Positions 1 through 64,000 of a stretch of DNA of 64,000 nt are shown here, one piece after another. The DNA is taken from assembly GCA_022844485.1 (NCBI GenBank), contig JALHLQ010000008.1, forward strand, positions 107,239-171,238, written 5' to 3'. Position 1 is the stretch's first letter. Every line of letters starts with the position of its first letter. The translations under genes and the position numbers were made by a program. This stretch comes from Xanthobacteraceae bacterium. Its GTDB lineage: Bacteria > Pseudomonadota > Alphaproteobacteria > Rhizobiales > Xanthobacteraceae. The notes beneath the pieces were generated by a model that worked only from the letters and a program-made list of their open reading frames with translations, was not told the origin of the DNA and did not search any database.

Positions 1-363
1 GCCAGTGTGCCTTCCGTGATTCAGATGGTTCGCAGTGGCACAGTGCGTGCGCTCGCAGTGAGCAGCGCGCAGCGCGTCGCCGTCGCGCCCGACGTGCCGA
101 CGATTGCGGAATCCGGTTATCCGGATTTCGACGTGAACCCGTGGTGGGGAATTTTCGCCCCGGCCGGCATCGATACGGCTACCGTGCGCAAGATTAATGC
201 GGAGGTCGGCGAGATCCTCCGGACGCAGGACATGAAGGACTTCCTTGCAGCGCAGGGCGCCGAGCCATTCATCCGCTCTCCGGAGGAGTTTCGCAAACTG
301 CTGCAAGCCGATATCGCAAGGTGGGCCAAGGTCGTAAAGGCCGCGGGCGTCACACTAAACTGA
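1..363 (+). CDS. Bug-family (TctC-like) tripartite tricarboxylate transporter substrate-binding protein, 3' part
   Basis: The frame is open from the window edge, so only the last ~120 residues are present and the start lies upstream. The text matches the C-terminal lobe of Bug proteins: the VPSVIQMVRSGTVRALAVSS stretch corresponds to the 'P..I..GklRaLAV' strand, followed by VPTIAESGYPDF and a WWGIFAPAG segment. These are periplasmic binding proteins for carboxylates or similar small acids, working with TctA/TctB membrane proteins or as orphan receptors. No TctAB gene is visible downstream, because the next 700 bases hold no convincing gene. The family is certain; the ligand cannot be inferred. 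Confidence 0.93.
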   Translation, partial: ASVPSVIQMVRSGTVRALAVSSAQRVAVAPDVPTIAESGYPDFDVNPWWGIFAPAGIDTATVRKINAEVGEILRTQDMKDFLAAQGAEPFIRSPEEFRKLLQADIARWAKVVKAAGVTLN

Positions 364-800
364 GCCAAGCGGGACCGGTCAGCTGCGTCGCCTCGGCCCT
401 TCAGCTGGCTTTGGTGATCATACTCGCGCGCGTCTTCGTTGCACACGCATTTGCTCTTGGGTGAGATCGAGGCCATTCGCCCAGGCTGCGGGTACGACGA
501 TCGCACTGGTCGGATTGGCCGTCGCGGCAAACGCGGCCTTGTAACAGACCCGGTAGCGTCAAACGGGCGAAAAGACCGGCTGATTCAATTTTCGACCGGT
601 ATCAGTGCTTTCCAACCGACCCCCAAGCAGCAAATCCGGACATCGAAGAGACGTGACCAGACAAAGACGCGGAGAATCTGCGCATGCGGCCAAAGCAAAC
701 GGGGCAAACCACTGCAGAGACCGGCTGAAGCGGCGCTAACCCGCGGAACTGTTGCGCGTTCTCTGAAAGAACAGAAGCCGCCGCACAGCGGGCTGCTGCC
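364..800. other. gene-free stretch between the Bug gene and the tRNA-Gln fragment
   Basis: Open frames exist on both strands here, but none resembles a protein family I know and none has a convincing ribosome binding site. On the minus strand near 440-545 one frame reads like ordinary protein (YKAAFAATANPTSAIVVP) without a proper start, so it may be a remnant of a dead gene. I see no RNA gene. Confidence 0.5.
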
Positions 801-822
801 GGCTGGCTGGGGCGCCAGGATT
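801..822 (-). repeat. 22-bp duplicate of the tRNA-Gln 3' end (candidate att site)
   Basis: The 22 bases at 801-822 are identical, in the same orientation, to 7229-7250. The second copy covers the 3' end of the tRNA-Gln gene: CCA, discriminator, 3' acceptor strand and part of the T arm. The match stops where the T loop would continue. A displaced tRNA 3' end downstream of the intact tRNA is the classic footprint of site-specific integration. Here it would bound an element of about 6.4 kb. Confidence 0.7.
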
Positions 823-898
823 TGGGACGGCCGCCAGCGAGCGCACTCAGCCGACAAGGCGCCTCGGCCTACCTGAGAATAACCTTTTGAGTCGTCCG

Positions 899-2081
899 TT
901 AAGAAGCTGATTGAGCATTGATTGGATTGTGAAGGCGCACAGGAGCGCGTTCCGGATCAGGCGCAAGAGAATCCTCAACTAGGCGAGGACGAGGCGGAGA
1001 TTGTGTCCGACGGCTGTGAGGATGGCGTTTGCGGCGTCGCCGGCGCAACCCTTGAGATAGCAACGGCCGAGGTGACCATCGGTCTTCATGTGGCCGATCA
1101 CGGCTTCGATGGCGAGCGACGTCGCAGTTCGCGTTTGATGACACCGAACACGCCGCGCTTCTGCCCGGAGATGAAGACGCGGCGCGGGTTCTCGGCGTCG
1201 TGACCGCGGTATCTCTTGTCGACATAGGCGCGCTCGATCGGGCAGCCGGTGAGCTTTTCGGTGGCTTTGATGACGGCGCCGAGCGTATGGCCGTCATAAG
1301 GATTGCCGGGCAGCGCCTTGGCGTGCAGCACGAACTGGCCGCCGGGCGCGCGGGCATTGCTGGTGACGATCGAGGCCTTGACGCCAAACTCATAGGGCGC
1401 GCTGGCTTTGCCCTTGCCGATCCACTCGACCTCGGAAGCATGGAAGGAATAGAGCTTCCAGCCGCGCTGGCGCTGCTTTCGGGAGCGGATCTGTGATGCG
1501 CGCGCGAGCGGGATAGCGAAGGCCTCCTCCAGCACCGGCTGCCCCGCGATCTTGCGGCGGATGTCGCGGATGATGCGGCCGAGCCGTGTGCGCAGGAGGC
1601 GCAGTTCTCGTAGTCCCTGCTTCCTCGCCAAGCGGTTCAATCCTTTGATCGCGGCATGCAGCAGCTTGGCGTCGGTCGGGAAGCTGATCGCCTTGGGCTG
1701 CACTGTCGTGTCGACGGTCACCCGCTTGAGGTCCTTCGTCTGCAGCGCGCCGCTTGCATGCGCGATCCGCAGGCTCTCGGCCAGCAAAAGCTCCAGCCTG
1801 TCGCCGAGACGCTTCCGCCAATGGCTGAGGTCGGAGCGCTCATGCGGGAAGGCATGCTGGAAGAACTCTTCGCCGGTGAAGTACTGGAAATAGGGGTCGT
1901 GGACCCAGCGCTCGCACACCGCCTCGTCAGACAGGGCGTAGATGTGCTTGAGCAGCAAGAGCCCGATCACGAAACGGGTCTCGATGCCCGGCCGCCCCTT
2001 GTTGCTGTAGAGCGGCGCGATCTCACCGTCGAGCCACTCCCAGTCGACCTTGCCGGCAAGCTGCACCAGCTCATGTTTCAT
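899..2081 (-). pseudogene. IS5-family transposase, frameshifted and with premature stop
   Basis: The reading frame from 2081 gives a typical IS5-group transposase N-terminus and the first catalytic Asp in VTVDTTVQPKA. The second Asp lies in AYVDKRYRGHD, where the family usually has DKGYRGHD, so even this motif is altered. Near 1111-1117 one base is missing. In the frame beyond it the expected SAIEAVIGHMK segment with the catalytic Glu appears, followed by LKGCAGDAANAILTAVGHN. That frame then meets TAG at 979-981 where LAWLRILL is expected. At least two inactivating lesions are present, so no active enzyme can be made. Confidence 0.88.
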
Positions 2082-2303
2082 GTTGATGATCTACTCGAGC
2101 CTGGCCCGGAACAGATCGTCTGATCCTGTCGTCTCGCGCTGTCTCGGTCGCATCGTCCCCTCCGACGCGACAACAGAATCATGCTTCGCAGGACAAGGGA
2201 ATCGCGAAAACGAAATTGCAAGGTTCCGAGCATCACGCCCGCAAAACCCTGCAATCTTAAACCCGCCAAAAAAGCAAAAATCGACTCTCGATCAGCCGCT
2301 TAA
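899..2303 (-). mobile_element. degenerate IS5-family insertion sequence
   Basis: The element surrounds a broken DDE transposase gene. Imperfect terminal inverted repeats can be read at 899-915 and 2287-2303: both ends, read inward, have TTAAG-N2-GCTGAT-N-GAG. If TTAA is the target duplication (IS5-group elements favour YTAR targets), the element itself is about 903-2299, close to 1.4 kb, a normal size for the group. The exact borders are inferred from these repeats only. The copy is dead because its transposase is frameshifted and carries a nonsense codon. Confidence 0.75.
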
Positions 2304-2361
2304 GAGTTCTTCACAGACGACTTTTGAGGCTCCACGTCTATGCACACGCTTGGCCGGAGGC

Positions 2362-3225
2362 TTATTCACTCTCCATATGCTTTCGTTCGAACTCCCAGAC
2401 GCGTTCGAATCCCATAAGCTGCGAGAAGTCGGCGAAAGAGTAGAGTTCGCCACCCCATGCCTTGCTCGAGCCTTTCGCGCGGATTTCTCCGTAGACGGAT
2501 CGCAAGGCGGCGCCCATCGCGAGAAAGCCGGAGGCCGGAAAGATGGCGACCTTGAAGCCGAGCTTTTCGAGTTCGGCGCGATCCAGAAGCGGCGTCCGGC
2601 CACCTTCCACCATGTTAGCAATGAGCGGAAGATCGAATGCGCGCCCGATCTGCGCCATCTCCTCGACGGTTTCCGGGGATTCGATGAAGAGCAGGTCGGC
2701 GCCAGCTTTCGCGAAGGCTTCCCCACGCCGCAACGCTTCATCCAGTCCGAGCGTCGTCCGCGCGTCGGTGCGCGCAATGATCAGGAAGTCCCTCGACGTG
2801 CGGGCCTCGGCGGCGACCTTGACGCGCCGGACGGCGTCTTGCAGCGGCACGACGCGCCGTCCGAGCGTGTGCCCACACTTCTTCGGAAACTCCTGGTCCT
2901 CAATCTGGATCGCCTGCGCGCCCGCCGCTTCGTAGCCTCGCACGGTGAAATCGACATTGAGCAATCCGCCGTAACCCGTGTCGCCGTCCGCGATCAATGG
3001 CGTCGTCGTGCTCTGCGCGATCTGCCGTACACGGCCGACCATATCCGTATAAGTCGCAAGTCCCGCATCGGGTAGCCCGAGATAGGACGCAACGACTCCG
3101 TAGCCGGTCATGTAGAGCGCATCGAATTCCATTTTGTCGGCAATCTTTGCCGAGATCATGTCGAAAACACCGGGGGCGGAAATCAGGCCCGGCTGCGTCA
3201 GCCGCGTCGAGAGCGAATTGATCAT
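2362..3225 (-). CDS. isocitrate lyase/PEP mutase superfamily enzyme
   Basis: A 287-residue TIM-barrel protein of the ICL/PEPM superfamily, which makes or breaks C-C or P-C bonds of 2-oxo or hydroxy acids (2-methylisocitrate lyase, oxaloacetate hydrolase, phosphonopyruvate hydrolase, carboxyvinyl-phosphonate mutase). I see the metal-site segment IADGDTGYGG, the signature KKCGH near residue 119 and the E-D-Q segment IQIEDQEFPKK. The start at 3225 has GGAAGGA in front; the frame continues upstream to 3294 but overlaps the permease gene. It is the last gene of the ABC importer operon, 16 bp after the second permease, which suggests it acts on the imported substrate. The exact reaction is unknown. 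Confidence 0.9.
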   Translation of the reverse strand: MINSLSTRLTQPGLISAPGVFDMISAKIADKMEFDALYMTGYGVVASYLGLPDAGLATYTDMVGRVRQIAQSTTTPLIADGDTGYGGLLNVDFTVRGYEAAGAQAIQIEDQEFPKKCGHTLGRRVVPLQDAVRRVKVAAEARTSRDFLIIARTDARTTLGLDEALRRGEAFAKAGADLLFIESPETVEEMAQIGRAFDLPLIANMVEGGRTPLLDRAELEKLGFKVAIFPASGFLAMGAALRSVYGEIRAKGSSKAWGGELYSFADFSQLMGFERVWEFERKHMESE

Positions 3226-3241
3226 GGTCCTTCCATATGAT

Positions 3242-3979
3242 TCATGGCGCCACACGATGGTGCAGCCGGTGATCGAGCCAAAGCAGCACAGCATTGGCCG
3301 ATACGGCGACGACCGCGAGCAGCAGGATCGTCGCCATGATCGCGGCGACGTCGTGCAGGCCGATGGCGTTCATGATCAGGTAGCCGAGTCCACGCTGTGA
3401 GGCGAACATCTCGCCGATCAGGACGCCGAGCAGCGTCAACGAGAAGCCAATCCGAAGACCCGACACGATTTCCGGCAGCGCGCCGGGAATGACGATGGTG
3501 AGGAGCGTCTGCGCGCGGGAGAGATGCAGCACGCGCGCGGTCTTCAGGTAAACCGGCGAGAGATTGCGCACGGCGTTCATGGCGAAGATCGCAATCGGAA
3601 TGATGCCGTGAATCGTCCCGAACGCGATCTTGGCCGGCAGGCCCAGGCCGAAGATCAGAAGGATGACAGGGTAAAGCGTGACTTTCGGCAGACTGTAGAT
3701 CGACACGAGCATCGGCTCCGCCACCTGCGCGCCGGTGCGGTTGAGTCCGAGCATCAATCCAAGGCCGAGCCCTCCTGCGATGGCGAGCAGGAGAGCATAG
3801 ACGAACGCTTTGGCCGTTTCTGCGGCATGCGGCCAGAAGCGGGCGCTGTTCACCATGCTCCAAGCCTTGGCCACGGTATCCGCAGGCGAAGTGAGCGCAA
3901 ACGGCGCCGCAAGATGAAGCGCGTGCCAAACTGCGAGGCCCGCCGCCACGAGCAGAACGAGGTCAAAGCTTCGGCGCAT
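3242..3979 (-). CDS. ABC transporter permease (SsuC/TauC/NrtB type), second subunit
   Basis: A 245-residue inner-membrane protein with about six hydrophobic segments, beginning MRRSFDLVLLVAAGLAVWHA. The cytoplasmic EAA-type loop that contacts the ATPase reads IGEMFASQRGLGYLI near residues 190-205. It belongs to the binding-protein-dependent transport inner-membrane family used for taurine, sulfonates, nitrate and pyrimidine precursors. It starts 3 bp after the stop of the first permease, so the two are translationally coupled and probably form a heterodimeric channel. The specificity is not readable from sequence. Confidence 0.92.
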   Translation of the reverse strand: MRRSFDLVLLVAAGLAVWHALHLAAPFALTSPADTVAKAWSMVNSARFWPHAAETAKAFVYALLLAIAGGLGLGLMLGLNRTGAQVAEPMLVSIYSLPKVTLYPVILLIFGLGLPAKIAFGTIHGIIPIAIFAMNAVRNLSPVYLKTARVLHLSRAQTLLTIVIPGALPEIVSGLRIGFSLTLLGVLIGEMFASQRGLGYLIMNAIGLHDVAAIMATILLLAVVAVSANAVLLWLDHRLHHRVAP

Positions 3980-3982
3980 CGC

Positions 3983-4732
3983 TCAGCGTCCCAGCCGACG
4001 CAAAAGGTGCTGCTCATAAGTGTGAAACAGCGCGTTCACGACTGTCACAAGCAGGATAACGAAGAGCATCAGGGCGTACATTGTCGCATTGTCAAAGTTG
4101 TTGAACGCATAAGCAATCGAGTAGCCGATGCCTGATGAAGCCATGATGAATTCGGCCGCAATGACACCGATGAACGAATAGGCGATCGCGAGCTTGATGC
4201 CCGTGAACAGGTACGGAACGGCGCTTGGAAGCTTAATCTGCAACGCCACCGCGATGGGTCCCATTCGATACATCTTCCCAGTCTTGACCAGCACACGCGG
4301 GATCCGGTCGAACCCGTTTAGCGTGGCGATGATCATCGCAACGATGCCGAACAGGAATCCAATGGCGACGATCGCGCCGCGGCCAAGACCGAACAGCACG
4401 ATGAACAGCGGGTAGAACGCGAAGAAAGGCAAGGCGTAGTAGCTCGCGAGAAAGGGATCGACCGCGCGGCGTACACGCGGAAACGCATGAACCGTCGCGC
4501 CGATCACGAACCCTCCTGCAACAGACATGACGAAGGCGAGCGCAACATTGCCGAGCGTCTGAGTCATGTCGGCGTTCGCTTCGCCGCTCGCCAGGATATC
4601 CCAAAGCCGCCCCGTCATGGCCGAAGGCGCGATCAGGATGCGCGGACTGATGATGCCCGCCTGACAAAGACTCTCGAGGGCGAGAACGAAGCCTGCGACC
4701 ACGATCAGCCGCAACACACCGACGCGACTCAT
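3983..4732 (-). CDS. ABC transporter permease (SsuC/TauC/NrtB type), first subunit
   Basis: A 249-residue permease with an N-terminal hydrophobic helix (LIVVAGFVLALESLCQAG) and further membrane spans. The EAA loop reads AAEFIMASSGIGYSI around residues 191-205. Its ATG overlaps the ATPase stop in an ATGA arrangement at 4729-4732, which is strong evidence for one transcript. It should pair with the product of 3242-3979. Importers of this family usually have one permease gene acting as a homodimer; two distinct permease genes are less common and hint at an unusual substrate. Confidence 0.92.
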   Translation of the reverse strand: MSRVGVLRLIVVAGFVLALESLCQAGIISPRILIAPSAMTGRLWDILASGEANADMTQTLGNVALAFVMSVAGGFVIGATVHAFPRVRRAVDPFLASYYALPFFAFYPLFIVLFGLGRGAIVAIGFLFGIVAMIIATLNGFDRIPRVLVKTGKMYRMGPIAVALQIKLPSAVPYLFTGIKLAIAYSFIGVIAAEFIMASSGIGYSIAYAFNNFDNATMYALMLFVILLVTVVNALFHTYEQHLLRRLGR

Positions 4733-5583
4733 CGGCCCGCTCCCTGGCCGATCGCCTTAAGCGACTCCTCCCGAAGCAGCGACCATAAACGTGTCGTGAC
4801 GGCTCCGAATCGGGCATCCGCGGCGATGCGCGAGTCGCGCTCGCGCGGCCAGCTCGTCGCGACTTCCTCGATGATGCGCCCTGGCCTCGCTGACATGACG
4901 CCGATGCGGTCCGACAGCATCGCCGCCTCGTCGAGTGCGTGCGTGATCAGCAGCACCGTCGCCCCGGTTTCACGCCAAATCTTGAGGAGCTCGTCGCCCA
5001 TGATGAGCCGCGTCTGCGCATCGAGCGCACCGAACGGCTCGTCCAACAGGATCAGCCGCGGCTGGGTCACGAGCGTGCGGGCGATGCAAACTCGCTGGCG
5101 CATGCCGCCCGATAACTGCGCCGGATAGGCCTTGGCGAAATCAACAAGACCCATGAAGCGCAGCGCATAGTCGACACGCCGCGCGACCTCGGCCGCTTCG
5201 AGACCGGCGCGCCGAAGGCCGAATGCGATGTTGTCGGCGACGGTGAGCCAAGCGAAGGACGCGTCCTCCTGGAACACGACCCCAACTCCGTCTGGCACGA
5301 CGGCTCCAACGACCGCGCGCCCCTCGAAACTCACTTGCCCCGAGGTGGCAGGCGACAATCCGGCAAGCACGTCGACGAGTGTCGACTTGCCGCAGCCCGA
5401 AGGCCCGATCACAGAGAAAAATTCACCACGCCGCAAGACGAGATCCACGCCCGCGAGCGCTTGCACCCCTGGATTTCCATCGATTCCTGCATACACTCGC
5501 ACGACATCGCGCATTTCCGCATGCGCATCGGCCATCGTGTGGTCCCGCGCTATACGATCGCGCGGAACCGGAGTGACGCTCAT
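4729..5583 (-). CDS. ABC transporter ATP-binding protein (SsuB/TauB/NrtD type)
   Basis: A 284-residue nucleotide-binding subunit. Walker A is GPSGCGKST, the Q loop follows at VFQEDASF, the signature is LSGGMRQR, Walker B is LILLDEPFGALD and the switch His is in LITHALDEA. I start it at 5583 (MSVTPVP), where the ATG overlaps the stop of the binding-protein gene as ATGA; a longer frame to 5703 would run far into that gene. It powers the two permeases encoded downstream. The MRQR signature form and 'FGALD' are typical of the taurine/nitrate/sulfonate importer subfamily. Confidence 0.94.
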   Translation of the reverse strand: MSVTPVPRDRIARDHTMADAHAEMRDVVRVYAGIDGNPGVQALAGVDLVLRRGEFFSVIGPSGCGKSTLVDVLAGLSPATSGQVSFEGRAVVGAVVPDGVGVVFQEDASFAWLTVADNIAFGLRRAGLEAAEVARRVDYALRFMGLVDFAKAYPAQLSGGMRQRVCIARTLVTQPRLILLDEPFGALDAQTRLIMGDELLKIWRETGATVLLITHALDEAAMLSDRIGVMSARPGRIIEEVATSWPRERDSRIAADARFGAVTTRLWSLLREESLKAIGQGAGR

Positions 5584-6521
5584 TTTAGGTAACTCGTGTC
5601 GACGACCTTGCTCCAGTCGACCTTGCCTTCCACCTCGCCGACGATCTGCAATCCCTTGATCATGTTGTCCATGGCTTCGTATTCGAACTCGCCGCCGCTC
5701 CAATACTTGAGCGCGATAAGGTTCTTGATTGCGGTGAGCGCAATGGCCTCTTCGATCGCGTAGTGCTTGGACACGATCTTGGCCGTCTCTTCCGGATTGG
5801 CGTAGACGAAGTCGACCCCCTTCTTGCGCGCTTGCACGAGCTTGCGCAGCTTGTCACCGTTCGCTTTTGCGAATTCGGTCGTCGTGACTCCCACGGTCTG
5901 CACCATCGGCGGCAATTCTTCGCTGACATGGAATACGGGCTTGAACTTGCCTTTCATCCTCGCCCAGATCGGGTCCATGATCGGGGCCGCCGCCACCGCC
6001 TTCTGCTCGACCATCGTGAGACCAGCGCCGATCCCGCCAGCCGCCACAGGCTGCGACTTGATGCCATGTTTCTCGCTGACCATGATGAGCAGCATGTCCG
6101 TGACGGACTTCGGCGAGGTGATCGCGACTTTCTTGCCCGCCAGATCTTTGATCGACGAAATTCCGGAGTCGGGCGTTGTCACCCACAGGATTTCGCCCGC
6201 GGTGCGCACGCCGCTGTGGATGATCTTGAGATCGATCCCTTGCTTCATCGCCGCCACGACAGCCGAAAGCGCAACTTCGCCGTACGGCATATCCGCCGCC
6301 ACCACATTGCGCATCGTGGTGCCGCCGCCCTTGGAGGTCAGCACGCCGTCGATGTCGAGGCCGCGCTCCTTGTAAAAGCCCTTCTCGATCGCAACAGCGT
6401 AGGGAGCGCCATACATCAGGACGCCCCAATGCGTGACAGTGATTTGCTCAGAACGGGCTTGGCCTGCTGCGAGCAGAGCAACCGCTGCTGCGATCACCGC
6501 GACCGACTTGAGAATGCGCAT
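5580..6521 (-). CDS. ABC transporter substrate-binding protein (NMT1/TauA-like)
   Basis: A 313-residue periplasmic binding protein. The start at 6521 is preceded by GGGAGG and gives a clear signal peptide (MRILKSVAVIAAAVALLAAG, cleavage near QARS-EQ). The mature part begins with the first strand VTHWGVLMYGAPYAVAIEKG and continues with GFYKERGLDIDGV, the pattern of NMT1/SsuA-like proteins. AGKKVAITSPKSVTDMLL resembles the second-domain entry. It is the first gene of a five-gene operon (binding protein, ATPase, two permeases, ICL/PEPM-family enzyme). A FadR-type dyad lies 55 bp upstream. The ligand is unknown; a small organic acid or phosphonate would suit the enzyme at the operon end. Confidence 0.92.
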   Translation of the reverse strand: MRILKSVAVIAAAVALLAAGQARSEQITVTHWGVLMYGAPYAVAIEKGFYKERGLDIDGVLTSKGGGTTMRNVVAADMPYGEVALSAVVAAMKQGIDLKIIHSGVRTAGEILWVTTPDSGISSIKDLAGKKVAITSPKSVTDMLLIMVSEKHGIKSQPVAAGGIGAGLTMVEQKAVAAAPIMDPIWARMKGKFKPVFHVSEELPPMVQTVGVTTTEFAKANGDKLRKLVQARKKGVDFVYANPEETAKIVSKHYAIEEAIALTAIKNLIALKYWSGGEFEYEAMDNMIKGLQIVGEVEGKVDWSKVVDTSYLK

Positions 6522-6575
6522 CGAATCCTCCCTCGCGCGCTTGAAGCACAGCTGCATAAAAATGATGAGCGTTAA

Positions 6576-6588
6576 ATGGTAGCACCAT
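6576..6588 (-). promoter_or_regulatory. candidate FadR-type GntR operator
   Basis: ATGGTAGCACCAT is a perfect dyad with TGGT and ACCA half-sites three bases apart, the core recognised by FadR-subfamily GntR regulators (TGGTNNNACCA). It sits in an AT-richer stretch upstream of the ABC/lyase operon. No GntR gene is in the window. Confidence 0.55.
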
Positions 6589-6761
6589 GTTTTATCGAAT
6601 GAAATAAGGGAAATCGCAAATTTCGAGCAATAACAAGTTCCCGACAACGCGCCCGCGCGCTCTCGCAGAAGGTGCAAATTGAGCATCGACCTCTTGTGGC
6701 CACTTGTGGGGACAGGCCGCGCTGCATTTCTGTGCACGAGCACGGAGGGGGCATCCGTAAG

Positions 6762-7166
6762 CTAACCTGGGTGCCAGAACCTCCGGAAATCCGGCGCGCG
6801 TTTCTGCGAGAACGCATCAAGGCCTTCTTGCCATTCCGCGGGCGGTACATCCTTGAGGGTGGCACGCACTCGCTCCCAATCCGTTGGAGCGTGTCCATAG
6901 TGCGCGCGTTTCGCGGCTGCGATCGTGCCAGGTCCAGTTTGCGAGACGATTTGGGATGCCAGAGCGACCGCCGCGTTCACAACGTCGGCGGGCGCATCGA
7001 CCACTTTGTTGACGAGACCAAGCTTTTCGGCCTCTGCGCCCGTCAGGCGGCGTTGCGTCAAGATCAATTCTAGCGCGACACGGCTGCCGACAATTCTTTG
7101 CAAGCGTGCTGAAGCCGTATTCGGGATGACGCCGACCCCGACTTCAAGAGACTCGGTCGTGACTCG
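6762..7166 (-). pseudogene. enoyl-CoA hydratase/isomerase, C-terminal remnant
   Basis: The frame encodes only the last ~135 residues of a crotonase-fold enzyme: VGVGVIPNTASARLQRIVG, then LELILTQRRLTGAEAEKLGLVNKVV and the C-terminal helix ending FRRFWHPG. The N-terminal half, including the first oxyanion-hole segment, is absent; an in-frame stop stands at 7167-7169 and the tRNA-Gln gene starts soon after. The gene was probably cut when the island formed or decayed. A TTG at 7103 could start a 113-residue fragment, but an active enzyme is not expected. Confidence 0.8.
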
Positions 7167-7231
7167 CTAACGCCCGGACAACTCGTGATATTTCCCACGT
7201 GGTTGAGCCGAGGAACGGAGACCGCTCTGGC

Positions 7232-7306
7232 TGGCTGGGGCGCCAGGATTCGAACCTGGGAATGGCGGAATCAAAATCCGCTGCCTTACCGCTTGGCTAC
7301 GCCCCA
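7232..7306 (-). tRNA. tRNA-Gln (UUG)
   Basis: Read on the minus strand, a full cloverleaf is present. The 5' acceptor strand TGGGGCG pairs with CGCCCCA, the anticodon stem GCGGA/TCCGC encloses a TTG anticodon, the T loop is GGTTCGAATCC, and CCA is encoded at 7232-7234. It is the intact copy whose 3' end is duplicated at 801-822. Confidence 0.97.
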
Positions 7307-7424
7307 ATGCCGACAGGCACAGGCGGCGGGACCATACCGGCCGCTCCCGAGCCAATCAACGATCTCGTCCGTGGCGAGCTGTGTTGCGGGGGCATGAGGC
7401 CAGGGCTATAAGTCCGCCGGCTAG

Positions 7425-7501
7425 TCGGAGTGTAGCGCAGTCTGGTAGCGCACCTCGTTCGGGACGAGGGGGTCGCAGGTTCAAATCCTGCCACTCCGAC
7501 C
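7425..7501 (+). tRNA. tRNA-Pro (CGG)
   Basis: A complete 77-nt tRNA with acceptor pair CGGAGTG/CACTCCG, D arm GCGCAGTCTGGTAGCGC, anticodon stem-loop CCTCG-TTCGGGA-CGAGG (anticodon CGG), T arm GCAGGTTCAAATCCTGC and encoded CCA. It is divergent from tRNA-Gln, with 118 bp between them. Confidence 0.97.
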
Positions 7502-7605
7502 ATTCCTTGAATGCTGTCCAGCAGCACATCGCATCGTTGAACGGCAGTCGGGCCCGGCCTCCCAACCGCCTTCGCGCCCGCCGGCCCGGTGCGCCCCACA
7601 GCGAA

Positions 7606-7638
7606 AAGGCGCATCGCCATTCCCGATGCGCCTTTTTT
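7606..7638 (+). terminator. rho-independent terminator downstream of tRNA-Pro
   Basis: An 11-bp stem AAGGCGCATCG/CGATGCGCCTT with a short loop runs into TTTTTT on the plus strand. It would end tRNA-Pro transcription; the stem may also stop minus-strand transcription from the DUF892 gene, although the U tract is weaker that way. Confidence 0.85.
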
Positions 7639-7673
7639 CGAGCACTCCGGCGTCATTCGCCTGGCGCCAAGCC

Positions 7674-8354
7674 TCAAGCCCGCTTGCGCGAGGCCGCCTT
7701 GCGCTTGGACTGCGTCTTGCGGCCGGAGGACGAGCTCTTGCGGCCGGTCGACGCCGAGCGCCGTCCGCCGCCGGACTTGCGCGCCGCCGCCGCCTTCTTG
7801 CGGGAACCGCCGCCGCTGGCGCGCTTGCTGCCGGAACTGCCGCTCCGGCTGCCGCTTGCCTTCGGGTTCACGCGGCTCTCGGCCATCTGGTTCAGCTTCT
7901 TGTCGGTCGCCTTCTCCTGCTCAAGGATTTCCTTGAAAAGCTTCGCCACGTCGCGCCGTTTCATCTCCTGCGCCCAGGCCGTCATCGTGCCGTAGCGCGT
8001 GATCTCATAGTGTTCGATCGCCTGCGCGGCGCCCACAATGGCGACATCGCGCAACTCGGGATCCTGCACCTCCTGCATGACCTCCTGGCCTTCACGGATG
8101 ATGCCGTCCATGGCCGGGCACTCCTTGCCCCTCGGTTCCTGACCGTGCATCTCGAACACTTTCTTAAGCCGCTCGATCTGGCCTTGCGTCTCCTTTTGAT
8201 GCTGCTCGATCATCTGCTTCAGCTTCGGATTCGAAGCCTTCTCGATCATCTGCGGCATCGATTTCAGAATCTGATTCTCAGCGTAGTACATGTCCTGCAG
8301 TCCGTGAAGGAGCAGGTCTTCCATCGAAGCGATCTCGCCCTGCGATCCAGCCAT
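7674..8354 (-). CDS. DUF892 (YciE/YciF-like) ferritin-fold protein with histone-like basic tail
   Basis: Residues 1-160 of this 226-residue protein match the DUF892 family, a four-helix ferritin-like bundle made under stress. It starts MEDLLLHGLQDMYYAENQILKSMPQM; conserved Glu and His occur in AENQIL, IEQHQKET and AIEHYEITRYG. Residues ~165-226 are an Arg/Lys/Ser/Gly/Ala tail (SGSKRASGGGSRKKAAAARK, ending KRKAASRKRA) resembling bacterial H1-like DNA-binding tails. The usual family length is about 160-170, so the tail is an addition. AGGAGG precedes the start. A GGAAC-N18-TT promoter-like site lies at 8390-8414, suggesting EcfG control. Confidence 0.88.
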   Translation of the reverse strand: MAGSQGEIASMEDLLLHGLQDMYYAENQILKSMPQMIEKASNPKLKQMIEQHQKETQGQIERLKKVFEMHGQEPRGKECPAMDGIIREGQEVMQEVQDPELRDVAIVGAAQAIEHYEITRYGTMTAWAQEMKRRDVAKLFKEILEQEKATDKKLNQMAESRVNPKASGSRSGSSGSKRASGGGSRKKAAAARKSGGGRRSASTGRKSSSSGRKTQSKRKAASRKRA

Positions 8355-8389
8355 TACAACCTCCTGGAATTTTGGCTATGCAGCGAGAC

Positions 8390-8414
8390 AAGCTTCCAGC
8401 GCAACCAAGGTTCC
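8390..8414 (-). promoter_or_regulatory. candidate EcfG (general stress sigma factor) promoter of the DUF892 gene
   Basis: On the minus strand GGAACC is followed, 18 bases after GGAAC, by TT. This fits the GGAAC-N18/19-TT pattern known for alphaproteobacterial EcfG/RpoE2. It ends 36 bp before the DUF892 start. Confidence 0.5.
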
Positions 8415-8427
8415 CGAGCGAGGCCGC

Positions 8428-9498
8428 ATGACCCCGTTTTTGCACGTCCCCGTCGACATCCTTCGCGCGCAGATCGCCATGATCCTGCGCGCCTGGGGCA
8501 TGCCCGAGGACCAATGCGAGCAAACAACCGAGGCGCTCGTCACCGCCGACCTGCTCGGCATCGACAGCCACGGGCTCGCGCTGCTGCCGCTCTATGAGGA
8601 GATCCGCCGCTCCGGAAAGCTCGTGATTGCGCCGGACATCCGCGTCGTGCGCGACGTCGGCGCGGTCGCACTGGTCGACGGCGGAGGCGGCTTCGGCGAA
8701 GCGCCGGCGACGCGCGCGATGGACCTGGCGACCGCGAAGGCCGCAACGCTCGGCATCGGCGCCGTCGCCGTGCGAAACTCGAACCATTACGGCGCCGCCG
8801 GCGTCTATGCGCTCCGCGCGGCGGAGCGCGGCTTTATTGGCATTTCGACCTCGGCCACGTTCAACACCGCCGTCGTCCCGACCTTTGGCAAGGTGCCGAT
8901 GCTCGGCACGAACCCATTCGCCTTCGCCGCGCCGGCGCGGCGCAACCCGCCCTTCCTGCTCGACATGGCGACCAGCACGGTGGCGATCGGCAAGGTGAAG
9001 CTCGCGCTGATGGCCGGACAAAAGCTGCCCGACGGCTGGGTAATGACCAAGGACGGCTCCTGGCAGCACGATCCCGCGACGGCCCTGCTCGACCGCCTGC
9101 TCACGCCGCTCGGCGGCGACCGCCTGCATGGCGGCCACAAGGGCTATGGCCTCGCGGTCATGGCGGAAATCCTCTCCACCGTGCTGGCCGGCGGCAGCTT
9201 TACTCCGTTGCGCGCGCCGGATGCGGACCGCTTCAATGTCGGCCATTGCCTGATCGCCCTCAATCCGCGCCTGTTTCGCGACGACGGCGGCTTCGAAGAC
9301 GACCTCGACGCCATGCTGGATGCTCTGCGCGCCACCCCGCCGGTCGACCCCGCGCGGCCGGTGATGACGGCCGGCGATCCCGAGCACGCGAACCGAGCCG
9401 AGCGGGGGCGCAGCGGCATTCCGGTTCCGCGCAAGCTGGCGCAGGCAATTCTCGGCTTGTGCGAAAGCGCCCGGGCCGATTACCTTCTCGGTCAATAA
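8428..9498 (+). CDS. malate/lactate/ureidoglycolate dehydrogenase-family (Ldh) oxidoreductase
   Basis: A 356-residue NAD(P)-dependent 2-hydroxy-acid dehydrogenase of the Ldh2/MDG2 family, structurally unlike classical lactate dehydrogenases. Family marks are GIDSHGLALLPLY near residue 47, the nucleotide-site segment NSNHYGAAGVYALRAAE, GTNPFAFAAPA and HKGYGLAVMAEIL near 236. The family reduces or oxidises small 2-keto/2-hydroxy acids. It opens a plus-strand cluster with a TAXI protein 37 bp downstream, a TRAP permease, a Bug protein and a sugar-acid dehydratase. That context favours a role in catabolism of an imported hydroxy acid or sugar acid. Confidence 0.9.
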   Translation: MTPFLHVPVDILRAQIAMILRAWGMPEDQCEQTTEALVTADLLGIDSHGLALLPLYEEIRRSGKLVIAPDIRVVRDVGAVALVDGGGGFGEAPATRAMDLATAKAATLGIGAVAVRNSNHYGAAGVYALRAAERGFIGISTSATFNTAVVPTFGKVPMLGTNPFAFAAPARRNPPFLLDMATSTVAIGKVKLALMAGQKLPDGWVMTKDGSWQHDPATALLDRLLTPLGGDRLHGGHKGYGLAVMAEILSTVLAGGSFTPLRAPDADRFNVGHCLIALNPRLFRDDGGFEDDLDAMLDALRATPPVDPARPVMTAGDPEHANRAERGRSGIPVPRKLAQAILGLCESARADYLLGQ

Positions 9499-9535
9499 GG
9501 CGCGCGGGCCGATCGCGCGTCACAGGGAGGATTTG

Positions 9536-10486
9536 ATGATGCGACGCCTCTTTTCCGCTTACGCTTTGGCCGCGCTCGCTGCCGCATTCGCGGGGCCGGC
9601 TCATGCCACCGACCTGAAATTGATGACCGGCCCGCAAGGCGGGGTGTGGATTCCGCTCGGCGGGCAATTGAAGGACATGTGGGAGAAGGCGGTCCCCGGG
9701 CTCTCGGTGCAGGCCTTGCCCGGCGCCGGCATCGCCAATGTGCGCGGCGTCGAGGAAGGCAAGGCCGATATCGGGTTCGGCAATTCGATCTCGACCGTGG
9801 ACGCGGTGATCGGCAATCAGCCTTTCACCAAGCCGCACGAGAATGTCTGCAATGTCGCAACCCTTTATCCGCAATATTTCCAGGTCGTGGTGCGGGCGGA
9901 CGCCGGCATCAACTCGGTGAAGGATTTCAAGGGCAAAGGCGTCAGCACGCAGCAGCGCGGCAATACCGGCGAACTCATCACCCAGCATCTCCTGCGCGTG
10001 CATGGGCTCTCCTACAATGACGTGAAGATGAGCTTCGTCTCCTATACCGACTCGGTGTCGCAGCTGCAGGACGGCCACGCGCATGTGTTCACGCTGGGCA
10101 CGACGATTCCGTCCGGCGCCGTGATGGACCTCGCCTCGGCGCGCGAGGTGAGGCTGCTCGACTTGAGCGACAGTCTCGAGGGCATGCGCAAGATCAATCC
10201 GGGCTACACCTTGGTCACCGTGCCGAAGGGCACCTATCCGAAGCAGGACAAGGACGTGAAGGTGATCGGCTACGCGACGCACATCGTCGCTTCCTGCAAG
10301 CTGCCGGCCGACACCGTCTACACCATGACCAAAGCCATGGCGCAGAACATCCCGACGCTCGCCTCGGTCAACAAGGCGATCGCCGGGCTCACGCCGAAGG
10401 ACATGGCGGAGGATATCGGCGTGCCGTTCCATCCCGGCGCCGCCCGCTTCTACAAGGAGGCGGGGATTCAGGTGAAGGCCAGGTGA
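9536..10486 (+). CDS. TAXI-family TRAP transporter solute-binding protein
   Basis: A 316-residue periplasmic protein with a signal peptide (LFSAYALAALAAAFAGPAHA). The mature start DLKLMTGPQGGVWIPLGGQL corresponds to the family's 'tG..gG.y..lg..la' opening. TQQRGNTGELITQHLL and VNKAIAGLTPKDMAEDIGVPFHPGA-type C-terminal features also fit, the latter being the 'hpGA.ryy.e.G' signature. I start it at the ATG at 9536, 5 bp after GGAGG, rather than at TTG 9533. TAXI proteins serve TRAP permeases with fused DctQM subunits, which is what lies 171 bp downstream. The ligand is unknown. Confidence 0.93.
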   Translation: MMRRLFSAYALAALAAAFAGPAHATDLKLMTGPQGGVWIPLGGQLKDMWEKAVPGLSVQALPGAGIANVRGVEEGKADIGFGNSISTVDAVIGNQPFTKPHENVCNVATLYPQYFQVVVRADAGINSVKDFKGKGVSTQQRGNTGELITQHLLRVHGLSYNDVKMSFVSYTDSVSQLQDGHAHVFTLGTTIPSGAVMDLASAREVRLLDLSDSLEGMRKINPGYTLVTVPKGTYPKQDKDVKVIGYATHIVASCKLPADTVYTMTKAMAQNIPTLASVNKAIAGLTPKDMAEDIGVPFHPGAARFYKEAGIQVKAR

Positions 10487-10494
10487 CCTTCATC

Positions 10495-10545
10495 GCTCCC
10501 CCGACGGGGAGCCCATAGAATGCGTCATCGAGATGATCCTCGATG
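10495..10545 (+). promoter_or_regulatory. stem-loops between TAXI and permease genes
   Basis: Two short perfect stems follow the TAXI stop: GCTCCCC/GGGGAGC (10495-10512) and CATCGAG/CTCGATG (10526-10545). A third, CGGCG/CGCCG, follows near 10593. None has a T tract. They could protect the upstream mRNA and keep binding-protein levels above permease levels. Confidence 0.45.
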
Positions 10546-10657
10546 CGCGTGCTCGCCGAATGCCTCCACTGCGGCGCGGAGCCTGTCATCAAACGGCGCT
10601 TCGCGCCGATCAGTCGGCGATGCCCCATCCGAGAAGGGGATGAAGTAAGGTCAACCG

Positions 10658-12523
10658 ATGAAGCTCGACCTCAGCTATGGCGGGATTGTGCGGCTCACCG
10701 TCACGGCGGTCGGCGTCGCCATGGCGCTGTGGCACATGTGGATCATCGCCACCGGGCCGCCCGAGGCGATTATCTTTCGCGGCACGCATCTCCTGTTCGC
10801 CCTGGTGCTGACGTTCCTGATCTATCGCCGCACCGCTTCGCAAGCGGGACAGCCGCCGACCGTCCTCGATCTCGTAGCGCTGGCGCTCGCCGCCGCGCCG
10901 ATCCTCTACCTGTTCTTCAACTACGAATACCTCGTCAACCGCATCTTCTACATCGACGATCTCACCACCGCCGACATGGTGCTCGGCGTCGTCATGATCG
11001 CGATGATCATCGAGGGGACGCGGCGCGTCATCGGCTGGGCCTTGCCGATCACCGCGCTGGTGTTTCTGGCCTATGGCCTGTTCGCGGCCCGGCTCGAGCC
11101 GATGCGGATCCTCGATCAGCTCTTCATGACGACGGAGGGAATCTTCGGAATCCCGCTGTCGGTGTCCGCTGCTTACGTGATGATCTTCGTCCTCTTCGGG
11201 AGCGTCATGGAGCGCACCGGAACCGGGCAATTGTTCATGGATTTCGCCATGGCGCTGACCGGACACACCGCGGGCGGCCCCGGCAAAGTCTCCGTCGTGA
11301 GCTCGAGCCTGTTCGGCACGATCTCCGGCAGCGCGGTCGCCAACGTCATGGTCGACGGACCGATCTCGATTCCCCTGATGAAGCGTTCCGGCTTTCCGCC
11401 GCATTTCGCCGCCGGCGTCGAGGCCACCGCATCGACCGGCGGCCAGATCATGCCGCCGATCATGGGCGCGGCCGCCTTCGTGATGGCCGAGTTTCTCGCC
11501 GTCTCCTATGGCCAGGTGGTCGTCTGGGCGCTGATCCCGGCCATCCTCTACTATGTCGCCTGCTTCGGCGCGGTGCATTTCGAAGCCAAGCGGCGCGGCC
11601 TGATCGGGCTGCCGCGATCGGAACTGCCGCGCATGCGCGTCGTGATGCGCGAACGTGGACACCTGTTCATTCCGGTCGTGCTGATCCTGGCCGTCATGTA
11701 TTCCGGCTATAGCGCGCCGCTCGCCGCGCTCATCGGCACCCTGTCCTGCTTTCCAGTGGCGCTGATGCGCTCGTCAACACGCGGCTACGTGACGATCGAG
11801 AACATGATCGAGGCGATGGCGGACGGGGCGAAGAACGCGGTCGCGGTCGCGCTCGCCTGCGCCTGCGCCGGCATCATCATCGGCATCGTCACGCTGTCGG
11901 GACTCGGCATCGTTTTCACGCAATTCGTCGTTGGGCTCGCCAAAGAGACGCTGCTCGCCGCGCTCCTGCTCACGATGGTGGCGGGCATCGTGCTCGGCAT
12001 GGGGATGCCGACGACGCCGGCCTACATCATCATGACCGCGCTCCTGGTTCCCGCGATCATCAAGCTCGGGGTGGTCGAGCCCGCTGCACACATGTTCGCC
12101 TTCTATTTCGCGGTGCTCTCGGCGATCACGCCGCCGGTCGCGCTCGCGGTCTATGCGGCGGCCGGGCTCGCGAAATCCGAGCTTTGGGCGAGCGGCTGGG
12201 CGGCCGTGAAGATCGGCGCCGCCGGATTCATCGTTCCGTTCATGTTCGTCTATGAGCCGGCGCTGCTCATGATCGGCGAGTGGCCGAAAATCATCTGGAG
12301 CTTCGGCACCGCCTGCATCGGCATTCTTCTGTTCGCCGCCGGGCTGCACGGATTCCTGATCACCGCCGCATCGTTCTGGCAGCGCGCGCTCCTGATCGTC
12401 GCCGGGCTCTCGCTCGTGGACCCCGGCCTCTATACCGACCTGCTCGGGGCGGCGCTCGCCGGAATCGTGATCGCCGCGCAGGTCTTCGAGCGGCGCGCGG
12501 CCACAGCCAAGCCCGCAGGCTGA
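10658..12523 (+). CDS. TRAP transporter permease, fused DctQ-DctM (4TM/12TM) protein
   Basis: A 621-residue polytopic inner-membrane protein. The N-terminal ~150 residues correspond to the small DctQ-like subunit and the rest to the DctM-like channel of the ion-transporter superfamily. Segments such as GSVMERTGTGQLFMDFAMALTG, SGSAVANVMVDGPISIPLMKR, ATASTGGQIMPPIMGAAAFVMAE and VLGMGMPTTPAYIIMTALLVP are standard for fused TRAP permeases that pair with TAXI receptors. Together with the upstream TAXI protein it should form a Na+-driven importer. AAGG stands close before the ATG. Confidence 0.94.
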   Translation: MKLDLSYGGIVRLTVTAVGVAMALWHMWIIATGPPEAIIFRGTHLLFALVLTFLIYRRTASQAGQPPTVLDLVALALAAAPILYLFFNYEYLVNRIFYIDDLTTADMVLGVVMIAMIIEGTRRVIGWALPITALVFLAYGLFAARLEPMRILDQLFMTTEGIFGIPLSVSAAYVMIFVLFGSVMERTGTGQLFMDFAMALTGHTAGGPGKVSVVSSSLFGTISGSAVANVMVDGPISIPLMKRSGFPPHFAAGVEATASTGGQIMPPIMGAAAFVMAEFLAVSYGQVVVWALIPAILYYVACFGAVHFEAKRRGLIGLPRSELPRMRVVMRERGHLFIPVVLILAVMYSGYSAPLAALIGTLSCFPVALMRSSTRGYVTIENMIEAMADGAKNAVAVALACACAGIIIGIVTLSGLGIVFTQFVVGLAKETLLAALLLTMVAGIVLGMGMPTTPAYIIMTALLVPAIIKLGVVEPAAHMFAFYFAVLSAITPPVALAVYAAAGLAKSELWASGWAAVKIGAAGFIVPFMFVYEPALLMIGEWPKIIWSFGTACIGILLFAAGLHGFLITAASFWQRALLIVAGLSLVDPGLYTDLLGAALAGIVIAAQVFERRAATAKPAG

Positions 12524-12560
12524 ACGAGGCAGGGCGATGAACAGTGACAAGGAGACGATG

Positions 12561-13541
12561 ATGGTTTCGCGTCGGCAAGTATTGATGGGGGTATCGGGAC
12601 TGGGCGCGGCTGTGGCGTTCGGCACGGGCCGCGCATTCGGTCAGCAGGATTACCCGGCGCGCCCGGTGCGCTGGATCGTGCCCTACCCGCCTGCCGGCAC
12701 GACCGACATCCTCGCCCGCATCATCGGCCAGCACCTGTCGGAAAAGCTCGGCCAGCAATTCGTCATCGAGAACAAGCCGGGAGCAGGCAACAATATCGGC
12801 ACGGAATTCGTCGTGAACGCGCCGCCCGACGGCTACACGCTGCTCCTCGTCAATCCCGCCAACGGCATCAACGCCACGCTCTACAAGAAGCTCTCCTTCG
12901 TGTTCCTACGCGACATCGCGCCGGTCGCGGGCCTCGTGCGCGTCCCCAATGTGATGTCGGTCAATCCGAACTTTCCCGCCAAGACGGTCGCGGAGTTCAT
13001 CGCCTACGGCAAGGCCAATCCCGGCAAGATCAACATGGCCTCTTCCGGCAACGGCACCTCCGTCCATCTGTCGGGCGAAATGTTCATGGCCATGACCGGG
13101 ATCAAAATGACCCACGTCCCCTATCGGGGCGCGGGGCCGGCGCTGATCGACCTCATGGCCGGCACGGTGGATGTGATTTTCGACAACATGCCCTCCTCGA
13201 TCGAGCACATCCGCGCGGGCAAGCTGCGCGCGCTGGCGGTCACGACGGAAAATCGCTCCGATGCGCTGCCCGGCGTGCCGACCGTCGCTGAAACCGTGCC
13301 GGGCTACGAGGCGAGCGCCTGGTTCGGCATCGGCGCACCGAAGGATACGCCGCGTCCCATCATCGAGAAGCTCAACAAGGCGGTGAACGAGGCGCTGGCC
13401 GATCCGAAGATCAAGGCGCGGCTCGTCGAGCTCGGCGGGACGCCGCTCATCGGCACGCCGGAAGATTTCGGCAGCATCGCGAAGGCGGAAACCGAGAAGT
13501 GGGAAAAGGTCGTGAAGTTCGCCGGAGCGTCAATCGACTGA
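12561..13541 (+). CDS. Bug-family (TctC-like) substrate-binding protein, orphan
   Basis: A 326-residue secreted binding protein. I choose the ATG at 12561 because AAGGAG lies 6 bp before it; an ATG at 12537 would add eight residues. The N-terminus VSRRQVLMGVSGLGAAVAF looks like a twin-arginine signal. The mature protein begins with the family's YPARPVRWIVPYPPAGTTDILAR and contains VIENKPGAGNNIGTEFV and the C-terminal FAGASID. No TctA/TctB gene accompanies it, although a TRAP system of a different superfamily sits directly upstream. It may feed a distant permease or act as a sensor. Confidence 0.93.
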   Translation: MVSRRQVLMGVSGLGAAVAFGTGRAFGQQDYPARPVRWIVPYPPAGTTDILARIIGQHLSEKLGQQFVIENKPGAGNNIGTEFVVNAPPDGYTLLLVNPANGINATLYKKLSFVFLRDIAPVAGLVRVPNVMSVNPNFPAKTVAEFIAYGKANPGKINMASSGNGTSVHLSGEMFMAMTGIKMTHVPYRGAGPALIDLMAGTVDVIFDNMPSSIEHIRAGKLRALAVTTENRSDALPGVPTVAETVPGYEASAWFGIGAPKDTPRPIIEKLNKAVNEALADPKIKARLVELGGTPLIGTPEDFGSIAKAETEKWEKVVKFAGASID

Positions 13542-13641
13542 GATTTCCCCCTTTCACCAGGCGGGAGAAGCAAACGCGCATGCGGATCACACCCGTAGGC
13601 GCTTTGCCCATGCCTTCCGGCTCAGAGTATTGTCCCCTCCC

Positions 13642-15369
13642 ATGACAAAGCGGAAAATCCCCACTGAATTGCGCAGCCATCGCTGGCTCGGGGTGCAAGA
13701 CTTGCGCGCCTTCGGCCATCGCTCGCGGCTTCGCCAGTCCGGCTTCGACGCCGAGGACTGGGGAGGCAAGCCGGTCATCGCCATCGTCAATACCTGGAGC
13801 GACATCAATCCCTGCCATGCGCATCTGCGGACGCGGGCGGAAGAGGTCAAGCGCGGCGTGCTGCAGGCGGGCGGCTTCCCCGTCGAGTTGCCGGCCATGT
13901 CGCTTGCGGAAACCTTCGTGAAGCCGACGACGATGCTCTATCGCAATTTCCTCGCCATGGAGACGGAGGAACTGTTGCGCTCGCATCCGATCGACGGCGC
14001 GGTGCTGCTCGGGGGCTGCGACAAGACCACGCCAGCGCTGATCATGGGCGCGATCAGCATGGACCTGCCGGCGATCTACGTGCCCGCCGGGCCGATGCTG
14101 CGCGGCCATTGGCGCGGGCAGACGCTCGGCTCGGGCTCGGACGTCTGGAAGTACTGGGACGAAAAGCGCGCGGGCAACATCACGGAGACCGACTGGAGCG
14201 AGATCGAGAACGGCATTGCCCGATCGTTCGGCACCTGCATGACCATGGGCACCGCGGCGACGATGATGTCGATTGCCGAGGCGCTCGGCCTCACCTTGCC
14301 CGGCGCCTCCTCGATCCCCGCGGCCGACTCCGGTCATCCGCGCATGGCCAAAGCCTGCGGCCGGCGCATTGTCGAGATGGTGTGGGAGGACCTGACCCCC
14401 TCGCGCATTCTCTCGCGCGCATCCTTCGACAACGCCATCACGGTGCACATGGCCCTGGGGGGTTCCACCAATGCCATCGTGCACCTCGTGGCGATGGCGC
14501 GCCGCGCGGGCATCGCGCTCGATCTCAAGCGCTTCGACGAAATTTCGCGGCGTGTGCCGGTGGTCGCGAACCTTCGGCCGGCGGGCGCCTATCTGATGGA
14601 GGACTTCTTCTACGCCGGAGGCTTGCGCGCGCTGATGGCCATCATCGCAGACAAGCTCGACCTCACCTGTCCGACCGTGACAGGTCAGACGCTCGGCGAG
14701 GGCCTGGCGAGCGCGCAAGTGCATCTGCCGGAGGTCATCCACCCGCTATCGAAGCCGGTCTATGCGGAAGGCGCGACCGCGATCCTCACCGGCAATCTCG
14801 CCCCGCGCGGCTGCGTGATGAAGCCGGCCGCGGCCGAGCCGCGCTTCCTGCGCCATCGCGGACCGGTCCTCGCCTTCGAGGACTACGACCACATGGCGCG
14901 TGAGATCGAGCGCGACGACCTCGCGGTGACGCCGGACCACGTCCTCGTGCTGAAAAACGCGGGGCCGAAGGGCGGCCCCGGCATGCCGGAATGGGGCATG
15001 CTGCCGATCCCGCGCAAGCTCGTGCGCACCGGCACGCGCGACATGCTGCGCATATCCGACGCGCGCATGAGCGGCACGAGCTACGGCGCCTGCGTCCTGC
15101 ATGTCGCGCCGGAGAGCTTTGTCGGCGGGCCGCTCGCGGTCGTGCAAACGGGCGACGAGATCGAAGTGGATGTCTCGTCGCGCCGGATTCACCTGCATGT
15201 GAGCGAGGAGGAACTGGCGCGCCGTCTCGCCGCCTGGCGCGCGCCTGCGCCGCGCTATGCACGCGGCTACGGGGCGATGTTCTCAAGCCATATCGGTCAG
15301 GCCGATGAAGGCTGCGATTTCGATTTCCTCGCCGCGCCGGGTAAGATTCCGGAGCCGGACATTCATTGA
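13642..15369 (+). CDS. IlvD/Edd-family dehydratase (sugar-acid dehydratase type)
   Basis: A 575-residue Fe-S dehydratase. The Cys residues expected to bind the cluster are in NTWSDINPCHAHL (~58), GGCDKTTPA (~125) and RSFGTCMTMGT (~198). GGSTNAIVHLVAMARRAGI and GCVMKPAAAEPRF are also family segments. This variant groups by eye with L-arabinonate/pentonate dehydratases rather than with the biosynthetic dihydroxy-acid dehydratase; the 'GGCDKTTPALIMGA' form and the RISDARMSGTSYG motif are shared with them. The ATG at 13642 is preferred to TTG 13630. With the Ldh dehydrogenase and two binding proteins it completes a likely sugar-acid catabolic cluster. It overlaps bioY tail-to-tail by 7 bp. Confidence 0.9.
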   Translation: MTKRKIPTELRSHRWLGVQDLRAFGHRSRLRQSGFDAEDWGGKPVIAIVNTWSDINPCHAHLRTRAEEVKRGVLQAGGFPVELPAMSLAETFVKPTTMLYRNFLAMETEELLRSHPIDGAVLLGGCDKTTPALIMGAISMDLPAIYVPAGPMLRGHWRGQTLGSGSDVWKYWDEKRAGNITETDWSEIENGIARSFGTCMTMGTAATMMSIAEALGLTLPGASSIPAADSGHPRMAKACGRRIVEMVWEDLTPSRILSRASFDNAITVHMALGGSTNAIVHLVAMARRAGIALDLKRFDEISRRVPVVANLRPAGAYLMEDFFYAGGLRALMAIIADKLDLTCPTVTGQTLGEGLASAQVHLPEVIHPLSKPVYAEGATAILTGNLAPRGCVMKPAAAEPRFLRHRGPVLAFEDYDHMAREIERDDLAVTPDHVLVLKNAGPKGGPGMPEWGMLPIPRKLVRTGTRDMLRISDARMSGTSYGACVLHVAPESFVGGPLAVVQTGDEIEVDVSSRRIHLHVSEEELARRLAAWRAPAPRYARGYGAMFSSHIGQADEGCDFDFLAAPGKIPEPDIH

Positions 15370-16010
15370 TCACCGCGCCGGCGCGCGGCGAACAGCCAGC
15401 CGGCGCGCACGAGGGCGGCGGCGAGCGCGGTCTTCACGAGATCGCCGAGCAGGAACGGCAAAAGGCCGACGGCAACCGCCTTCTCGAACCCGATCCCGAG
15501 GCCGGAGGACGTTTGCGCAAGCCAGGCGAGCCAAGCGACGCCGCAGATCATGACCGCCGCGCTGCCGGCGAGCATCGCCGCGAAGAGGCGGATGACGCTG
15601 CGGTCGGCACCACGCTCGGCGAGAGCGCCGACGATCGCAGCCGCCAGAACGAAGCCGATCAGATAGCCCCCCGTCGGGCCGAGCAGATAGAGCGGGCTCG
15701 CCGCGGCGGGCGGCGTGTTGGTGAACACCGGAAGCCCGAGCATGCCCTCGGCGAGATAGAGCAGTACGGTGGCCACCGCGAGACGCGACCCGTAGCTTGC
15801 GGCGAGTATCGCGAGCGCGAGCGTCTGCAAAGTGGTCGGCACGGGATAGAACGGAACCTTGATCTTCGCTGCCAGCGCCAGGAGGGCGGTCCCGAGCAGC
15901 GCGAGGATCACAAGACGCAGCAGACGGCTCGAAAAGCTCCGCCGCATCTCCGGCCACAGCGCGCCGATCAACGTGACAGGCGGTTCCAATACGGTCGCTT
16001 CGCTGCGCAT
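15363..16010 (-). CDS. bioY: biotin transporter BioY
   Basis: A 215-residue membrane protein, the biotin-binding S component of an ECF transporter. The family signature KIKVPFYPVPTTLQTLA is near residues 49-65, and the GPTGGYLIGF segment and C-terminal VAVGLLPFLLGDLVKTALAA are present. About six hydrophobic helices are visible. BioM/BioN genes are not adjacent; solitary BioY proteins are known to transport biotin. I do not see a BioR-type TTATNNATAA dyad upstream. The N-terminal ~30 residues are longer than in many homologues, and a start at the internal MRRSF is possible. Confidence 0.93.
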   Translation of the reverse strand: MRSEATVLEPPVTLIGALWPEMRRSFSSRLLRLVILALLGTALLALAAKIKVPFYPVPTTLQTLALAILAASYGSRLAVATVLLYLAEGMLGLPVFTNTPPAAASPLYLLGPTGGYLIGFVLAAAIVGALAERGADRSVIRLFAAMLAGSAAVMICGVAWLAWLAQTSSGLGIGFEKAVAVGLLPFLLGDLVKTALAAALVRAGWLFAARRRGDQ

Positions 16011-16125
16011 GGCCGGTGTCCCTCGCTTGTGGGCGGCGGTGTTTGGGGCCGGCCGCCCATGTCTTTAGTCCGCTTCGTATAGGTCCTTTGGCCTGCTCCC
16101 TCAAGCATGGGCTCCAAGCATGGGT

Positions 16126-16464
16126 TCACTGTGCGCTCATGAAGACTAGCAACAAGGACAGGCCGACCAGGTTGATGGCCCAGCCAATGGTGAGCCAGCG
16201 CGCAAACCAGGACCAGACCTGCGGATCGACGCCGAACGGGCGGCCGCTGATGTTCTCCGCGCAGCGCCACACACTCACAAGAATCCACACCGTATAGAGG
16301 GCCAGAAAGACGAGCAGGACGATGAGGACCGGAATGCTGATCCAGTTCAAGAGTCCGAGAACGGCGATGGCCGCAGCAATCGCGAAGCTGGCGGCCACGC
16401 CGTAGACCCAGAAAATCTTCCATAGCGGACCATTGCCGGACCAATAGGACCCCACAAACGTCAT
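16126..16464 (-). CDS. small two- to three-TM inner-membrane protein of unknown function
   Basis: A 112-residue hydrophobic protein starting MTFVGSYWSGNGPLWKIFWVYG, with GGAGGT placed correctly before the ATG at 16464; the longer frame to 16650 lacks such a site. Hydrophobic segments cover residues ~17-40, ~44-63 and the C-terminal WLTIGWAINLVGLSLLLVFMSA. A WRCAENI segment precedes the last helix. I know similar small proteins only as hypothetical membrane proteins of Hyphomicrobiales. It is separated by 115 bp from bioY on the same strand; a shared transcript is possible. Confidence 0.75.
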   Translation of the reverse strand: MTFVGSYWSGNGPLWKIFWVYGVAASFAIAAAIAVLGLLNWISIPVLIVLLVFLALYTVWILVSVWRCAENISGRPFGVDPQVWSWFARWLTIGWAINLVGLSLLLVFMSAQ

Positions 16465-16674
16465 TGCAGACCTCCGCGCGAATGATCCCTTTTTTTCATT
16501 ATGGACCTGGGCGCGAAGACTGTGCAAAAAGCCGAGGCATATCAGGTGCCCCGAAAGCGAATGGTCGGAACCCTCGCTTCGTCCCGCTTTGCGTTGCACA
16601 AACGTATCAAGTCGGCGTGAGCCGATGCTCGCCGCCGCGTGCGCAATCATCCACCAATCGAGACATCACGGCCG

Positions 16675-17589
16675 ATGACCGACGACATTCCTTTCGACAA
16701 GCGCTTCGACCTCGAACCTGGCGAGGTCGAGCAGGTCATGCCCGGCGTGCGCCGGCTGGTCGCCCGCAATCCGGGGCCGTTCACGTTCAAGGGCACGGTG
16801 ACCTATATCGTCGGCCACGGTCAGATCGCGATCGTCGACCCGGGGCCGGACGATCCAAAGCATCTCGATGCGGTGCTCGACGCCGTGCGCGGCGAGACGG
16901 TGACGCACATCTTCGTCACCCATACGCATCGCGATCATTCGCCGGGCACGCCGCGCATCAAGCAGGCGACCGGCGCGGCAGTCTTGGCCGAAGGGCCGCA
17001 TCGCGCCGCGCGTCCGCTACACATCGGCGAGATCCATCCGCTCGATTCGTCCGGCGACATGGAGTTCCGTCCCGATGCCCTCCTGCGCGACGGCGACGTC
17101 ATCGCCGGACCCGGCTGGACCATCGAAGCCATCGCCACGCCCGGCCACACCGCCAACCACCTGGCATTCGCCTTTCGGGAGGCGGACGCGATCTTCGCCG
17201 GCGATCACGTCATGGCCTGGTCCACCTCCATCGTCGCCCCGCCTGACGGCGCGATGAGCGACTACATGGCGTCCCTCGAACGCATCGGGCGGCGCGCCGA
17301 GAGCGTGTATTTCCCCGGACACGGCGGGGCGATCAAAGACGCGCCGCATTTCGTGAAGCACTACATCGCGCACCGCCAGGCGCGCGAGGCTTCGATCCTG
17401 CACCGGCTGCACAAGGGCGAGGCGGACATTCCGACGCTGGTGCGCGCAATCTATATCGGGCTCGATCCGCGGCTGTCGGGGGCCGCAGGCCTGTCCGTGC
17501 TGGCGCATCTCGAGGACCTGGTGGCGCGCGGTGTCGTTGCGACCGACGGCCCGCCCTCGATCGCCGGCCGCTACCGCTTGGCGGGCTGA
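16675..17589 (+). CDS. MBL-fold metallo-hydrolase (LACTB2/glyoxalase II-like)
   Basis: A 304-residue metallo-beta-lactamase-fold enzyme. The metal motif is THTHRDHSPGTP at ~80-91, followed by GHTANHLAF (third His, ~159), GDHVMAW (bridging Asp) and FPGHGGAI (last His). The N-terminal TFKGTVTYIVG and VDPGPDDPKHLDAVL are typical of the LACTB2-like branch, which includes endoribonucleases and thioester hydrolases. A C-terminal winged-helix-like part ends the protein (LSVLAHLEDLVARGVV). The start at 16675 precedes MTDDIPFDKRF. It overlaps the convergent DUF1499 gene by 19 bp. The substrate is unknown. Confidence 0.88.
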   Translation: MTDDIPFDKRFDLEPGEVEQVMPGVRRLVARNPGPFTFKGTVTYIVGHGQIAIVDPGPDDPKHLDAVLDAVRGETVTHIFVTHTHRDHSPGTPRIKQATGAAVLAEGPHRAARPLHIGEIHPLDSSGDMEFRPDALLRDGDVIAGPGWTIEAIATPGHTANHLAFAFREADAIFAGDHVMAWSTSIVAPPDGAMSDYMASLERIGRRAESVYFPGHGGAIKDAPHFVKHYIAHRQAREASILHRLHKGEADIPTLVRAIYIGLDPRLSGAAGLSVLAHLEDLVARGVVATDGPPSIAGRYRLAG

Positions 17590-18422
17590 GCGCCCTTGGC
17601 CGGGGGCTGCACGCCCTTGGCCTGACGCTGCTGCGGACGCGGCTTTTCCTCTTCGCCGAGCGTCTCATCGATCGCCTCCGACAATCCGCGGATGCGTGCG
17701 GCATTCGTGCCGAAATCGCTGCGGCCATAGCGCGATGCGGAGCGGAAATCGATGCGAGTGCCGTCGGGCACCGGACGGATGCGCACGACCACGTCGTCAC
17801 GAAATCCGAAGATCAGCGTTCGCGCCACCGCCTCGATGCGGCCTTCGCGCCGGTTCGCCTGCGGCGGGCGCGCGTCAACCACTCGCCATTTGAGCTTGTT
17901 GATCACGTTCATCGCGGCGTCGAACGACTGCTGCGGCGTCGAGCCGACGACGAGGGGCTCGATCTCGGGATAGGCAACGCGCTGCAGTTCAGCCGCCGTG
18001 AGGCCGGCATAGGCGGCCGGATTGGCATCCCGCGGGCGAAGCCGGGCAATCGCCTCGAAGCGAGGCGGATCGAGCGGATCGGTCGTCACGTCGGTAATCT
18101 GCGGCAGCTGGTAGGCGCGCAGGCCGAGATAGGACGGATAGGCGAGCAGTGCGACGCCGATGACGAAAGCGGTCAGGGCAATCCCGATACCGGGATTGCC
18201 GGAGCGCCAGATGATGATCCCGGCCGCGAAGGACAACACAATCCCGATCACCGCCATGATCAGCGCCGCGCCGATCGTGGCGAGCGTCGGCCCGATGTCA
18301 AAGAATCCGCCGCGCGCAATGAGGATCGCCAAGAGCATGATGGCGACGGCAAACAGCGCCACCCGGCGCGCCCAGATGGCGGTCTTCGATGTCGGCTCCG
18401 CAGCAGGGCGGCGACGCAGCAT
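17571..18422 (-). CDS. DUF1499 membrane protein
   Basis: A 283-residue protein with two or three N-terminal membrane helices (~16-105). A soluble DUF1499 domain follows (~115-255), recognisable by ITDVTTDPLDPPRFEAIARLR, QQSFDAAMNVINKLKWRVVDA, EAVARTLIFGFRDDVVVRI and DFRSASRYGRSDFGTNAARIRGL. The last ~30 residues are Gln/Lys/Pro-rich. The ATG at 18422 overlaps the stop of the M48 gene, so it is the last gene of a DUF898-M48-DUF1499 operon. Its function is unknown; the company suggests a role in membrane protein quality control or the envelope. Confidence 0.9.
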   Translation of the reverse strand: MLRRRPAAEPTSKTAIWARRVALFAVAIMLLAILIARGGFFDIGPTLATIGAALIMAVIGIVLSFAAGIIIWRSGNPGIGIALTAFVIGVALLAYPSYLGLRAYQLPQITDVTTDPLDPPRFEAIARLRPRDANPAAYAGLTAAELQRVAYPEIEPLVVGSTPQQSFDAAMNVINKLKWRVVDARPPQANRREGRIEAVARTLIFGFRDDVVVRIRPVPDGTRIDFRSASRYGRSDFGTNAARIRGLSEAIDETLGEEEKPRPQQRQAKGVQPPAKGAQPAKR

Positions 18423-19531
18423 CACGGTCCCGAACAGATGCGCTTGAGCGCGGACCATTCCTCCGCACTGAGCAGGGGTCTTGGCGAACTTTTCGAGGCC
18501 GCCGCGTCGATGGCGGCCACGCGCTCTTTGGTTTCGGGATGGTCCAACAGGATCTTCACGCCGGGATGCGTGGCGCCGGAAACGCGCGTGAGAAACGCGC
18601 CAAGGGCTCTGGCATCGCCGCCGACGGTATTCATGAGCGCCACGCCGTAGCGGTCGGCCGCCGCCTCCGCCTCGCGCGAATAGGAAGCGTTCAAGACCGT
18701 CTTCGCTGCGATCACCACCGCGCCCCCGCCGACAAAGTCCCCGAGCAGAATGCCAAAGAGGAACGACAATCCGGCCGTCTGCAGCACCGCGCGCGTACCG
18801 TCGCGGTTGGCGACGTGGCCGATCTCGTGCGCAATGACGCCGGCGACTTCATGGCCGTTCTCGGCTTTGTCGATCAGCCCTTGGAACACGTATATATGTC
18901 CGCCGGGCAGCGCGATGGCATTCGCTTCCTTTCGCCGCACGACCACGAGATGCAGCGGAATGGAAATCTGCGCTCCGCCTTCGAGCTGCGCCACGAGCCG
19001 GTCAAGCGCCGCGCGCCCTGCCCGCTCGCCTGGGGCCGACCCGCACTCGAATGCGCGGTTTGACGGGCCGGTGTCCAGCATCGTGCGCACCTGCGCATCG
19101 ACGGCTTCGCCGAGCCAGCGCTCGACGCCGAGCGGCACGTAAGGCGCGATGCGGTCGGCGAGCGCCGGCAGGCCATAGATGCCGACGAGCACAAGCGAGA
19201 CGACGGCTGCCATGCTCAAGGCGACGATCTTCTTTCGGCCCTTGCGTTCGGTCGCGCCGCCGCGATCCACGGGCACCGACTGCTCATCAATCGCATGCGC
19301 GAGATCGATGTCGCGAATCTCCAGCCGCTCCAGCCTGCGGCTTCCCGTACGGCCGAGACGCAGAACGCCCTCCGGCGCGGAAAGATGCACAAGTTCGCCA
19401 TAGGGCCAGCGCTCGAACACCATGTCGTGCTCGCCCATGATGCGCAGCGCGGCGACTTCGAGATAAATCGAGACGACATGCCGCGCGCTGGTCACGCCGT
19501 CGAAATACACGCCGTGTCCGGACTTCGCCAT
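18422..19531 (-). CDS. M48-family zinc metallopeptidase, membrane-anchored
   Basis: A 369-residue protein. The N-terminal ~115 residues are a cytoplasmic segment resembling a small PH-like/DUF-type module (GVTSARHVVSIYLEVAALRI). One membrane helix follows (KKIVALSMAAVVSLVLVGIYG) and then an M48 peptidase domain with HEIGH near residue 234 and the third ligand in SREAEAAADRYG. AIALPGGHIYVFQGL is the usual M48C stretch upstream of the active site. The start at 19531 (MAKSGHGVYFDG) is 5 bp after the DUF898 stop. It probably cleaves membrane or periplasmic proteins in partnership with the membrane protein encoded just upstream. Confidence 0.9.
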   Translation of the reverse strand: MAKSGHGVYFDGVTSARHVVSIYLEVAALRIMGEHDMVFERWPYGELVHLSAPEGVLRLGRTGSRRLERLEIRDIDLAHAIDEQSVPVDRGGATERKGRKKIVALSMAAVVSLVLVGIYGLPALADRIAPYVPLGVERWLGEAVDAQVRTMLDTGPSNRAFECGSAPGERAGRAALDRLVAQLEGGAQISIPLHLVVVRRKEANAIALPGGHIYVFQGLIDKAENGHEVAGVIAHEIGHVANRDGTRAVLQTAGLSFLFGILLGDFVGGGAVVIAAKTVLNASYSREAEAAADRYGVALMNTVGGDARALGAFLTRVSGATHPGVKILLDHPETKERVAAIDAAASKSSPRPLLSAEEWSALKRICSGP

Positions 19532-19536
19532 GAGGC

Positions 19537-20811
19537 TCAGATTCCTCCGACCTGCAGTGCATCGGCGAGGCCTTCGCCGACGGCCGAGCTTGGTTCGCCG
19601 CGCGCGCTCACGGTCTCGAGCACGCCAATACCTGAAAGTTCGATCGTCTCGAAGCCGAGCCGCCAGAGCCCGAGCTTGATGGTAGCCTGATAGATGGTCG
19701 AGTAGGCGAGCGCGACGACGACATAGCCGCCGACGAGCAGTGCCGTGGCGGCGATTTCGGCAGTTTGCGATTGCTCGGGCGCAAAGCCAAAGAGCCACGC
19801 GGCGATGCCGGCGGCAAGGCTTGTCGCGACGGCTAGCACGATCGCGTAGCCGAGGAAGCGGAGATAGACCTTATAGACCTGCCCGGTTCCCAGCTTAGAA
19901 GCGACGGCGAGCGGACCGAAGCGGATGCCGGACGCCCACCAGCGCAGCACCACGGCTTGAAACGCCGGGTAGAGGACCGCGGCCGCAACGATGGCCCAGA
20001 CAAAGGCGATCGTGCCGATCGCGAGCGCCGAGGCGAGACCGGGGCTTGCCCCTTCCAGCCTCGCCATCACGTCAGTGCCGCCGCGGCGGAGGATGCGCGC
20101 CGCCGCTCCCCAATCGACCATGCCGATCATGATCAGGAGCCCGATGAGCAGCGGGCCCATGACGACGAACCAGAGGAAGAAGCCGCGGAAGAAGAGCCGC
20201 CAGCCAGAGCCGTCGAAATGCGCGCGCAAGTCGCCGTAATGCGTGTGATACATCTTGTAACGCTCGAGGCTCGCCTGAGCGAAGGGGTAAGCAAGGCCGA
20301 GCGTGACGATAATGGCCGCCCACCAGAGGAGTGCGCGGATCGCGTAGCGCCATGCCGACCCGGTCTGATGAAAGCGGATGCCGCGAAACACCGTTCGCGT
20401 CAGTCGATAGCGGCGTGCGCGATAGACGGCGAACTGGCCGAGCAGCGCGAGCAGCACGAAGGCGAGCAGGCCGGAAAGGCTGCCGAGCACGCCAAGATCG
20501 AGCGCCGCGACGAAAAAGGCCAGATTGACCGGCACCAGCAAGACGATGGCGATCAGGAAGCCGATCAGGAGCTCCCGCGCCGTCCCGGTGTATTCGAGCC
20601 CGTCACCCGCGATTTCGGTGTTCGCCCAGAGAAAACGGCGGACGTCGGTCGCCAGCCAGAAGCGGTAGATGCCGAGCGTGAAGAGGAGCCGCACCGCGCC
20701 GCGGACAAGGATGTTCCAGAACGCGGGCGTCTCGCCGACGAACCGCGCCCCGCCGGCGCCTGGGGGCGGCGGTTCCTGCGGCGCAACCTCGACAGCTTCG
20801 ACGGCGCTCAT
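19537..20811 (-). CDS. DUF898 (YjgN) family multi-spanning membrane protein
   Basis: A 424-residue protein with many hydrophobic helices. The hallmark DUF898 repeat (LFTLGIYRFWLATDVRRFLW...GLEYTGTARELLIGF) occurs at ~42-88 and its second form (YPFAQASLERYKMYHTHYGD) near 178-197. YjgN proteins are of unknown function and frequently stand beside an M48 peptidase, as here. It is first in the three-gene operon, with the M48 gene 5 bp downstream. The first ~20 residues are acidic and Pro-rich and probably cytoplasmic. Confidence 0.9.
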   Translation of the reverse strand: MSAVEAVEVAPQEPPPPGAGGARFVGETPAFWNILVRGAVRLLFTLGIYRFWLATDVRRFLWANTEIAGDGLEYTGTARELLIGFLIAIVLLVPVNLAFFVAALDLGVLGSLSGLLAFVLLALLGQFAVYRARRYRLTRTVFRGIRFHQTGSAWRYAIRALLWWAAIIVTLGLAYPFAQASLERYKMYHTHYGDLRAHFDGSGWRLFFRGFFLWFVVMGPLLIGLLIMIGMVDWGAAARILRRGGTDVMARLEGASPGLASALAIGTIAFVWAIVAAAVLYPAFQAVVLRWWASGIRFGPLAVASKLGTGQVYKVYLRFLGYAIVLAVATSLAAGIAAWLFGFAPEQSQTAEIAATALLVGGYVVVALAYSTIYQATIKLGLWRLGFETIELSGIGVLETVSARGEPSSAVGEGLADALQVGGI

Positions 20812-20904
20812 GCGCGGCCCTGGTTCGCGATGGCGGGAAAACGGCAGGACCTTATCGCACCGGCCCCGCCACGCGACAACTCCCCGCCCAGCAGGATCCG
20901 GAAC

Positions 20905-22542
20905 TTACTCCGCCGCCTCGGCCGTCGGCAAAATGTAACCTTTGAATTGATCGCGCAATGTCATCTTCTGAATCTTCCCGGTAGCCGTGTGCGGTATTTC
21001 GTCGACGAACACGACGTCGTCAGGCATCCACCACTTGGCGATCTTCCCCTGCATGAAGGCAAGGATCTCATCCTTGGTCGCGGTCTGCTCTTTCTTCAAG
21101 ACGACGACGAGGAGCGGCCGCTCGTCCCACTTCGGATGAGGGACGCCGATGACGGCGGCTTCCGCGACTTTTGGATGACCGACCGCGAGGTTTTCGAGAT
21201 CGATCGAGGAAATCCATTCACCGCCCGACTTGATCACGTCTTTCGAGCGATCGGTGATCTGCATGTAGCCGTGCGGGTCCATGGTGGCGACATCGCCGGT
21301 ATCGAAGAAGCCGTCCTTGTCGATCGCGCTTTCCGCCTCCTTGAAATAGGCGCGGGCGACTGACGGCCCGCGAACCTTGAGGCGGCCGAAGGTCTTGCCG
21401 TCCCAGGGCACCTCACGGCCGTGATCGTCGGTGATCTTCATCTCCACGCCGAACGGCGCGTGGCCCTGCTTTTGCTGGATGTCCAGCCGCGCTTCGCCGG
21501 AGAGATCGGCATAATCGGGCTTCAGCGTGCAGACCGTGCCGAGCGGGCTCATTTCCGTCATGCCCCAGGCATGCATGACCTCGACGCCATAATTGTCCTG
21601 GAATTTTTGCGTCATCGCACGCGGGCAGGCGGAGCCGCCGATCACGACTTTCTTGAGATAGGGCAGCTTACTGCCGCTGCTCTCGAGAAATTGCAAGAGC
21701 ATCAGCCAGACTGTCGGAACAGCCGCGGTCACGGTCACCTTGAAATCGTTGAGCAGCTCGTAAATGGAGGCGCCGTCGAGCTTTGCACCCGGCATCACCA
21801 TGGTCGCGCCCATCATTGGCGTCGTCAGCGCAAGCGACCAGCCATTGGCGTGGAACATCGGCACCACCGGCAAGACGACGTCGCGCGAGGAAATGCCCAG
21901 CATGTCGGGCGCGCTCGCAACGAGCGAGTGCAGCACGTTCGAGCGGTGCGAATAGAGCACGCCCTTCGGATTGCCGGTCGTCCCTGACGTGTAGCACATG
22001 CCCGCGGCGGTATTCTCGTCGAAGAATCGCCATTCGAAATCGCCGTCCACGGAGCCGATCCAATCTTCATAGGCGATCGCGTTCTTCAACGAGGTCTGCG
22101 GCATGTGCGCGCCGTCGGTCAGGATCACGTAGCGCTCGATCGTGGCGAGCTTGCTTGCGATCTTCTCGAGGATCGGCACGAAGGTGAGATCGGTGATCAT
22201 GATCCGATCTTCAGCATGATTGACGATCCAGGCGATCTGATCGGGAAAGAGCCGCGGATTGACGGTGTGATAGACCGCGCCGATGCCGAGGATGCCGTAC
22301 CAGGCTTCGAGATGACGCCAAGTGTTCCAGGCCAGTGTCGCGACGCGGTCGCCGAGCCGGATGCCCTCCTGGTCGAGACGCTTGGCCACTTTCAGCGACC
22401 GCGCACGGATGTCAGCATAGGTCGTCGTGTGGATCGGACCTTCCACCGAGCGGCTGATGACCTTGCGCGTGCCGTGGTGGATCGCCGCGTGATCGATGAT
22501 CTTGTAGGACAAAAGGGGCCAATCCTGCATCAGGCCGAGCAT
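20905..22542 (-). CDS. fatty acyl-CoA synthetase (AMP-forming)
   Basis: A 545-residue ANL-superfamily enzyme that adenylates a medium- or long-chain fatty acid and transfers it to CoA. The AMP-binding P-loop YTSGTTGNPKG is near residue 183; HAWGMTEMSPLGT (~340), FFDTGDVATMD (~418) and the C-terminal lysine motif PHTATGKIQKM (~520) follow. It begins MLGLMQDWPLLSYKIIDHAAIHHG, as in the AlkK-like branch. It is monocistronic as far as I can see; the next gene in the same direction is 90 bp downstream. The exact chain-length preference is unknown. Confidence 0.93.
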   Translation of the reverse strand: MLGLMQDWPLLSYKIIDHAAIHHGTRKVISRSVEGPIHTTTYADIRARSLKVAKRLDQEGIRLGDRVATLAWNTWRHLEAWYGILGIGAVYHTVNPRLFPDQIAWIVNHAEDRIMITDLTFVPILEKIASKLATIERYVILTDGAHMPQTSLKNAIAYEDWIGSVDGDFEWRFFDENTAAGMCYTSGTTGNPKGVLYSHRSNVLHSLVASAPDMLGISSRDVVLPVVPMFHANGWSLALTTPMMGATMVMPGAKLDGASIYELLNDFKVTVTAAVPTVWLMLLQFLESSGSKLPYLKKVVIGGSACPRAMTQKFQDNYGVEVMHAWGMTEMSPLGTVCTLKPDYADLSGEARLDIQQKQGHAPFGVEMKITDDHGREVPWDGKTFGRLKVRGPSVARAYFKEAESAIDKDGFFDTGDVATMDPHGYMQITDRSKDVIKSGGEWISSIDLENLAVGHPKVAEAAVIGVPHPKWDERPLLVVVLKKEQTATKDEILAFMQGKIAKWWMPDDVVFVDEIPHTATGKIQKMTLRDQFKGYILPTAEAAE

Positions 22543-22730
22543 GGTTTCCTCGTCGTGGTTCAGCCGGGTTTTCGCCCCGGCCTGTTGGCCAGTCTCCTGG
22601 CGGACAGAACTGGGGCAAACATAGCGCAGCCGAACGATCCTTTGAACCGCCCAGGGGGCCTTGCGGTTGCATTCGGGCGGGCGGCGTTTTCGTCCAGAAC
22701 CGCGTTTGCTGTTGAGGAGGTCTGCCCCGG

Positions 22731-23537
22731 ATGAGATTCCTCTGCGCCGTCGCTGCCGCTCTCGCCACGACCTTGGCGGTCGCGGACGCGCAAGAGTTTC
22801 GGCCCAAACCCGCGCGCGCCGGCGCGACGACGCAATCCAGCCTGGCCCCGCCGCTTCCTCGGCCGCGGCCGTCGGTCCGGGGCGAGCGGGAACGATCCGC
22901 AGCAGCTCCGGCCGAACAGCCGCCCGTCCCGCCCCCTTGCCTCACCGCGCTCTCCGCTATCGCCATCGTGCGCGCGGCCTCCGTCAATCAGGGCGCGTGC
23001 GAGGTCAGCGATGTGGTCGAGATGAGCGCGGTGATGGCGACCGGCGGCGGCCGTGTGTTGATCACCCCGCCGGTGGTCTTGCGATGCGCGATGGCGGAGG
23101 CCGTGGCCGGCTGGCTCCGCGAGGAGGTCGCAGCTGCCGTGCAGGCGATTGGCGAGCAGCTGCATGGCGTGGTCTCGGCCGCCTCGTTCGAATGCCGCCC
23201 GCGCAACCGGATCGATGGCGCCAAGCCCAGCGAGCACGGCAAGGCCAATGCGCTCGACATTCGCGCACTGGCACTGACGAACGGCCGCATCCTCGCACTC
23301 ACCGACATCGCGGCGGACAAGACCGTGCGCGACGCGCTCAGGCGCAGCGCCTGTGCGCGATTCACGACGGTGCTCGGTCCGGGGTCCGACGGCTTTCACG
23401 AACACCACGTGCATGTCGATTTTGCCGAACGGCGCAACGGCTACCGGTTGTGCCAATGGGACGTGCGCGACGCCACCGACGTTCCAGTCCCGCGCGAGCG
23501 GCCTGCCTCCGCCCCGCCGCATATGAGCAGCCGATAG
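22731..23537 (+). CDS. extensin-family (extensin-like C-terminal domain) exported protein
   Basis: A 268-residue protein with a signal peptide (MRFLCAVAAALATTLAVADA), a Pro/Arg-rich linker to ~75 and an extensin-like C-terminal domain. The domain begins at CLTALSAIAIVRAAS and includes the Cys-bearing AASFECRPRNRI, the metal-ligand-like SEHGKANALDIRAL and the late HEHHVHVDFAERRNGYRLCQW. The His/Asp pattern (SEHGxAxAxD and HxHxD) resembles peptidoglycan LAS/DD-peptidase-like metal sites, so a cell-wall hydrolase role is plausible but unproven for the bacterial family. It diverges from the acyl-CoA synthetase gene. Confidence 0.9.
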   Translation: MRFLCAVAAALATTLAVADAQEFRPKPARAGATTQSSLAPPLPRPRPSVRGERERSAAAPAEQPPVPPPCLTALSAIAIVRAASVNQGACEVSDVVEMSAVMATGGGRVLITPPVVLRCAMAEAVAGWLREEVAAAVQAIGEQLHGVVSAASFECRPRNRIDGAKPSEHGKANALDIRALALTNGRILALTDIAADKTVRDALRRSACARFTTVLGPGSDGFHEHHVHVDFAERRNGYRLCQWDVRDATDVPVPRERPASAPPHMSSR

Positions 23538-23633
23538 GGCTTCCCCAGCTCGGAAAAGGGAGAAAGGGCGATTAGCCATTCCCATTTCCTGCCAGCCCGG
23601 CATGATGGGGCGTCCTTGACACGGAGTCGCCCG

Positions 23634-24062
23634 ATGCTGGCCGGATATCTCGCGCTGACCTTCGCGGCGGCTTTTGCCGGCGCCGCTTTCTATATCAACT
23701 TCGCCGAGCATCCGGCGCGGCTCGAGCTCGATGCCCGCGCGCTGCTCACGCAATGGAAATTCGCCTACCGGCGCGGCTTCCTCATGCAGTCGACGCTCGC
23801 GGCGCTGTCCGCCGTGCTTGGCGTCCTGGCCGTCTTCTTCGCCGACAGCTGGTGGTGGCTCGGCGGCGCGATCCTGATCGGCGCGAACTGGCCCTTCACC
23901 TGGTTCGTCATCATGCCGACCAATCGCGCCTTGATGGAAACGCCCGATACGGATGCCGATGACACCGCGCGCGGGCTGATCGAGCAATGGGGCCGGCTGC
24001 ATGCGGTGCGAACTGCGCTCGGTGTGCTCGCCGTGATCGCTTATCTCCTGGCGTTGCGCTAA
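23634..24062 (+). CDS. DUF1772 family four-helix membrane protein
   Basis: A 142-residue membrane protein starting MLAGYLALTFAAAFAGAAFYINFAEHPARLEL; the NFAEHPARL segment is characteristic of DUF1772. Four hydrophobic stretches are visible, with WPFTWFVIMPTNRALM in the third and a final LRTALGVLAVIAYLLAL-like helix. The ATG at 23634 is preferred over TTG 23616 because CACGGAG precedes it. The function of the family is unknown. The CPBP protease gene follows 17 bp later, so the two are probably cotranscribed. Confidence 0.87.
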   Translation: MLAGYLALTFAAAFAGAAFYINFAEHPARLELDARALLTQWKFAYRRGFLMQSTLAALSAVLGVLAVFFADSWWWLGGAILIGANWPFTWFVIMPTNRALMETPDTDADDTARGLIEQWGRLHAVRTALGVLAVIAYLLALR

Positions 24063-24079
24063 GGGCAGCGGGATCGATC

Positions 24080-24835
24080 ATGACGGGCGCCCTGCCGCCA
24101 TCCTCGAGCGGACAGACCGGCGCGGTACGCCCGCTTGGGATGTTGGGCTCGATCGCCTACGCCATTCTCGCCATCGCCGTTCAATACGCCGTCACCGCCT
24201 TGGTCGTCACGGCATGGAATGCGGTCTCGCCCGGCGGCGTGGAGCAACTGCAAACGATTGCGCCGACTTCGCCGGTCATCTGGTTCGGCATGATGCTGGC
24301 GCTGCCTTTTCAGATCGCGGTGCTTTTTTCGGCCGTGCGGGAGCGCGGCGGCTTTCGCGCCTATCTCGCCGTCGAAGCCCCGAGCAGGGCGGCGCTTGTT
24401 TTCGGCCTTGGCCTTCTCGCCGCGCTGGTTCCGGCCTTCGACGCCGTGACCTATGCGCTCGGCCGCGATGTCGTTCCGTCTTTCTTGATCGAATCCTATC
24501 GGTCCGCAAAGACCGCCGGCGCGCTGCCCGCCCTGTTCGTCGCCGTTGTCGTCGCCGCTCCGATCGGCGAGGAGCTGCTGTTTCGCGGCTTTCTGTTCCG
24601 CGGCTTTGCGTCGCGTCTTGGGCCGCGGCCTGCCATTGTCGCGACCGCGCTGGCCTGGGCCGTTCTGCACGTCCAGTATGACTGGTTCGGGGTCGTGCAA
24701 ATTCTCCTGATCGGGCTTGTCTTCGGTTACTTGCGGCTGCGCAGCAGCTCGGTGCTTCTGCCCATGATCCTGCATGCGGCCGCCAACCTCTATGCCTCGG
24801 TGCAGACGGTCATCAAAGTCGAATGGCTGTCGTGA
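24080..24835 (+). CDS. CPBP-family intramembrane glutamic endopeptidase
   Basis: A 251-residue polytopic protein of the Abi/CPBP (Rce1-like) family. Motif 1, GEELLFRGFLFRG, is at ~163-175. Motif 2, with its His, is in AWAVLHVQYDWFG (~194-206), and the last motif is LPMILHAAANLYAS (~230). The pair of glutamates and the histidines needed for catalysis are present. The start at 24080 (MTGALPPSSS) gives a short cytoplasmic leader. Targets of bacterial CPBP proteases are largely unknown. The gene stands with DUF1772. Confidence 0.9.
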   Translation: MTGALPPSSSGQTGAVRPLGMLGSIAYAILAIAVQYAVTALVVTAWNAVSPGGVEQLQTIAPTSPVIWFGMMLALPFQIAVLFSAVRERGGFRAYLAVEAPSRAALVFGLGLLAALVPAFDAVTYALGRDVVPSFLIESYRSAKTAGALPALFVAVVVAAPIGEELLFRGFLFRGFASRLGPRPAIVATALAWAVLHVQYDWFGVVQILLIGLVFGYLRLRSSSVLLPMILHAAANLYASVQTVIKVEWLS

Positions 24836-24907
24836 GCCTATCGGACGGTTGAGGGCGAGCCAGTCCGTGCTATGAAGCGCCCAACCCATCCGGCAAGAGA
24901 GACACCA

Positions 24908-26296
24908 ATGGCCCCGCTCAGCAACCTCGCCACCCGCGCGATCGAGACCCTGATCCACCCCTACACCAACCTCGCGGCCTTTCGCGAGACGGGTCCGCTC
25001 GTGCTGGAGCGCGGCCAGGGCGTGTGGCTCTATGCGAGCGACGGGCGCGCCTTTCTCGAAGGCATGGCGGGGCTGTGGTGCACATCGCTCGGCTATGGCA
25101 ACGAGGAACTGGTCGAGGCGGCCGCAGCGCAGATGCGCAAGCTGCCCTATCAGCACGTCTATTCCGGCAAGAGCCATGATCCGGCGATCGAACTCGCCGA
25201 AAAGCTCAAGGAAATGGCGCCGGTGCCGATTTCGAAAGTCTTTTTCTGCAATTCCGGATCGGAGGCCAACGACACCCAGGCGAAGCTCGTCTGGTACATG
25301 AACAACGCGCTCGGGCGGCCGAAAAAGAAAAAGATCATCAGCCGCATGAAGGCGTTCCACGGAGTCGGCATCGGCTCGGGCTCGATGACGGGCCTGCCGG
25401 TCAATCACATGGACTTCGATCTGCCGATCCCGGGGTTCCTGCACACGACCGCGCCGCACGCCTACCGGCTCGCCAAAGACGGCGAAAGCGAAGAGGATTT
25501 CGCGTCCCGCCTGGCGCAGGATTTCGAAGACCTGGTCCTGAGAGAAGGACCCGACACGGTTGCGGCCTTCATTGCCGAGCCCGTGATGGGCGCGGGCGGC
25601 GTCATCGTGCCGCCGCGCACCTATTTCGAAAAGATCATGCCGATCTGCGCCAAGTACGACATCTACATGATCGCCGACGAGGTGATCACCGGTTTCGGCC
25701 GGCTCGGCACCATGTTCGGAAGCGAGAAAGTGAATTATCGCCCGGACGGCATGTCGGTCGCGAAAGCGCTGTCCTCCGCGTATCTGCCGATCGCGGGCGT
25801 GATGATCAACGAGGCCATGTATCAGACCTTGCTCGCCGAGAGCCGCAAGCTCGGCACCTTCGGACACGGCTTCACCTATTCCGGGCATCCGGTGGCGGCA
25901 GCGGTCGCGAACAAGACACTCGATATCTACAAGCGCGACAAGATGCTCGAGCAGGTGAACAAGAAAATTCCGCGTTTCCAGGAGCGGCTGCGCGCGCTCG
26001 GCCAGCATCCGCTGGTCGGCGAGGCGCGCGGCATGGGTCTGGTTGGCGCGGTCGAACTTGATGCCGACAAGAGGACGAAGCGTCAGTTCGACCTGAAGAA
26101 GGGAGTCGGCGCGATGGCCGTGCGCCTTGCCGAAGACGAGGGCCTGATCGTGCGCTCGATCTACGGCGACATCGTCTCGATCTGTCCGCCGCTCGTCATC
26201 TCGATCGCGGAAATCGACGAACTGTTCGACCGGCTCGGCCGCGCGCTCGACAAGACGCTCGACTGGGCAAAGCGCGAGCAGCTTCTCGCGGCCTGA
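24908..26296 (+). CDS. class III PLP-dependent aminotransferase (omega-transaminase type)
   Basis: A 462-residue enzyme. GLWCTSLGYGNEELVEAA near ~57, NSGSEANDTQAKLVWYMNNALGR (~113-135), the PLP-Asp segment IADEVITGFGRLG (~256-268) and the Schiff-base lysine in MSVAKALSSAYLPIAG (~283) are all visible. This subgroup includes taurine/putrescine/beta-alanine:pyruvate transaminases. The ATG at 24908 with AGAGAGA before it is preferred to 24872. It is monocistronic. The amino donor cannot be read from sequence. Confidence 0.93.
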   Translation: MAPLSNLATRAIETLIHPYTNLAAFRETGPLVLERGQGVWLYASDGRAFLEGMAGLWCTSLGYGNEELVEAAAAQMRKLPYQHVYSGKSHDPAIELAEKLKEMAPVPISKVFFCNSGSEANDTQAKLVWYMNNALGRPKKKKIISRMKAFHGVGIGSGSMTGLPVNHMDFDLPIPGFLHTTAPHAYRLAKDGESEEDFASRLAQDFEDLVLREGPDTVAAFIAEPVMGAGGVIVPPRTYFEKIMPICAKYDIYMIADEVITGFGRLGTMFGSEKVNYRPDGMSVAKALSSAYLPIAGVMINEAMYQTLLAESRKLGTFGHGFTYSGHPVAAAVANKTLDIYKRDKMLEQVNKKIPRFQERLRALGQHPLVGEARGMGLVGAVELDADKRTKRQFDLKKGVGAMAVRLAEDEGLIVRSIYGDIVSICPPLVISIAEIDELFDRLGRALDKTLDWAKREQLLAA

Positions 26297-26319
26297 GACC
26301 GCTGCCCTTCGCGTTCTTG

Positions 26320-26346
26320 CCCGGATCCGGTTCCATCCGATCCGGG
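26320..26346 (+). terminator. possible 3' stem-loop of the aminotransferase gene
   Basis: CCCGGAT and ATCCGGG form a stem around an 11-14 base loop shortly after the aminotransferase stop. There is no T tract, so it may stabilise the mRNA end rather than terminate. Confidence 0.4.
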
Positions 26347-26365
26347 ATTCAACTCCGAAAACAAC

Positions 26366-26392
26366 AAGGCGCTAGGTTGCCCCCAGCGCCTT
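26366..26392 (-). terminator. terminator of the L,D-transpeptidase gene
   Basis: On the minus strand an 8-bp stem AAGGCGCT/AGCGCCTT is followed by TGTTGTTTTC. It lies about 50 bp after the transpeptidase stop and fits a rho-independent terminator. Confidence 0.65.
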
Positions 26393-26440
26393 GCCGTCAC
26401 CCAGCCCCTGTAGAACTCTGTCCTAATCCGCGGCGTGCAT

Positions 26441-27106
26441 TCAGCTCCCCTGCATCGGGGTCGACGCCATGCGCGGATTCATCGGAGAATCCCCCTGCCC
26501 CGGCCCGAGCACGACGACCGGTGCACCCATTCGCATGCGGTTATAAAGATCAATTATGTCTTCATTCGTGAGACGGATGCAGCCGGACGAAATTGCCTGC
26601 CCGATATATTCGGGCTGATTGGTCCCGTGGATGCGGAAGAGCGTGTCCTTGTTGCCTTCGAAGAGGTACAGCGCCCGCGCGCCCATCGGATTGTGCGGTC
26701 CGGGACCGACATGGTCCGGGATGTTGCCGAGACGTTTCTTGATGTCGGCGGTCGGCACCCAGTTCGGCCACTCTTCCATGCGCCCGATCTTGGCGACGCC
26801 CGACCAGGCGAGCGCTTCCTCGCCGACCGTCACGCCGTAGCGGATCGCCTTGCCCTCGGGCAGCACATAGTAAAGATAGCGCGCGTCGGTATCGACCACG
26901 ACCGTGCCCGGCAATTCGCGGCGATGATATTTGACGATCGCCCGCTGATACGCTTCCGGGATCATCGGCTTGGCATAAGGCGCATTCGCCAGGAGCTGGC
27001 GGTCGCGGGGCTTGAGATTGGCGTCGGATGCCGGCTCGAGCGTGGACTGCATGCAGCCGCCGAGGGTTACTGCAACAAGCACAATCGCCAGGGTCCGGGC
27101 TGCCAT
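26441..27106 (-). CDS. L,D-transpeptidase lipoprotein (YkuD domain)
   Basis: A 221-residue exported enzyme. Residues 1-18 form a lipoprotein signal ending in the lipobox LGGC. The YkuD domain follows: YYVLPEGKAIRYGVTVGEEALAW, RMEEWPNWVPTADI, NPMGARALYL and the catalytic HGTNQPEYIG...SSGCIRLTNEDI with the active-site Cys near residue 178. These enzymes make 3-3 peptidoglycan cross-links or attach outer-membrane proteins to peptidoglycan. The start at 27106 is chosen for its signal peptide; the upstream extension to 27292 is Arg/Ser-rich and unlike the family. It appears monocistronic. Confidence 0.93.
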   Translation of the reverse strand: MAARTLAIVLVAVTLGGCMQSTLEPASDANLKPRDRQLLANAPYAKPMIPEAYQRAIVKYHRRELPGTVVVDTDARYLYYVLPEGKAIRYGVTVGEEALAWSGVAKIGRMEEWPNWVPTADIKKRLGNIPDHVGPGPHNPMGARALYLFEGNKDTLFRIHGTNQPEYIGQAISSGCIRLTNEDIIDLYNRMRMGAPVVVLGPGQGDSPMNPRMASTPMQGS

Positions 27107-27462
27107 CGCTGTTCCGCCGCCTCGTGTCGTTTGTGTCCGTCTGTACCGTCTCAACAGACCTTGTTTGGTAACCGAAAGCCGGGAGGCAATAAAGAACGTT
27201 CGCCGTTTTGCCCCGAAAGCATTCCAATCCTGTTGCAGGAATGCCGCACTTTTGCTCCGGAAGCGCGAAAGAAGGTCCCAGCGCGAGGTCAATCAACTGT
27301 TTACCGTGCGACGTTAAAGGAGATGCGCGAGGCGGGGAGCGCTTCGGACGAATCAGCCGCAGGACAAACGGACGCGGCGTCGGTGATTCCTGCTCAATTC
27401 CACGCCAACATAGGGTCACGACGGCACCGCATGTGCGGTGCCCGATATTGATGGGAACAACG
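27107..27462. other. intergenic region with two dyads
   Basis: This 356-bp divergent region holds the promoter of the L,D-transpeptidase gene and the leader of a small plus-strand ORF. A 7-bp inverted repeat GCATTCC/GGAATGC lies at 27219-27244, and a near-perfect palindrome (9-bp arms, 2-bp centre) at 27423-27442. Long frames cross it on both strands but look like chance. Confidence 0.6.
27423..27442. promoter_or_regulatory. 20-bp palindrome upstream of a small ORF
   Basis: GGCACCGCA-TG-TGCGGTGCC is a perfect dyad with a two-base centre, 20 bp before the 60-residue ORF. The tiny loop makes a protein-binding site more likely than an RNA hairpin. Confidence 0.4.
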
Positions 27463-27645
27463 ATGAGAAACGAGCACTTCGCCGCAGACCACCGCCGTGA
27501 TCGCACGGAGGCCGGGGCGCGATTCGGGACGATCGGGATTTCGGCCGTGGCGGCGGCGCTGCGCTATCGCGGCGATGTCCGCAACCCCGCCTATGCGCCG
27601 AGCAGAACCGCACAGGACCGGCACGCCGACGAGCGCGCCGCTTAG
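27463..27645 (+). CDS. small hypothetical protein (60 residues)
   Basis: The ORF starts MRNEHFAADHRRDRTEAGARFGTIGISAVAAALRY and ends DRHADERAA. It is hydrophilic at both ends with a short nonpolar middle (GTIGISAVAAALRY). The ribosome binding site is weak (GGGAACAACG). I have an impression of similar short proteins in related Hyphomicrobiales, but cannot verify it. An in-frame ATG at 27451 would add four residues. It could also be a leader segment without function. Confidence 0.45.
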   Translation: MRNEHFAADHRRDRTEAGARFGTIGISAVAAALRYRGDVRNPAYAPSRTAQDRHADERAA

Positions 27646-27728
27646 GAAGGCGCTCGCGCCCCTGCTTCGGGCCATAGACGCTCGGCCGCCATCGGGCTAC
27701 CCATAGCGCCCCTGACAAGGCAGCTCCG

Positions 27729-28706
27729 ATGCTCTCCGTCTATGTGCCCAAGGGCGGTTCGCTTCACCGTATCGCCGTCGAGAACGGCGCCGCCATCCCG
27801 GCCGGCGCCGTTTGGTTCGACCTCGTAGCGCCGACGCTGGAGGAGGACCGGCTCGTCGAGCAGGCGCTGGGCATCACCATTCCCACGCCTGAGGAGATGC
27901 AGGAAATCGAGGTCTCGAGCCGCCTCTATGTCGAGAACGGCGCGCGCTACATGACGGCGACGCTGATGTGCCACTCGGACTCGCCGGCTCCCAAACACAC
28001 GCCCGTCACCTTCATCCTGTCCGCCGACAAGCTGGTGACGGTGCGCTACGACGAGCCGCGGCCCTTTGCGATGGTGAGCGGAAAACTGGCGCGCGCCTGC
28101 CCGGCCACCATCACCGGCGAACTGGTGCTCATGGACCTGCTCGAGGCGGTGATCGACCGCGCCGCCGACATTCTCGAGCGTCTGTCCGCCGAAGTGGATC
28201 TCGTCTCGCGCCGCGTCTTTGAACCGGCAGGCAGGCGGGCGGGCGACAGCCAGACCTACAAGTCGATCCTGCGCACCATCGGGCGCAAGGGCGACCTCAC
28301 CTCCAAGGTGCGCGAGAGCCTGGTTTCGATCGGCCGCGTCCTCCTGTTTCTCGCCAACGAAGCGGATGCGATGAAGTGGGCGAAAGACTCTCGCCTGGAA
28401 CTGAAAAGCATGCAGCGCGACGTGCAGTCGCTGTCCGATCACGCGACCTACATCACCAACAACATCACCTTCCTGCTCGACGCCCTGGTCGGCGTCGTCG
28501 GCATCGAGCAGAACAACATCATCAAGATTTTTTCCGTCATGGCCGTCGCGCTGATGCCGCCGACGCTGGTCGCCTCTGTCTACGGGATGAACTTCCGGCA
28601 CATGCCGGAACTCGAATGGACCTACGGCTATCCGCTGGCGCTGCTCGTCATGGTCCTGGCCGCCATCCTCCCCTACATGTTCTTCAAGTGGAAACGGTGG
28701 CTGTGA
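27729..28706 (+). CDS. corA: CorA-family magnesium/divalent cation channel
   Basis: A 325-residue protein with a large cytoplasmic N-terminal domain, a long stalk helix (SRLELKSMQRDVQSLSDHATYITNNITFLLDAL) and two C-terminal membrane helices. The selectivity motif GMN is present in VYGMNFRHMPEL (~286), followed by WTYGYPLALLVMVLAAILPYMFF and a basic C-terminus KWKRWL. It forms homopentamers that take up Mg2+ or Co2+/Ni2+. It is monocistronic; a short intergenic gap separates it from the small ORF upstream. Confidence 0.95.
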   Translation: MLSVYVPKGGSLHRIAVENGAAIPAGAVWFDLVAPTLEEDRLVEQALGITIPTPEEMQEIEVSSRLYVENGARYMTATLMCHSDSPAPKHTPVTFILSADKLVTVRYDEPRPFAMVSGKLARACPATITGELVLMDLLEAVIDRAADILERLSAEVDLVSRRVFEPAGRRAGDSQTYKSILRTIGRKGDLTSKVRESLVSIGRVLLFLANEADAMKWAKDSRLELKSMQRDVQSLSDHATYITNNITFLLDALVGVVGIEQNNIIKIFSVMAVALMPPTLVASVYGMNFRHMPELEWTYGYPLALLVMVLAAILPYMFFKWKRWL

Positions 28707-29297
28707 GCCGGCGTGCTTTGGCGTTCGCCTGCCGGCGCGGCGTGGACTTTCCCAGCCGGCGCCGCCGAGGCGGCGCAACGCGTCGACCTCCCGCGAGGCG
28801 CTTTTTGCCTCCGGGGTTTGCGATTGTCCCCCCTCGAGAAACAATGAGGGGGGCGGAGCGCCGAAAGGCGCGTAATCGTAACGTGTGGCCTGCGCTTGCG
28901 AGGCGCTGGCCGCGCGCTTGTGCGAAAGCGCGCTCGCCTGTCGGCGCTCCACCGCGGCGTTTTTTTAGCCCCGGCACCGTGCTTCCTGGGACGAGGCGGA
29001 TCGGCTCTTCGCCGCCCTGAGCACGGAAGCTTTCGGCTTCCGCTCACCAGTCGCCAGTCCAGCCATTGAAGGCAGAACCCCATAATGGGCCCGGACGGTT
29101 GACGCCGAGGCCTCCCGAGTGCCCAGGCTGACGAGGCCCAAGCCCGCAGGCGCCGCATCTCGCTCCATCTTCCGAACGTCACCGGTTGACGCCCCTCAGT
29201 GAGCAAGACGCATGGATGGAAGCAAAGCAGGTGGGGCGTGCGCAAGAGATACGAAAAAATTTTCCTGGACCCTCGCGAACGCATTTTCAAACGCATC
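28707..29297. other. gene-free, Arg-codon-rich stretch
   Basis: Open frames here on both strands translate to Arg/Pro/Ser-rich text without domains. The segment 28930-29000 (translated GAPPRRFFSPGTVLP) looks like a dispersed Hyphomicrobiales repeat that recurs in annotated spurious ORFs, as far as I remember. No RNA gene is recognised. Confidence 0.5.
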
Positions 29298-29745
29298 GTG
29301 TCCCGGGCAAGCGGAGCAACGCGGAGCGCGACCCGACCCAGCGCAAAACCCGCGCAGCGCCGTGGTGAGCGTAGGGTGGGCGAAGCGCCGAAGGCGCGCG
29401 CCCACGCAAGCAGGAAACGCGTGGGCTTCGCGCGGCGAAGCCCACCCTACGGCGCTCGCTTCGGCCGGGGAACGGATTCATTACACACCGCGTGTCCCGG
29501 GCAAGCGGAGCGCGACCCGGGACCCCAGCACAAAACCCGCGCAGCGCCGTGGTGAGCGTAGGGTGGGCGAAGCGCCGAAGGCGCGCGCCCACGCAAGGAA
29601 AGAAAAGACGTGGGCTTCGCGCGGCGAAGCCCACCCTACGATTGACATTCGCATGATCGAGATCGGTAGGGTGGGCGACGCGCCGAAGGCGCGCGCCCAC
29701 GCAAGCAGAAGACGTGGGCTTCGCGCGGCGAAGCCCACCCTACAG
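29298..29745. repeat. cluster of GTAGGGTGGGC palindromic repeats
   Basis: Three near-identical imperfect palindromes of about 80 bp lie at 29371-29451, 29558-29640 and 29666-29743. Each opens GTAGGGTGGGCGA and closes TCGCC..CCCACCCTAC, so each can fold into a long hairpin. The first two are preceded by a further direct repeat (29298-29370 and 29490-29557, sharing GTGTCCCGGGCAAGCGGAG and CCGCGCAGCGCCGTGGTGAG), so a ~190-bp composite unit has been duplicated. Confidence 0.9.
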
Positions 29746-29781
29746 CGTGTCAATCATTCGGTGCGCGGGCAAAGGCGCCGG

Positions 29782-30534
29782 CTATACGTGCTGGCCGCCG
29801 TTGATATGGATCTCGGCGCCGGTGACGTAGGACGAGGTTTCCGTGCACAGCACGTAGATGATCTTGGCCACTTCGTCGGGCGTGCCGAGCCGGTGCAGCG
29901 GAATCTGCTCGACGATCTTGTCCGTCCCGGGTGAGAGAATGGCCGTATCGATCTCGCCCGGCGCGATGGCGTTGACGCGAATGCCGTGCGGACCGAAGTC
30001 GGCCGCCATCTCGCGCGTCAATCCGGCGAGCGCCGCCTTCGACGTCGCATAAGCCGCGCCGGCAAAGGGATGCACGCGCGAGCCAGCGATCGAGGTGACG
30101 TTCACCACCGACCCCTTCGCTGCTTTCAACTGATCCAGCAACCCGCGCGCCAGCATGATCGGGGCGAAGAAATTCACCTGAAACACGTGCTGCCAGACAT
30201 CCAGCGTCGTCTCGAGCGAGCCGAGGCGCTTGCCGCCGTCGGCCTTGGGCGAAATGCCCGCATTGTTGACGAGCGCGTTGAGCTGTCCCTCGGGCAGCCG
30301 GCGCTTGATCTCGTCGATCGCCTCGAACATGTTCTTGGAATTGGCGAGGTCCACCTGGATGTGGTCCTCGGGACCCGCTTCCCAGGGGCAGTTTTCGGGG
30401 AAAGCATGGCGCGAGCAGGTGATGACGCGCCAGCCGGCGCTGGAAAAGCGCTTGACCGTGGCGTGACCGATGCCGCGGCTCGCTCCGGTGAGAAGCAGCG
30501 TGCGGCGCGGCTGTTGTGGATCGTTGGCGACCAT
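29782..30534 (-). CDS. short-chain dehydrogenase/reductase (SDR)
   Basis: A 250-residue Rossmann enzyme of the classical SDR type. The cofactor motif TGASRGIG is at ~17-24, NNAGIS at ~89, catalytic Ser in NVTSIAGSR (~143) and the Y-x3-K pair in YATSKAAL (~160-164). The C-terminus GAEIHINGGQHV is standard. It is 14 bp downstream of pdxH on the same strand, so both are probably cotranscribed. The substrate is unknown; pairing with pdxH is seen in related genomes but gives no clear functional clue. Confidence 0.93.
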   Translation of the reverse strand: MVANDPQQPRRTLLLTGASRGIGHATVKRFSSAGWRVITCSRHAFPENCPWEAGPEDHIQVDLANSKNMFEAIDEIKRRLPEGQLNALVNNAGISPKADGGKRLGSLETTLDVWQHVFQVNFFAPIMLARGLLDQLKAAKGSVVNVTSIAGSRVHPFAGAAYATSKAALAGLTREMAADFGPHGIRVNAIAPGEIDTAILSPGTDKIVEQIPLHRLGTPDEVAKIIYVLCTETSSYVTGAEIHINGGQHV

Positions 30535-30548
30535 GCGGACAATCTATC

Positions 30549-31166
30549 TCACGGGTAGAGGCGCGTCTTGACCCAAGCCTCGTTCTCCCGCCGGAAGACG
30601 ATGCGGTCGTGCAGGCGGAACGGCCGGTCGGCCCAGAACTCGACCGACACCGGGACGATGCGGAAGCCGGACCAGTGCGGCGGCCGGGGAATGGAGCCCA
30701 TGCCGAACTTCGCCGTGTAGAGCGCCACCGCCTTCTCGAGCGCGAAGCGGCTCTCGAGCGGGGCGGACTGCTGGCTCGCCCAGGCGCCGATCTGCGCGCC
30801 GCGCGGGCGGGTGGCAAAATAGGCGTCGGCCTCGCTGTCGCCCACCGGCTCCACTTGCCCGCGAACCCGGATCTGCCGGTTCAAGGACTTCCAGTAGAAG
30901 ACGAGGGCGGCTTTCGGCCGTTCGCCCAGTTCCTGTCCCTTTTGGCTGGTGGTGTTGGTGTAGAAGACGAAGCCCCGGTCATCCAGTCCTTTCAAGAGCA
31001 CCATGCGTACATTCGGCATCCCGTCGGCATCGACCGTGGCCAGCGCCATTGCGGTCGGGTCGCGCGGCTCGGACTTCGTCGCCTCATCAAGCCACTCGCC
31101 GAAGAGGCGAAACGGCTCGTCGGCTTCGGTGAAATCACCAGTCGTTAACCCGGGCTGGTGTTTCAT
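30549..31166 (-). CDS. pdxH: pyridoxamine/pyridoxine 5'-phosphate oxidase
   Basis: A 205-residue FMN enzyme that oxidises PNP or PMP to pyridoxal 5'-phosphate. Family segments are [21 protein letters not shown] (~43-63), [54 protein letters not shown] and the C-terminal WVKTRLYP whose Arg contacts the substrate. I start at the ATG at 31166; a GTG at 31175 is an alternative that adds three residues. It lies divergent from the RT0821-type lipoprotein gene with about 100 bp of shared promoter region. Confidence 0.96.
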
Positions 31167-31269
31167 GGAGAGCACTCGGGATTGGAGGAGTTTGGTGTTC
31201 GGCGTCGCAGCAGGCCGGCAGAGTACCCTTCCTTACAATGGATGGCGGGCCCTGCGCCACTGGTGCGCG

Positions 31270-31698
31270 ATGGAGGCCGTCCGTTCGGTATGCCTCATCG
31301 CCCTGGTGCTGGCGAGCGCCGGCTGCTCCTATCGCATCGGCTCGCTGATGGGGCACGACGAGACGCCCGAATATACCGCAAGCCTTGGCGCTTCGAAGCC
31401 GGCCGCTTCGGCCGGCGCGCAGCTGGCGGACAGCGATGTCGCCATCGCCAAAGCGGCGGCGCTGGACGCCGTCAGCCGCGGCCAGGATGCAAGCCTGCCC
31501 TGGGAGAACCCGGCGACCGGCGCGCGCGGCACCGTCACGCCGCTCGCCAATGCCTACACCCAGGACGGGTTCACCTGCCGGGACTTTTTGGCGAGCTATG
31601 TTCGCGGCGGCGCGGAATCCTGGCTGCAGGGCGAGGCCTGCCGCGTGCATCGGGGGCAATGGGAAGTGCGCCAGATGCGGCCCTGGAAGCGGTCGTAG
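31270..31698 (+). CDS. RT0821/Lpp0805-type surface lipoprotein (17-kDa antigen-like)
   Basis: A 142-residue exported protein. MEAVRSVCLIALVLASAGC is a lipoprotein signal with lipobox ASAGC. The mature part ends in the family block GQDASLPWENPATGARGTVTPL...DGFTCRDFLASY...WLQGEACRVHRGQWEVRQMRPWKR, in which the two Cys (TCRDF and EACRVH) are conserved. Proteins of this type are common in Hyphomicrobiales as single-domain outer-membrane lipoproteins of unknown role. The ATG at 31270 is chosen for the lipobox, because the frame is open far upstream. Confidence 0.9.
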   Translation: MEAVRSVCLIALVLASAGCSYRIGSLMGHDETPEYTASLGASKPAASAGAQLADSDVAIAKAAALDAVSRGQDASLPWENPATGARGTVTPLANAYTQDGFTCRDFLASYVRGGAESWLQGEACRVHRGQWEVRQMRPWKRS

Positions 31699-31830
31699 GC
31701 GGGCAAAGACGCGTGCTCCCGTCCCGTCCTTGAGCGCGCGTTCGATTGCGCAATTGCTGCATTGCCCCCACATTGGGCATGAACAGCGGGCGAGTCGGTC
31801 CCACACACATTGACGCGGAGATTTCCCCCT

Positions 31831-32817
31831 ATGCGCGACCCCTATGAGGTCCTCGGGGCGTCTCGGGGAGCGAGCGCGGACGAGATCAAGAAATCCTTCC
31901 GGCGTCTCGCCAAGAAGCTCCATCCGGACGCCAACAGGAACGATCCGAAAGCGGCGGTGAAGTTCGCCGAACTGAACGCCGCCTATGAAATCATCGGCGA
32001 CGAGAAGAAACGCAAAGCCTTCGACCGCGGCGAGATCGACGCGGAAGGCAAGCCGCGCTTCCAAGGATTCGAGGGTTTCGGTGCCGGGCCGGGCGCGGGC
32101 GCCGGGCGCGGCGGGTTCGGCCAGGAAGGCGTCTTCGAGACCTTCACCTTCGGACCGGAGGGCCTCCGCCGCTCGAGCGGGCGCGGCGGCGGCGCGCGCG
32201 GCTTCGAAGATGTCCTGAGCGGCATTTTCGGCGGCGCCCGCGGCGGCGCGCGCGGCTTCGATCCGTTCGACGCCGCCGACTTCGCGGCCGCGCAGGCGGG
32301 ACGGGACATCGCCGCGCAGATGACCATCTCGCTGGAGGAGGCGGCGAAGGGCGCGACCAAGCGCGTGCAGCTTCCGACCGGCAAGGATGTCGAAGTCAAA
32401 ATCCCGGCGGGCCTGACCGACGGCCAGCAGATCCGGCTCAAAGGCCAGGGACAATCGCTCGGCGGACCGCCGGGAGATCTGCTCATCACCGTGGGCATCG
32501 CCCCGCATCCGCTGTTCAAAGTCGAGGGCCAGAATCTGCGGCTCGATCTGCCGATCACGCTCTATGAAGCGGTGCTCGGCGGCAAGGTGCGCGTGCCGAC
32601 GCTCGATGGCGCTGTCGATCTCGCCATTCCCGCCGGAACGAATTCCGGCCGCACATTCCGGCTGAAGGGCAAGGGACTTTCGGCGAAAGGCGGGGCCGGC
32701 GACCTGTTCGTGACGGCCCGCGTCGTTCTGCCGGATGCGCCGGACCCCGAGCTCGAGACGCTCATGCGCAAATGGCGTGAGGCTAAGCCCTATGATCCGC
32801 GGAGCGGGGGGACGTAA
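31831..32817 (+). CDS. DnaJ-type co-chaperone without zinc finger (CbpA-like)
   Basis: A 328-residue class II J-protein. The J domain occupies ~1-70 with the HPD motif in KKLHPDAN. A Gly/Phe/Arg-rich linker covers ~80-155 (GAGRGGFGQEGVF, GGARGGARGFDP). The two C-terminal beta domains begin at AQMTISLEEAAKGATKRVQLPTG. The Cys-rich zinc region is missing. It should stimulate DnaK ATP hydrolysis and deliver clients. Its 3' end overlaps the convergent histidine kinase gene by 35 bp. Confidence 0.93.
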   Translation: MRDPYEVLGASRGASADEIKKSFRRLAKKLHPDANRNDPKAAVKFAELNAAYEIIGDEKKRKAFDRGEIDAEGKPRFQGFEGFGAGPGAGAGRGGFGQEGVFETFTFGPEGLRRSSGRGGGARGFEDVLSGIFGGARGGARGFDPFDAADFAAAQAGRDIAAQMTISLEEAAKGATKRVQLPTGKDVEVKIPAGLTDGQQIRLKGQGQSLGGPPGDLLITVGIAPHPLFKVEGQNLRLDLPITLYEAVLGGKVRVPTLDGAVDLAIPAGTNSGRTFRLKGKGLSAKGGAGDLFVTARVVLPDAPDPELETLMRKWREAKPYDPRSGGT

Positions 32818-34936
32818 GCCGCGCGGGGGCGAGGGAGCGTTCGGCTATCAACTCCATCGCGGCATGCGGCGCCGCGCTTGCGCGTTCGGACAAGGCGATC
32901 TTCTCGGCGCCGATCGTCACACGCCAGACGAACCCGCTTGGCTCGAAGGAAAGCGACACGTCGCCTTCGAGCGTTTTCGCCATCCGCTCGAGAACGGCGT
33001 GGCCGAAGCCGCGATGCCGCGGCGGCTCCACCGGCGGGCCGCCCGCTTCCTGCCAGGTGAAGCGAAGTTCCCTGCCTTCCCTGCCATACTCCCATGAGAT
33101 CAGGACCGAACCCGCAGGCACCGACAGGGCGCCGTGCTTCACCGCATTGGTTGCGAGTTCGTGCAAGGCGAGACCCAGCGTCTGCATCGCCTCGGGGACC
33201 AGCGCCACGGACGGCCCTTCGGCCCTCACGCGCTGGCCGACTTCCGCAAAGGGCGCGAGCTGCAATCGGATGAGATCCGCGACGGCGCCGCCGCGCCATT
33301 CGCTCTTCACCAAGAGATCGTGGCAATGGGCCAGCGCCTGCATGCGTCCGGCGAAGCGCGATTCGAAGTCGTCGAAGTCGCTCGCCTGACGTGCGGTCTG
33401 CCGGGCCATCGCTTGCACCACCGCGAGCAGGTTTTTCGAGCGGTGCGACAGCTCGCGCATGGTGAAGCGAAGGTGCTCCTCCGCTCTGCGACGTTCGGTG
33501 ATGTCACGATGCACGGCGCAGACGCCTTCGAAATGTCCCTCCTTGTTGAAGATCGGCGCGTTGCTGATCTCCACCTCCACGAGGCTGCCGTCCTTGCGTC
33601 GGCGCACGGTTTCCAGGCGCGTGCGCTTGCCCTGCATCGCCCGCGACCAGAGCCTCTTGCGCTCGTCCGCCGTGCCTTGCGCCGCGATCAGATCGAGCGT
33701 CTGGCCGACCGCCTCAAGGGCGGAATGGCCATAGAGTTTCTCGGCGCCTTCGTTCCACGTCCGGAAGACACGGTTGCGGTCGGTCGAGAACATCGCGTCC
33801 GGCGACGACGCGACGACGGAGGCAAGCAGCGCATTCAGATGCTCCGCCTGCTTTCGCTCGACATTGGCCTCGGCTGCCCGATCCAAAGCGCGGTTGATCT
33901 CGGCGATCTCGCGCAGGCGAGCCGGCGGCGGAACACCGGCTTCTCCCTTGGCGATTGCCGTCGCCGTGTTTGCAAGCGCGCGGATCTGGCGCGTGATCCA
34001 CCAGCTCACCGTCGAGGAGAGCGCGAGCGTGAGCGCGGCAAGCCCCGCCAGGGTCCACATCAGCCGGTCGAGCGCCGCCTGCAGCGGCGCGTTGGCGATT
34101 GATTGCGGGATGAAGGCCACGGCCGTCCAGCCGGAGGCCAAGCGTTGCCATGCCGTGTAGACCGGGAGATTATCCAGGCTGACCGTCGGTTTCCATCCGG
34201 CCGGGGCCGACTGTGTCAGGGCCCAGAATTCGGGTGAGGCTTGCCTGCCGACAAAGGCGTCCGGCGCCTCGGTGCGCGAAACGACGGTTCCGGCGCGATC
34301 GAGAACGGCGATGGTCCAATCCTGCGCCACCGCGGTCCGCAACAGCGCCGTCAGGTAGGCCGGCTCGAATCGCCAGCTCACGACGCGATCGCCGGCGGCC
34401 GGCAAGGACACGCTGACGAGCGGACGGCCATGGGCGGCGCCGACAAAAAGGTCCGAAATCCGCCGCTCGCCCGTGCTGGCGACCGATCGCAGCTGCGGCG
34501 CGTCGGCTGCGACCGGCAGCTCCGCGCCGAAATCAAACCGCGTGTTGAGGAGTTGCGCAGCCTGCGCATCGGTGACGATGATCCAGCCCTCATCAGGTTT
34601 GATCGCCGCGCGTGCCTGGTCGTAGAACGCGCGGAAATCTCCGCTGGCCAAAGACGGGGAACTCGCCAAGGTCGTGAGCTGCGCCACGCGGATCGAGAGA
34701 TCGCGTTCGATCATGCTCGCGACCTCGCGCGCGAGGTGGCGCGCCTCGGTCTCGGCGCGCGACTGCAATCCGGCATGCAGGCTGCGGTACTCGTGGACGG
34801 CAAAGAGCAGGCCCGGAAGGAGCACGCTGGCAACAAGCGCGATCAATGCCGTGCGGACACGGATGGTGCGAACCGGCCCGGATACTGGCCGCTCCTTGGC
34901 AAGGTTCGCGCCGCCGCTGGCTGTCGGACTAAGCAC
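32783..34936 (-). CDS. membrane sensor histidine kinase, Cache-HAMP-PAS-HWE
   Basis: A 717-residue sensor. TM1 is at ~28-46, followed by a periplasmic Cache-like domain (~50-275). TM2 lies at ~287-310 (LMWTLAGLAALTLALSSTVSWWI), then a HAMP-like helix and a PAS domain (~365-480, ending EGVCAVHRDITERRRAEEHL). The HWE-type kinase core follows: phospho-acceptor His in RELSHRSKNLLAVVQAMARQT (~495), HELATNAVKHGALS (~607), an ISWEYG segment and GFGHAVLERMA. HWE kinases often feed PhyR or CheY-like regulators. No response regulator is adjacent. The predicted signal is a small extracytoplasmic molecule. Confidence 0.92.
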   Translation of the reverse strand: MLSPTASGGANLAKERPVSGPVRTIRVRTALIALVASVLLPGLLFAVHEYRSLHAGLQSRAETEARHLAREVASMIERDLSIRVAQLTTLASSPSLASGDFRAFYDQARAAIKPDEGWIIVTDAQAAQLLNTRFDFGAELPVAADAPQLRSVASTGERRISDLFVGAAHGRPLVSVSLPAAGDRVVSWRFEPAYLTALLRTAVAQDWTIAVLDRAGTVVSRTEAPDAFVGRQASPEFWALTQSAPAGWKPTVSLDNLPVYTAWQRLASGWTAVAFIPQSIANAPLQAALDRLMWTLAGLAALTLALSSTVSWWITRQIRALANTATAIAKGEAGVPPPARLREIAEINRALDRAAEANVERKQAEHLNALLASVVASSPDAMFSTDRNRVFRTWNEGAEKLYGHSALEAVGQTLDLIAAQGTADERKRLWSRAMQGKRTRLETVRRRKDGSLVEVEISNAPIFNKEGHFEGVCAVHRDITERRRAEEHLRFTMRELSHRSKNLLAVVQAMARQTARQASDFDDFESRFAGRMQALAHCHDLLVKSEWRGGAVADLIRLQLAPFAEVGQRVRAEGPSVALVPEAMQTLGLALHELATNAVKHGALSVPAGSVLISWEYGREGRELRFTWQEAGGPPVEPPRHRGFGHAVLERMAKTLEGDVSLSFEPSGFVWRVTIGAEKIALSERASAAPHAAMELIAERSLAPARLTSPRSADHRA

Positions 34937-35197
34937 GCAAATGGCCTTCGCTTTGCCGCGTTCGTCTCGATAACGGCACTCTCAGGTCAGCAATGACACG
35001 CGACAGCTCCCCATGCGAAGCCTAGCGGCGCCGTGCGGCGGGCTCAAGCATCTGCATGCGCCCCTCTTGGCGCGTGCCGCAAAGGGGAACACGTCGCGCA
35101 AGGACGAGCAGCGCCATCCGTGCTCGCCTTGAAGGCCCCCTCCCCCTATGCCATACGAGGCCCGCAGCCGGCGAAGACCGCCAGCGGGGGACCGGGT

Positions 35198-36013
35198 ATG
35201 GCGGAAGCGGGATTGATGCGCGGCAAACGTGGCCTAATCATGGGGGTCGCGAACAACCGCTCGATCGCCTGGGGCATTGCCAAATCAGCGCACGCGCACG
35301 GGGCGCAGCTCGCCTTCACCTACCAAGGAGACGCCCTGAAGCGGCGCGTCGAGCCGCTCGCCGAGGACGTCGGCGGGCTCGTCGTCGGCCATTGCGATGT
35401 CACCGAGCCGGCAACGCTCGACGGCGTGTTCTCGCATCTGCAATCCGCCTGGGGCACGATCGACTTCCTCGTCCATTGCATCGCCTTTTCCGACAAGGAT
35501 CAACTTGACGGTCGCTATATCGACACGACGGCGGAGAACTTCTCCAGGACGCTGTCAATCAGCTGCTACTCGTTCACATCCATCGCGCAGCGCGCCGAGA
35601 AATTGATGACCAATGGCGGCTCGATGCTCACGCTCACCTATTATGGAGCGGAGAAATGGATGCCGCATTACAACGTGATGGGCGTCGCCAAGGCGGCGCT
35701 GGAGGCGAGCGTGCGTTACCTCGCCGCCGATCTCGGCGCGAAGCGAATCCGCGTCAATGCGATTTCGGCGGGCCCGATCAAGACGCTGGCGGCCTCCGGC
35801 ATCGGCGACTTCCGCTACATTCTGAAGTGGAACGAATACAACGCGCCGCTGCGGCGCTCGGTGACGATCGAAGAAGTGGGCGAGGCCGGCGTCTATCTGC
35901 TCTCGGACATGTCGAGCGCCGTGACCGGGGAGATCCATCACGTCGATGCCGGCTATCACATCGTCGGCATGAAGAACCCGGACGCGCCCGACATCAGCGG
36001 CGTGAAGGATTGA
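35198..36013 (+). CDS. fabI: enoyl-[acyl-carrier-protein] reductase (NADH)
   Basis: A 271-residue FabI-type SDR that carries out the last step of the fatty acid elongation cycle. Features are the modified nucleotide motif GLIMGVANNRSIAWGIA (~12-28), the catalytic Tyr-x6-Lys in HYNVMGVAKAALEA (~157-164), the substrate-loop segment ISAGPIKTLAASGI (~188-201) and GEIHHVDAGYHIVGM near the C-terminus. I use the ATG at 35198; the frame opens earlier at 35033 without family similarity. Tyr in LTYYGAEKWMPHY matches the family's active-site tyrosine environment. It is probably monocistronic. Confidence 0.96.
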   Translation: MAEAGLMRGKRGLIMGVANNRSIAWGIAKSAHAHGAQLAFTYQGDALKRRVEPLAEDVGGLVVGHCDVTEPATLDGVFSHLQSAWGTIDFLVHCIAFSDKDQLDGRYIDTTAENFSRTLSISCYSFTSIAQRAEKLMTNGGSMLTLTYYGAEKWMPHYNVMGVAKAALEASVRYLAADLGAKRIRVNAISAGPIKTLAASGIGDFRYILKWNEYNAPLRRSVTIEEVGEAGVYLLSDMSSAVTGEIHHVDAGYHIVGMKNPDAPDISGVKD

Positions 36014-36029
36014 GGGTCGCGAAAAAGAA

Positions 36030-36055
36030 AACGGCCGGACGAAGGCCCGGCCGTT
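36030..36055 (-). terminator. stem-loop terminator between fabI and the Lys-rich gene
   Basis: AACGGCCGG and CCGGCCGTT form a 9-bp stem. On the minus strand it is followed by TTCTTTTTC, which fits a terminator for the Lys-rich gene at 36078-36800. On the plus strand it would only weakly stop fabI transcripts. Confidence 0.7.
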
Positions 36056-36077
36056 CCTGCATTCCAATGCGCGCGCG

Positions 36078-36800
36078 TCAGGCGGCGATGCGATAGAGGA
36101 TCACGTTCTCGGCCTTCTTCGCCTTCTTGGCCTTCTTCTTCTTGGCGGCGGAGAGATCGTCGCTGACGATCATTTCGGCCTTCTTCGCCTTCTTGGCCTT
36201 CTTCTTTTTCTTCGCGGCGGACAGATCGTCGCTGACGATCATTTCGGCCTTCTTCGCCTTCTTGGCCTTCTTCTTCTTGGCGGCGGAGAGATCGTCGCTG
36301 ACGATCATTTCGGCCTTCTTCGCCTTCTTGGCCTTCTTCTTTTTCTTCGCGGCGGAGAGATCGTCGCTGACGATCATTTCGGCCTTCTTCGCCTTCTTGG
36401 CCTTCTTCTTCTTGGCGGCGGAGAGATCGTCGCTGACGATCATTTCGGCCTTCTTCGCTTTCTTGGCCTTCTTCTTTTTCTTCGCGGCGGAGAGATCGTC
36501 GCTGACGATCATTTCGGCCTTCTTCGCCTTCTTGGCTTTCTTTTTCTTCTTCGCGGCGGAGAGATCGTCGCTGACGATCATTTCGGACTTCTTCTTCTTC
36601 GACGCCTTCTTCTTTTTCTTCTTCGCAGCCGACAGCTCGGTCGAGAGCTCGGCCTTCTTCATCTTCTTTGCTTTCTTCTTCTTCGCCGCCGAGAGCTCGA
36701 TGCTCTTGTCGGCGTCGATGGCGGAGGCGGCAACGACCGGCGTCAGGCTGGTGGAGCCGAGGAAGCCGAGTGCCGCGATGATCGCAGTGACTTTGCGCAT
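36078..36800 (-). CDS. exported lysine-rich tandem-repeat protein, novel
   Basis: A 240-residue protein with a convincing signal peptide (MRKVTAIIAALGFLGSTSLTPVVAAS, cleavage near 25). A short lead-in (ELSAAKKKKAKKMKK, ELSAAKKKKKKASKKKK) precedes seven tandem units at residues 72-229. Each unit is AEMIVSDDLSAAK(4-5)AKKAKK, 22 or 23 residues, and long and short units alternate in the last six. The protein ends AENVILYRIAA. A block with alternating acidic/hydrophobic (EMIVSDDLS) and poly-Lys parts does not match any domain I know. The coding strand is real: the signal peptide and start fit, and the stem-loop at 36030 has its T tract downstream. A role in binding an anionic cell-surface polymer, DNA or lipid is guesswork. 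Confidence 0.75.
   Translation of the reverse strand: MRKVTAIIAALGFLGSTSLTPVVAASAIDADKSIELSAAKKKKAKKMKKAELSTELSAAKKKKKKASKKKKSEMIVSDDLSAAKKKKKAKKAKKAEMIVSDDLSAAKKKKKAKKAKKAEMIVSDDLSAAKKKKAKKAKKAEMIVSDDLSAAKKKKKAKKAKKAEMIVSDDLSAAKKKKAKKAKKAEMIVSDDLSAAKKKKKAKKAKKAEMIVSDDLSAAKKKKAKKAKKAENVILYRIAA
36114..36587 (-). repeat. 66/69-bp tandem repeat array inside the Lys-rich gene
   Basis: Seven nearly identical in-frame units, alternately 69 and 66 bp after the first, make up two-thirds of the gene. The 3-bp length difference is one Lys codon. Near-identity at synonymous positions suggests recent expansion or gene conversion, and copy number should vary between strains. Confidence 0.92.
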
Positions 36801-37184
36801 GTGTGTGAAACCCTTGTGTGAACCGTGATCGCCTGCCGACAGGAGCTGACTGGTGGGTCAGAGGCGGCCTGCTCACCGAGGCTCCCCTAGCCGGTGCGAC
36901 TCCATATCGCAGGAACCATCATCTTTCAATTGGGCTCAGTGGAAAAAACCCAATAAATTCCGAAGCTTAACAGTTATTCAGGTTGCCATTAACGCGCGTT
37001 CAGGTAACTGAAGGCGGGTTCACCGGGATAAATCGGAGTTCAGGGTTCCACCCTCCGGCGGATGATCGACGCTGCCTTCGGCAGGCCTGCAACCGGCCGA
37101 CGGTGAGGCCGTGGACCTGTAAGCCTTCCCTTCATTGACCCGTTATAGGCTCGGGGTCTAGGACACCAAAGAGCGCGCAAACCG
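36801..37184. other. divergent intergenic region, Lys-rich gene and aroC
   Basis: 384 bp without a gene. An AT-rich core around 36940-36985 (CCCAATAAATTCCGAAGCTTAACAG begins with 20 such bases) is the likely promoter area for one or both genes. I recognise no riboswitch or clear operator. Confidence 0.5.
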
Positions 37185-38315
37185 ATGTCATTCAATACCT
37201 TCGGCCACATGTTCCGGGTGACGACCTTCGGCGAGAGCCACGGGGCGGCGATCGGCTGCGTCGTCGACGGATGCCCGCCGCGCATTCCGCTGGAGGCGTC
37301 CGACATCCAGCGCGAGCTCGATCGGCGGCGGCCCGGCCAATCGCGCTTCACCACGCAGCGGCGCGAGCCGGACGAGGTGCGCATCCTCTCCGGCGTCTTT
37401 GCGGATGAGGGTGGCGCGCAGGTCACGACCGGCGCGCCGATCGCGCTTTTGATCGACAATGTCGATCAGCGCTCGAAGGATTATTCCGAGATCAAGGATG
37501 CCTACCGGCCCGGCCATGCCGATTATGCCTATGACGCGAAATACGGCATCCGCGACTATCGCGGCGGCGGCCGCTCGTCGGCGCGCGAGACGGCGGCGCG
37601 CGTGGCCGCCGGCGCGATCGCGCGCAAGATCGTGCCCGGTTTGCGCGTGCGCGGCGCGCTGATCCAGATGGGGCCGCACAGGATCGACCGCGCGGCGTGG
37701 GACTGGGACGCCGTCGAGCAGAACCCCTTCTTCTGTCCCGACGCCACGATGGCCGAGCGCTATGCGGATTTCCTCGACGGCGTTCGCAAGACCGGGTCGT
37801 CGGTCGGCGCGGTGATCGAGGTGCTCGCCGAAGGGGTGCCCGCCGGGCTCGGCGCGCCGGTCTACGGCAAGCTCGACGCCGAGCTTGCGGGCGCGCTGAT
37901 GGGCATCAACGCGGTGAAGGGCGTTGAGATCGGCGACGGCTTCGCCACCGCGGCGATGAGCGGCGAAGAAAACGCCGACGAGATGCGCATGGGCAATGAC
38001 GGCCGGCCGCGTTTCCTCTCGAACCACGCAGGCGGCATCCTCGGCGGCATCTCGACCGGCCAGCCGCTCGTCGTGCGCTTCGCGGTGAAGCCGACGTCAT
38101 CCATTTTGACGCCGCGCGCGACCGTCGACCGCTTCGGGCGCGAGACGGAGATTTCCACCAAGGGCCGCCACGATCCTTGCGTCGGCATCCGCGCCGTGCC
38201 GATCGGCGAAGCCATGGTCGCCTGCGTCATCGCCGACCATTTCCTGCGCCACCGCGGACAGGTGGGCGAGCAAGTGGGGTGGCCGGCCGAGGGGGCCGGC
38301 GGCGGCGGCCCATGA
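37185..38315 (+). CDS. aroC: chorismate synthase
   Basis: A 376-residue FMN-dependent enzyme that converts 5-enolpyruvylshikimate 3-phosphate to chorismate, the last common step of aromatic amino acid synthesis. It begins [20 protein letters not shown] (signature 1). [23 protein letters not shown], the second signature [19 protein letters not shown] (~125-143), and the C-terminal [24 protein letters not shown] segment with its conserved His/Asp are all present. The length is slightly above the bacterial average because of a Gly-rich tail. ribBX follows 136 bp later in the same direction. Confidence 0.96.
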
Positions 38316-38378
38316 GGTTTCGTTAACGGCCAAGAGGCGCTATCTAGCGTTCGGGTCTCGGTTGAGGCCCAAGGACCC

Positions 38379-38440
38379 CCTCACCCGGCTTCGCGGCTTG
38401 CGCCGCTCAGCCGCCCTCTCCCGCAAGGGGAGAGGGAACG
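38379..38440 (+). repeat. dispersed CCCTCACCCGG...CTCTCCC...GGGGAGAGGG repeat upstream of ribBX
   Basis: The segment has the familiar alphaproteobacterial intergenic form CCCTCACCCGGCTTCGC...GCGCCGCTCAGCCGCC followed by CTCTCCCGCAAGGGGAGAG, which folds into a small hairpin. It lies between the aroC stop and the ribBX start and ends 11 bp before that start. Confidence 0.75.
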
Positions 38441-38451
38441 AAGAGAGACCC

Positions 38452-39540
38452 GTGCTCGACACCAACCACCATATCGATGCCGTGATCGAGGCCTTCGCGC
38501 GCGGCGAGGTCGTGGTCGTGACCGACGACGACGACCGCGAGAACGAGGGCGATCTGTTCGTTGCCGGCTCGCTCTGCACGCCCGAGAAGATGGCCTTCAT
38601 CATCCGCAACACCTCGGGCATCGTCTGCGCGCCGCTTTCGGCGGAGGAGGCGCGGCGGCTGCGGCTCGACCCGATGGTGGCGGCGAACGACGCCCCGCTC
38701 GGCACCGCCTTCACCGTCTCCGTCGATTTCCGCCACGGGCTGACCACCGGCATCTCCGGCGAGGAGCGCACCAATACCGTGCGCGCGCTGGCCAACGGCA
38801 ATACCGGGCCGGCCGATTTCGTCCGCCCGGGCCACGTGTTTCCGCTGGTCGCGCGCGACGGCGGCGTGCTGATGCGCTCGGGGCACACGGAAGCCTGCGT
38901 CGATCTCTGCAGGCTCGCCGGCCTGCCGCCGGTCGGCGTGCTCGCCGAGCTGATGAACGACGACGGCACCGTGATGCGCGGGCGCGAGATCGCCGCCTTC
39001 GCTGAACGCCATCGCTTGAAGCGCATCTCGATCGCCGACCTGATCGCCTATCGCCAGGCGCGCGACAAGCTCGTCGAGCGCGTCGGCGAATTCCCGGTGC
39101 AGAGCGAGATCGGGCCGCTCAAGGGCTATGCCTATGTGACGCCCTTCGACAAGGTGCATCACATGGCCTTCGTCTATGGCCGCATCGCCGACGGCGAGAA
39201 CGTGCTCGCGCGGCTGCATCGCGCCGATGTCGTCGGCGACGTGTTCGGCGGCGCGAAATCGATCCGCACGGCGCTCGCGCGCTTCGCGCAGGAGGGGCGC
39301 GGGGTCATCGTCTACCTGCGCGACGGCGCCGCGGGCGTGCCGACGACGGAAATCCCCCATGGCGACACGGCATCGGAGGCCGCGCGCTCGCAGCAATGGC
39401 GCGAGATCGGGTTGGGCGCGCAGATCCTCAAGGATCTCGGCATTTCGTCGATCCGGCTCCTGTCCTCCTCGCACCGCACCTATGTCGGGCTGGCTGGATT
39501 CGGCATCGAGATCGTCGCGACCGAGAGACTGGAATCCTAG
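38452..39540 (+). CDS. ribB: 3,4-dihydroxy-2-butanone 4-phosphate synthase with degenerate GTP cyclohydrolase II domain (RibBX type)
   Basis: A 362-residue riboflavin-pathway protein. The N-terminal ~205 residues are RibB: VVVTDDDDRENEGDLFVAG with the acidic metal site (~20-38), RHGLTTGISGEERTNT, RPGHVFPL and RSGHTEACVDL. The C-terminal ~155 residues have the RibA fold, but the three zinc cysteines are absent: the region reads LHRADVVGDVFGGAKSIRTAL, where active enzymes have Cys after His-Ser-Glu and a CDCG. The EGRGVIVYLRDG segment remains. It should make dihydroxybutanone phosphate but not open GTP. I favour the GTG at 38452, preceded by GAGAGA, over ATG 38362, because that longer start translates the repeat element. 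Confidence 0.9.
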   Translation: MLDTNHHIDAVIEAFARGEVVVVTDDDDRENEGDLFVAGSLCTPEKMAFIIRNTSGIVCAPLSAEEARRLRLDPMVAANDAPLGTAFTVSVDFRHGLTTGISGEERTNTVRALANGNTGPADFVRPGHVFPLVARDGGVLMRSGHTEACVDLCRLAGLPPVGVLAELMNDDGTVMRGREIAAFAERHRLKRISIADLIAYRQARDKLVERVGEFPVQSEIGPLKGYAYVTPFDKVHHMAFVYGRIADGENVLARLHRADVVGDVFGGAKSIRTALARFAQEGRGVIVYLRDGAAGVPTTEIPHGDTASEAARSQQWREIGLGAQILKDLGISSIRLLSSSHRTYVGLAGFGIEIVATERLES

Positions 39541-39611
39541 CCCGATCGCCGCGGCAGCGGCCAAAGGTTGTTTCCGATCCACAGCTTAGACCCCCGAAAC
39601 CCCGAAAAATG

Positions 39612-39637
39612 GGAACAAAAGGTACTTAGCTTGCGTT
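39612..39637 (+). promoter_or_regulatory. candidate EcfG promoter of the short HWE kinase gene
   Basis: GGAAC at 39612-39616 is followed by a 17-base spacer and CGTT (19 bases to TT). This matches the alphaproteobacterial general-stress promoter pattern closely. It ends 68 bp before the proposed kinase start. Confidence 0.65.
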
Positions 39638-39688
39638 GTCATGCGCGGCGTCGGGGGCGAGGACTGTCTGAGGTGTTTCACTATCCCA

Positions 39689-39704
39689 CTGATAAGTCTA
39701 TCAG
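39689..39704 (+). promoter_or_regulatory. inverted repeat at the kinase start
   Basis: CTGATA-AGTC-TATCAG is a perfect 6-bp dyad immediately before the ATG at 39706. It could be a repressor site or an RNA hairpin that hides the start; no Shine-Dalgarno sequence is visible here. Confidence 0.4.
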
Positions 39705-39705
39705 A

Positions 39706-40431
39706 ATGCCCCAGCTTAGGCGTGGTATCGCGGGCCGGCAGGGGGCGACGTCGGCGCTTTCGGGCCGCCCGCAGGAGCCATTGGGCGGCGGCATGCGCAG
39801 CCAGCGCGCCGGCCGCACTGGCCGGGGCAAGGCGCGCCGCGGCGGCCGCGACGAGCTGATCCGAGAACTGACCCATCGGGCCAACAACCTCCTCGCCGTG
39901 ATCTCCGCGATTGCGGAGCAAAGCCTCTCCCGCGGCCCTCTTGAAGAAGCGAGACACGCCTTTCTGGAACGCCTGCACGCGCTGTCGCGCGCCAACACGC
40001 TGCTTGTCGAATGCGACTGGCAGGGCGTGCAGCTCGCCGATGTCGCCTTTCTCGAAATCGCCGGCTTGGCGCACCGGGTCGAGGTCGAGGGGCCGGATAT
40101 CGAACTGACGCCGACGGCGGTGCAGAGCTTTGCGCTGATCGTGCATGAACTCGTCGCGAATGCGAGGCGCTACGGATCGCTCTCGAAGCCGGCCGGAGAC
40201 GTGACGCTGCGGTGGACCGTCCGGCCGCTGCGCGCCGGGCCCACGCTGCAGCTCTCCTGGCGAGAGCACGGCGGCCCCTCGCCCAGCGCGGAGCCGCGCG
40301 AGGGTTTCGGACTGAGGCTCATCCGCCGAACCGCCGAACAGTTCGGACGAACGCGGCTCGATTTCGATCCCGACGGTTTTTGCTTTGCGCTGTCGGCGCC
40401 GCTGACAGGAATCGCCCCAGCCAAGAGTTGA
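39706..40431 (+). CDS. short soluble HWE-family histidine kinase
   Basis: A 241-residue protein holding only a kinase core after ~45 residues of Arg/Gly-rich leader. The phospho-acceptor His is in RELTHRANNLLAVISAIAEQSL (~52), the HWE-type N box is IVHELVANARRYGSLSKPAG (~146), and WREHGGPSPS and EGFGLRLIRRTAEQFGR (~190-212) complete the ATP site. No sensor or membrane segment is present. ATG 39706 and ATG 39793 are both possible; the second begins MRSQRAGRTGRGKARRGG and has a GGCGGCGG leader. The EcfG-like promoter upstream suggests it belongs to the general stress response. Confidence 0.85.
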   Translation: MPQLRRGIAGRQGATSALSGRPQEPLGGGMRSQRAGRTGRGKARRGGRDELIRELTHRANNLLAVISAIAEQSLSRGPLEEARHAFLERLHALSRANTLLVECDWQGVQLADVAFLEIAGLAHRVEVEGPDIELTPTAVQSFALIVHELVANARRYGSLSKPAGDVTLRWTVRPLRAGPTLQLSWREHGGPSPSAEPREGFGLRLIRRTAEQFGRTRLDFDPDGFCFALSAPLTGIAPAKS

Positions 40432-40437
40432 CAAGAG

Positions 40438-40472
40438 AACGCGCTCTGCCGCGCTCCGCGGCAGGGCGTTTT
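40438..40472 (+). terminator. rho-independent terminator of the short HWE kinase gene
   Basis: AACGCGCTCTGCCGC pairs with GCGGCAGGGCGTT around a short loop and is followed by TTTT. It lies directly after the kinase stop and ends 58 bp before ald. Confidence 0.8.
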
Positions 40473-40529
40473 GAGGCTCTTCATCGTCGTCCTCTCTGCT
40501 ACACTCGCCGCATCGAGCGGGGAGCCACG

Positions 40530-41642
40530 ATGCGCATCGGCGTGCCGAAGGAAATCAAAGACCACGAGTATCGCGTGGGCCTTGTGCCCTCGACCGTCGC
40601 CGAACTGACGGCAAAACGGCACGAGGTGCTGGTGGAGGCGCGCGCCGGCGTCGGCGCCGGAATCAGCGATGCCGATTACGTCGCTGCCGGCGCGACCATC
40701 CTCCCCGACGCGGCCTCGGTGTTCGACGCCGCCGAGATGATCGTGAAGGTGAAAGAGCCGCTTGCGGCCGAGCGCAAGCGATTCCGCCGCGGGCAGATCC
40801 TCTTCACCTATCTGCATCTCGCCCCCGACCGCGCGCAAACGGAAGATCTGGTCGCCTCCGGCGTCGCCGCCATCGCCTATGAGACGGTGACCAGTCCGCA
40901 AGGCGCCCTCCCCTTGCTCACGCCGATGTCGGAAGTCGCCGGCCGCATGGCGCCGCAGGCCGGCGCGCATTGTCTGGAGAAGGAGATCGGCGGGCGCGGC
41001 GTCCTGCTCGGCGGCGTGCCGGGCGTGCCGGCCGCCGACGTGCTCGTGCTCGGCGGCGGCGTGGCGGGAACGAACGCCGCGCTGATCGCCGTCGGCATGG
41101 GCGCGGATGTCACCGTCGTCGACCGCAATCCCGAGGCGCTGCGGCGGATCGCGGTGCAATTCGGCAACCGCGTGCGCACGATCTTCTCCACGCGCAGCGC
41201 CGTCGAAATGCTATGCCGCCGCGCCGATCTCGTGATCGGCACGGTGCTCATCCCCGGTGCCGCCGCGCCGAAGCTGATCACGCAGGACACCGTGCGCGCG
41301 ATGAAGCCGGGCTCGGTGATCGTCGACGTGTCGATCGACCAGGGCGGATGCGCGGACACGTCGCGCCCGACCACGCATTCGAACCCGACCTATCGGGTGG
41401 ACGAGGTGGTGCACTATTGCGTCACCAACATGCCGGGCGCGGTCGCGCGCACCTCGACCTTCGCGCTCAACAACATGACGCTGCCCTTTGTGCTGGCGCT
41501 GGCCGACCATGGCCTCAAGGCGCTGCGCGACCCGCATCTGCGCAACGGGCTGAACGTGCATGAGGGGCGCGTGACGCATAAAGCGGTGGCCGATGCGCTC
41601 GCGATCCCATTCACCCCCGCCGACGAAGCACTGAGGCTCTGA
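40530..41642 (+). CDS. ald: alanine dehydrogenase
   Basis: A 370-residue NAD-dependent enzyme interconverting L-alanine and pyruvate plus ammonia. It begins [26 protein letters not shown] with the substrate Arg, has the proximal Lys in MIVKVKEPL (~75), the catalytic His in FTYLHLAPD (~95) and the dinucleotide motif [12 protein letters not shown] (~172-183), and ends with [18 protein letters not shown]. The length equals that of characterised hexameric Ald enzymes. GGGGAG lies before the ATG. It is followed 3 bp later by a DUF3147 gene, so an operon is likely. Confidence 0.95.
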
Positions 41643-41645
41643 CCC

Positions 41646-41996
41646 ATGCTCTATCTGATCGCCAAGGCCGCACTGTCCGGCGTCATCATCGCGATCGTCT
41701 CGGAGATCGCGCAGCGCCGGCCCGGCCTCGGCGCGCTGATCGTCTCGCTGCCGCTGGTGTCGATCCTGTCGATCCTCTGGCTCTGGCGCGATGGCGCCGA
41801 CACCGGGCGCATCGCCGCGCATGCCGAGGCGACGTTCTGGCTCGTGCTGCCGACGCTGCCGATGTTCCTCGTCTTTCCCGCGCTCTTGCGCGGTGGCATC
41901 GGTTTCTGGACCGCGCTCGGCCTGTCGATCGCCTTGACGATCGGACTCTATCTCATCACGGTCTGGTTACTGGGCAAGATCGGCATCGCCATCTGA
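41646..41996 (+). CDS. DUF3147 family membrane protein
   Basis: A 116-residue protein with four hydrophobic segments, starting MLYLIAKAALSGVIIAIVSEIAQRRPGLGALIVSLPLVSIL. The ERRP/QRRPG cytoplasmic loop followed by a 'GaLiasLPlvS' helix is the DUF3147 signature. The ATG lies 3 bp after the ald stop, so translation is probably coupled. Its role is unknown; the position suggests a link to alanine or ammonia transport, but nothing in the sequence proves it. Confidence 0.85.
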   Translation: MLYLIAKAALSGVIIAIVSEIAQRRPGLGALIVSLPLVSILSILWLWRDGADTGRIAAHAEATFWLVLPTLPMFLVFPALLRGGIGFWTALGLSIALTIGLYLITVWLLGKIGIAI

Positions 41997-42065
41997 ACGC
42001 ACGCGCCGCGCTTCCTAAAACCGGCGTTCCGTGTCAGCATCGCCTTGTCGTGCACCGGAGCGTCC

Positions 42066-42911
42066 ATGCGAATCCGTCTGCCGGTCATCGCCGCGCTCGC
42101 GCTTTGCTGCGCGCTCGCCGCCGGGCTTGTGCTGGCCGCGCCCATGGCGCCGCGCTTCGCCGATCTGCCGCGCGGCGGGACGGAGGTGGATGTCGAGCTC
42201 GTGCTCGCCGTCGATATCTCCTACTCGATGGATTATGACGAGCTGGCGCTCCAGCGCGACGGCTATGTCGCCGCCATCACGTCGTCCGAATTCCTCAATG
42301 CGCTGAGACAAGGAATGCACGGCCGCATCGCGCTGACCTATGTCGAATGGGCGGGCGCGGCGGAGCAGCGCGTGGTCGTGCCCTGGCGCGTCATCGACGG
42401 AGCGGCCAGCGCCGAGCGCGTCGCGGCGGAGATCGCCGCCGCGCCGCTGCGGCGCGCCTATCGCACCTCGATTTCCGGCGCGCTGTTGTTTTCCGCAAAG
42501 CTGTTCGAGACCAGCGGCTACCGCGGCATCCGGCGCGTGATCGACGTTTCCGGCGACGGCGCGAACAATCAGGGGCAGCTCGTCGCGGTGGCGCGCGACG
42601 AGGTGCTGGAGAAAGGCATCACCATCAACGGCCTGCCGATCATGCTCAAGCGGCCGAGCGCCTCGACCATGGATATCGAAAACCTCGACATCTATTACGA
42701 GGATTGCGTGATCGGCGGGCCGGGCGCGTTCGTCGTTCCGATCCAGGAGCGCGACAAGTTCCGCGAGGCGATCCGCACCAAGCTCATCCTGGAGATCGCC
42801 GGCCTCGCGCCCGCGCCGCGCGTGGCCCTGGCCGCCTCCAAGCCGCGCATTTCCTGCACCATCGGCGAGCGGCTGTGGAACGAACGCTGGGGCGGGATGG
42901 AGTGGCGGTAG
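42066..42911 (+). CDS. DUF1194 exported von Willebrand A-like protein
   Basis: A 281-residue protein with a signal peptide (MRIRLPVIAALALCCALAAGLVLA). The mature part begins with a vWA-like MIDAS strand VELVLAVDISYSMDYDELALQRDGY, in which DISYSMD provides the D-x-S-x-S pattern. RRVIDVSGDGANNQG carries the last MIDAS-type Asp. DUF1194 proteins are widespread in alphaproteobacteria, and their partners are unknown. The ATG at 42066 is chosen for the signal peptide; a GTG/TTG at 42045 would extend it. The last residues GERLWNERWGGMEWR are also typical. Confidence 0.88.
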   Translation: MRIRLPVIAALALCCALAAGLVLAAPMAPRFADLPRGGTEVDVELVLAVDISYSMDYDELALQRDGYVAAITSSEFLNALRQGMHGRIALTYVEWAGAAEQRVVVPWRVIDGAASAERVAAEIAAAPLRRAYRTSISGALLFSAKLFETSGYRGIRRVIDVSGDGANNQGQLVAVARDEVLEKGITINGLPIMLKRPSASTMDIENLDIYYEDCVIGGPGAFVVPIQERDKFREAIRTKLILEIAGLAPAPRVALAASKPRISCTIGERLWNERWGGMEWR

Positions 42912-42922
42912 CATTGAAAGTC

Positions 42923-43013
42923 GTAGGGTGGGCAAAGGCGCGGAGCGCCGTGCCCACGTTCAAGCATCGAGCAATGACGTGGGCATGCGCCTTCGGCGCT
43001 TTGCCCACGCTAC
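42923..43013. repeat. GTAGGGTGGGC-type palindromic repeat downstream of DUF1194
   Basis: A single imperfect palindrome opens GTAGGGTGGGCAAAGGCG and closes CGCTTTGCCCACGCTAC. It lies between two convergent genes, where it could act as a bidirectional stop. It is related to, but distinct from, the copies at 29371-29743 and 46892-47083. Confidence 0.85.
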
Positions 43014-43035
43014 GATGTTACCGATGCAGATGGAG

Positions 43036-44271
43036 TCACCGCACGAATTTGCCGACCACCTCCACATGCGCCGAATAGCGGAATTGATCGACCGGCGTGA
43101 CGCGCTCCAACCGATAGCCGCCGTCGATCAGAAGGCGCGCGTCGCGCGCAAAGGTCGCGGGATTGCAGGATACGGCCATCACCAGCGGCAGGGAGGAGCC
43201 GGCAAGCTCGCGCGCCTGCGCCTGCGCGCCCTGCCGGGGCGGGTCGAAAAGCGCAAGGTCGAATGCTTTCAGCTCGGCGGGCACGAAGGGGCGGCGAAAC
43301 AGATCGCGCACCTGCGTCTCGACCGGCTTGAGGCCCGGCGTCTTCGCCGCCGCGTTCAGCGCCGCGACCGCCTTCGCGTCGCTGTCGGCGGCCATGACGC
43401 GCATGCGTTCGGCGAGCCGCAAGGCAAAGGGGCCGACGCCGGCAAAGAGATCGGCGGCGCGTTTCGCCTGACCGGCATGCTCAATGACGAGACGCGCCAG
43501 CGTCTCTTCGCCGAGCGCGGTCGCCTGGAGAAAACCTGCCGGGGGAAGGACGACGGCGGCAGAGCCCATGCGCAGGCTCGGGCTTGCGTGCTGCGCGACG
43601 AGTTCCCCGTGCCGCGTGAGGCGCGCAAGGCCGCCCCGCTCGGCGACCTGCGCCAACGCGCGCATGCGCTCGGGCGACAGGGGGCCGGAGCCGCGCACGT
43701 CCACGTCGAGCCCGCCCTCCGTGGCCGTGACCTGGATGTCGAGCGGCTTCTGTTCGAGCTTGAGCGTTTCGGCGACCGCCCAGGCCACGCGGATCGCGTC
43801 GCGCAGGCTCGGCGCCAGCACCGGACAACGGTCGATATCGACGATGCGATGCGCGCGCAACGCGGCAAATCCGACTTCGATCACGTCATGCGCGCCGCGC
43901 CGTGCGTGAAAGACGGCGCGCCGCCGGCCCTCTCCGTGCGCGTCGACAAGGCCGTCGACCGGCGCCTCGATCCGCTCGCTCGCGAGCGCGCGAATGACCA
44001 GCCCGCGCTTCCACTCCCGATAACGCGGCTCGATCCAATGCTGGACGGCGCAGCCGCCGCAAACGCCGAAATGCGGACAGATCGGCGCGACACGCTCGGC
44101 GCTCGGCTCCTCGACGCGCAGCAGATGCCGGCGGTCGGGATGGCCTTGCACGGGCTCGGCTTCGACGAGTTCTCCCGGCAGGGCGTAGGGCACATAAAGC
44201 GGTCCTTCCGCTCCATCGGCGACACCGTCCCCGCGATGGCCCATGCGTGCGATGCGGAGCCGCTCGATCAT
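43036..44271 (-). CDS. class I SAM-dependent RNA (uracil-5-)methyltransferase, RlmC/RlmD/TrmA family
   Basis: A 411-residue enzyme. An N-terminal TRAM-like domain ([15 protein letters not shown]...[13 protein letters not shown]) is followed by iron-sulfur ligands in [15 protein letters not shown] (~65-75) with a fourth Cys in DIDRCPVL. The SAM motif is [18 protein letters not shown], and DPPRQGAQ and the catalytic Cys in [12 protein letters not shown] follow. The family methylates C5 of specific uridines in 23S rRNA or tRNA; the exact target cannot be set by eye. Its 3' neighbour in this direction is the palindrome at 42923. tlyA and dxs lie upstream, as in related genomes. Confidence 0.93.
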
Positions 44272-44297
44272 GTTTAGATTTTTTCCTCGAGCAGCAT

Positions 44298-44537
44298 GAT
44301 CATGCTCCTTTGTTCGAGCATGATCTTGTCCGAAAACCGCTTAGCACTTTTCGGGGTCATGCTCTTTTGTTCGAGCATGATCTTGTCCGAAAACCGCTTC
44401 GCACTTTTCGGGATCATGCTCTTTTGTTCGAGCATGATCTTGTCCGAAAACCGCTTAGCACTTTTCGGGGTCATGCTCTTTTGTTCGAGCATGATCTTGT
44501 CCGAAAACCGCTTCGCACTTTTCGGGATCATGCTCGG
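44298..44537. repeat. four-copy tandem array of the 57-bp Hyphomicrobiales intergenic repeat
   Basis: The unit TTGTTCGAGCATGATC-TTGTCCGAAAACCGCTT-N-GCACTTTTCGGG-N-TCATGCTC starts at 44310, 44367, 44424 and 44481, an exact 57-bp period. Each unit is an imperfect palindrome (GAGCATGATC with GATCATGCTC, CCGAAAA with TTTTCGG). Copies alternate between CTTAGC...GGGGTC and CTTCGC...GGGATC versions. It lies between the MATE gene stop and the RNA methyltransferase start. Confidence 0.95.
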
Positions 44538-45949
44538 GTCACGATCGCGGGCAGATAGCGGCGGCGGGTCAGGGCGTGAAATCGCATCAGGAGGAGCGAC
44601 GCATAGGCCGCAAGACCGAGCGACAGGCCGATCCAGATCCCATAGGCGCCGAGCGAGGCCGAAAACCCGAGGAGATAGGCCGCGGTGAATCCGACGCCCC
44701 AGAAACCGATGACCGCGAAAACGAGCGGCACGCGGGTGTCGCTCAGTCCGCGGAGCGCGCCGGCCGCGATCGTCTGCACGCCATCGAAGATGAAGAAGCT
44801 GGCGCCGAGCACGAGCAGCGACGCCGCCAGCGCGATCGCGGCGTCGGCTTCGCCCGGCGCGGGATCGATGTAGATCAGCGGAATCATGTTGCGGCCGAGC
44901 GCGACGATCACCACCATGGCGCCCATGAAGGCGGCGCCGAGCGCAATCGCGATCCATCCCGAGCGCCGCGTCCCCGCCGCGTCGCCCCGCCCCACTGCGT
45001 GCCCCACGCGCACGGTCGCCGCCATGGAAATTCCGAAAGGGACCATGAACATGACGGAGGCCACCTGCAACGCGATCTGGTGCGCGGCGAGCTCGACCGT
45101 GCCGATCCATCCCATCATCAGGGCGGCGACGGCAAACAATCCGAATTCCACCGCATAACCAAAGGAGATCGGCGCGCCGATCACGATCAGCTCGCGCATC
45201 ATGCGCCAGTCCGCGCGCCAGAAATTGCCGAGCACACGATATTTCTTGAAGGGCGCCTGCGCGTAGCAGACCCAGATGGCCGCAAGGCACATCCCGATAT
45301 TGACGAGCGTGGTTGCGATTCCCGCGCCAAAGACTTCGAGCCGGGGCAGGCCGAAGTCCCCGAAGATCAGCGCGTAAGCAAGCACGGCGTTGGCGGGAAT
45401 CGCCGCGAGCGTGATCCATAGCGCCGGCTCGGGGCGATTCACCGCGCCCATGAAACTGCGAAACGCCATGAAGCACCAGGCCGGGATCAGGCTCCAGCCG
45501 AGGCTGACGAGGTACTGGCCGGCCAGCGAAGCCGCTTCGGGCGTCTGCCCGAGCGCAAGCAGCGCCGCTTCGCCCCACATCTGCGCAACGCTGAAGGGCA
45601 GGCCGAGGGCGACCGAGGCCCACAAGCCGACGCGAAGCGCCCGGCGCACGAGACGCGGTTCGCGTGCGCCGAAGGACTGCGCCGCCAAGGGGGCAACGGC
45701 CGCGACCATCCCCATCCCGAACACGAAGGCGGCGAAGAGAACCGTGTGCGCGAGCGCGGTGGCGGCCACCACCTGCGGACCGAGACGGCCGAGCAGCATG
45801 AGGTCGGTCGTCATCATCGCGATCTGGCCGAGCTGGGTCAGCGCCATCGGCCAGGCGAGCTTCACCGTTTCGGCGAGCTCCGCACGCCAAACTCCCTTGT
45901 CCGCCCGCATGCGCGCAGCGGCGGCGATCTCTTCGGCCATCATCGACAT
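44528..45949 (-). CDS. MATE-family multidrug efflux transporter (NorM-like)
   Basis: A 473-residue protein with about 12 membrane helices. Opening helix TVKLAWPMALTQLGQIAMMTTDLMLLGRLG and the second-half equivalent IGAPISFGYAVEFGLFAVAALMMGWIG show the two-fold MATE repeat; GRGDAAGTRRSG and VGHAVG lie in the central loop. It exports cationic drugs in exchange for Na+ or H+. I start at 45949 (MSMMAEEIAAAARM); in-frame ATGs at 45961 and 46015 are alternatives. Its last codons lie 10 bp inside the 57-bp repeat array, so the array supplies the C-terminus or the stop region. Confidence 0.92.
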   Translation of the reverse strand: MSMMAEEIAAAARMRADKGVWRAELAETVKLAWPMALTQLGQIAMMTTDLMLLGRLGPQVVAATALAHTVLFAAFVFGMGMVAAVAPLAAQSFGAREPRLVRRALRVGLWASVALGLPFSVAQMWGEAALLALGQTPEAASLAGQYLVSLGWSLIPAWCFMAFRSFMGAVNRPEPALWITLAAIPANAVLAYALIFGDFGLPRLEVFGAGIATTLVNIGMCLAAIWVCYAQAPFKKYRVLGNFWRADWRMMRELIVIGAPISFGYAVEFGLFAVAALMMGWIGTVELAAHQIALQVASVMFMVPFGISMAATVRVGHAVGRGDAAGTRRSGWIAIALGAAFMGAMVVIVALGRNMIPLIYIDPAPGEADAAIALAASLLVLGASFFIFDGVQTIAAGALRGLSDTRVPLVFAVIGFWGVGFTAAYLLGFSASLGAYGIWIGLSLGLAAYASLLLMRFHALTRRRYLPAIVTRA

Positions 45950-46083
45950 GGCCCGCAACATAACGAGGCTTGCGACAAGAGGAAGACAAGAGGCGCGGAA
46001 AACCGTAAATGGCAAGGAAGGATCGCCGTGCGGGATGCATCCGGCATTTTATTGCCAGGGCCACACCGCCCGCGGCTTCGGCT

Positions 46084-46830
46084 TTATGTCCGCGAAGCGC
46101 CGAGCAGGAACTCGCGATTGCCGCCGGCGCCGGGAAGCGGCGACTCGATGATGCCCGCCACGGCCCAGCCGAGCGACGCCGCGAGCGCGGCGATTTCCTT
46201 GCAGACGGCTTGGTGCACGGCGGGATCGCGCACGATGCCCTTCTTGAGATGCGCGCGGCCGGCTTCGAATTGCGGTTTGATGAGCGCGATGAGCATGAGT
46301 TCCACGTCTGCGCTTCGAGGAGATGCGACGAGCGCCGTCGCCGCCGGCAGCACGGCCCGGAGCGAGATGAAGCTCACGTCGATCGTGACGAAGGCCGGCA
46401 CCTGGTCGAAACGGGAGGGATCGAGCGCGCGGATATCGGTCGCTTCCATGGCGGCGACACGCGCGTCGCCGCGCAAACGCGCATGCAGCTGGCCGGCGCC
46501 GACATCGACCGCAAAGACCTTCGTCGCCCCGCGTTCGAGCAACGCCTCGGTGAAGCCGCCGGTCGAGGCGCCGACATCGAGGCAGACCCGTCCGCGAGGA
46601 TCGAAGCGGAAATGGTCGAGCGCCGCCGCCAGCTTCACGCCGCCGCGCGAGACATAGGGATGCGCGGGCGCGCCTTCGAGCGCGGCGTCGAGCGGGATTT
46701 CATCCGAGGCTTTCTCGATGCGCGCGCCGTTCGCCGTGACGAGCCCGGCCGCGATCGCGGCCTGCGCCTTGGCGCGGCTTTCGAACAGGCCACGTTTCAC
46801 CAGCAGAAGATCGGCGCGCAGGCGGGTCAT
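46084..46830 (-). CDS. tlyA: TlyA-family 2'-O-ribose RNA methyltransferase
   Basis: A 248-residue protein with an N-terminal S4 RNA-binding domain (RADLLLVKRGLFESRAKAQAAIAAGLV, ~4-30) and an FtsJ/RrmJ-like methyltransferase domain. The SAM motif is CLDVGASTGGFTEALLERGA (~83-102), and VTIDVSFISLRAVLPA and LIKPQFEAGRAHL follow. TlyA enzymes methylate 2'-OH of cytidines in 16S/23S rRNA and affect capreomycin sensitivity. It lies downstream of dxs on the same strand, as usual in this order, but a palindromic repeat cluster separates the two. Confidence 0.95.
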   Translation of the reverse strand: MTRLRADLLLVKRGLFESRAKAQAAIAAGLVTANGARIEKASDEIPLDAALEGAPAHPYVSRGGVKLAAALDHFRFDPRGRVCLDVGASTGGFTEALLERGATKVFAVDVGAGQLHARLRGDARVAAMEATDIRALDPSRFDQVPAFVTIDVSFISLRAVLPAATALVASPRSADVELMLIALIKPQFEAGRAHLKKGIVRDPAVHQAVCKEIAALAASLGWAVAGIIESPLPGAGGNREFLLGASRT

Positions 46831-46891
46831 CGGCTGTCCCTATTGCCCTCTCCCTCGCAGGCACGCGCTCACTGCAAACGGTAGCCCGGAC

Positions 46892-47083
46892 TTGCGCGCC
46901 TTTGCCCACCCTAGCGCGAGGCCGTAGGGTGGGCACGCGAAGCGTGCCCACGTTTTCATGACGTGGGCACGGCGCTTGCGCGCCTTTGCCCACCCTAGCG
47001 CGAGGCCGTAGGGTGGGCACGCGAAGCGTGCCCACGTTTTCATGACGTGGGCACGGCGCTTGCGCGCCTTTGCCCACCCTACC
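46892..47083. repeat. GTAGGGTGGGC repeats between dxs and tlyA
   Basis: Two full 84-bp direct units start GTAGGGTGGGCACGCGAAG at 46924 and 47008, and a partial unit lies at 46892-46922. Each contains CGTGCCCACGTTTTCATGA and ends CGCCTTTGCCCACCCTA, giving hairpins built from GTAGGGTGGGC and GCCCACCCTAC. Confidence 0.92.
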
Positions 47084-47109
47084 TTGCCGTCATAAGAGAG
47101 ATAATGGCG

Positions 47110-49026
47110 CTACGCCCTCAGTCCGCGCTGCACGGCCGCATCCTTGCCGAGCGCCTCGAACACTTTCGTCACGATGCCCTTGGCATCGAGGCCGGCTTTT
47201 GCATACATCGCCGCCGGCGAATCCTGATCGATGAAGACATCGGGCAGAACCATCGCCCGCATCTTCAGGCCGCGGTCGAAGGCGCCGGCTTCGCTGAGCG
47301 CCTGCATCACATAGGAGCCGAAGCCGCCGATCGCGCCCTCCTCGATGGTCACCAGCACCTCGTGTTCGCGCGCAAGGCGCAGGACGAGGTCGACGTCCAA
47401 AGGCTTGGCAAAGCGCGCATCGGCCACGGTCGTCGACAGGCCGAGCGCTGCGAGCTCGTCGGCGGCCTTGAGACATTCGCCGAGCCGCGCGCCGAAAGAA
47501 AGCAGCGCAACCTTGTGGCCTTCGCGCAGGATGCGGCCCCTGCCGATCTCGAGCGGCCTGCCTTCGTCCGGCATCTCGACGCCGAGACCCTCGCCGCGCG
47601 GATAGCGCAGCGCCGACGGACGGTCGTCAATCGCCGCCGCGGTCGCGACCATATGCACGAGCTCGGCTTCGTCCGCCGCCGCCATCACGACGAAGCCGGG
47701 CAGACAGCCGAGATAGGCGACGTCGAAGGAGCCCGCATGCGTCGGACCATCGGCGCCGACGAGGCCCGCGCGGTCGATCGCGAAGCGCACGGGCAGCGAC
47801 TGGATCGCGACATCGTGCACGACCTGGTCGTAGGCGCGCTGCAGGAACGTCGAGTAGATGGCGGCGAAGGGCTTGTATCCTTCGGCGGCGAGCCCGGCCG
47901 CAAAGGTCACCGCATGCTGCTCGGCAATGCCGACATCGAAGCAGCGCGCGGGAAACTTCTCTTCGAAGAGATCGAGCCCGGTGCCGGAGGGCATCGCCGC
48001 GGTGATGGCGACGATCTTGTCGTCCTTTTCGGCTTCCTTGATCAGGCTCTGCGCGAACACCTTCGTGTATTGCGGCGCGTTGGATTTGGACTTCGCCTGC
48101 GCTCCGGTTGCGACATCGAACTTGACCACGCCGTGATATTTGTCGGCCGAGGTTTCCGCCGGCGGATATCCTTTGCCCTTCTGCGTTACGACGTGGACGA
48201 GGATGGGACCGATCTGCGCATCGCGCACATTGCGCAGGATGGGCAGGAGATGATCGAGATTGTGCCCGTCGATCGGACCGCAATAGTAGAAGCCGAGCTC
48301 CTCGAACAAGGTGCCGCCCATCACATAGCCGCGCGCGTGCTCGACCGCGCGGGTGATCGCGCGGTCCAATCGCTTCGGCAGGTGCTTGGTCAGCTGCTTG
48401 CCGACATCGCGCAGCTTCAGATAGGCGCGGCCCGAACCGAGACGCGCAAGATAGGCCGACATGGCGCCCACCGGCGGCGCGATCGACATGTCGTTGTCGT
48501 TGAGAATGACGATCAGGCGCTCGTTGCGCGCGCCGGCGTTGTTCATCGCCTCATAGGCCATGCCCGCGGACATCGCCCCGTCGCCGATGACGGCGACCAC
48601 ATTGTTCCTGCGGCCGTCAAGATCGCGCGCCACCGCCATGCCGAGCGCGGCGGAAATCGAGGTCGAGGAATGCGCCGCGCCGAAGGCGTCGTATTCGCTT
48701 TCGGCCCGCTTGGTGAAACCGGACAGTCCGCCGCCTTGCCGCAACGTGCGGATGCGGTCGCGGCGGCCGGTCAGGATCTTGTGCGGATAGGCCTGGTGTC
48801 CGACGTCCCAGATCAGCCGGTCGCGCGGGGTGTCGAAGATGTAATGGAGCGCGACGGTGAGCTCGACCACGCCCAGTCCCGCGCCGAGATGGCCGCCGGT
48901 GACGGCGACGGCATCAATGGTCTCGGCGCGCAACTCTTCCGCCGCCTGCTTCAACAGCTCGGGGCTCAAGCGCCGCAAATCCTCCGGCGTGTCGATCTGG
49001 TCCAGAAGCGGGGTTTTTGACGGCAC
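47110..49026 (-). CDS. dxs: 1-deoxy-D-xylulose-5-phosphate synthase
   Basis: A 638-residue thiamine-diphosphate enzyme that condenses pyruvate and glyceraldehyde 3-phosphate at the head of the MEP isoprenoid pathway. The ThDP motif is [20 protein letters not shown] (~152-171) with [12 protein letters not shown]. The Arg/His substrate segment [14 protein letters not shown], catalytic Glu in [16 protein letters not shown] (~376) and the C-terminal transketolase domain ([15 protein letters not shown]) follow. I start at GTG 49026 ([16 protein letters not shown]), which gives the family's length; the frame remains open to 49293. Upstream, an accessory block separates it from xseB. Confidence 0.96.
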
Positions 49027-49159
49027 AATCGGTACCCTGTGACAGAGACAAGACAGGCTTACACCAGATGCAAGCAGGGGGGCAAACGGGCAAGGGGCGC
49101 GCCCATGCGCGCCTTCCAAATCTTTATGCCTCCCTGCCGGGGGAAGAATAAAGAATGGA

Positions 49160-50074
49160 TCAATCCGGCAGCGGTATGAATTCGGTCTCTCCCGGCACGC
49201 TGTCGAAGCGGCCGGTCTTCCATTCCTCTTTCGCCTGGTCGATGCGATCCTTGCGGGAGGAGACGAAATTCCACCAGATGTGGCGCGGCCCATCCATGGG
49301 CGCGCCGCCGAGGATCGCGATGCGCGCGTCGGTCAGCGCGCGGATGGCGATGCGGTCGCCGGGCTTGAACACCAAGAGGCGGCCCGGCTGGAAGCGGTCT
49401 CCGGCAATGTCGATCTCACCCGACACGATATAGACCGCGCGCTCCTCGTAATCCGCATCGAGCGGCAGCGTGCTTGCGGCCTTGAGCTGCGCGTCGACAA
49501 AAATCGTGTCCCATTCGGTCCTGACCGGAGACGAGAGCCCATAGGCGCGACCTGCGACGACGCGAACGGCCTTGCCCTCGGCATCGGCCGTCGGGAGGTC
49601 CGATGCGTCGATGTGCGAAAACGCGGGCGGCATCTCTTCGCTCGCCTGCGGCAAAGCCACCCAGCATTGCAGCCCATGCAGCGCCCCGCCCGCGGCGCGA
49701 CGCTCCCCGCCGGTCCGCTCCGAATGCGCGATGCCGCGGCCGGCCGTCATCCAGTTCACCTCGCCGGGGCGGATCGGGACGACGCTGCCGAGGCTGTCGC
49801 GATGCATGATCTCGCCGTCGAAGAGATACGTCACCGTTGCAAGCCCGATATGCGGATGCGGCCGCACGTCGAGGCCGGCGCCCGAGCGGAATTCGGCCGG
49901 GCCCATCTCGTCGAGGAAAATGAAGGGGCCGACCATGCGCCGGCGCGCATTCGGCAAAGCGCGGCGGACCTCAAAGCCGCCGAGATCGCTCGTGCGCGGC
50001 AGGATGATGAGATCGATGCCGGCGCAGGCGAGCGCATCGCCTGGCTCGGGATCTTTCGCAGGAAAAAAGCTCAT
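49160..50074 (-). CDS. pirin-family cupin protein
   Basis: A 304-residue bicupin. The metal ligands are in [23 protein letters not shown] (~71-93) and GRGIAHSER (~114-120). The start [13 protein letters not shown] and C-terminal [22 protein letters not shown] match a common proteobacterial pirin. Bacterial pirins are reported as quercetinases or as modulators of metabolic enzymes; which applies is unknown. It is on the same strand as dxs, 133 bp upstream, and divergent from the ABC protein gene. Confidence 0.93.
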
Positions 50075-50213
50075 CCACTCGTCCTTCCGATCTTGACCTC
50101 TCCGGGCGCTGCCCCCGCCTTAACCCAATCACGAAAAGGCCCGTTTCGCACCCGAGAAGGCGCGCTCCAAAACCCAAAGATCCGTATAATCGCCGCCCAG
50201 GGGTTCGTCGTCC

Positions 50214-51965
50214 ATGAAACGCATCGTTCTTGCGCTGCGCTCGTTTTGGGCCATCGCTCTTCCATTCTTCCGTTCGGACGAGCGTTGGCGCGCGCGCATG
50301 CTCCTCGGCGGCGTGATCGCCGCGGAGCTTGGCATCGTCTATGTCGCGGTCGCCGTTATCCAGTGGAACGGGCGTTTCTTCAATGCGCTCGAAAGCCGCA
50401 ACTGGGCCGCGGTGAAAGCGGAGCTGATCGTCTTCGGCTTCATCACCGCGGGCGCGATCGCGGCCGGCATGTGCCAGTACTTTTTCGGGCAGACCTTGCA
50501 GATCCGCTGGCGGCGATTTCTCACCGAACGCTATGTCGCAAGCTGGATGTCGGCGGGCCGGCATTATCGCGTCCGGTTCATCGCGCCGGATGTCGACAAC
50601 ATCCATTTGCGCATCGGCAACGACATTCTGCTCTTCGTGCAGCGAACGCTCGAGCTTGGGACCGGTCTGTTGGGCAGCACGGTCGCCCTGTTTTCGTTCG
50701 CCTATATCCTGTTTGGACTGTCGGCGATGACGCCGCTGCCGCTGTTCGGGATGAATCTGGCGTTTCCCGGCTACCTGATCGTCATCGCGCTCGCCTATGC
50801 GACGATCGGAACGGTGTTTGCGCATGTGCTCGGCTGGCGGCTGATCGGGCTGAATTTCTACCAGCAGCGATACGAATCCGATTTCCGCTTCGCGCTCGCG
50901 CGCGTCACCGACAATGCGGAGCCGGTGGCGCTGATGCGCGGAGAAGCGGTCGAGCGGCGGGACATCGACCGGCGCTTCATGACGCTGGTCCGCAACTGGA
51001 CGGCGCTGGTCGCCCGGCAGACGCGCCTTGTGGGGTTCGTCGCGGGCTACGGACATATTTCGACGGTCTTTCCCATCCTGGTCGTGACGCCCGCCTATCT
51101 CTCCGGCGCGATCACGCTCGGCACGCTGATGCAGGCGCATCTTGCGTTCCAGCGTGTCGAGGGCGCGTTCGCGTTCTGCATCGGCGCCTATGCGAAGATC
51201 GCCGAATGGAAGGCGATCCTCGACCGCCTGACGCAGTTCGAAGCGGCCATGGCGGCCGTCACCCGCCATGATCTCGTGGCCGAGACGGCGAATGCGGGAC
51301 TGGAAGCGGACGGCGCGCTGCGCGTGGACGATCTCGTGCTGCGGCTGCCGACCGGCGAGGTGATCGCGTCGATTCCGGCTTTGACGCTTGGCGGCGGCGA
51401 GCGTCTGCTCGTGCAGGGGCCGTCGGGGTCCGGCAAGTCGAGCTTCTTCCGCGCGCTCGCGGGCCTCTGGCCGGCGTCGCAGGGGCGCATCGCGCGCCCG
51501 GAGAACGGCGCCTTGCTCGCGATCCCGCAACGGCCTTACTTTCCGCTCGGCACGCTGAAGCAGGCGATCGCCTATCCGAGCGCGGCCGAGGCCTATGACG
51601 ATGCGACCGTGCGCGACGTGCTCGACGCCATCGGGCTGACGCATCTCACGCCCCGGCTCCAGGAGGAGGCCGAATGGAGCGCGGCGCTGTCGGGCGGCGA
51701 GCAGCAGCGGGTCACGATCGCGCGGGCGCTCCTGCGGCGGCCGGCGGTGCTGCTGCTCGACGAGGCGGTGGCGACGCTCGGAGACGGCGAAGGCCGAGAA
51801 CTCTACCGCCTGCTGGCCGAGCGGCTGCCCGACACGATCGTGATCTCGATCGGACGAAGCGGCGTGATCGGCGACTTCCACCATCGCGAATTGGAGATTG
51901 CGCCGCAATCGACGATCAGCGAACGGTCCAGGGAAACCGCGCTGTCCGGATACGGACAGCCTTGA
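50214..51965 (+). CDS. ABC transporter, fused membrane and ATPase domains (SbmA/BacA-like, ABCD type)
   Basis: A 583-residue half-transporter. The N-terminal ~330 residues form an SbmA/BacA-like membrane domain (VIQWNGRFFNALESRNW near ~50 and QIRWRRFLTERYVASWM near ~98 are hallmarks). The ATPase follows with Walker A GPSGSGKSS (~402), signature LSGGEQQR (~492) and Walker B LLLLDEAVATL (~513). Related proteins import peptides or vitamin B12, or move very-long-chain acyl groups. A 191-residue unknown protein is encoded 13 bp downstream with GAGGAGG before it, so they form an operon. Confidence 0.93.
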   Translation: MKRIVLALRSFWAIALPFFRSDERWRARMLLGGVIAAELGIVYVAVAVIQWNGRFFNALESRNWAAVKAELIVFGFITAGAIAAGMCQYFFGQTLQIRWRRFLTERYVASWMSAGRHYRVRFIAPDVDNIHLRIGNDILLFVQRTLELGTGLLGSTVALFSFAYILFGLSAMTPLPLFGMNLAFPGYLIVIALAYATIGTVFAHVLGWRLIGLNFYQQRYESDFRFALARVTDNAEPVALMRGEAVERRDIDRRFMTLVRNWTALVARQTRLVGFVAGYGHISTVFPILVVTPAYLSGAITLGTLMQAHLAFQRVEGAFAFCIGAYAKIAEWKAILDRLTQFEAAMAAVTRHDLVAETANAGLEADGALRVDDLVLRLPTGEVIASIPALTLGGGERLLVQGPSGSGKSSFFRALAGLWPASQGRIARPENGALLAIPQRPYFPLGTLKQAIAYPSAAEAYDDATVRDVLDAIGLTHLTPRLQEEAEWSAALSGGEQQRVTIARALLRRPAVLLLDEAVATLGDGEGRELYRLLAERLPDTIVISIGRSGVIGDFHHRELEIAPQSTISERSRETALSGYGQP

Positions 51966-51978
51966 GGAGGCGCTCGAC

Positions 51979-52554
51979 ATGGCGACGATGAACTATTGGA
52001 CCGACAAGTGGGACCTGATGGAAGACGTCTGTCCCTGCGACGTCCACTTCAACGATTGGGCCGCGCACGAAAAACTGACGAACAAGACCATCTACCACTT
52101 CGGCACCGGCACGCATCACGTCGTCGGCAAGACGCAGGCGGAAAACGGGTCCGGCAACACGGTGTTCGGCATCACGGCCTCGGTCGAGGAATACGATGCC
52201 TATGTGAAGCTCGTCACGGGCAATCCGAAGGTCGCAAAGAACTACTACGCCTATTTCGGCGACATCTACCTCACCAATCCGAAGCTCCTGCCGGACTTCG
52301 ACGTGGTGACGCTGTTTCATCTCTGCGAATTCTTCTTCCCCAACACGGCGAGCCCGGACTATGGCGGCGTCACCGATCTCGCGCTCACCGCCCTGCTGAC
52401 CGACAAGACGCGGCCGGGCGGACACATCCTCTTCTATACGCGCTCGATCGGCTTCGATAAGGCCAAGCCCGTCATCGCCGAATGGGAGACGCAGCGTTCG
52501 GTGACGCGCGTCGGCGAGTTCAAGACGCTGCTCGTGTATCGCAAGTCGTCGTAA
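51979..52554 (+). CDS. conserved hypothetical protein, possibly methyltransferase-fold
   Basis: A 191-residue protein starting MATMNYWTDKWDLMEDVCPCDVHFNDWAAHEKLTNKTIYHFGTGTHHVVG. A GAGGAGG site precedes the ATG at 51979. The TIYHFGTGTHHVVG strand-turn recalls the glycine-rich motif I of Rossmann methyltransferases. PDFDVVTLFHLCEFF resembles motif IV, and the late GGHILFYTRSIGF the following strand. I do not recognise the family. Cys pair VCPCDV near residue 17 is notable. Cotranscription with the ABC protein suggests a joint role. Confidence 0.8.
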   Translation: MATMNYWTDKWDLMEDVCPCDVHFNDWAAHEKLTNKTIYHFGTGTHHVVGKTQAENGSGNTVFGITASVEEYDAYVKLVTGNPKVAKNYYAYFGDIYLTNPKLLPDFDVVTLFHLCEFFFPNTASPDYGGVTDLALTALLTDKTRPGGHILFYTRSIGFDKAKPVIAEWETQRSVTRVGEFKTLLVYRKSS

Positions 52555-52676
52555 CCCCCTCTCCTGGAACGGATCATCCGCCAATCCCCATGACCCGCGC
52601 GAGGGCCGGCAGCCGCCGGCTCCCGCGCAAGCGGTTGGGCGCCAAAACACGAAAAGAGGCGCGGAGGGCGATCGGC

Positions 52677-53447
52677 TTAGCGGCTATGGGTCGCCAACCT
52701 TTCGATAACCTCAGTTACGCGAGAAAACGCTATCACTGGCGCGCCGACTTGCAGCAAGTTCAAATCAGCGGGAGACCATTCGTCCTCGTCGTCATACACA
52801 ATCCGTTGCATCAGTTTTGGGTCTTGGACGGCCTTCACATCCAGATTTGCCACCACTCTTGCATTAATCGAAGAAGCTTCGTTGCTGACAGGATCAATAA
52901 TCAGCCGTCGGCCTTCCTCAAGAGTGAGCACATTCGCAAACTTGTGCGGCTTGTTTGAATGGCCAACGATGACAGTGTTATGCGTGACGCGATCATCGAA
53001 TTTCTGCATCAAAAACTCTGTGAGAAGAGCCTTGAAATCACGACTGCGCTTTATCTTTGCGTGGTCAAACATCCACCGCGCTGCTTCTTGAGCGGCGTTT
53101 GCGACAAGTAGCACGGCCAACGGTGCGGCCTCGATAGGCATTCGAGGGGTGACGATAACGCCGTCCGAAATTGACACGCCGTGCGCCTTGATAACGTGTG
53201 TCAGTTGTCGCGTGTAGTCCCTGTCAATCGGAATTCCGGCCGCGGTCGCCTCTTCCATCGCGCCCCCATCGTCCGAAGCAACAATGGTCTCGCCGCCGCC
53301 GCGCACAAATACGCGCACCAAGCCGTTCGATGGGTACATGCAATGGGTAGTCACCATCACCCCATCGGCAATAGCATTCACGTCCGCGATCTCTGCGAGA
53401 CCGCGAGAAAGCAAAACCATAAGATGGCCACCGACCGGGTAACTCAT
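52677..53447 (-). CDS. DUF1828/DUF1829-like protein
   Basis: A 256-residue soluble protein. The first ~90 residues resemble DUF1828 (VMVTTHCMYPSNGLVRVFVRGGGETIVASDDGGAMEEATAAGI). The C-terminal ~90 residues (VIVGHSNKPHKFANVL...LKAVQDPKLMQRIVYDDEDEWSP) resemble its usual partner DUF1829. These names are from memory and need a profile search. The DNA is visibly less GC-rich than the surroundings and uses rarer codons, pointing to horizontal transfer. Its ATG overlaps the stop of a small upstream ORF as ATGA at 53444-53447. Homologues occur in phage and plasmid-like settings; the function is unknown. Confidence 0.75.
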   Translation of the reverse strand: MSYPVGGHLMVLLSRGLAEIADVNAIADGVMVTTHCMYPSNGLVRVFVRGGGETIVASDDGGAMEEATAAGIPIDRDYTRQLTHVIKAHGVSISDGVIVTPRMPIEAAPLAVLLVANAAQEAARWMFDHAKIKRSRDFKALLTEFLMQKFDDRVTHNTVIVGHSNKPHKFANVLTLEEGRRLIIDPVSNEASSINARVVANLDVKAVQDPKLMQRIVYDDEDEWSPADLNLLQVGAPVIAFSRVTEVIERLATHSR

Positions 53448-53740
53448 ATCAAGCGATCTCTAGGTGGCAGCGCGATCCGGTGCGCTGGTGGAAGAGAATC
53501 TATATTCGTGTCTGCACAAAACCAACGGAGTGCAGCATCAAAAGTTCGGGCCGCTTCGTCGTAGGGGACCGCATCATGCAACTCAGGAGCTTTTGTGACG
53601 CCTCGAAAGAAGCGGCGATTGATTGGCCAAGAGTGGTAGTGCGGCCCCTTCACAATTGGGGGTACCAGACCCGCCCTGATGCCATCAAGCGAGTTAGGGT
53701 GTGTTTCGTCAGTGTAGTCGAGGCGACGCGGAGGTATTCC
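53444..53740 (-). CDS. small protein upstream of the DUF1828-like gene, start unclear or 5'-truncated
   Basis: From GTG 53653 the frame gives 69 residues (KGPHYHSWPINRRFF, LHDAVPYDEAARTFDAALRWF, ending LPPRDRLI). The same frame continues upstream with protein-like text (GIPPRRLDYTDETHPNSLDG, IRAGLVPPIV) to about 53740, but has no ATG, GTG or TTG before it enters the mddA leader. The true N-terminus has probably been lost, or it starts at an unusual codon. It is coupled to the DUF1828-like gene by ATGA, so the two form a two-gene unit. I do not recognise the family. Confidence 0.55.
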   Translation of the reverse strand, partial: GIPPRRLDYTDETHPNSLDGIRAGLVPPIVKGPHYHSWPINRRFFRGVTKAPELHDAVPYDEAARTFDAALRWFCADTNIDSLPPAHRIALPPRDRLI

Positions 53741-53858
53741 TCGCCCTTGACTTCGGTCGGTCGACCGAATTATAATTAGTCCAGTTAAACCAGAATCCGC
53801 ACACCCCGGGTTCGACCATGGCCGGCGATGCCGGCGCCACAGCTAGGGAGATATCGTT

Positions 53859-54641
53859 ATGGGCGGCATCTTCTCCGTTCTCTACGGCGCGACCGTTTAT
53901 GTGCTTTTCCTCGGCACGTTCCTCTACGCCATCGCCTTTGTCGGCAATCTGCCGGTCCCGAAGACGATCGACAGCGGCGAAGCCGGCGCCTTCGGCCCGG
54001 CCTTGCTGATCAACACCCTGCTGCTCGGGCTGTTCGCCGTTCAGCACAGCGTGATGGCCCGCCCGGCGTTCAAGCGCTGGTGGACGAAGTTCGTGCCCTG
54101 GCCGATCGAGCGCACGACTTATGTGCTGCTCGCGAGCCTGACGCTCATCCTCTTGTACTGGCAGTGGCGTCCGATGCCGCAGCCGATCTGGTCCGTGACG
54201 CATCCGGCGGGGGTTGCCGTGTTGCACGCGATTTTCTGGACCGGCTGGGCCATGGTGCTCGTCAGCACCTTCCTCATCAATCATTTCGAGCTGTTCGGCC
54301 TGCGACAGGTTTGGGCCCGGCTGCGGGGCCACAAGCTGCCGGCGCCGGTATTCAAGACACCCTTGTTCTACAAGCGGGTTCGACACCCGATCTATCTCGG
54401 CTTCCTGCTCGCCTTCTGGGCAACGCCGACCATGACGGCGGGGCACCTGCTGTTTGCGATCGCCACCACCGGGTACATCCTGATCGGCATCCAGCTCGAG
54501 GAGCGCGACCTGATCGGGCTGTTCGGCGATCAATACCGCCGCTACCGCAGCCAGGTGGGAATGCTCCTGCCCCGGCTCGGCCGCAGCGCCAAAGAACCCG
54601 CCGCCGAAGAGCGCCCGTCGCTGACTTTGAAGCAAGGGTGA
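53859..54641 (+). CDS. mddA: methanethiol S-methyltransferase (MddA-like, isoprenylcysteine methyltransferase fold)
   Basis: A 260-residue integral membrane enzyme. MddA methylates methanethiol with SAM to dimethyl sulfide. The opening YGATVYVLFLGTFLYAIAFVGNLPVPKTID, then LGLFAVQHSVMARPAFKRWW (~60-79), PIERTTYVLLASL and the C-terminal SAM site VRHPIYLGFLLAFWATPTMT...EERDLIGLFGDQYRRYRSQVGMLLP match MddA and the wider NnrU/ICMT group. AGGGAGA precedes the ATG. It is followed 74 bp later by a TetR gene. NnrU is an alternative name for distant relatives, but the length and N-terminus favour MddA. Confidence 0.85.
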   Translation: MGGIFSVLYGATVYVLFLGTFLYAIAFVGNLPVPKTIDSGEAGAFGPALLINTLLLGLFAVQHSVMARPAFKRWWTKFVPWPIERTTYVLLASLTLILLYWQWRPMPQPIWSVTHPAGVAVLHAIFWTGWAMVLVSTFLINHFELFGLRQVWARLRGHKLPAPVFKTPLFYKRVRHPIYLGFLLAFWATPTMTAGHLLFAIATTGYILIGIQLEERDLIGLFGDQYRRYRSQVGMLLPRLGRSAKEPAAEERPSLTLKQG

Positions 54642-54715
54642 CTCCAGCCCGCCCGCGCGGCTGACCGAGACGCCGACATGTTCCGTTCCGTCACCCTCTT
54701 GGCAGCGGCCTGCAC

Positions 54716-55357
54716 ATGGTGGATCAATTGAAGCCGAACGCTGGAGAACCAGGAATGGCGCGCGCGCTGACGAAGAAGCCGGAGACGAGCACGACGCTGC
54801 TCGAAGCGGCGAAGAAGGTGCTGCGCCAGAACGGCTATTCGGGGCTGTCGACGCGCGATGTGGCCACGGCCGCGGGCGTACCGTTGAGCCAGATCCACTA
54901 TCACTTCGGCTCTAAGCAGGGGATGATGCTGGCGCTGTTCGAATACCTCAATGAGCAGCTGCTCGATCGACAGGATGCCCTGTTCGGCGACACGGCGCTC
55001 AAGCTGTCCGAGCAGTGGGATCGGGCCTGCGCCTATCTCGATGACGATATCGCCTCAGGCTATGTGCGCGTGCTGCAGGAGCTGATCGCCGCGAGTTGGG
55101 CCGACCCCGCGGTCGCCAACGTCATCCGCGCCGGCCTGATGGAATGGGTCAAACTGATAGCGGGCCTCGCGCGCAAGGCCGAACGCGAGTTCGGCGGCCT
55201 CGGCCCGTTCTCTCCCGAGGAGGTCGGAGTCCTCATCGCCAATGCCTTCATCGGCGCGGAGAGCCTCTACCTGCTCGGCCTCGAAAAGAAAGACGCGCCC
55301 GTGCGCCAGGCGTTGCGGCGCATCGGCGATCTCATCCGTATTGCCGAAAGCAGGTGA
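54716..55357 (+). CDS. TetR/AcrR-family transcriptional regulator
   Basis: A 213-residue regulator with an N-terminal helix-turn-helix (TLLEAAKKVLRQNGYSGLSTRDVATAAGVPLSQIHYHFGSKQGMMLALFEYL, ~28-78) and a C-terminal ligand-binding, dimerisation domain ending APVRQALRRIGDLIRIAESR. Its start may be 54716 or the internal ATG before ARALTKK. The large hydrolase-glycosyltransferase gene follows 16 bp after its stop, so it is almost certainly cotranscribed with it and probably controls this operon and perhaps mddA. The inducer is unknown. Confidence 0.9.
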   Translation: MVDQLKPNAGEPGMARALTKKPETSTTLLEAAKKVLRQNGYSGLSTRDVATAAGVPLSQIHYHFGSKQGMMLALFEYLNEQLLDRQDALFGDTALKLSEQWDRACAYLDDDIASGYVRVLQELIAASWADPAVANVIRAGLMEWVKLIAGLARKAEREFGGLGPFSPEEVGVLIANAFIGAESLYLLGLEKKDAPVRQALRRIGDLIRIAESR

Positions 55358-55373
55358 TCGGCGAGGCGATGGC

Positions 55374-57482
55374 ATGCGCGCAAAGCTCCCCAGCACAGAA
55401 GGCTTCGTCGAGCGCGACGGCGTGAAGCTCCATTACGAAATTTACGGCGAAGGCCCTCAGACCATGGTCTTCCTGCCGCCGTGGGCCATCGTTCACTCCC
55501 GCGTCTACAAGGCGCAGTTGCCGTATTTCAGCGAGGAGTTTCGCTGCATCGCTTACGACGGCCGCGGCAACGGCAAGTCAGACCGGCCCTGCGATGCGAG
55601 CGCCTACACGCTGGACAATTACGTCGCCGACGCGCTCGCGGTCATGGACGCCACCGAGGCGGGGTCCGCCATCGTCGTCGGTCTCTCCTTTGCCGGCCTG
55701 ATCGCCTGCATTCTCGCCGCGCATCATCCCGAGCGCGTCAAGGCCACCGTCCTGGTCGGCACGATGGCGAGCATCGGTCCCGGCTATCCGTACACGAAGA
55801 TGCAGCATTTCCGCGCGCATCGGGAGCGGTTCGAAGGCTGGGACAAATTCAACCGCGAATACTGGCTGACGAACTATCCCGATTTCGCCGAGCACTTCAT
55901 CGGCAACATCTACTCCGAGCCCCACTCGACCAAGCAGATCGAGGACGGCATCGGCTGGGCGCGCGACACGAGCGGACAAGTGCTGGCGCTGACGGTGGAG
56001 GCGCGCGCCCACCCGCCCGAACTCGATGTCAGCGAGGCGATGTACCGCAAGATCCGCTGTCCGGTGCTGATGATCCATGGCGACAACGACCAGATCCAGC
56101 CGCATGCGCGCGCGCATGCCGTTGCCGAGCTCACCGGCGCCGAGCTTGTGACCGTCGCCGGCGGCGGTCACAATCCGCTGGGCCGCTTTCCCGCGAAGTC
56201 CAATGCGCTGATTGTTGATTTCCTCGATCGTAGGCTTGGCCTTGCCGGGCGGAAGACGAAGACGACAGGCGGCGCCCGCAGGGCCAAGAAAGCCCTTTAT
56301 CTTTCCTCCCCGATCGGCCTCGGACACGGGCGCCGCGACATCGCAATCGCGCGCGAATTGCGCAAGCTGCATCCCGACTTGCAGGTCGATTGGCTGGCCC
56401 AGGATCCCGTGACGCGCCTGCTCGAGGTCAGCGGGGAGCGCATCCATCCGCTCAGCGCGCGGCTCGCCAGCGAATCGCGGCACATCGAGCTGGAATCGGG
56501 CGAGCATGATTTGCACGCGTTCCAGGCGATCCGGCGCATGGACGAGGTGCTGATCGCGAATTTCATGATCTTCCAGGACGCCATGCAAGAGGGCGGCTAT
56601 GATCTCGTGATCGCCGACGAAGCCTGGGATATCGACCATTACTGGCACGAACACCCCGAGCTGAAAAAGGCAAAGCTCGCCTGGTTCACCGACTTTGTCG
56701 GGTTCGTGCCGATGCCTGCGGGCGGCGACCACGAGGCCTTCCTGACGGCCGACTACAATGCCGAGATGATCGAGCACGTCGAGCGGCGCCCGGGCGTGCG
56801 CGACCTCGCCATCTTCGTCGGCTCCCCGGAGGACATCGCTCCGCTGTCGTTCGGCCGGGACCTGCCGGCGATGCGCGACTGGGTGCCCAGGCATTTCGAT
56901 TTCGCCGGCTACATCATCGGCGAGCATCCCTGCACGTTCGGCAGCCGCGCGGAGCTGCGCCGGAGCGTCGGCTACCGTCCGGACCAGCGCGTCTGCATCG
57001 TCACGGTCGGCGGATCGGGCGTTGGCGCGCATTTGATCCGGCGTGTCCTGCAGGCCTATCCGTTGGCCGCGGCAAGGCTGCCGGAGCTGCGCATGATCGT
57101 GGTGGCCGGGCCGCGGATCGACCCCGCCTCGCTCGACCCGCCGCAGGGCGTCGAGGTGCGCGCCTTCGTGCCCGACCTCGACCGCCATCTCGCCGCATGC
57201 GATCTCGCCCTCGTGCAGGGCGGTCTCACCACCTGCATGGAGCTCACCGCCGCCGGAACGCCGTTCCTCTACTTCCCGCTCAAAAACCATTTCGAGCAGA
57301 ACTTCCATGTGGCCCACCGTCTCGACCGATACGGCGCCGGCAAGCGCATGGACTACGTCACCTCGACACCGGACATGATCGCCGAGGCGATGGTCGCGGC
57401 GCTGCAAACGCCGACCCGGTTTAGTCCGGTCGAGACCGACGGCGCCGCCGTCGCCGCGCGGATGCTTGCAGACCTCATCTGA
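55374..57482 (+). CDS. alpha/beta-hydrolase::glycosyltransferase fusion protein
   Basis: A 702-residue cytoplasmic protein. Residues ~10-290 are an alpha/beta hydrolase: GEGPQTMVFLPPW, YDGRGNGKSDRP, nucleophile Ser105 in VVGLSFAGLIA (last Gly of G-x-S-x-G replaced by Ala), acid Asp in MIHGDNDQIQP (~237/239) and His266 in VAGGGHNPLGRFP. After a basic linker (~292-306), residues ~307-700 are a GT-B glycosyltransferase: SSPIGLGHGRRDIAIARELRKL opens the acceptor domain, IVTVGGSGVG starts the second domain, and VQGGLTTCMELTAAGTPFLYFP with HFEQNFHVAHRLDRYGAG forms the donor site of UGT/MGT-type enzymes. No stop or frameshift separates the parts. The substrate is unknown. The start 55374 is 16 bp after the TetR stop. 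Confidence 0.87.
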   Translation: MRAKLPSTEGFVERDGVKLHYEIYGEGPQTMVFLPPWAIVHSRVYKAQLPYFSEEFRCIAYDGRGNGKSDRPCDASAYTLDNYVADALAVMDATEAGSAIVVGLSFAGLIACILAAHHPERVKATVLVGTMASIGPGYPYTKMQHFRAHRERFEGWDKFNREYWLTNYPDFAEHFIGNIYSEPHSTKQIEDGIGWARDTSGQVLALTVEARAHPPELDVSEAMYRKIRCPVLMIHGDNDQIQPHARAHAVAELTGAELVTVAGGGHNPLGRFPAKSNALIVDFLDRRLGLAGRKTKTTGGARRAKKALYLSSPIGLGHGRRDIAIARELRKLHPDLQVDWLAQDPVTRLLEVSGERIHPLSARLASESRHIELESGEHDLHAFQAIRRMDEVLIANFMIFQDAMQEGGYDLVIADEAWDIDHYWHEHPELKKAKLAWFTDFVGFVPMPAGGDHEAFLTADYNAEMIEHVERRPGVRDLAIFVGSPEDIAPLSFGRDLPAMRDWVPRHFDFAGYIIGEHPCTFGSRAELRRSVGYRPDQRVCIVTVGGSGVGAHLIRRVLQAYPLAAARLPELRMIVVAGPRIDPASLDPPQGVEVRAFVPDLDRHLAACDLALVQGGLTTCMELTAAGTPFLYFPLKNHFEQNFHVAHRLDRYGAGKRMDYVTSTPDMIAEAMVAALQTPTRFSPVETDGAAVAARMLADLI

Positions 57483-57548
57483 AACGAAAGCCGATCGGCG
57501 CGCGAGCGCCCTTTGCGGCAATCGCGGTCCGCTTGGCCGGACGATGCC

Positions 57549-57806
57549 TTAAGTGTCCTTCGGGTCCAACGGCTCGGTGCCGGCCGGGCGGCCGGCCGTG
57601 TCCAGCGTGATCTTCTCGACCCGCTCCTCGGCCTGGTGCAACAGCTCGTCGCAGCGGCGCTTCAGCGCCTGGCCGCGCTCATAGATCGCGACCGATTCCT
57701 CAAGGGCCACATCGCCGCGCTCGAGCCGCTGCACGATCGTTTCCAGTTCGGCGAGCGCCTTTTCGAAGGAGAGCGCCTTCACGTCGTCCGTCGCCTTGTC
57801 GGCCAT
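57549..57806 (-). CDS. xseB: exodeoxyribonuclease VII small subunit
   Basis: An 85-residue protein of the XseB family: [54 protein letters not shown], the two-helix hairpin that wraps the XseA subunit. The C-terminal ~20 residues are a Pro/Thr tail. The large subunit gene is not in the window, which is normal. It lies downstream of the histone deacetylase-like gene on the same strand. Confidence 0.95.
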
Positions 57807-57882
57807 GGTTGTCCCGGTTGTTTGTCTGGGGCGGCATAGCATTGGGCGGGAGCGCGGCGCAAACGCCGCGGGGAATATAAGG

Positions 57883-58812
57883 TCAGCCCCGCATCAGCGT
57901 CATCACATGCGCGGCGACCGAGCGCGCAAGACCTTCGAGGTCGTAGCCGCCCTCCAGGAGCGAGACGAGGCGGCCCTCGGCGCGCCGGTCGGCGACGTCC
58001 ATCAGCTTGCCGGTCGCCCAGGCGAAATCGGCTTCCACCAGATTGAGGTTTGCGAGCGGGTCGCGCGTATGCGCGTCGAACCCCGCGGAGATGATCACGA
58101 GATCGGGCTGGAAGCGATCGAGGCGCGGCAGGATGGCCGTCTCGAACGCCTCGCGGAACCTGTCGCCGCCATCGCCCGCGCGCAAGGGCGCATTGACGAT
58201 CGTGTCGTGCTCGCCGCGCTCGGAAAGCGAACCGGTGCCGGGATAGAGCGGCATTTCATGGGTCGAGCAATACATCACGCTGCGGTCGGCCCAAAAAATC
58301 TCCTGGCTGCCATTGCCGTGATGCACGTCGAAATCGACGATGGCGACGCGCTCGGCGCCGAATTTCTTCTGCGCGCGGCGGGCGGCGATCGCGGCGTTGT
58401 TGAAGAAACAGAACCCCATGGGAACGGCGGTCTCGGCATGATGGCCGGGCGGGCGGGTCGCAACGAAGGCGTTGGCGGCCTTCTTTTCGAACACCTCGTC
58501 GACCGCCTGCACCGCGCCTCCCGCCGCGAGCAGCGCGGCCCTGAAGGTGCCGGGCGACATCGCCGTGTCCGCGTCCAGCCGCACGAGACCTTCGGCGGGC
58601 GAGGCCTCTTCCAGCGCCTCGATATAGGCTTTCGGATGCACCCGCGCGATGTCCTCGACATCGGCCAGTGGGGCCTGCTCGCGCACGAGCTGCTGAAACC
58701 TTTCCTGCTCGAGCACCCGGTCAATGGCGCGAAGACGGTCGGGCCGCTCCGGATGGCCGAGCGCCGGCTGATGCTCCAGGCAAGCGGTGTGCGTGATGAG
58801 AAGCGTGGACAT
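57883..58812 (-). CDS. histone deacetylase-family (acetoin/acetylpolyamine amidohydrolase-like) enzyme
   Basis: A 309-residue zinc hydrolase of the arginase/deacetylase fold. Family motifs are [13 protein letters not shown] (~19), RPPGHHAE (~120) with the catalytic His pair, [15 protein letters not shown], the metal-site [14 protein letters not shown] (~159), [17 protein letters not shown] and [15 protein letters not shown]. Bacterial members remove acetyl groups from polyamines, other small amines or proteins. The gene precedes xseB by 76 bp. Confidence 0.93.
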
Positions 58813-58949
58813 CGGAGTTACATCAATGACGAATATGCTCCGGGCGCGTGGCCCGGACTCGCTCCAGCAAACACCGCTGGCGCAAGGATCAGGTCAGGCT
58901 AACATAGCCGCCGCAGGTTTTACCAAGAAGATAAGCGGGAGGGTTGGTC

Positions 58950-59945
58950 ATGGGCTTTAATTGGAAAAGGTATCTTGCTGCGGCCGCGCTTGTCGCGGGA
59001 GGATCCCCAGCCCTGGAGGCGCAGACGCCGCAACCGGTGTCGGTCATCGTGTTTCCGGGCGGATTCAATTGGCCCATCTGGGCGGCTCAGGAGAAGGGGT
59101 TTTTCGTCAGGAACGGCGTCGAGGTGAAACTCACGCCGACGCCGAATTCCGTGTTCCAGCTCACCAACCTGATCGAGGGCAAGTTCGATATCGGCGTCAC
59201 CGCCATCGACAATGTCGTCGCCTATATGGAAGGACAGGGCGAAGCGCAGGTCTCCGTGCAGCCGGACCTGTTCGTGTTCATGGGCGGCGACAACGGCCTT
59301 CTCAGCCTGGCGACCGTGCCGGAGGTGAAGTCCTATGCCGATCTCAAGGGCAAGACCGTATCGGTCGACGCCATGACGACCGGCTATGCCTTCGTGCTGT
59401 TCGATCTCCTCAAGCGGAACGGATTGAGTCCGGACGACTACAAAGTGGAGCGCGCCGGCGGCGTGCTCTCGCGCTGGGAGGCGCTGCGCGAAAAGAAACA
59501 TGCGGGCACGATGCTGCTCACGCCGTTCGACATCGTCGCGCAGGCGAACGGCTTCAACATCCTGCAGCGGGCCATCGACCTTTACGGCAACTATCAGGGG
59601 CTGTCAGGCGCCGCGCGCCGCGCCTGGGCGAAGGAAAACCCGGAAAAGCTCCAGGGCTACATCAGAGGATATCTCGCCGGGCTCGGATGGCTCTTCGATC
59701 CTGCGAACAAGGACGAGGCAATCGCGATCCTGCGCAAGAACCTGCCGCAGATGTCGCCGGAGGTTGCCGCGCAAAGCTACGCGCTTCTCGTCAATCCGAA
59801 AGGGTTTGCGCCAAAGGGCGAGCTCGACATCGCGGGCGTGCGGAAAGTGCTCGAGCTGCGTTCCGAATACGGCCGGCCGCAAAAGACGCTGACCGACCCG
59901 ATGAAATACTACGACCCGCAATACTACCAAGCCGCGATCCGGTAG
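58950..59945 (+). CDS. NMT1/THI5-like ABC transporter substrate-binding protein, without neighbouring permease
   Basis: A 331-residue secreted protein with a signal peptide (FNWKRYLAAAALVAGGSPALEA). The mature part opens VSVIVFPGGFNWPIWAAQEKGFF, followed by LTNLIEGKFDIGVTAIDNVVAYMEGQ and KGKTVSVDAMTTGYAFVLFDLLKR, the periplasmic-binding pattern used for thiamine precursors, aromatic acids and sulfonates. I choose ATG 58950, with GCGGGAGGG 6 bp upstream, over TTG 58944. No ATPase or permease is adjacent, so it must work with a transporter encoded elsewhere or serve as a sensor. Confidence 0.9.
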   Translation: MGFNWKRYLAAAALVAGGSPALEAQTPQPVSVIVFPGGFNWPIWAAQEKGFFVRNGVEVKLTPTPNSVFQLTNLIEGKFDIGVTAIDNVVAYMEGQGEAQVSVQPDLFVFMGGDNGLLSLATVPEVKSYADLKGKTVSVDAMTTGYAFVLFDLLKRNGLSPDDYKVERAGGVLSRWEALREKKHAGTMLLTPFDIVAQANGFNILQRAIDLYGNYQGLSGAARRAWAKENPEKLQGYIRGYLAGLGWLFDPANKDEAIAILRKNLPQMSPEVAAQSYALLVNPKGFAPKGELDIAGVRKVLELRSEYGRPQKTLTDPMKYYDPQYYQAAIR

Positions 59946-59978
59946 GTTTTCAACCCCTCGGCTTTAGAAGGAGTTGGT

Positions 59979-60332
59979 TCAAGCTCGCCCGAGAAAGGCC
60001 TCGATGTGCCCCGCCACCTTTCGCGCACTTGTCCGATCAAGCGTTCCCGCGCGGCGAACCACTCGACTCGGATCAATGCAGGCGATCTTGGCAGGCCGTA
60101 TCACTGACCGCGCGTTCAAGCCCGCAAGATCAACATCAGTGATCGGGACGTCGCAGGACCAGGGCTCGTTCTCCGCGCTGGTGATCATGGCCACCCAAAC
60201 GAGACCGTGACGAAACAGACGCCGGGAGGAAACGACCAGCGCAGGCCGACGCTTCTCTGCTCGACGATCGCTATAGGGAAAAGGAACAACGACCACGTCC
60301 CAGGTGTCGAAAGGGAGATCAGAGGTCGGCAT
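59979..60332 (-). CDS. mazF: PemK/MazF-type toxin (endoribonuclease)
   Basis: A 117-residue protein matching the MazF/PemK family: FDTWDVVVVPFPYSDRRAEKRRPALVVSS (~6-34) with the usual GDVxxVxFPY-like turn. The middle ITSAENEPWSCDVPITD, and LNARSVIRPAKIACIDPSRVVRRAGTL, fit the RNase core. The ATG at 60332 lies 14 bp inside the antitoxin gene, a usual arrangement for coupled toxin-antitoxin pairs. Cleavage specificity is unknown. Confidence 0.88.
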   Translation of the reverse strand: MPTSDLPFDTWDVVVVPFPYSDRRAEKRRPALVVSSRRLFRHGLVWVAMITSAENEPWSCDVPITDVDLAGLNARSVIRPAKIACIDPSRVVRRAGTLDRTSARKVAGHIEAFLGRA

Positions 60333-60567
60333 AAGCCTTTTCGTCGGCATCGCCAGCCCATTCAGTAAAGGTGGCGAAAGGATCATCGCCTTCCTGATCC
60401 ACCGACTTTTCGAGCAGGACACCCTCTTCGGTCATCACGTACCGGAGCGTATCGCCGGGCCGAATCCCGAGGCGATCGCGGACCTCGCGCGGAATTACAG
60501 TCTGGCTCTTGACCGAGACCTTCGAGAACGCCGGGCGAGTAGGCTTGCCAACCATATTGCTCATCAT
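60319..60567 (-). CDS. mazE: AbrB/MazE-type antitoxin
   Basis: An 82-residue protein with a SpoVT/AbrB swapped-hairpin DNA-binding domain (SKVSVKSQTVIPREVRDRLGIRPGDTLRYVMTEEGVLLEK, ~15-54). An acidic C-terminal tail (DQEGDDPFATFTEWAGDADEKAYADL) should cover the toxin active site. It begins MMSNMVGKPTR; a start at the second or third Met is possible. It lies first in the operon, just downstream of repeated TTAC motifs that probably serve as its operator. Confidence 0.88.
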   Translation of the reverse strand: MMSNMVGKPTRPAFSKVSVKSQTVIPREVRDRLGIRPGDTLRYVMTEEGVLLEKSVDQEGDDPFATFTEWAGDADEKAYADL

Positions 60568-60570
60568 AAC

Positions 60571-60600
60571 TTACCGTCTTACGTAAGTCAACTTACGGCT
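60571..60600 (-). promoter_or_regulatory. TTAC-repeat operator of the MazEF-type operon
   Basis: Within 30 bases upstream of the antitoxin start lie TTACCGT, the palindrome CTTACGTAAG (60578-60587) and ACTTACGG. They are repeated, partly inverted half-sites such as AbrB-like antitoxins bind to repress their own operon. Confidence 0.5.
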
Positions 60601-61451
60601 TGCAAGCTGACCGCCTTCGGCGGCGGCATGTCGTCAGGGACAAAGAAATCCGGGGCGAGCGGTTGGGCCGGATCCACGCGGTATTTGTCGAAGTCGCTCA
60701 CGCCTTCGCCGGCCAGGAAGGTGTCGTCGATCAGGAAGCGGCCGGTAAAGCTCTTGGCCGGCTTGCCGAAGATCGCATAGGCCGCGTCGGCAAGGATGTC
60801 CGGCGTGCGGGAGGCGCGCATCATGGCATCGCCGCCAAGGAGGTTTCGCACCGCCGCGGTGGCGATCGTCGTGCGCGGCCAGAGCGCATTGACGCCGATC
60901 TTGCCGCGCGTCTCGCCGGCGAGCCCCAGCACGACGAGACTCATGCCAAACTTGGCGATCGCATAGGCGGTGCGCCCGGCAAACCATTTTTCCTGCATGT
61001 CGAGCGGCGGCGAAAGCATCAGAATATGCGGGTTCGCGGCGTGTTCGAGATAGGGCAATGCGAACTTGGAGACCATGAAGGTGCCGCGCGTGTTGATCGC
61101 GTGCATCAGGTCGAAGCGGCGCATATCGGTCTGCGCGACCGGGGTGACCTGGATGGCGCTGGCATTGTTCACGACGATGTCGATGCCGCCGAAGGCTGCG
61201 GCGGTCTTGTCGATCGCGTCCTTGACGGCGTCATCGCTGCGCACGTCGACGACAAGCGGCAGCGCCTTTCCGCCGGCCGCTTCGATTTCTTTGGCGGCGG
61301 TGTGGATCGTGCCGGACAGTTTTGGATGCGGAGCGTCCGTCTTGGCGGCAATCGCGACGTTCGCGCCGTCGCGCGCCGCGCGCAGCGCGATGGCGAGGCC
61401 GATGCCCCGCGAGGCGCCGGTGACAAAAAGCGTCTTACCCTTGAGCGACAT
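60588..61451 (-). CDS. SDR-family NAD(P)-dependent oxidoreductase (HSDL2-like)
   Basis: A 287-residue dehydrogenase beginning MSLKGKTLFVTGASRGIGLAIALRAARDGANVAIAAKTD, with ATGGAGGAA before the ATG. NNASAIQVTPV follows the nucleotide motif, the Y-x3-K is AYAIAKFG, and LSPPLDMQEKWF is the segment typical of HSDL2-like SDRs. The C-terminal DKYRVDPAQPLAPDFFVPDD also matches these proteins. Substrates are probably long-chain acyl or steroid-like, but this is uncertain. It diverges from the VOC dioxygenase gene. Confidence 0.92.
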   Translation of the reverse strand: MSLKGKTLFVTGASRGIGLAIALRAARDGANVAIAAKTDAPHPKLSGTIHTAAKEIEAAGGKALPLVVDVRSDDAVKDAIDKTAAAFGGIDIVVNNASAIQVTPVAQTDMRRFDLMHAINTRGTFMVSKFALPYLEHAANPHILMLSPPLDMQEKWFAGRTAYAIAKFGMSLVVLGLAGETRGKIGVNALWPRTTIATAAVRNLLGGDAMMRASRTPDILADAAYAIFGKPAKSFTGRFLIDDTFLAGEGVSDFDKYRVDPAQPLAPDFFVPDDMPPPKAVSLQAVS

Positions 61452-61592
61452 GAACTTCCTCCATCCCGCCGCACCCCACCCTTTTTTGGGTGCGCGCGTC
61501 AACTCCCCGCATCCGCGCAAGGTCGGCTTGCGGCCAATGACCTCCCCTCCCCGGGGGCCGCCGCCTAGATGATCCGCACACGGAGGCGACCC

Positions 61593-62540
61593 ATGCAATT
61601 GACCGGCATCCACCATCTGACCGCCGTCTCGGCCGACGCGCCGGGCAACAAGGCTTTCTACACGGACGTGCTCGGAATGCGGCTGGTGAAGAAGACCGTC
61701 AATCAGGACGACACCAGCGCCTATCACCTCTTCTACGCCGACGGGCTCGCCTCGCCCGGATCGGACCTGACCTTTTTCGATTGGCCGGTCGAGCGCGAGC
61801 GGCGCGGAACGCATGCGATCACCCGTACGGCGCTGCGCGTCGCGGGGATGGACTCCCTCGCGTGGTGGCGAAAGCGGCTTTCCGAAAAAGGCGTCCCGGT
61901 CGGCGACATCGGCAAGCGCGACGGCCGCCACACGCTCGACTTCGAAGATCCGGAGGGGCAGCGCCTGAGCTTGGTGGACGACGGCGGGATCGGCGAAGCG
62001 CATCCTTGGACGCGCAGCCCAATTCCCGCAGACCGCCAGATCCGCGGGCTCGGACCGATCACCATGAGCGTGCCGAGACTCGATCCGACCGACATGGTGC
62101 TCACGCGCCTCATGGCCATGCGGACGGTGCGCGATTATCCGCATCCCGAGAACGAAGCCAACCGCGTGCATGTGTATGAAATGGGCGAGGGCGGACCGGC
62201 GGCCGAATTGCATGTCGCCGTCGAACCCGATGCGCCGATGGCGCAGCCGGGCGCCGGCGGCGTCCACCATGTCGCCTTCCGCACGCCGGACGACCAGCAA
62301 TATGCCGCCTGGGCGAAGCGCCTCACCGATCTCCGCGTTCCGAATTCGGGACCGGTGGACCGCTTCTATTTCAAGAGCCTTTATTTCCGCGAGCCCAACG
62401 GCATCCTGTTCGAAATCGCAACCGACGGGCCGGGCTTCGCCACCGACGAGCCGATCGAGGCGCTGGGCGAGCGGCTGTCGCTCCCGCCGTTCCTCGAGGA
62501 GCGGCGCGCGCGCATCGAAGCGGGTCTGAGGCCGCTGTGA
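61593..62540 (+). CDS. VOC-family ring-cleaving dioxygenase (LinE/MhqO-like)
   Basis: A 315-residue protein with two vicinal-oxygen-chelate modules. Metal ligands are expected in [25 protein letters not shown] (His ~7/8), [20 protein letters not shown] (His ~224) and [13 protein letters not shown] (Glu ~272). The family opens hydroquinones or related diols (MhqO, LinE and PcpA groups). The C-terminal [26 protein letters not shown] is typical of the MhqO-type branch. The ATG at 61593 follows GGAGGCGACCC. The enoyl-CoA hydratase is convergent. Confidence 0.88.
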
Positions 62541-62578
62541 CGATCTTCATTGCCCCCTTCAAAGGGGGCAATGAGCGC

Positions 62579-63331
62579 CTACTTCTTCCGCTTGAGAAAC
62601 GCCTCAAAGGCCGCGCGCGCTTCCGGCGACTGCAGGCGGTGCTTGAACTCGTCCGCCTCCTCGTCGATGCGGCGGACAATCTCCTCGACATCACCGCGCA
62701 TCAGGCGGCGTGCGGCAAAGACCGCTTCCGGCGGCAGCGCCGCGATCGCGCGGGCGGCCTTCATCGCTTCGTCCTCCACCTCGCCCGGCGAGACGACCGC
62801 GTTGACCAATCCTGCCTCCTTCGCCGCGACGGCGTCGAGCGGGTGACCGAGCACGAGCAAGGAGAACGCCCTGGCATGCCCCATGAGGCGGGGCGCGAGC
62901 AGGCTCGATGCCGCTTCAGGGACCAGGCCGAGACTGACAAAGGGAGTCGAGAGCCGCGCGCCGATCCCGGCGACCACGTGGTCGCAATGCAGCAGCAGGG
63001 TGGTTCCGACACCGACGGCCACGCCCTGGACGGCCGCCACCATCGGCGTCTTGCGGCGTGCCAGCGCGTGAAGGAAGCGGATGATCGGCTGCCCAAGCCC
63101 CTCCCCGCCCATCGCTGCCTTCAGAAAATCCTGCAGGTCGTTGCCGGCGCAAAACGCGCCCGGCGCCCCGGCGATCAACAGGCAGCGCAGCGCGGGGTTC
63201 CGGTCGGCGTCTTCCAGCGCCGTCGCCAGCGCCACGTACATGTCGTGCGTGAGAGCGTTCTTCTTTTCCGGCCGGTTCATCCGCACGGTGCGGATCGGGC
63301 CGTCGTCGGAGACGAGAACAGTGTCAGCCAT
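62579..63331 (-). CDS. enoyl-CoA hydratase/isomerase family protein
   Basis: A 250-residue crotonase-fold enzyme: VRMNRPEKKNALTHDMYVALATAL (~15-38), first oxyanion-hole segment IAGAPGAFCAGNDLQDFL (~52-69) and the second at GVGTTLLLHCDHVVAGIGARLSTPF with FVSLGLVPEAASSLLAPRLMG (~120-143). The hydratase catalytic Glu position near 127 reads LVPEAAS, consistent with hydratase/isomerase activity. It starts at ATG 63331. It is monocistronic. Confidence 0.93.
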   Translation of the reverse strand: MADTVLVSDDGPIRTVRMNRPEKKNALTHDMYVALATALEDADRNPALRCLLIAGAPGAFCAGNDLQDFLKAAMGGEGLGQPIIRFLHALARRKTPMVAAVQGVAVGVGTTLLLHCDHVVAGIGARLSTPFVSLGLVPEAASSLLAPRLMGHARAFSLLVLGHPLDAVAAKEAGLVNAVVSPGEVEDEAMKAARAIAALPPEAVFAARRLMRGDVEEIVRRIDEEADEFKHRLQSPEARAAFEAFLKRKK

Positions 63332-63480
63332 CAATGCCCCTTGATCCCCTCATGGCCCGCGCCTACCGGCTCAAATTCGGGGACTTGCGCCCGCGTCTGC
63401 AATCCGACGATGCAAAGCGGCCGAAGTCAACCGCTCCGATCGCAGCTCATGCGACATTCAGCCGACTCCCGCACCGCAGC

Positions 63481-63506
63481 GGAACCAATTATTTGCCTCT
63501 TTGCTT
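63481..63506 (+). promoter_or_regulatory. candidate EcfG promoter of the DUF378 gene
   Basis: GGAACC at 63481 is followed 19 bases after GGAAC by TT at 63505-63506. It matches GGAAC-N18/19-TT and lies about 50 bp before the start of the DUF378 gene. Confidence 0.55.
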
Positions 63507-63558
63507 ATGGCCCGGTGAATGGGGGCGTTCGGGCCCACATATTTCTGGAGTGCCAAAT

Positions 63559-63798
63559 ATGAGAACAATCAACATCATCACCCTGATCCTGATCATCATC
63601 GGCGGGGTGAACTGGGGCCTGGTCGGGTTCTTCAATTTCGACCTGGTCGCAGCGATCTTCGGTGGCCAGACAGCAGCCTTGTCGAAGATCGTCTATATCC
63701 TGGTCGGGCTGTCGGCCTTGTGGCAGCTCTATCCGCTGTCGATGGCCTTCTCCGAAGGAGAGGTCCGCGCCGAGCGCGGCACGACGACGCGCTACTAG
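63559..63798 (+). CDS. DUF378 (YuzA-like) two-TM membrane protein
   Basis: A 79-residue protein starting MRTINIITLILIIIGGVNWGLVGFFNFDLVAAIFGG. The IGGVNWGLVGFFNFDLV stretch is the DUF378 signature, and a second helix SKIVYILVGLSALWQLYPL follows. The C-terminal ~18 residues are charged (EGEVRAERGTTTRY). GGAG lies 6-9 bp before the ATG. Proteins of this family are small and stress-associated in many bacteria but have no assigned activity. Confidence 0.92.
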   Translation: MRTINIITLILIIIGGVNWGLVGFFNFDLVAAIFGGQTAALSKIVYILVGLSALWQLYPLSMAFSEGEVRAERGTTTRY

Positions 63799-63821
63799 AA
63801 TCGCGTATGCGACGCTCCGGT

Positions 63822-63868
63822 CCGGGTCCGGTCGCCCACCGGGCCCGGGTTGTTCTGTCTTGCTCTTC
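63822..63868 (+). terminator. terminator of the DUF378 gene
   Basis: An 11-bp GC-rich stem (CCGGGTCCGGT pairs with ACCGGGCCCGG, one G-U pair) with a five-base loop is followed by the T-rich run GTTGTTCTGTCTTGCTCTT. Confidence 0.7.
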
Positions 63869-63883
63869 GGCCGCGCCGCTCCG

Positions 63884-64000
63884 CTAGTGGTCCGATTCTA
63901 ACATTCGCATCCCGTTGCGGCAGGCCATTTTGCGAATGTTAGAATCGAAGGACCACTAGCAAATTCAAATTGCTAGTGGAGTTTTGGATTTGACATTCGC
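63884..64000. repeat. composite palindromic repeat at the window end
   Basis: A ~26-bp inverted repeat runs from CTAGTGGTCCGATTCTAACA (63884) to its mate ending GACCACTAG (63931-63959). A second hairpin shares an arm: CCACTAGCAA (63953) pairs with TTGCTAGTGG (63970-63979). The window ends in a stretch ending TTTGACATTCGC that repeats the GCGAATGT motif, so the element probably continues. Confidence 0.85.

Follow-up and report, generated by a model that had tools for sequence, protein, structure and literature searches.

What does a lysine-dominated and probably exported protein do for an alphaproteobacterium? The question is raised by a gene in a 64,000-nucleotide stretch of a Xanthobacteraceae genome (contig JALHLQ010000008.1; hereafter the window), which lies between fabI and aroC, pointing towards the former and away from the latter. 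Among 15 relatives that lack the exported gene and whose fabI-aroC gap was read, 12 have a histidine-phosphatase-like ORF there (recognised by inspection); no such ORF was seen at 36013-37185 of the window, where the lysine gene occupies the gap. The features of the locus are as follows.

35198..36013, plus strand: fabI, enoyl-ACP reductase, convergent neighbour (Pfam PF13561; start by inspection)
36028..36057, minus strand: terminator-like hairpin with a 13-bp stem and a T-rich tail (similar stems follow the stop in relatives)
36078..36800, minus strand: CDS of the predicted exported lysine-repeat protein, 240 aa, ATG to TGA, free of internal stops
36081..36110, minus strand: conserved C-terminal tail ENVILYRIAA (motif kept in relatives)
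36111..36584, minus strand: seven near-perfect units EMIVSDDLSAAK4-5AKKAKKA, residues 73-230 (sequence and Tandem Repeats Finder)
36585..36713, minus strand: two degenerate lysine units and the stretch ahead of the perfect ones, residues 30-72 (sequence)
36726..36800, minus strand: predicted Sec signal peptide MRKVTAIIAALGFLGSTSLTPVVAA, residues 1-25 (sequence; cleavage site by inspection)
36801..36895, minus strand: 5' leader with an AAGGG ribosome-binding-like sequence (sequence)
36901..36906, minus strand: -10-like TATGGA (inspection of a 16-locus alignment)
36924..36929, minus strand: -35-like TTGAAA, 17-bp spacer (inspection of the alignment)
36966..36992, minus strand: conserved 27-bp element TTAATGGCAACCTGAATAACTGTTAAG (alignment and pattern search)
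36997..37003, minus strand: half-site-like CTGAACG adjoining the element (alignment, by inspection)
37185..38315, plus strand: aroC, chorismate synthase, divergent neighbour (Pfam PF01264)

The initial annotation, made from the sequence alone, described an ORF with seven lysine-rich units behind a signal peptide, and the frame is indeed intact on the minus strand. The units agree with that description except for an S in place of A ahead of EMIV in the first; EMIVSDDLSAA starts at residues 73, 96, 119, 141, 164, 186 and 209, and two degenerate units (IELSAA and TELSAA) on the N-terminal side bring the total to nine. Tandem Repeats Finder recovered the array both as a 69-bp period (7.6 copies, 92% matches, score 865) and as a 135-bp double unit (3.8 copies, 96% matches, score 929), far above the score threshold of 50. 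The extreme lysine concentration that had been claimed was likewise borne out: with residues 1-25 taken as the signal peptide, the mature 215 residues comprise 79 K, 1 R, 16 D and 11 E and no P, giving a net charge of +53. R outnumbers K in all nine neighbouring genes counted (K/R of 9/35 in AroC, 9/41 in RibB and 12/14 in FabI), and composition thus indicates that lysine is preferred over arginine in the window protein (79 K/1 R versus 9 K/35 R in AroC). The gene locus is unique in its own genome (search at E up to 0.001).

Inspection and conservation reveal a basic N-terminal stretch, a hydrophobic core and small residues before the cleavage site, and the signal start pattern recurs in 122 of 124 proteins, in line with the signal peptide proposed initially and suggesting that the window protein is exported via Sec. 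The structure model contains helices only, the longest at residues 134-239, at a mean pLDDT of 68 and a pTM of 0.26; it contributes little to the reading of the protein and gives no backing to the coiled-coil fibre that had been envisaged. As anticipated, no described family was recognised for the protein, no Pfam or NCBIfam model having reached its cut-off; tify, Tetrabrachion and DUF6627 (Pfam) and one NCBIfam match stayed below theirs and were rejected. Scans of 17 other family members against Pfam and NCBIfam yielded best E-values of 0.003 or weaker, and DUF3984, VirB10 and others were dismissed as weak matches. An Rfam scan of the window at the gathering threshold returned two tRNAs and nothing else.

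A search with the window protein found 22 relatives, and a profile search found 159 at E up to 0.001. Among the matches listed, at least 120, most are nameless, the named ones being hypothetical proteins and one JGI record called FlhA; the organisms named among them are Xanthobacteraceae, Pseudolabrys and Rhizobiales. A contig scan with one pattern returned two loci, one of a Pseudorhodoplanes and the other of a Hyphomicrobiales MAG. Of 391 family genomes, 20 gave a match to the gene (two of these matches being weak), and in an order-wide sample its own genome alone was matched (1/397). G437 and G620 were rejected as members on weak matches (E 0.003-0.004), and their loci, L064 and L065, contain neither aroC nor a family ORF. 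The expectation that copy number would vary was confirmed by six full-length proteins that share identical first 38 residues and carry 2, 3 or 4 units, the frame being lost in a seventh. The other 91 tailed proteins have 1 to 4 units (P0101 is one of the single-unit members), compared with 9 in the window protein, for which the unit pattern gives 10, as ELST ahead of the second unit is counted; the Pseudorhodoplanes locus has seven or more. In four loci (L057, L058, L060 and L061), a like signal peptide at a like position precedes paired-cysteine units (VDCADPKNAKNKACKK, CKKNPKLKGC) and the tail is absent, and P0112 contains both the lysine and the cysteine-bearing unit types.

Beyond what the initial annotation had noticed, the locus has a conserved tail, a terminator and an upstream element, and the element proved the most informative. 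aroC adjoins the site in 18 of the 21 loci examined (window included, one genome counted twice), the other three being one family member elsewhere (L062) and two weak matches. Alignment of the upstream DNA of 16 loci revealed a conserved block approximately 150-190 bp before the start, in which half-site-like repeats at 10-12 bp steps precede the -35/-10-like pair, an arrangement suggesting that the element is the operator of a regulator. A sigma-70 promoter scan upstream of the lysine gene reported no site. The pattern TTAATGNNAANCTGAAYNNNYGTTAAG has one site in its own genome at up to 3 mismatches, and at up to 2 mismatches it marks 43 sites in 42 of 296 family genomes, spanning 12 genera; the reversed control pattern had zero matches in the same 296 genomes. 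Wherever the next gene was readable, it was a polycation gene (41 of 41 genomes; genomes within a genus are not independent, and every site except that of G026 adjoins aroC). The 42 genomes divide into 23 with lysine micro-ORFs, 12 with the exported type, six with a Pls/PosA-family synthetase, and one (G628) whose site is cut by a contig end. Four of the twelve exported-type genomes carry cysteine-bearing units; also among the twelve, the gene of G016 is truncated by the end of its contig, that of G565 contains masked bases, and that of G429 is broken in its C-terminal frame. In G693 (1 mismatch, L063), the array and tail are present and the signal part is missing. Looser matches precede a micro-ORF in G003 (3 mismatches) and the exported type in G032, G609 and G672 (6, 4 and 5 mismatches); in G019, an element-like site with 4 mismatches adjoins aroC, and no lysine ORF was seen there.

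The micro-ORFs (loci L106-L116, L118, L071, L074 and L174-L182) encode 9-22 residues, such as MATKKKKAKKKSK, MAKKPKKKKMKK and MAKKKSKKK, and lie downstream of the element beside aroC, most of them behind a ribosome-binding-like sequence recognised by inspection. Judged by a criterion fixed after the ORFs had been seen, a micro-ORF is present in 23 of 23 loci versus 1 of 3259 background positions. Tandem copies occur, four in G008 and two each in G034 and G013; in G013, each of the two follows its own element. None has a signal peptide, so another route would be needed if the product acts outside the cell.

In six element genomes, the following gene comprises about 1390 codons; in G555, the contig ends within the ORF that follows the element, and the C-terminal domain turned up on a different contig. 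The three genes that were scanned (P0125-P0127, at the element in G011, G446 and G498) belong to TIGR02353, with scores of 707, 693 and 710 bits (cut-off 423) and with adenylation and carrier domains; the remaining ones were identified by genome search. The Pls/PosA family is described as making epsilon-polylysine, polyornithine and related chains (PMC10522769). P0125 matches the adenylation domain of epsilon-poly-L-lysine synthase (7wew, E 1.5e-79) and that of PosA (8g95, 3.9e-77), but linear gramicidin synthase and further NRPS chains outscore both, and the match therefore does not tell the substrate. The pocket of P0125 and P0126 reads FDFSVEE, with the Asp-to-Glu spacing reported for PosA, whose pocket residues include Asp217 and Glu221 (PMC10522769); pocket codes of unknown substrate have been reported from Rhizobia and Methylobacterium (PMC10522769, PMC8117764). 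P0125 also contains several hydrophobic stretches long enough to span a membrane.

The synthetase adjoins aroC in five genomes, and in G026 it lies behind an element (2 mismatches) at another locus, with aroC approximately 0.98 Mb away on the contig. Within genus g175, one and the same site holds the exported type in G429, G460 and G480 and the synthetase in G498, G542 and G555. Of 53 chosen genomes, eight proved to have the synthetase, none of them among the 15 exported-type or the 15 micro-ORF genomes; a further search, over 296 genomes, detected it in 28 (27 above the cut-off), so its absence from 15 genomes is not significant alone. Strict exclusion between the synthetase and the lysine gene is ruled out by G534, where the element precedes a micro-ORF and a synthetase lies at a different place. 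Among 21 other synthetase loci, the element is absent from the upstream DNA of 18, and for three (L155, L164 and L167) the upstream DNA is too short to tell, making the link between element and synthetase one-sided: the element predicts a polycation gene in this sample, whereas most synthetases have no element. In an aroC tree of 57 rows (L118 and L130 of the 59 loci were left out for their short aroC), every element-bearing locus except one belongs to a single group of 44 rows, whose support of 87/86 is below the strict mark and which includes nine rows without element or lysine gene. The exception, G008, is weakly placed (78/30), and the gene kinds are mixed on the tree, from which the order of the forms is not readable.

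One element standing before three unrelated kinds of polycation gene suggests that what the cell needs is a polycation, of which the window protein would be the translated and exported form. On balance, we slightly favour the view that this protein is the ribosome-made counterpart of the cationic poly-amino acids predicted for the Pls/PosA synthetases behind the same element. From the shared element and the shared charge, we infer a shared job for all products, the lack of a signal peptide in the micro-ORFs being the main difficulty of this reading. A condition sensed via the element would lead the cell to set out a polycation, which in the window genome would be translated and then sent out by Sec. 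The lysine blocks, spaced by acidic DLSAA stretches, could then bind polyanions as expected of epsilon-polylysine, the candidates being polyanions of the cell's own surface, of matrix or DNA, or of competing cells; unit number would set chain length and charge, and the YRIAA tail may be a docking or processing site. Polyanion binding by the window protein, as proposed initially, is plausible. A bolder extension, to which we give somewhat less than an even chance, is that the site beside aroC is a dedicated polycation slot, a regulated promoter whose product would have to be a chain resembling polylysine and which lineages would fill interchangeably with a synthetase, micro-proteins or the exported repeat protein. 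The micro-proteins would be translated directly, sometimes in tandem, the exported protein would have grown by unit duplication, and in the window gene a chain made by ribosomes would have taken the place of a non-ribosomal homopolymer.

Polycations rich in lysine are familiar molecules in themselves, and we know of no precedent for one conserved upstream element before three unrelated ways to make a polycation, with protein and synthetase sharing a site inside one genus. The products of Pls/PosA enzymes, epsilon-poly-L-lysine and delta-poly-L-ornithine, are chains of cationic diamino acids, a trait shared by the window protein. The 7-12-mers reported for PosA (PMC10522769) are also comparable in length to the 9-22 residues of the micro-ORFs. 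Unlike these polymers, the window chain is a translation product joined by alpha peptide bonds, and it contains spacer residues as well as a predicted signal peptide; the protein has neither an adenylation nor a carrier domain and no match to TIGR02353, for which the NRPS terminal domain has to exceed 423 bits. AlgP and PhaF are described as histone H1-like KPAA-repeat proteins, and the net charge of AlgP, +55, is close to the +53 found here, with tandem lysine-alanine repeats in both; however, AlgP and PhaF are reported to be intracellular, with DNA, polyphosphate or PHA granules as their targets (PMC9239181), whereas the window protein has a predicted signal peptide and no KPAA unit, and it falls outside that family. 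Among the literature covered by title or abstract, with subscription journals mostly outside, nothing was found on the protein, the unit, the element or the micro-ORFs.

Mycobacterial HBHA (heparin-binding hemagglutinin), an adhesin whose lysine-rich repeats bind the polyanion heparin (PMC3293801), raises the alternative of a glue for envelope or matrix that has no functional tie to Pls/PosA polymers: the exported polycation would attach to LPS, capsule or extracellular DNA of the cell itself, and the element would do no more than mark a convenient promoter. The HBHA repeats, given as KKAAPA and KKAAAKK behind a coiled coil and linker (PMC3293801), differ from the unit found here, and the window protein, with its proline-free mature part and no coiled-coil or linker domain found, is not an HBHA. 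Predicted export, extreme charge and variable unit number would all suit a glue, but the reading leaves unexplained both the polycation gene at the element in 41 of 41 readable genomes and the element before a synthetase away from aroC in G026, and we regard it as unlikely, at roughly a one-in-five chance.

The micro-ORF loci raise another alternative, in which the RNA would count for more than the peptide: the transcript of micro-ORF genomes would be a structured small RNA containing the lysine micro-ORF, and the exported gene would be an outgrowth of it. The 3' part of the micro-ORF transcript, compared in 11 transcripts (L106-L115 and L071; ten from one genus and one from another), folds into three predicted helices with 98% of cells paired. 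In 8 of its 29 pairs, both sides have changed, above all 500 shuffles, and four of five measures were reached by 0 of 500 shuffles and the fifth by 40 of 500, in a control that ignores relatedness. An Rfam search of ten loci found no family, its single match (E 0.6) being at chance level. A model of the micro-ORF leader also matches, in the right place, four of 16 exported-type leaders beside aroC (L060 at E 0.013, L056 at 0.022, L061 at 0.26 and L017 at 0.3; two below 0.05), the window leader not being among them. Against this reading, the terminator forms the third helix and accounts for some of the covariation, a start and a stop codon frame the micro-ORF in every one of the 23 loci, and the signal peptide and tail of the exported form appear conserved at the protein level. 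In addition, the one helix predicted in the exported-type leader has a compensatory change in 0 of 8 pairs, and five of six single folds have energies no better than the shuffle mean, that of L058 being modestly better (z -1.28). RNA structure was accordingly dropped for this leader, which is retained as a conserved leader only, and an RNA-centred reading of the system seems improbable.

A precursor from which proteolysis between units would free cationic peptides of about 20 residues against competitors would make sense of near-identical units with lysine blocks and acidic spacers, and synthetic delta-polyornithine is reported to inhibit yeasts and polylysine is called antimicrobial (PMC10522769). 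However, nothing recognisable as a gene for a processing protease, immunity or export lies nearby, the neighbours being fabI and aroC, and single-unit members such as P0101 exist, leaving such a precursor with only about one chance in ten.

Codon patterns bear on whether the array is selected as protein at all. A long antisense ORF overlaps the gene (36127-36828, plus strand), and codon-position patterns favour the minus-strand frame over it. The first 19 codons of 15 loci, including four with cysteine-bearing units, show 609, 379 and 994 differences at codon positions 1, 2 and 3 (the loci are related and the counts not independent), and 558 of 1356 differing codon pairs are synonymous, 41% versus the 28% expected of single changes. 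The last seven codons of eight related loci show 15, 14 and 70 differences at the three positions. These patterns support protein-level selection on the signal peptide and tail, and the spacers of the seven window units show 18 synonymous and 0 non-synonymous codon-pair differences. Array frameshifts in relatives, which the initial annotation had viewed as a sign against its reading, are borne out in part: the C-terminal frame is broken in G429 (L052; single-contig genome), where relatives have it intact, and, by inspection, several metagenome proteins change frame within the array. On the other side, 92 of 122 signal-bearing proteins keep the tail motif, the remaining 30 having a stop inside the array, a frame change or a different end (causes by inspection), and the tail is absent or out of frame in several relatives. 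A low-complexity array expanded by slippage and of little function, to which the patchy distribution (20 of 391 family genomes), the broken frames and the variable unit number might point, is highly improbable given the third-position bias in signal peptide and tail, spacers free of non-synonymous difference in the window, and the conserved upstream element.

If the window protein is indeed the translated counterpart of a synthetase product, it would have value beyond this locus. As far as we know, there is no settled view of what epsilon-polylysine-type polymers naturally do for the bacteria that make them, and a translated protein where relatives have a synthetase would offer a genetic handle on this role, as both forms could be deleted, tagged or exchanged. 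The element also offers a way to find unannotated lysine micro-ORFs, and the analysis yields a structured transcript without an Rfam family match.

The tail was also considered as a general sorting tag and rejected: the YRIAA-stop pattern occurs once in the window's own genome, at the window gene, and a longer YRIAA pattern occurs in nine of 391 family genomes, seven being this gene and two (L096 and L097) accidental-looking short ORFs. L062 of G442 (4705-5007, minus strand) encodes a lysine-rich protein with a predicted signal peptide and the tail IFYRIAA and without DLSAA units; aroC is not near, ModA-like and NUDIX-like ORFs adjoin (by inspection), and an element-like site upstream has 6 mismatches to the 27-mer, its 3' half being better kept. 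Elsewhere in the window, other repeats were seen: four copies of a 57-bp unit (44298-44535, 95% matches), of which one minus-strand frame reads as repeats; a dispersed set at 29200-29760, whose translations repeat VGFAARSPR-like strings and which is likely an intergenic repeat cluster; and an 84-bp unit present 2.3 times at 46891-47081 (100% matches), with GTGGGCACG and CGTGCCCAC parts.
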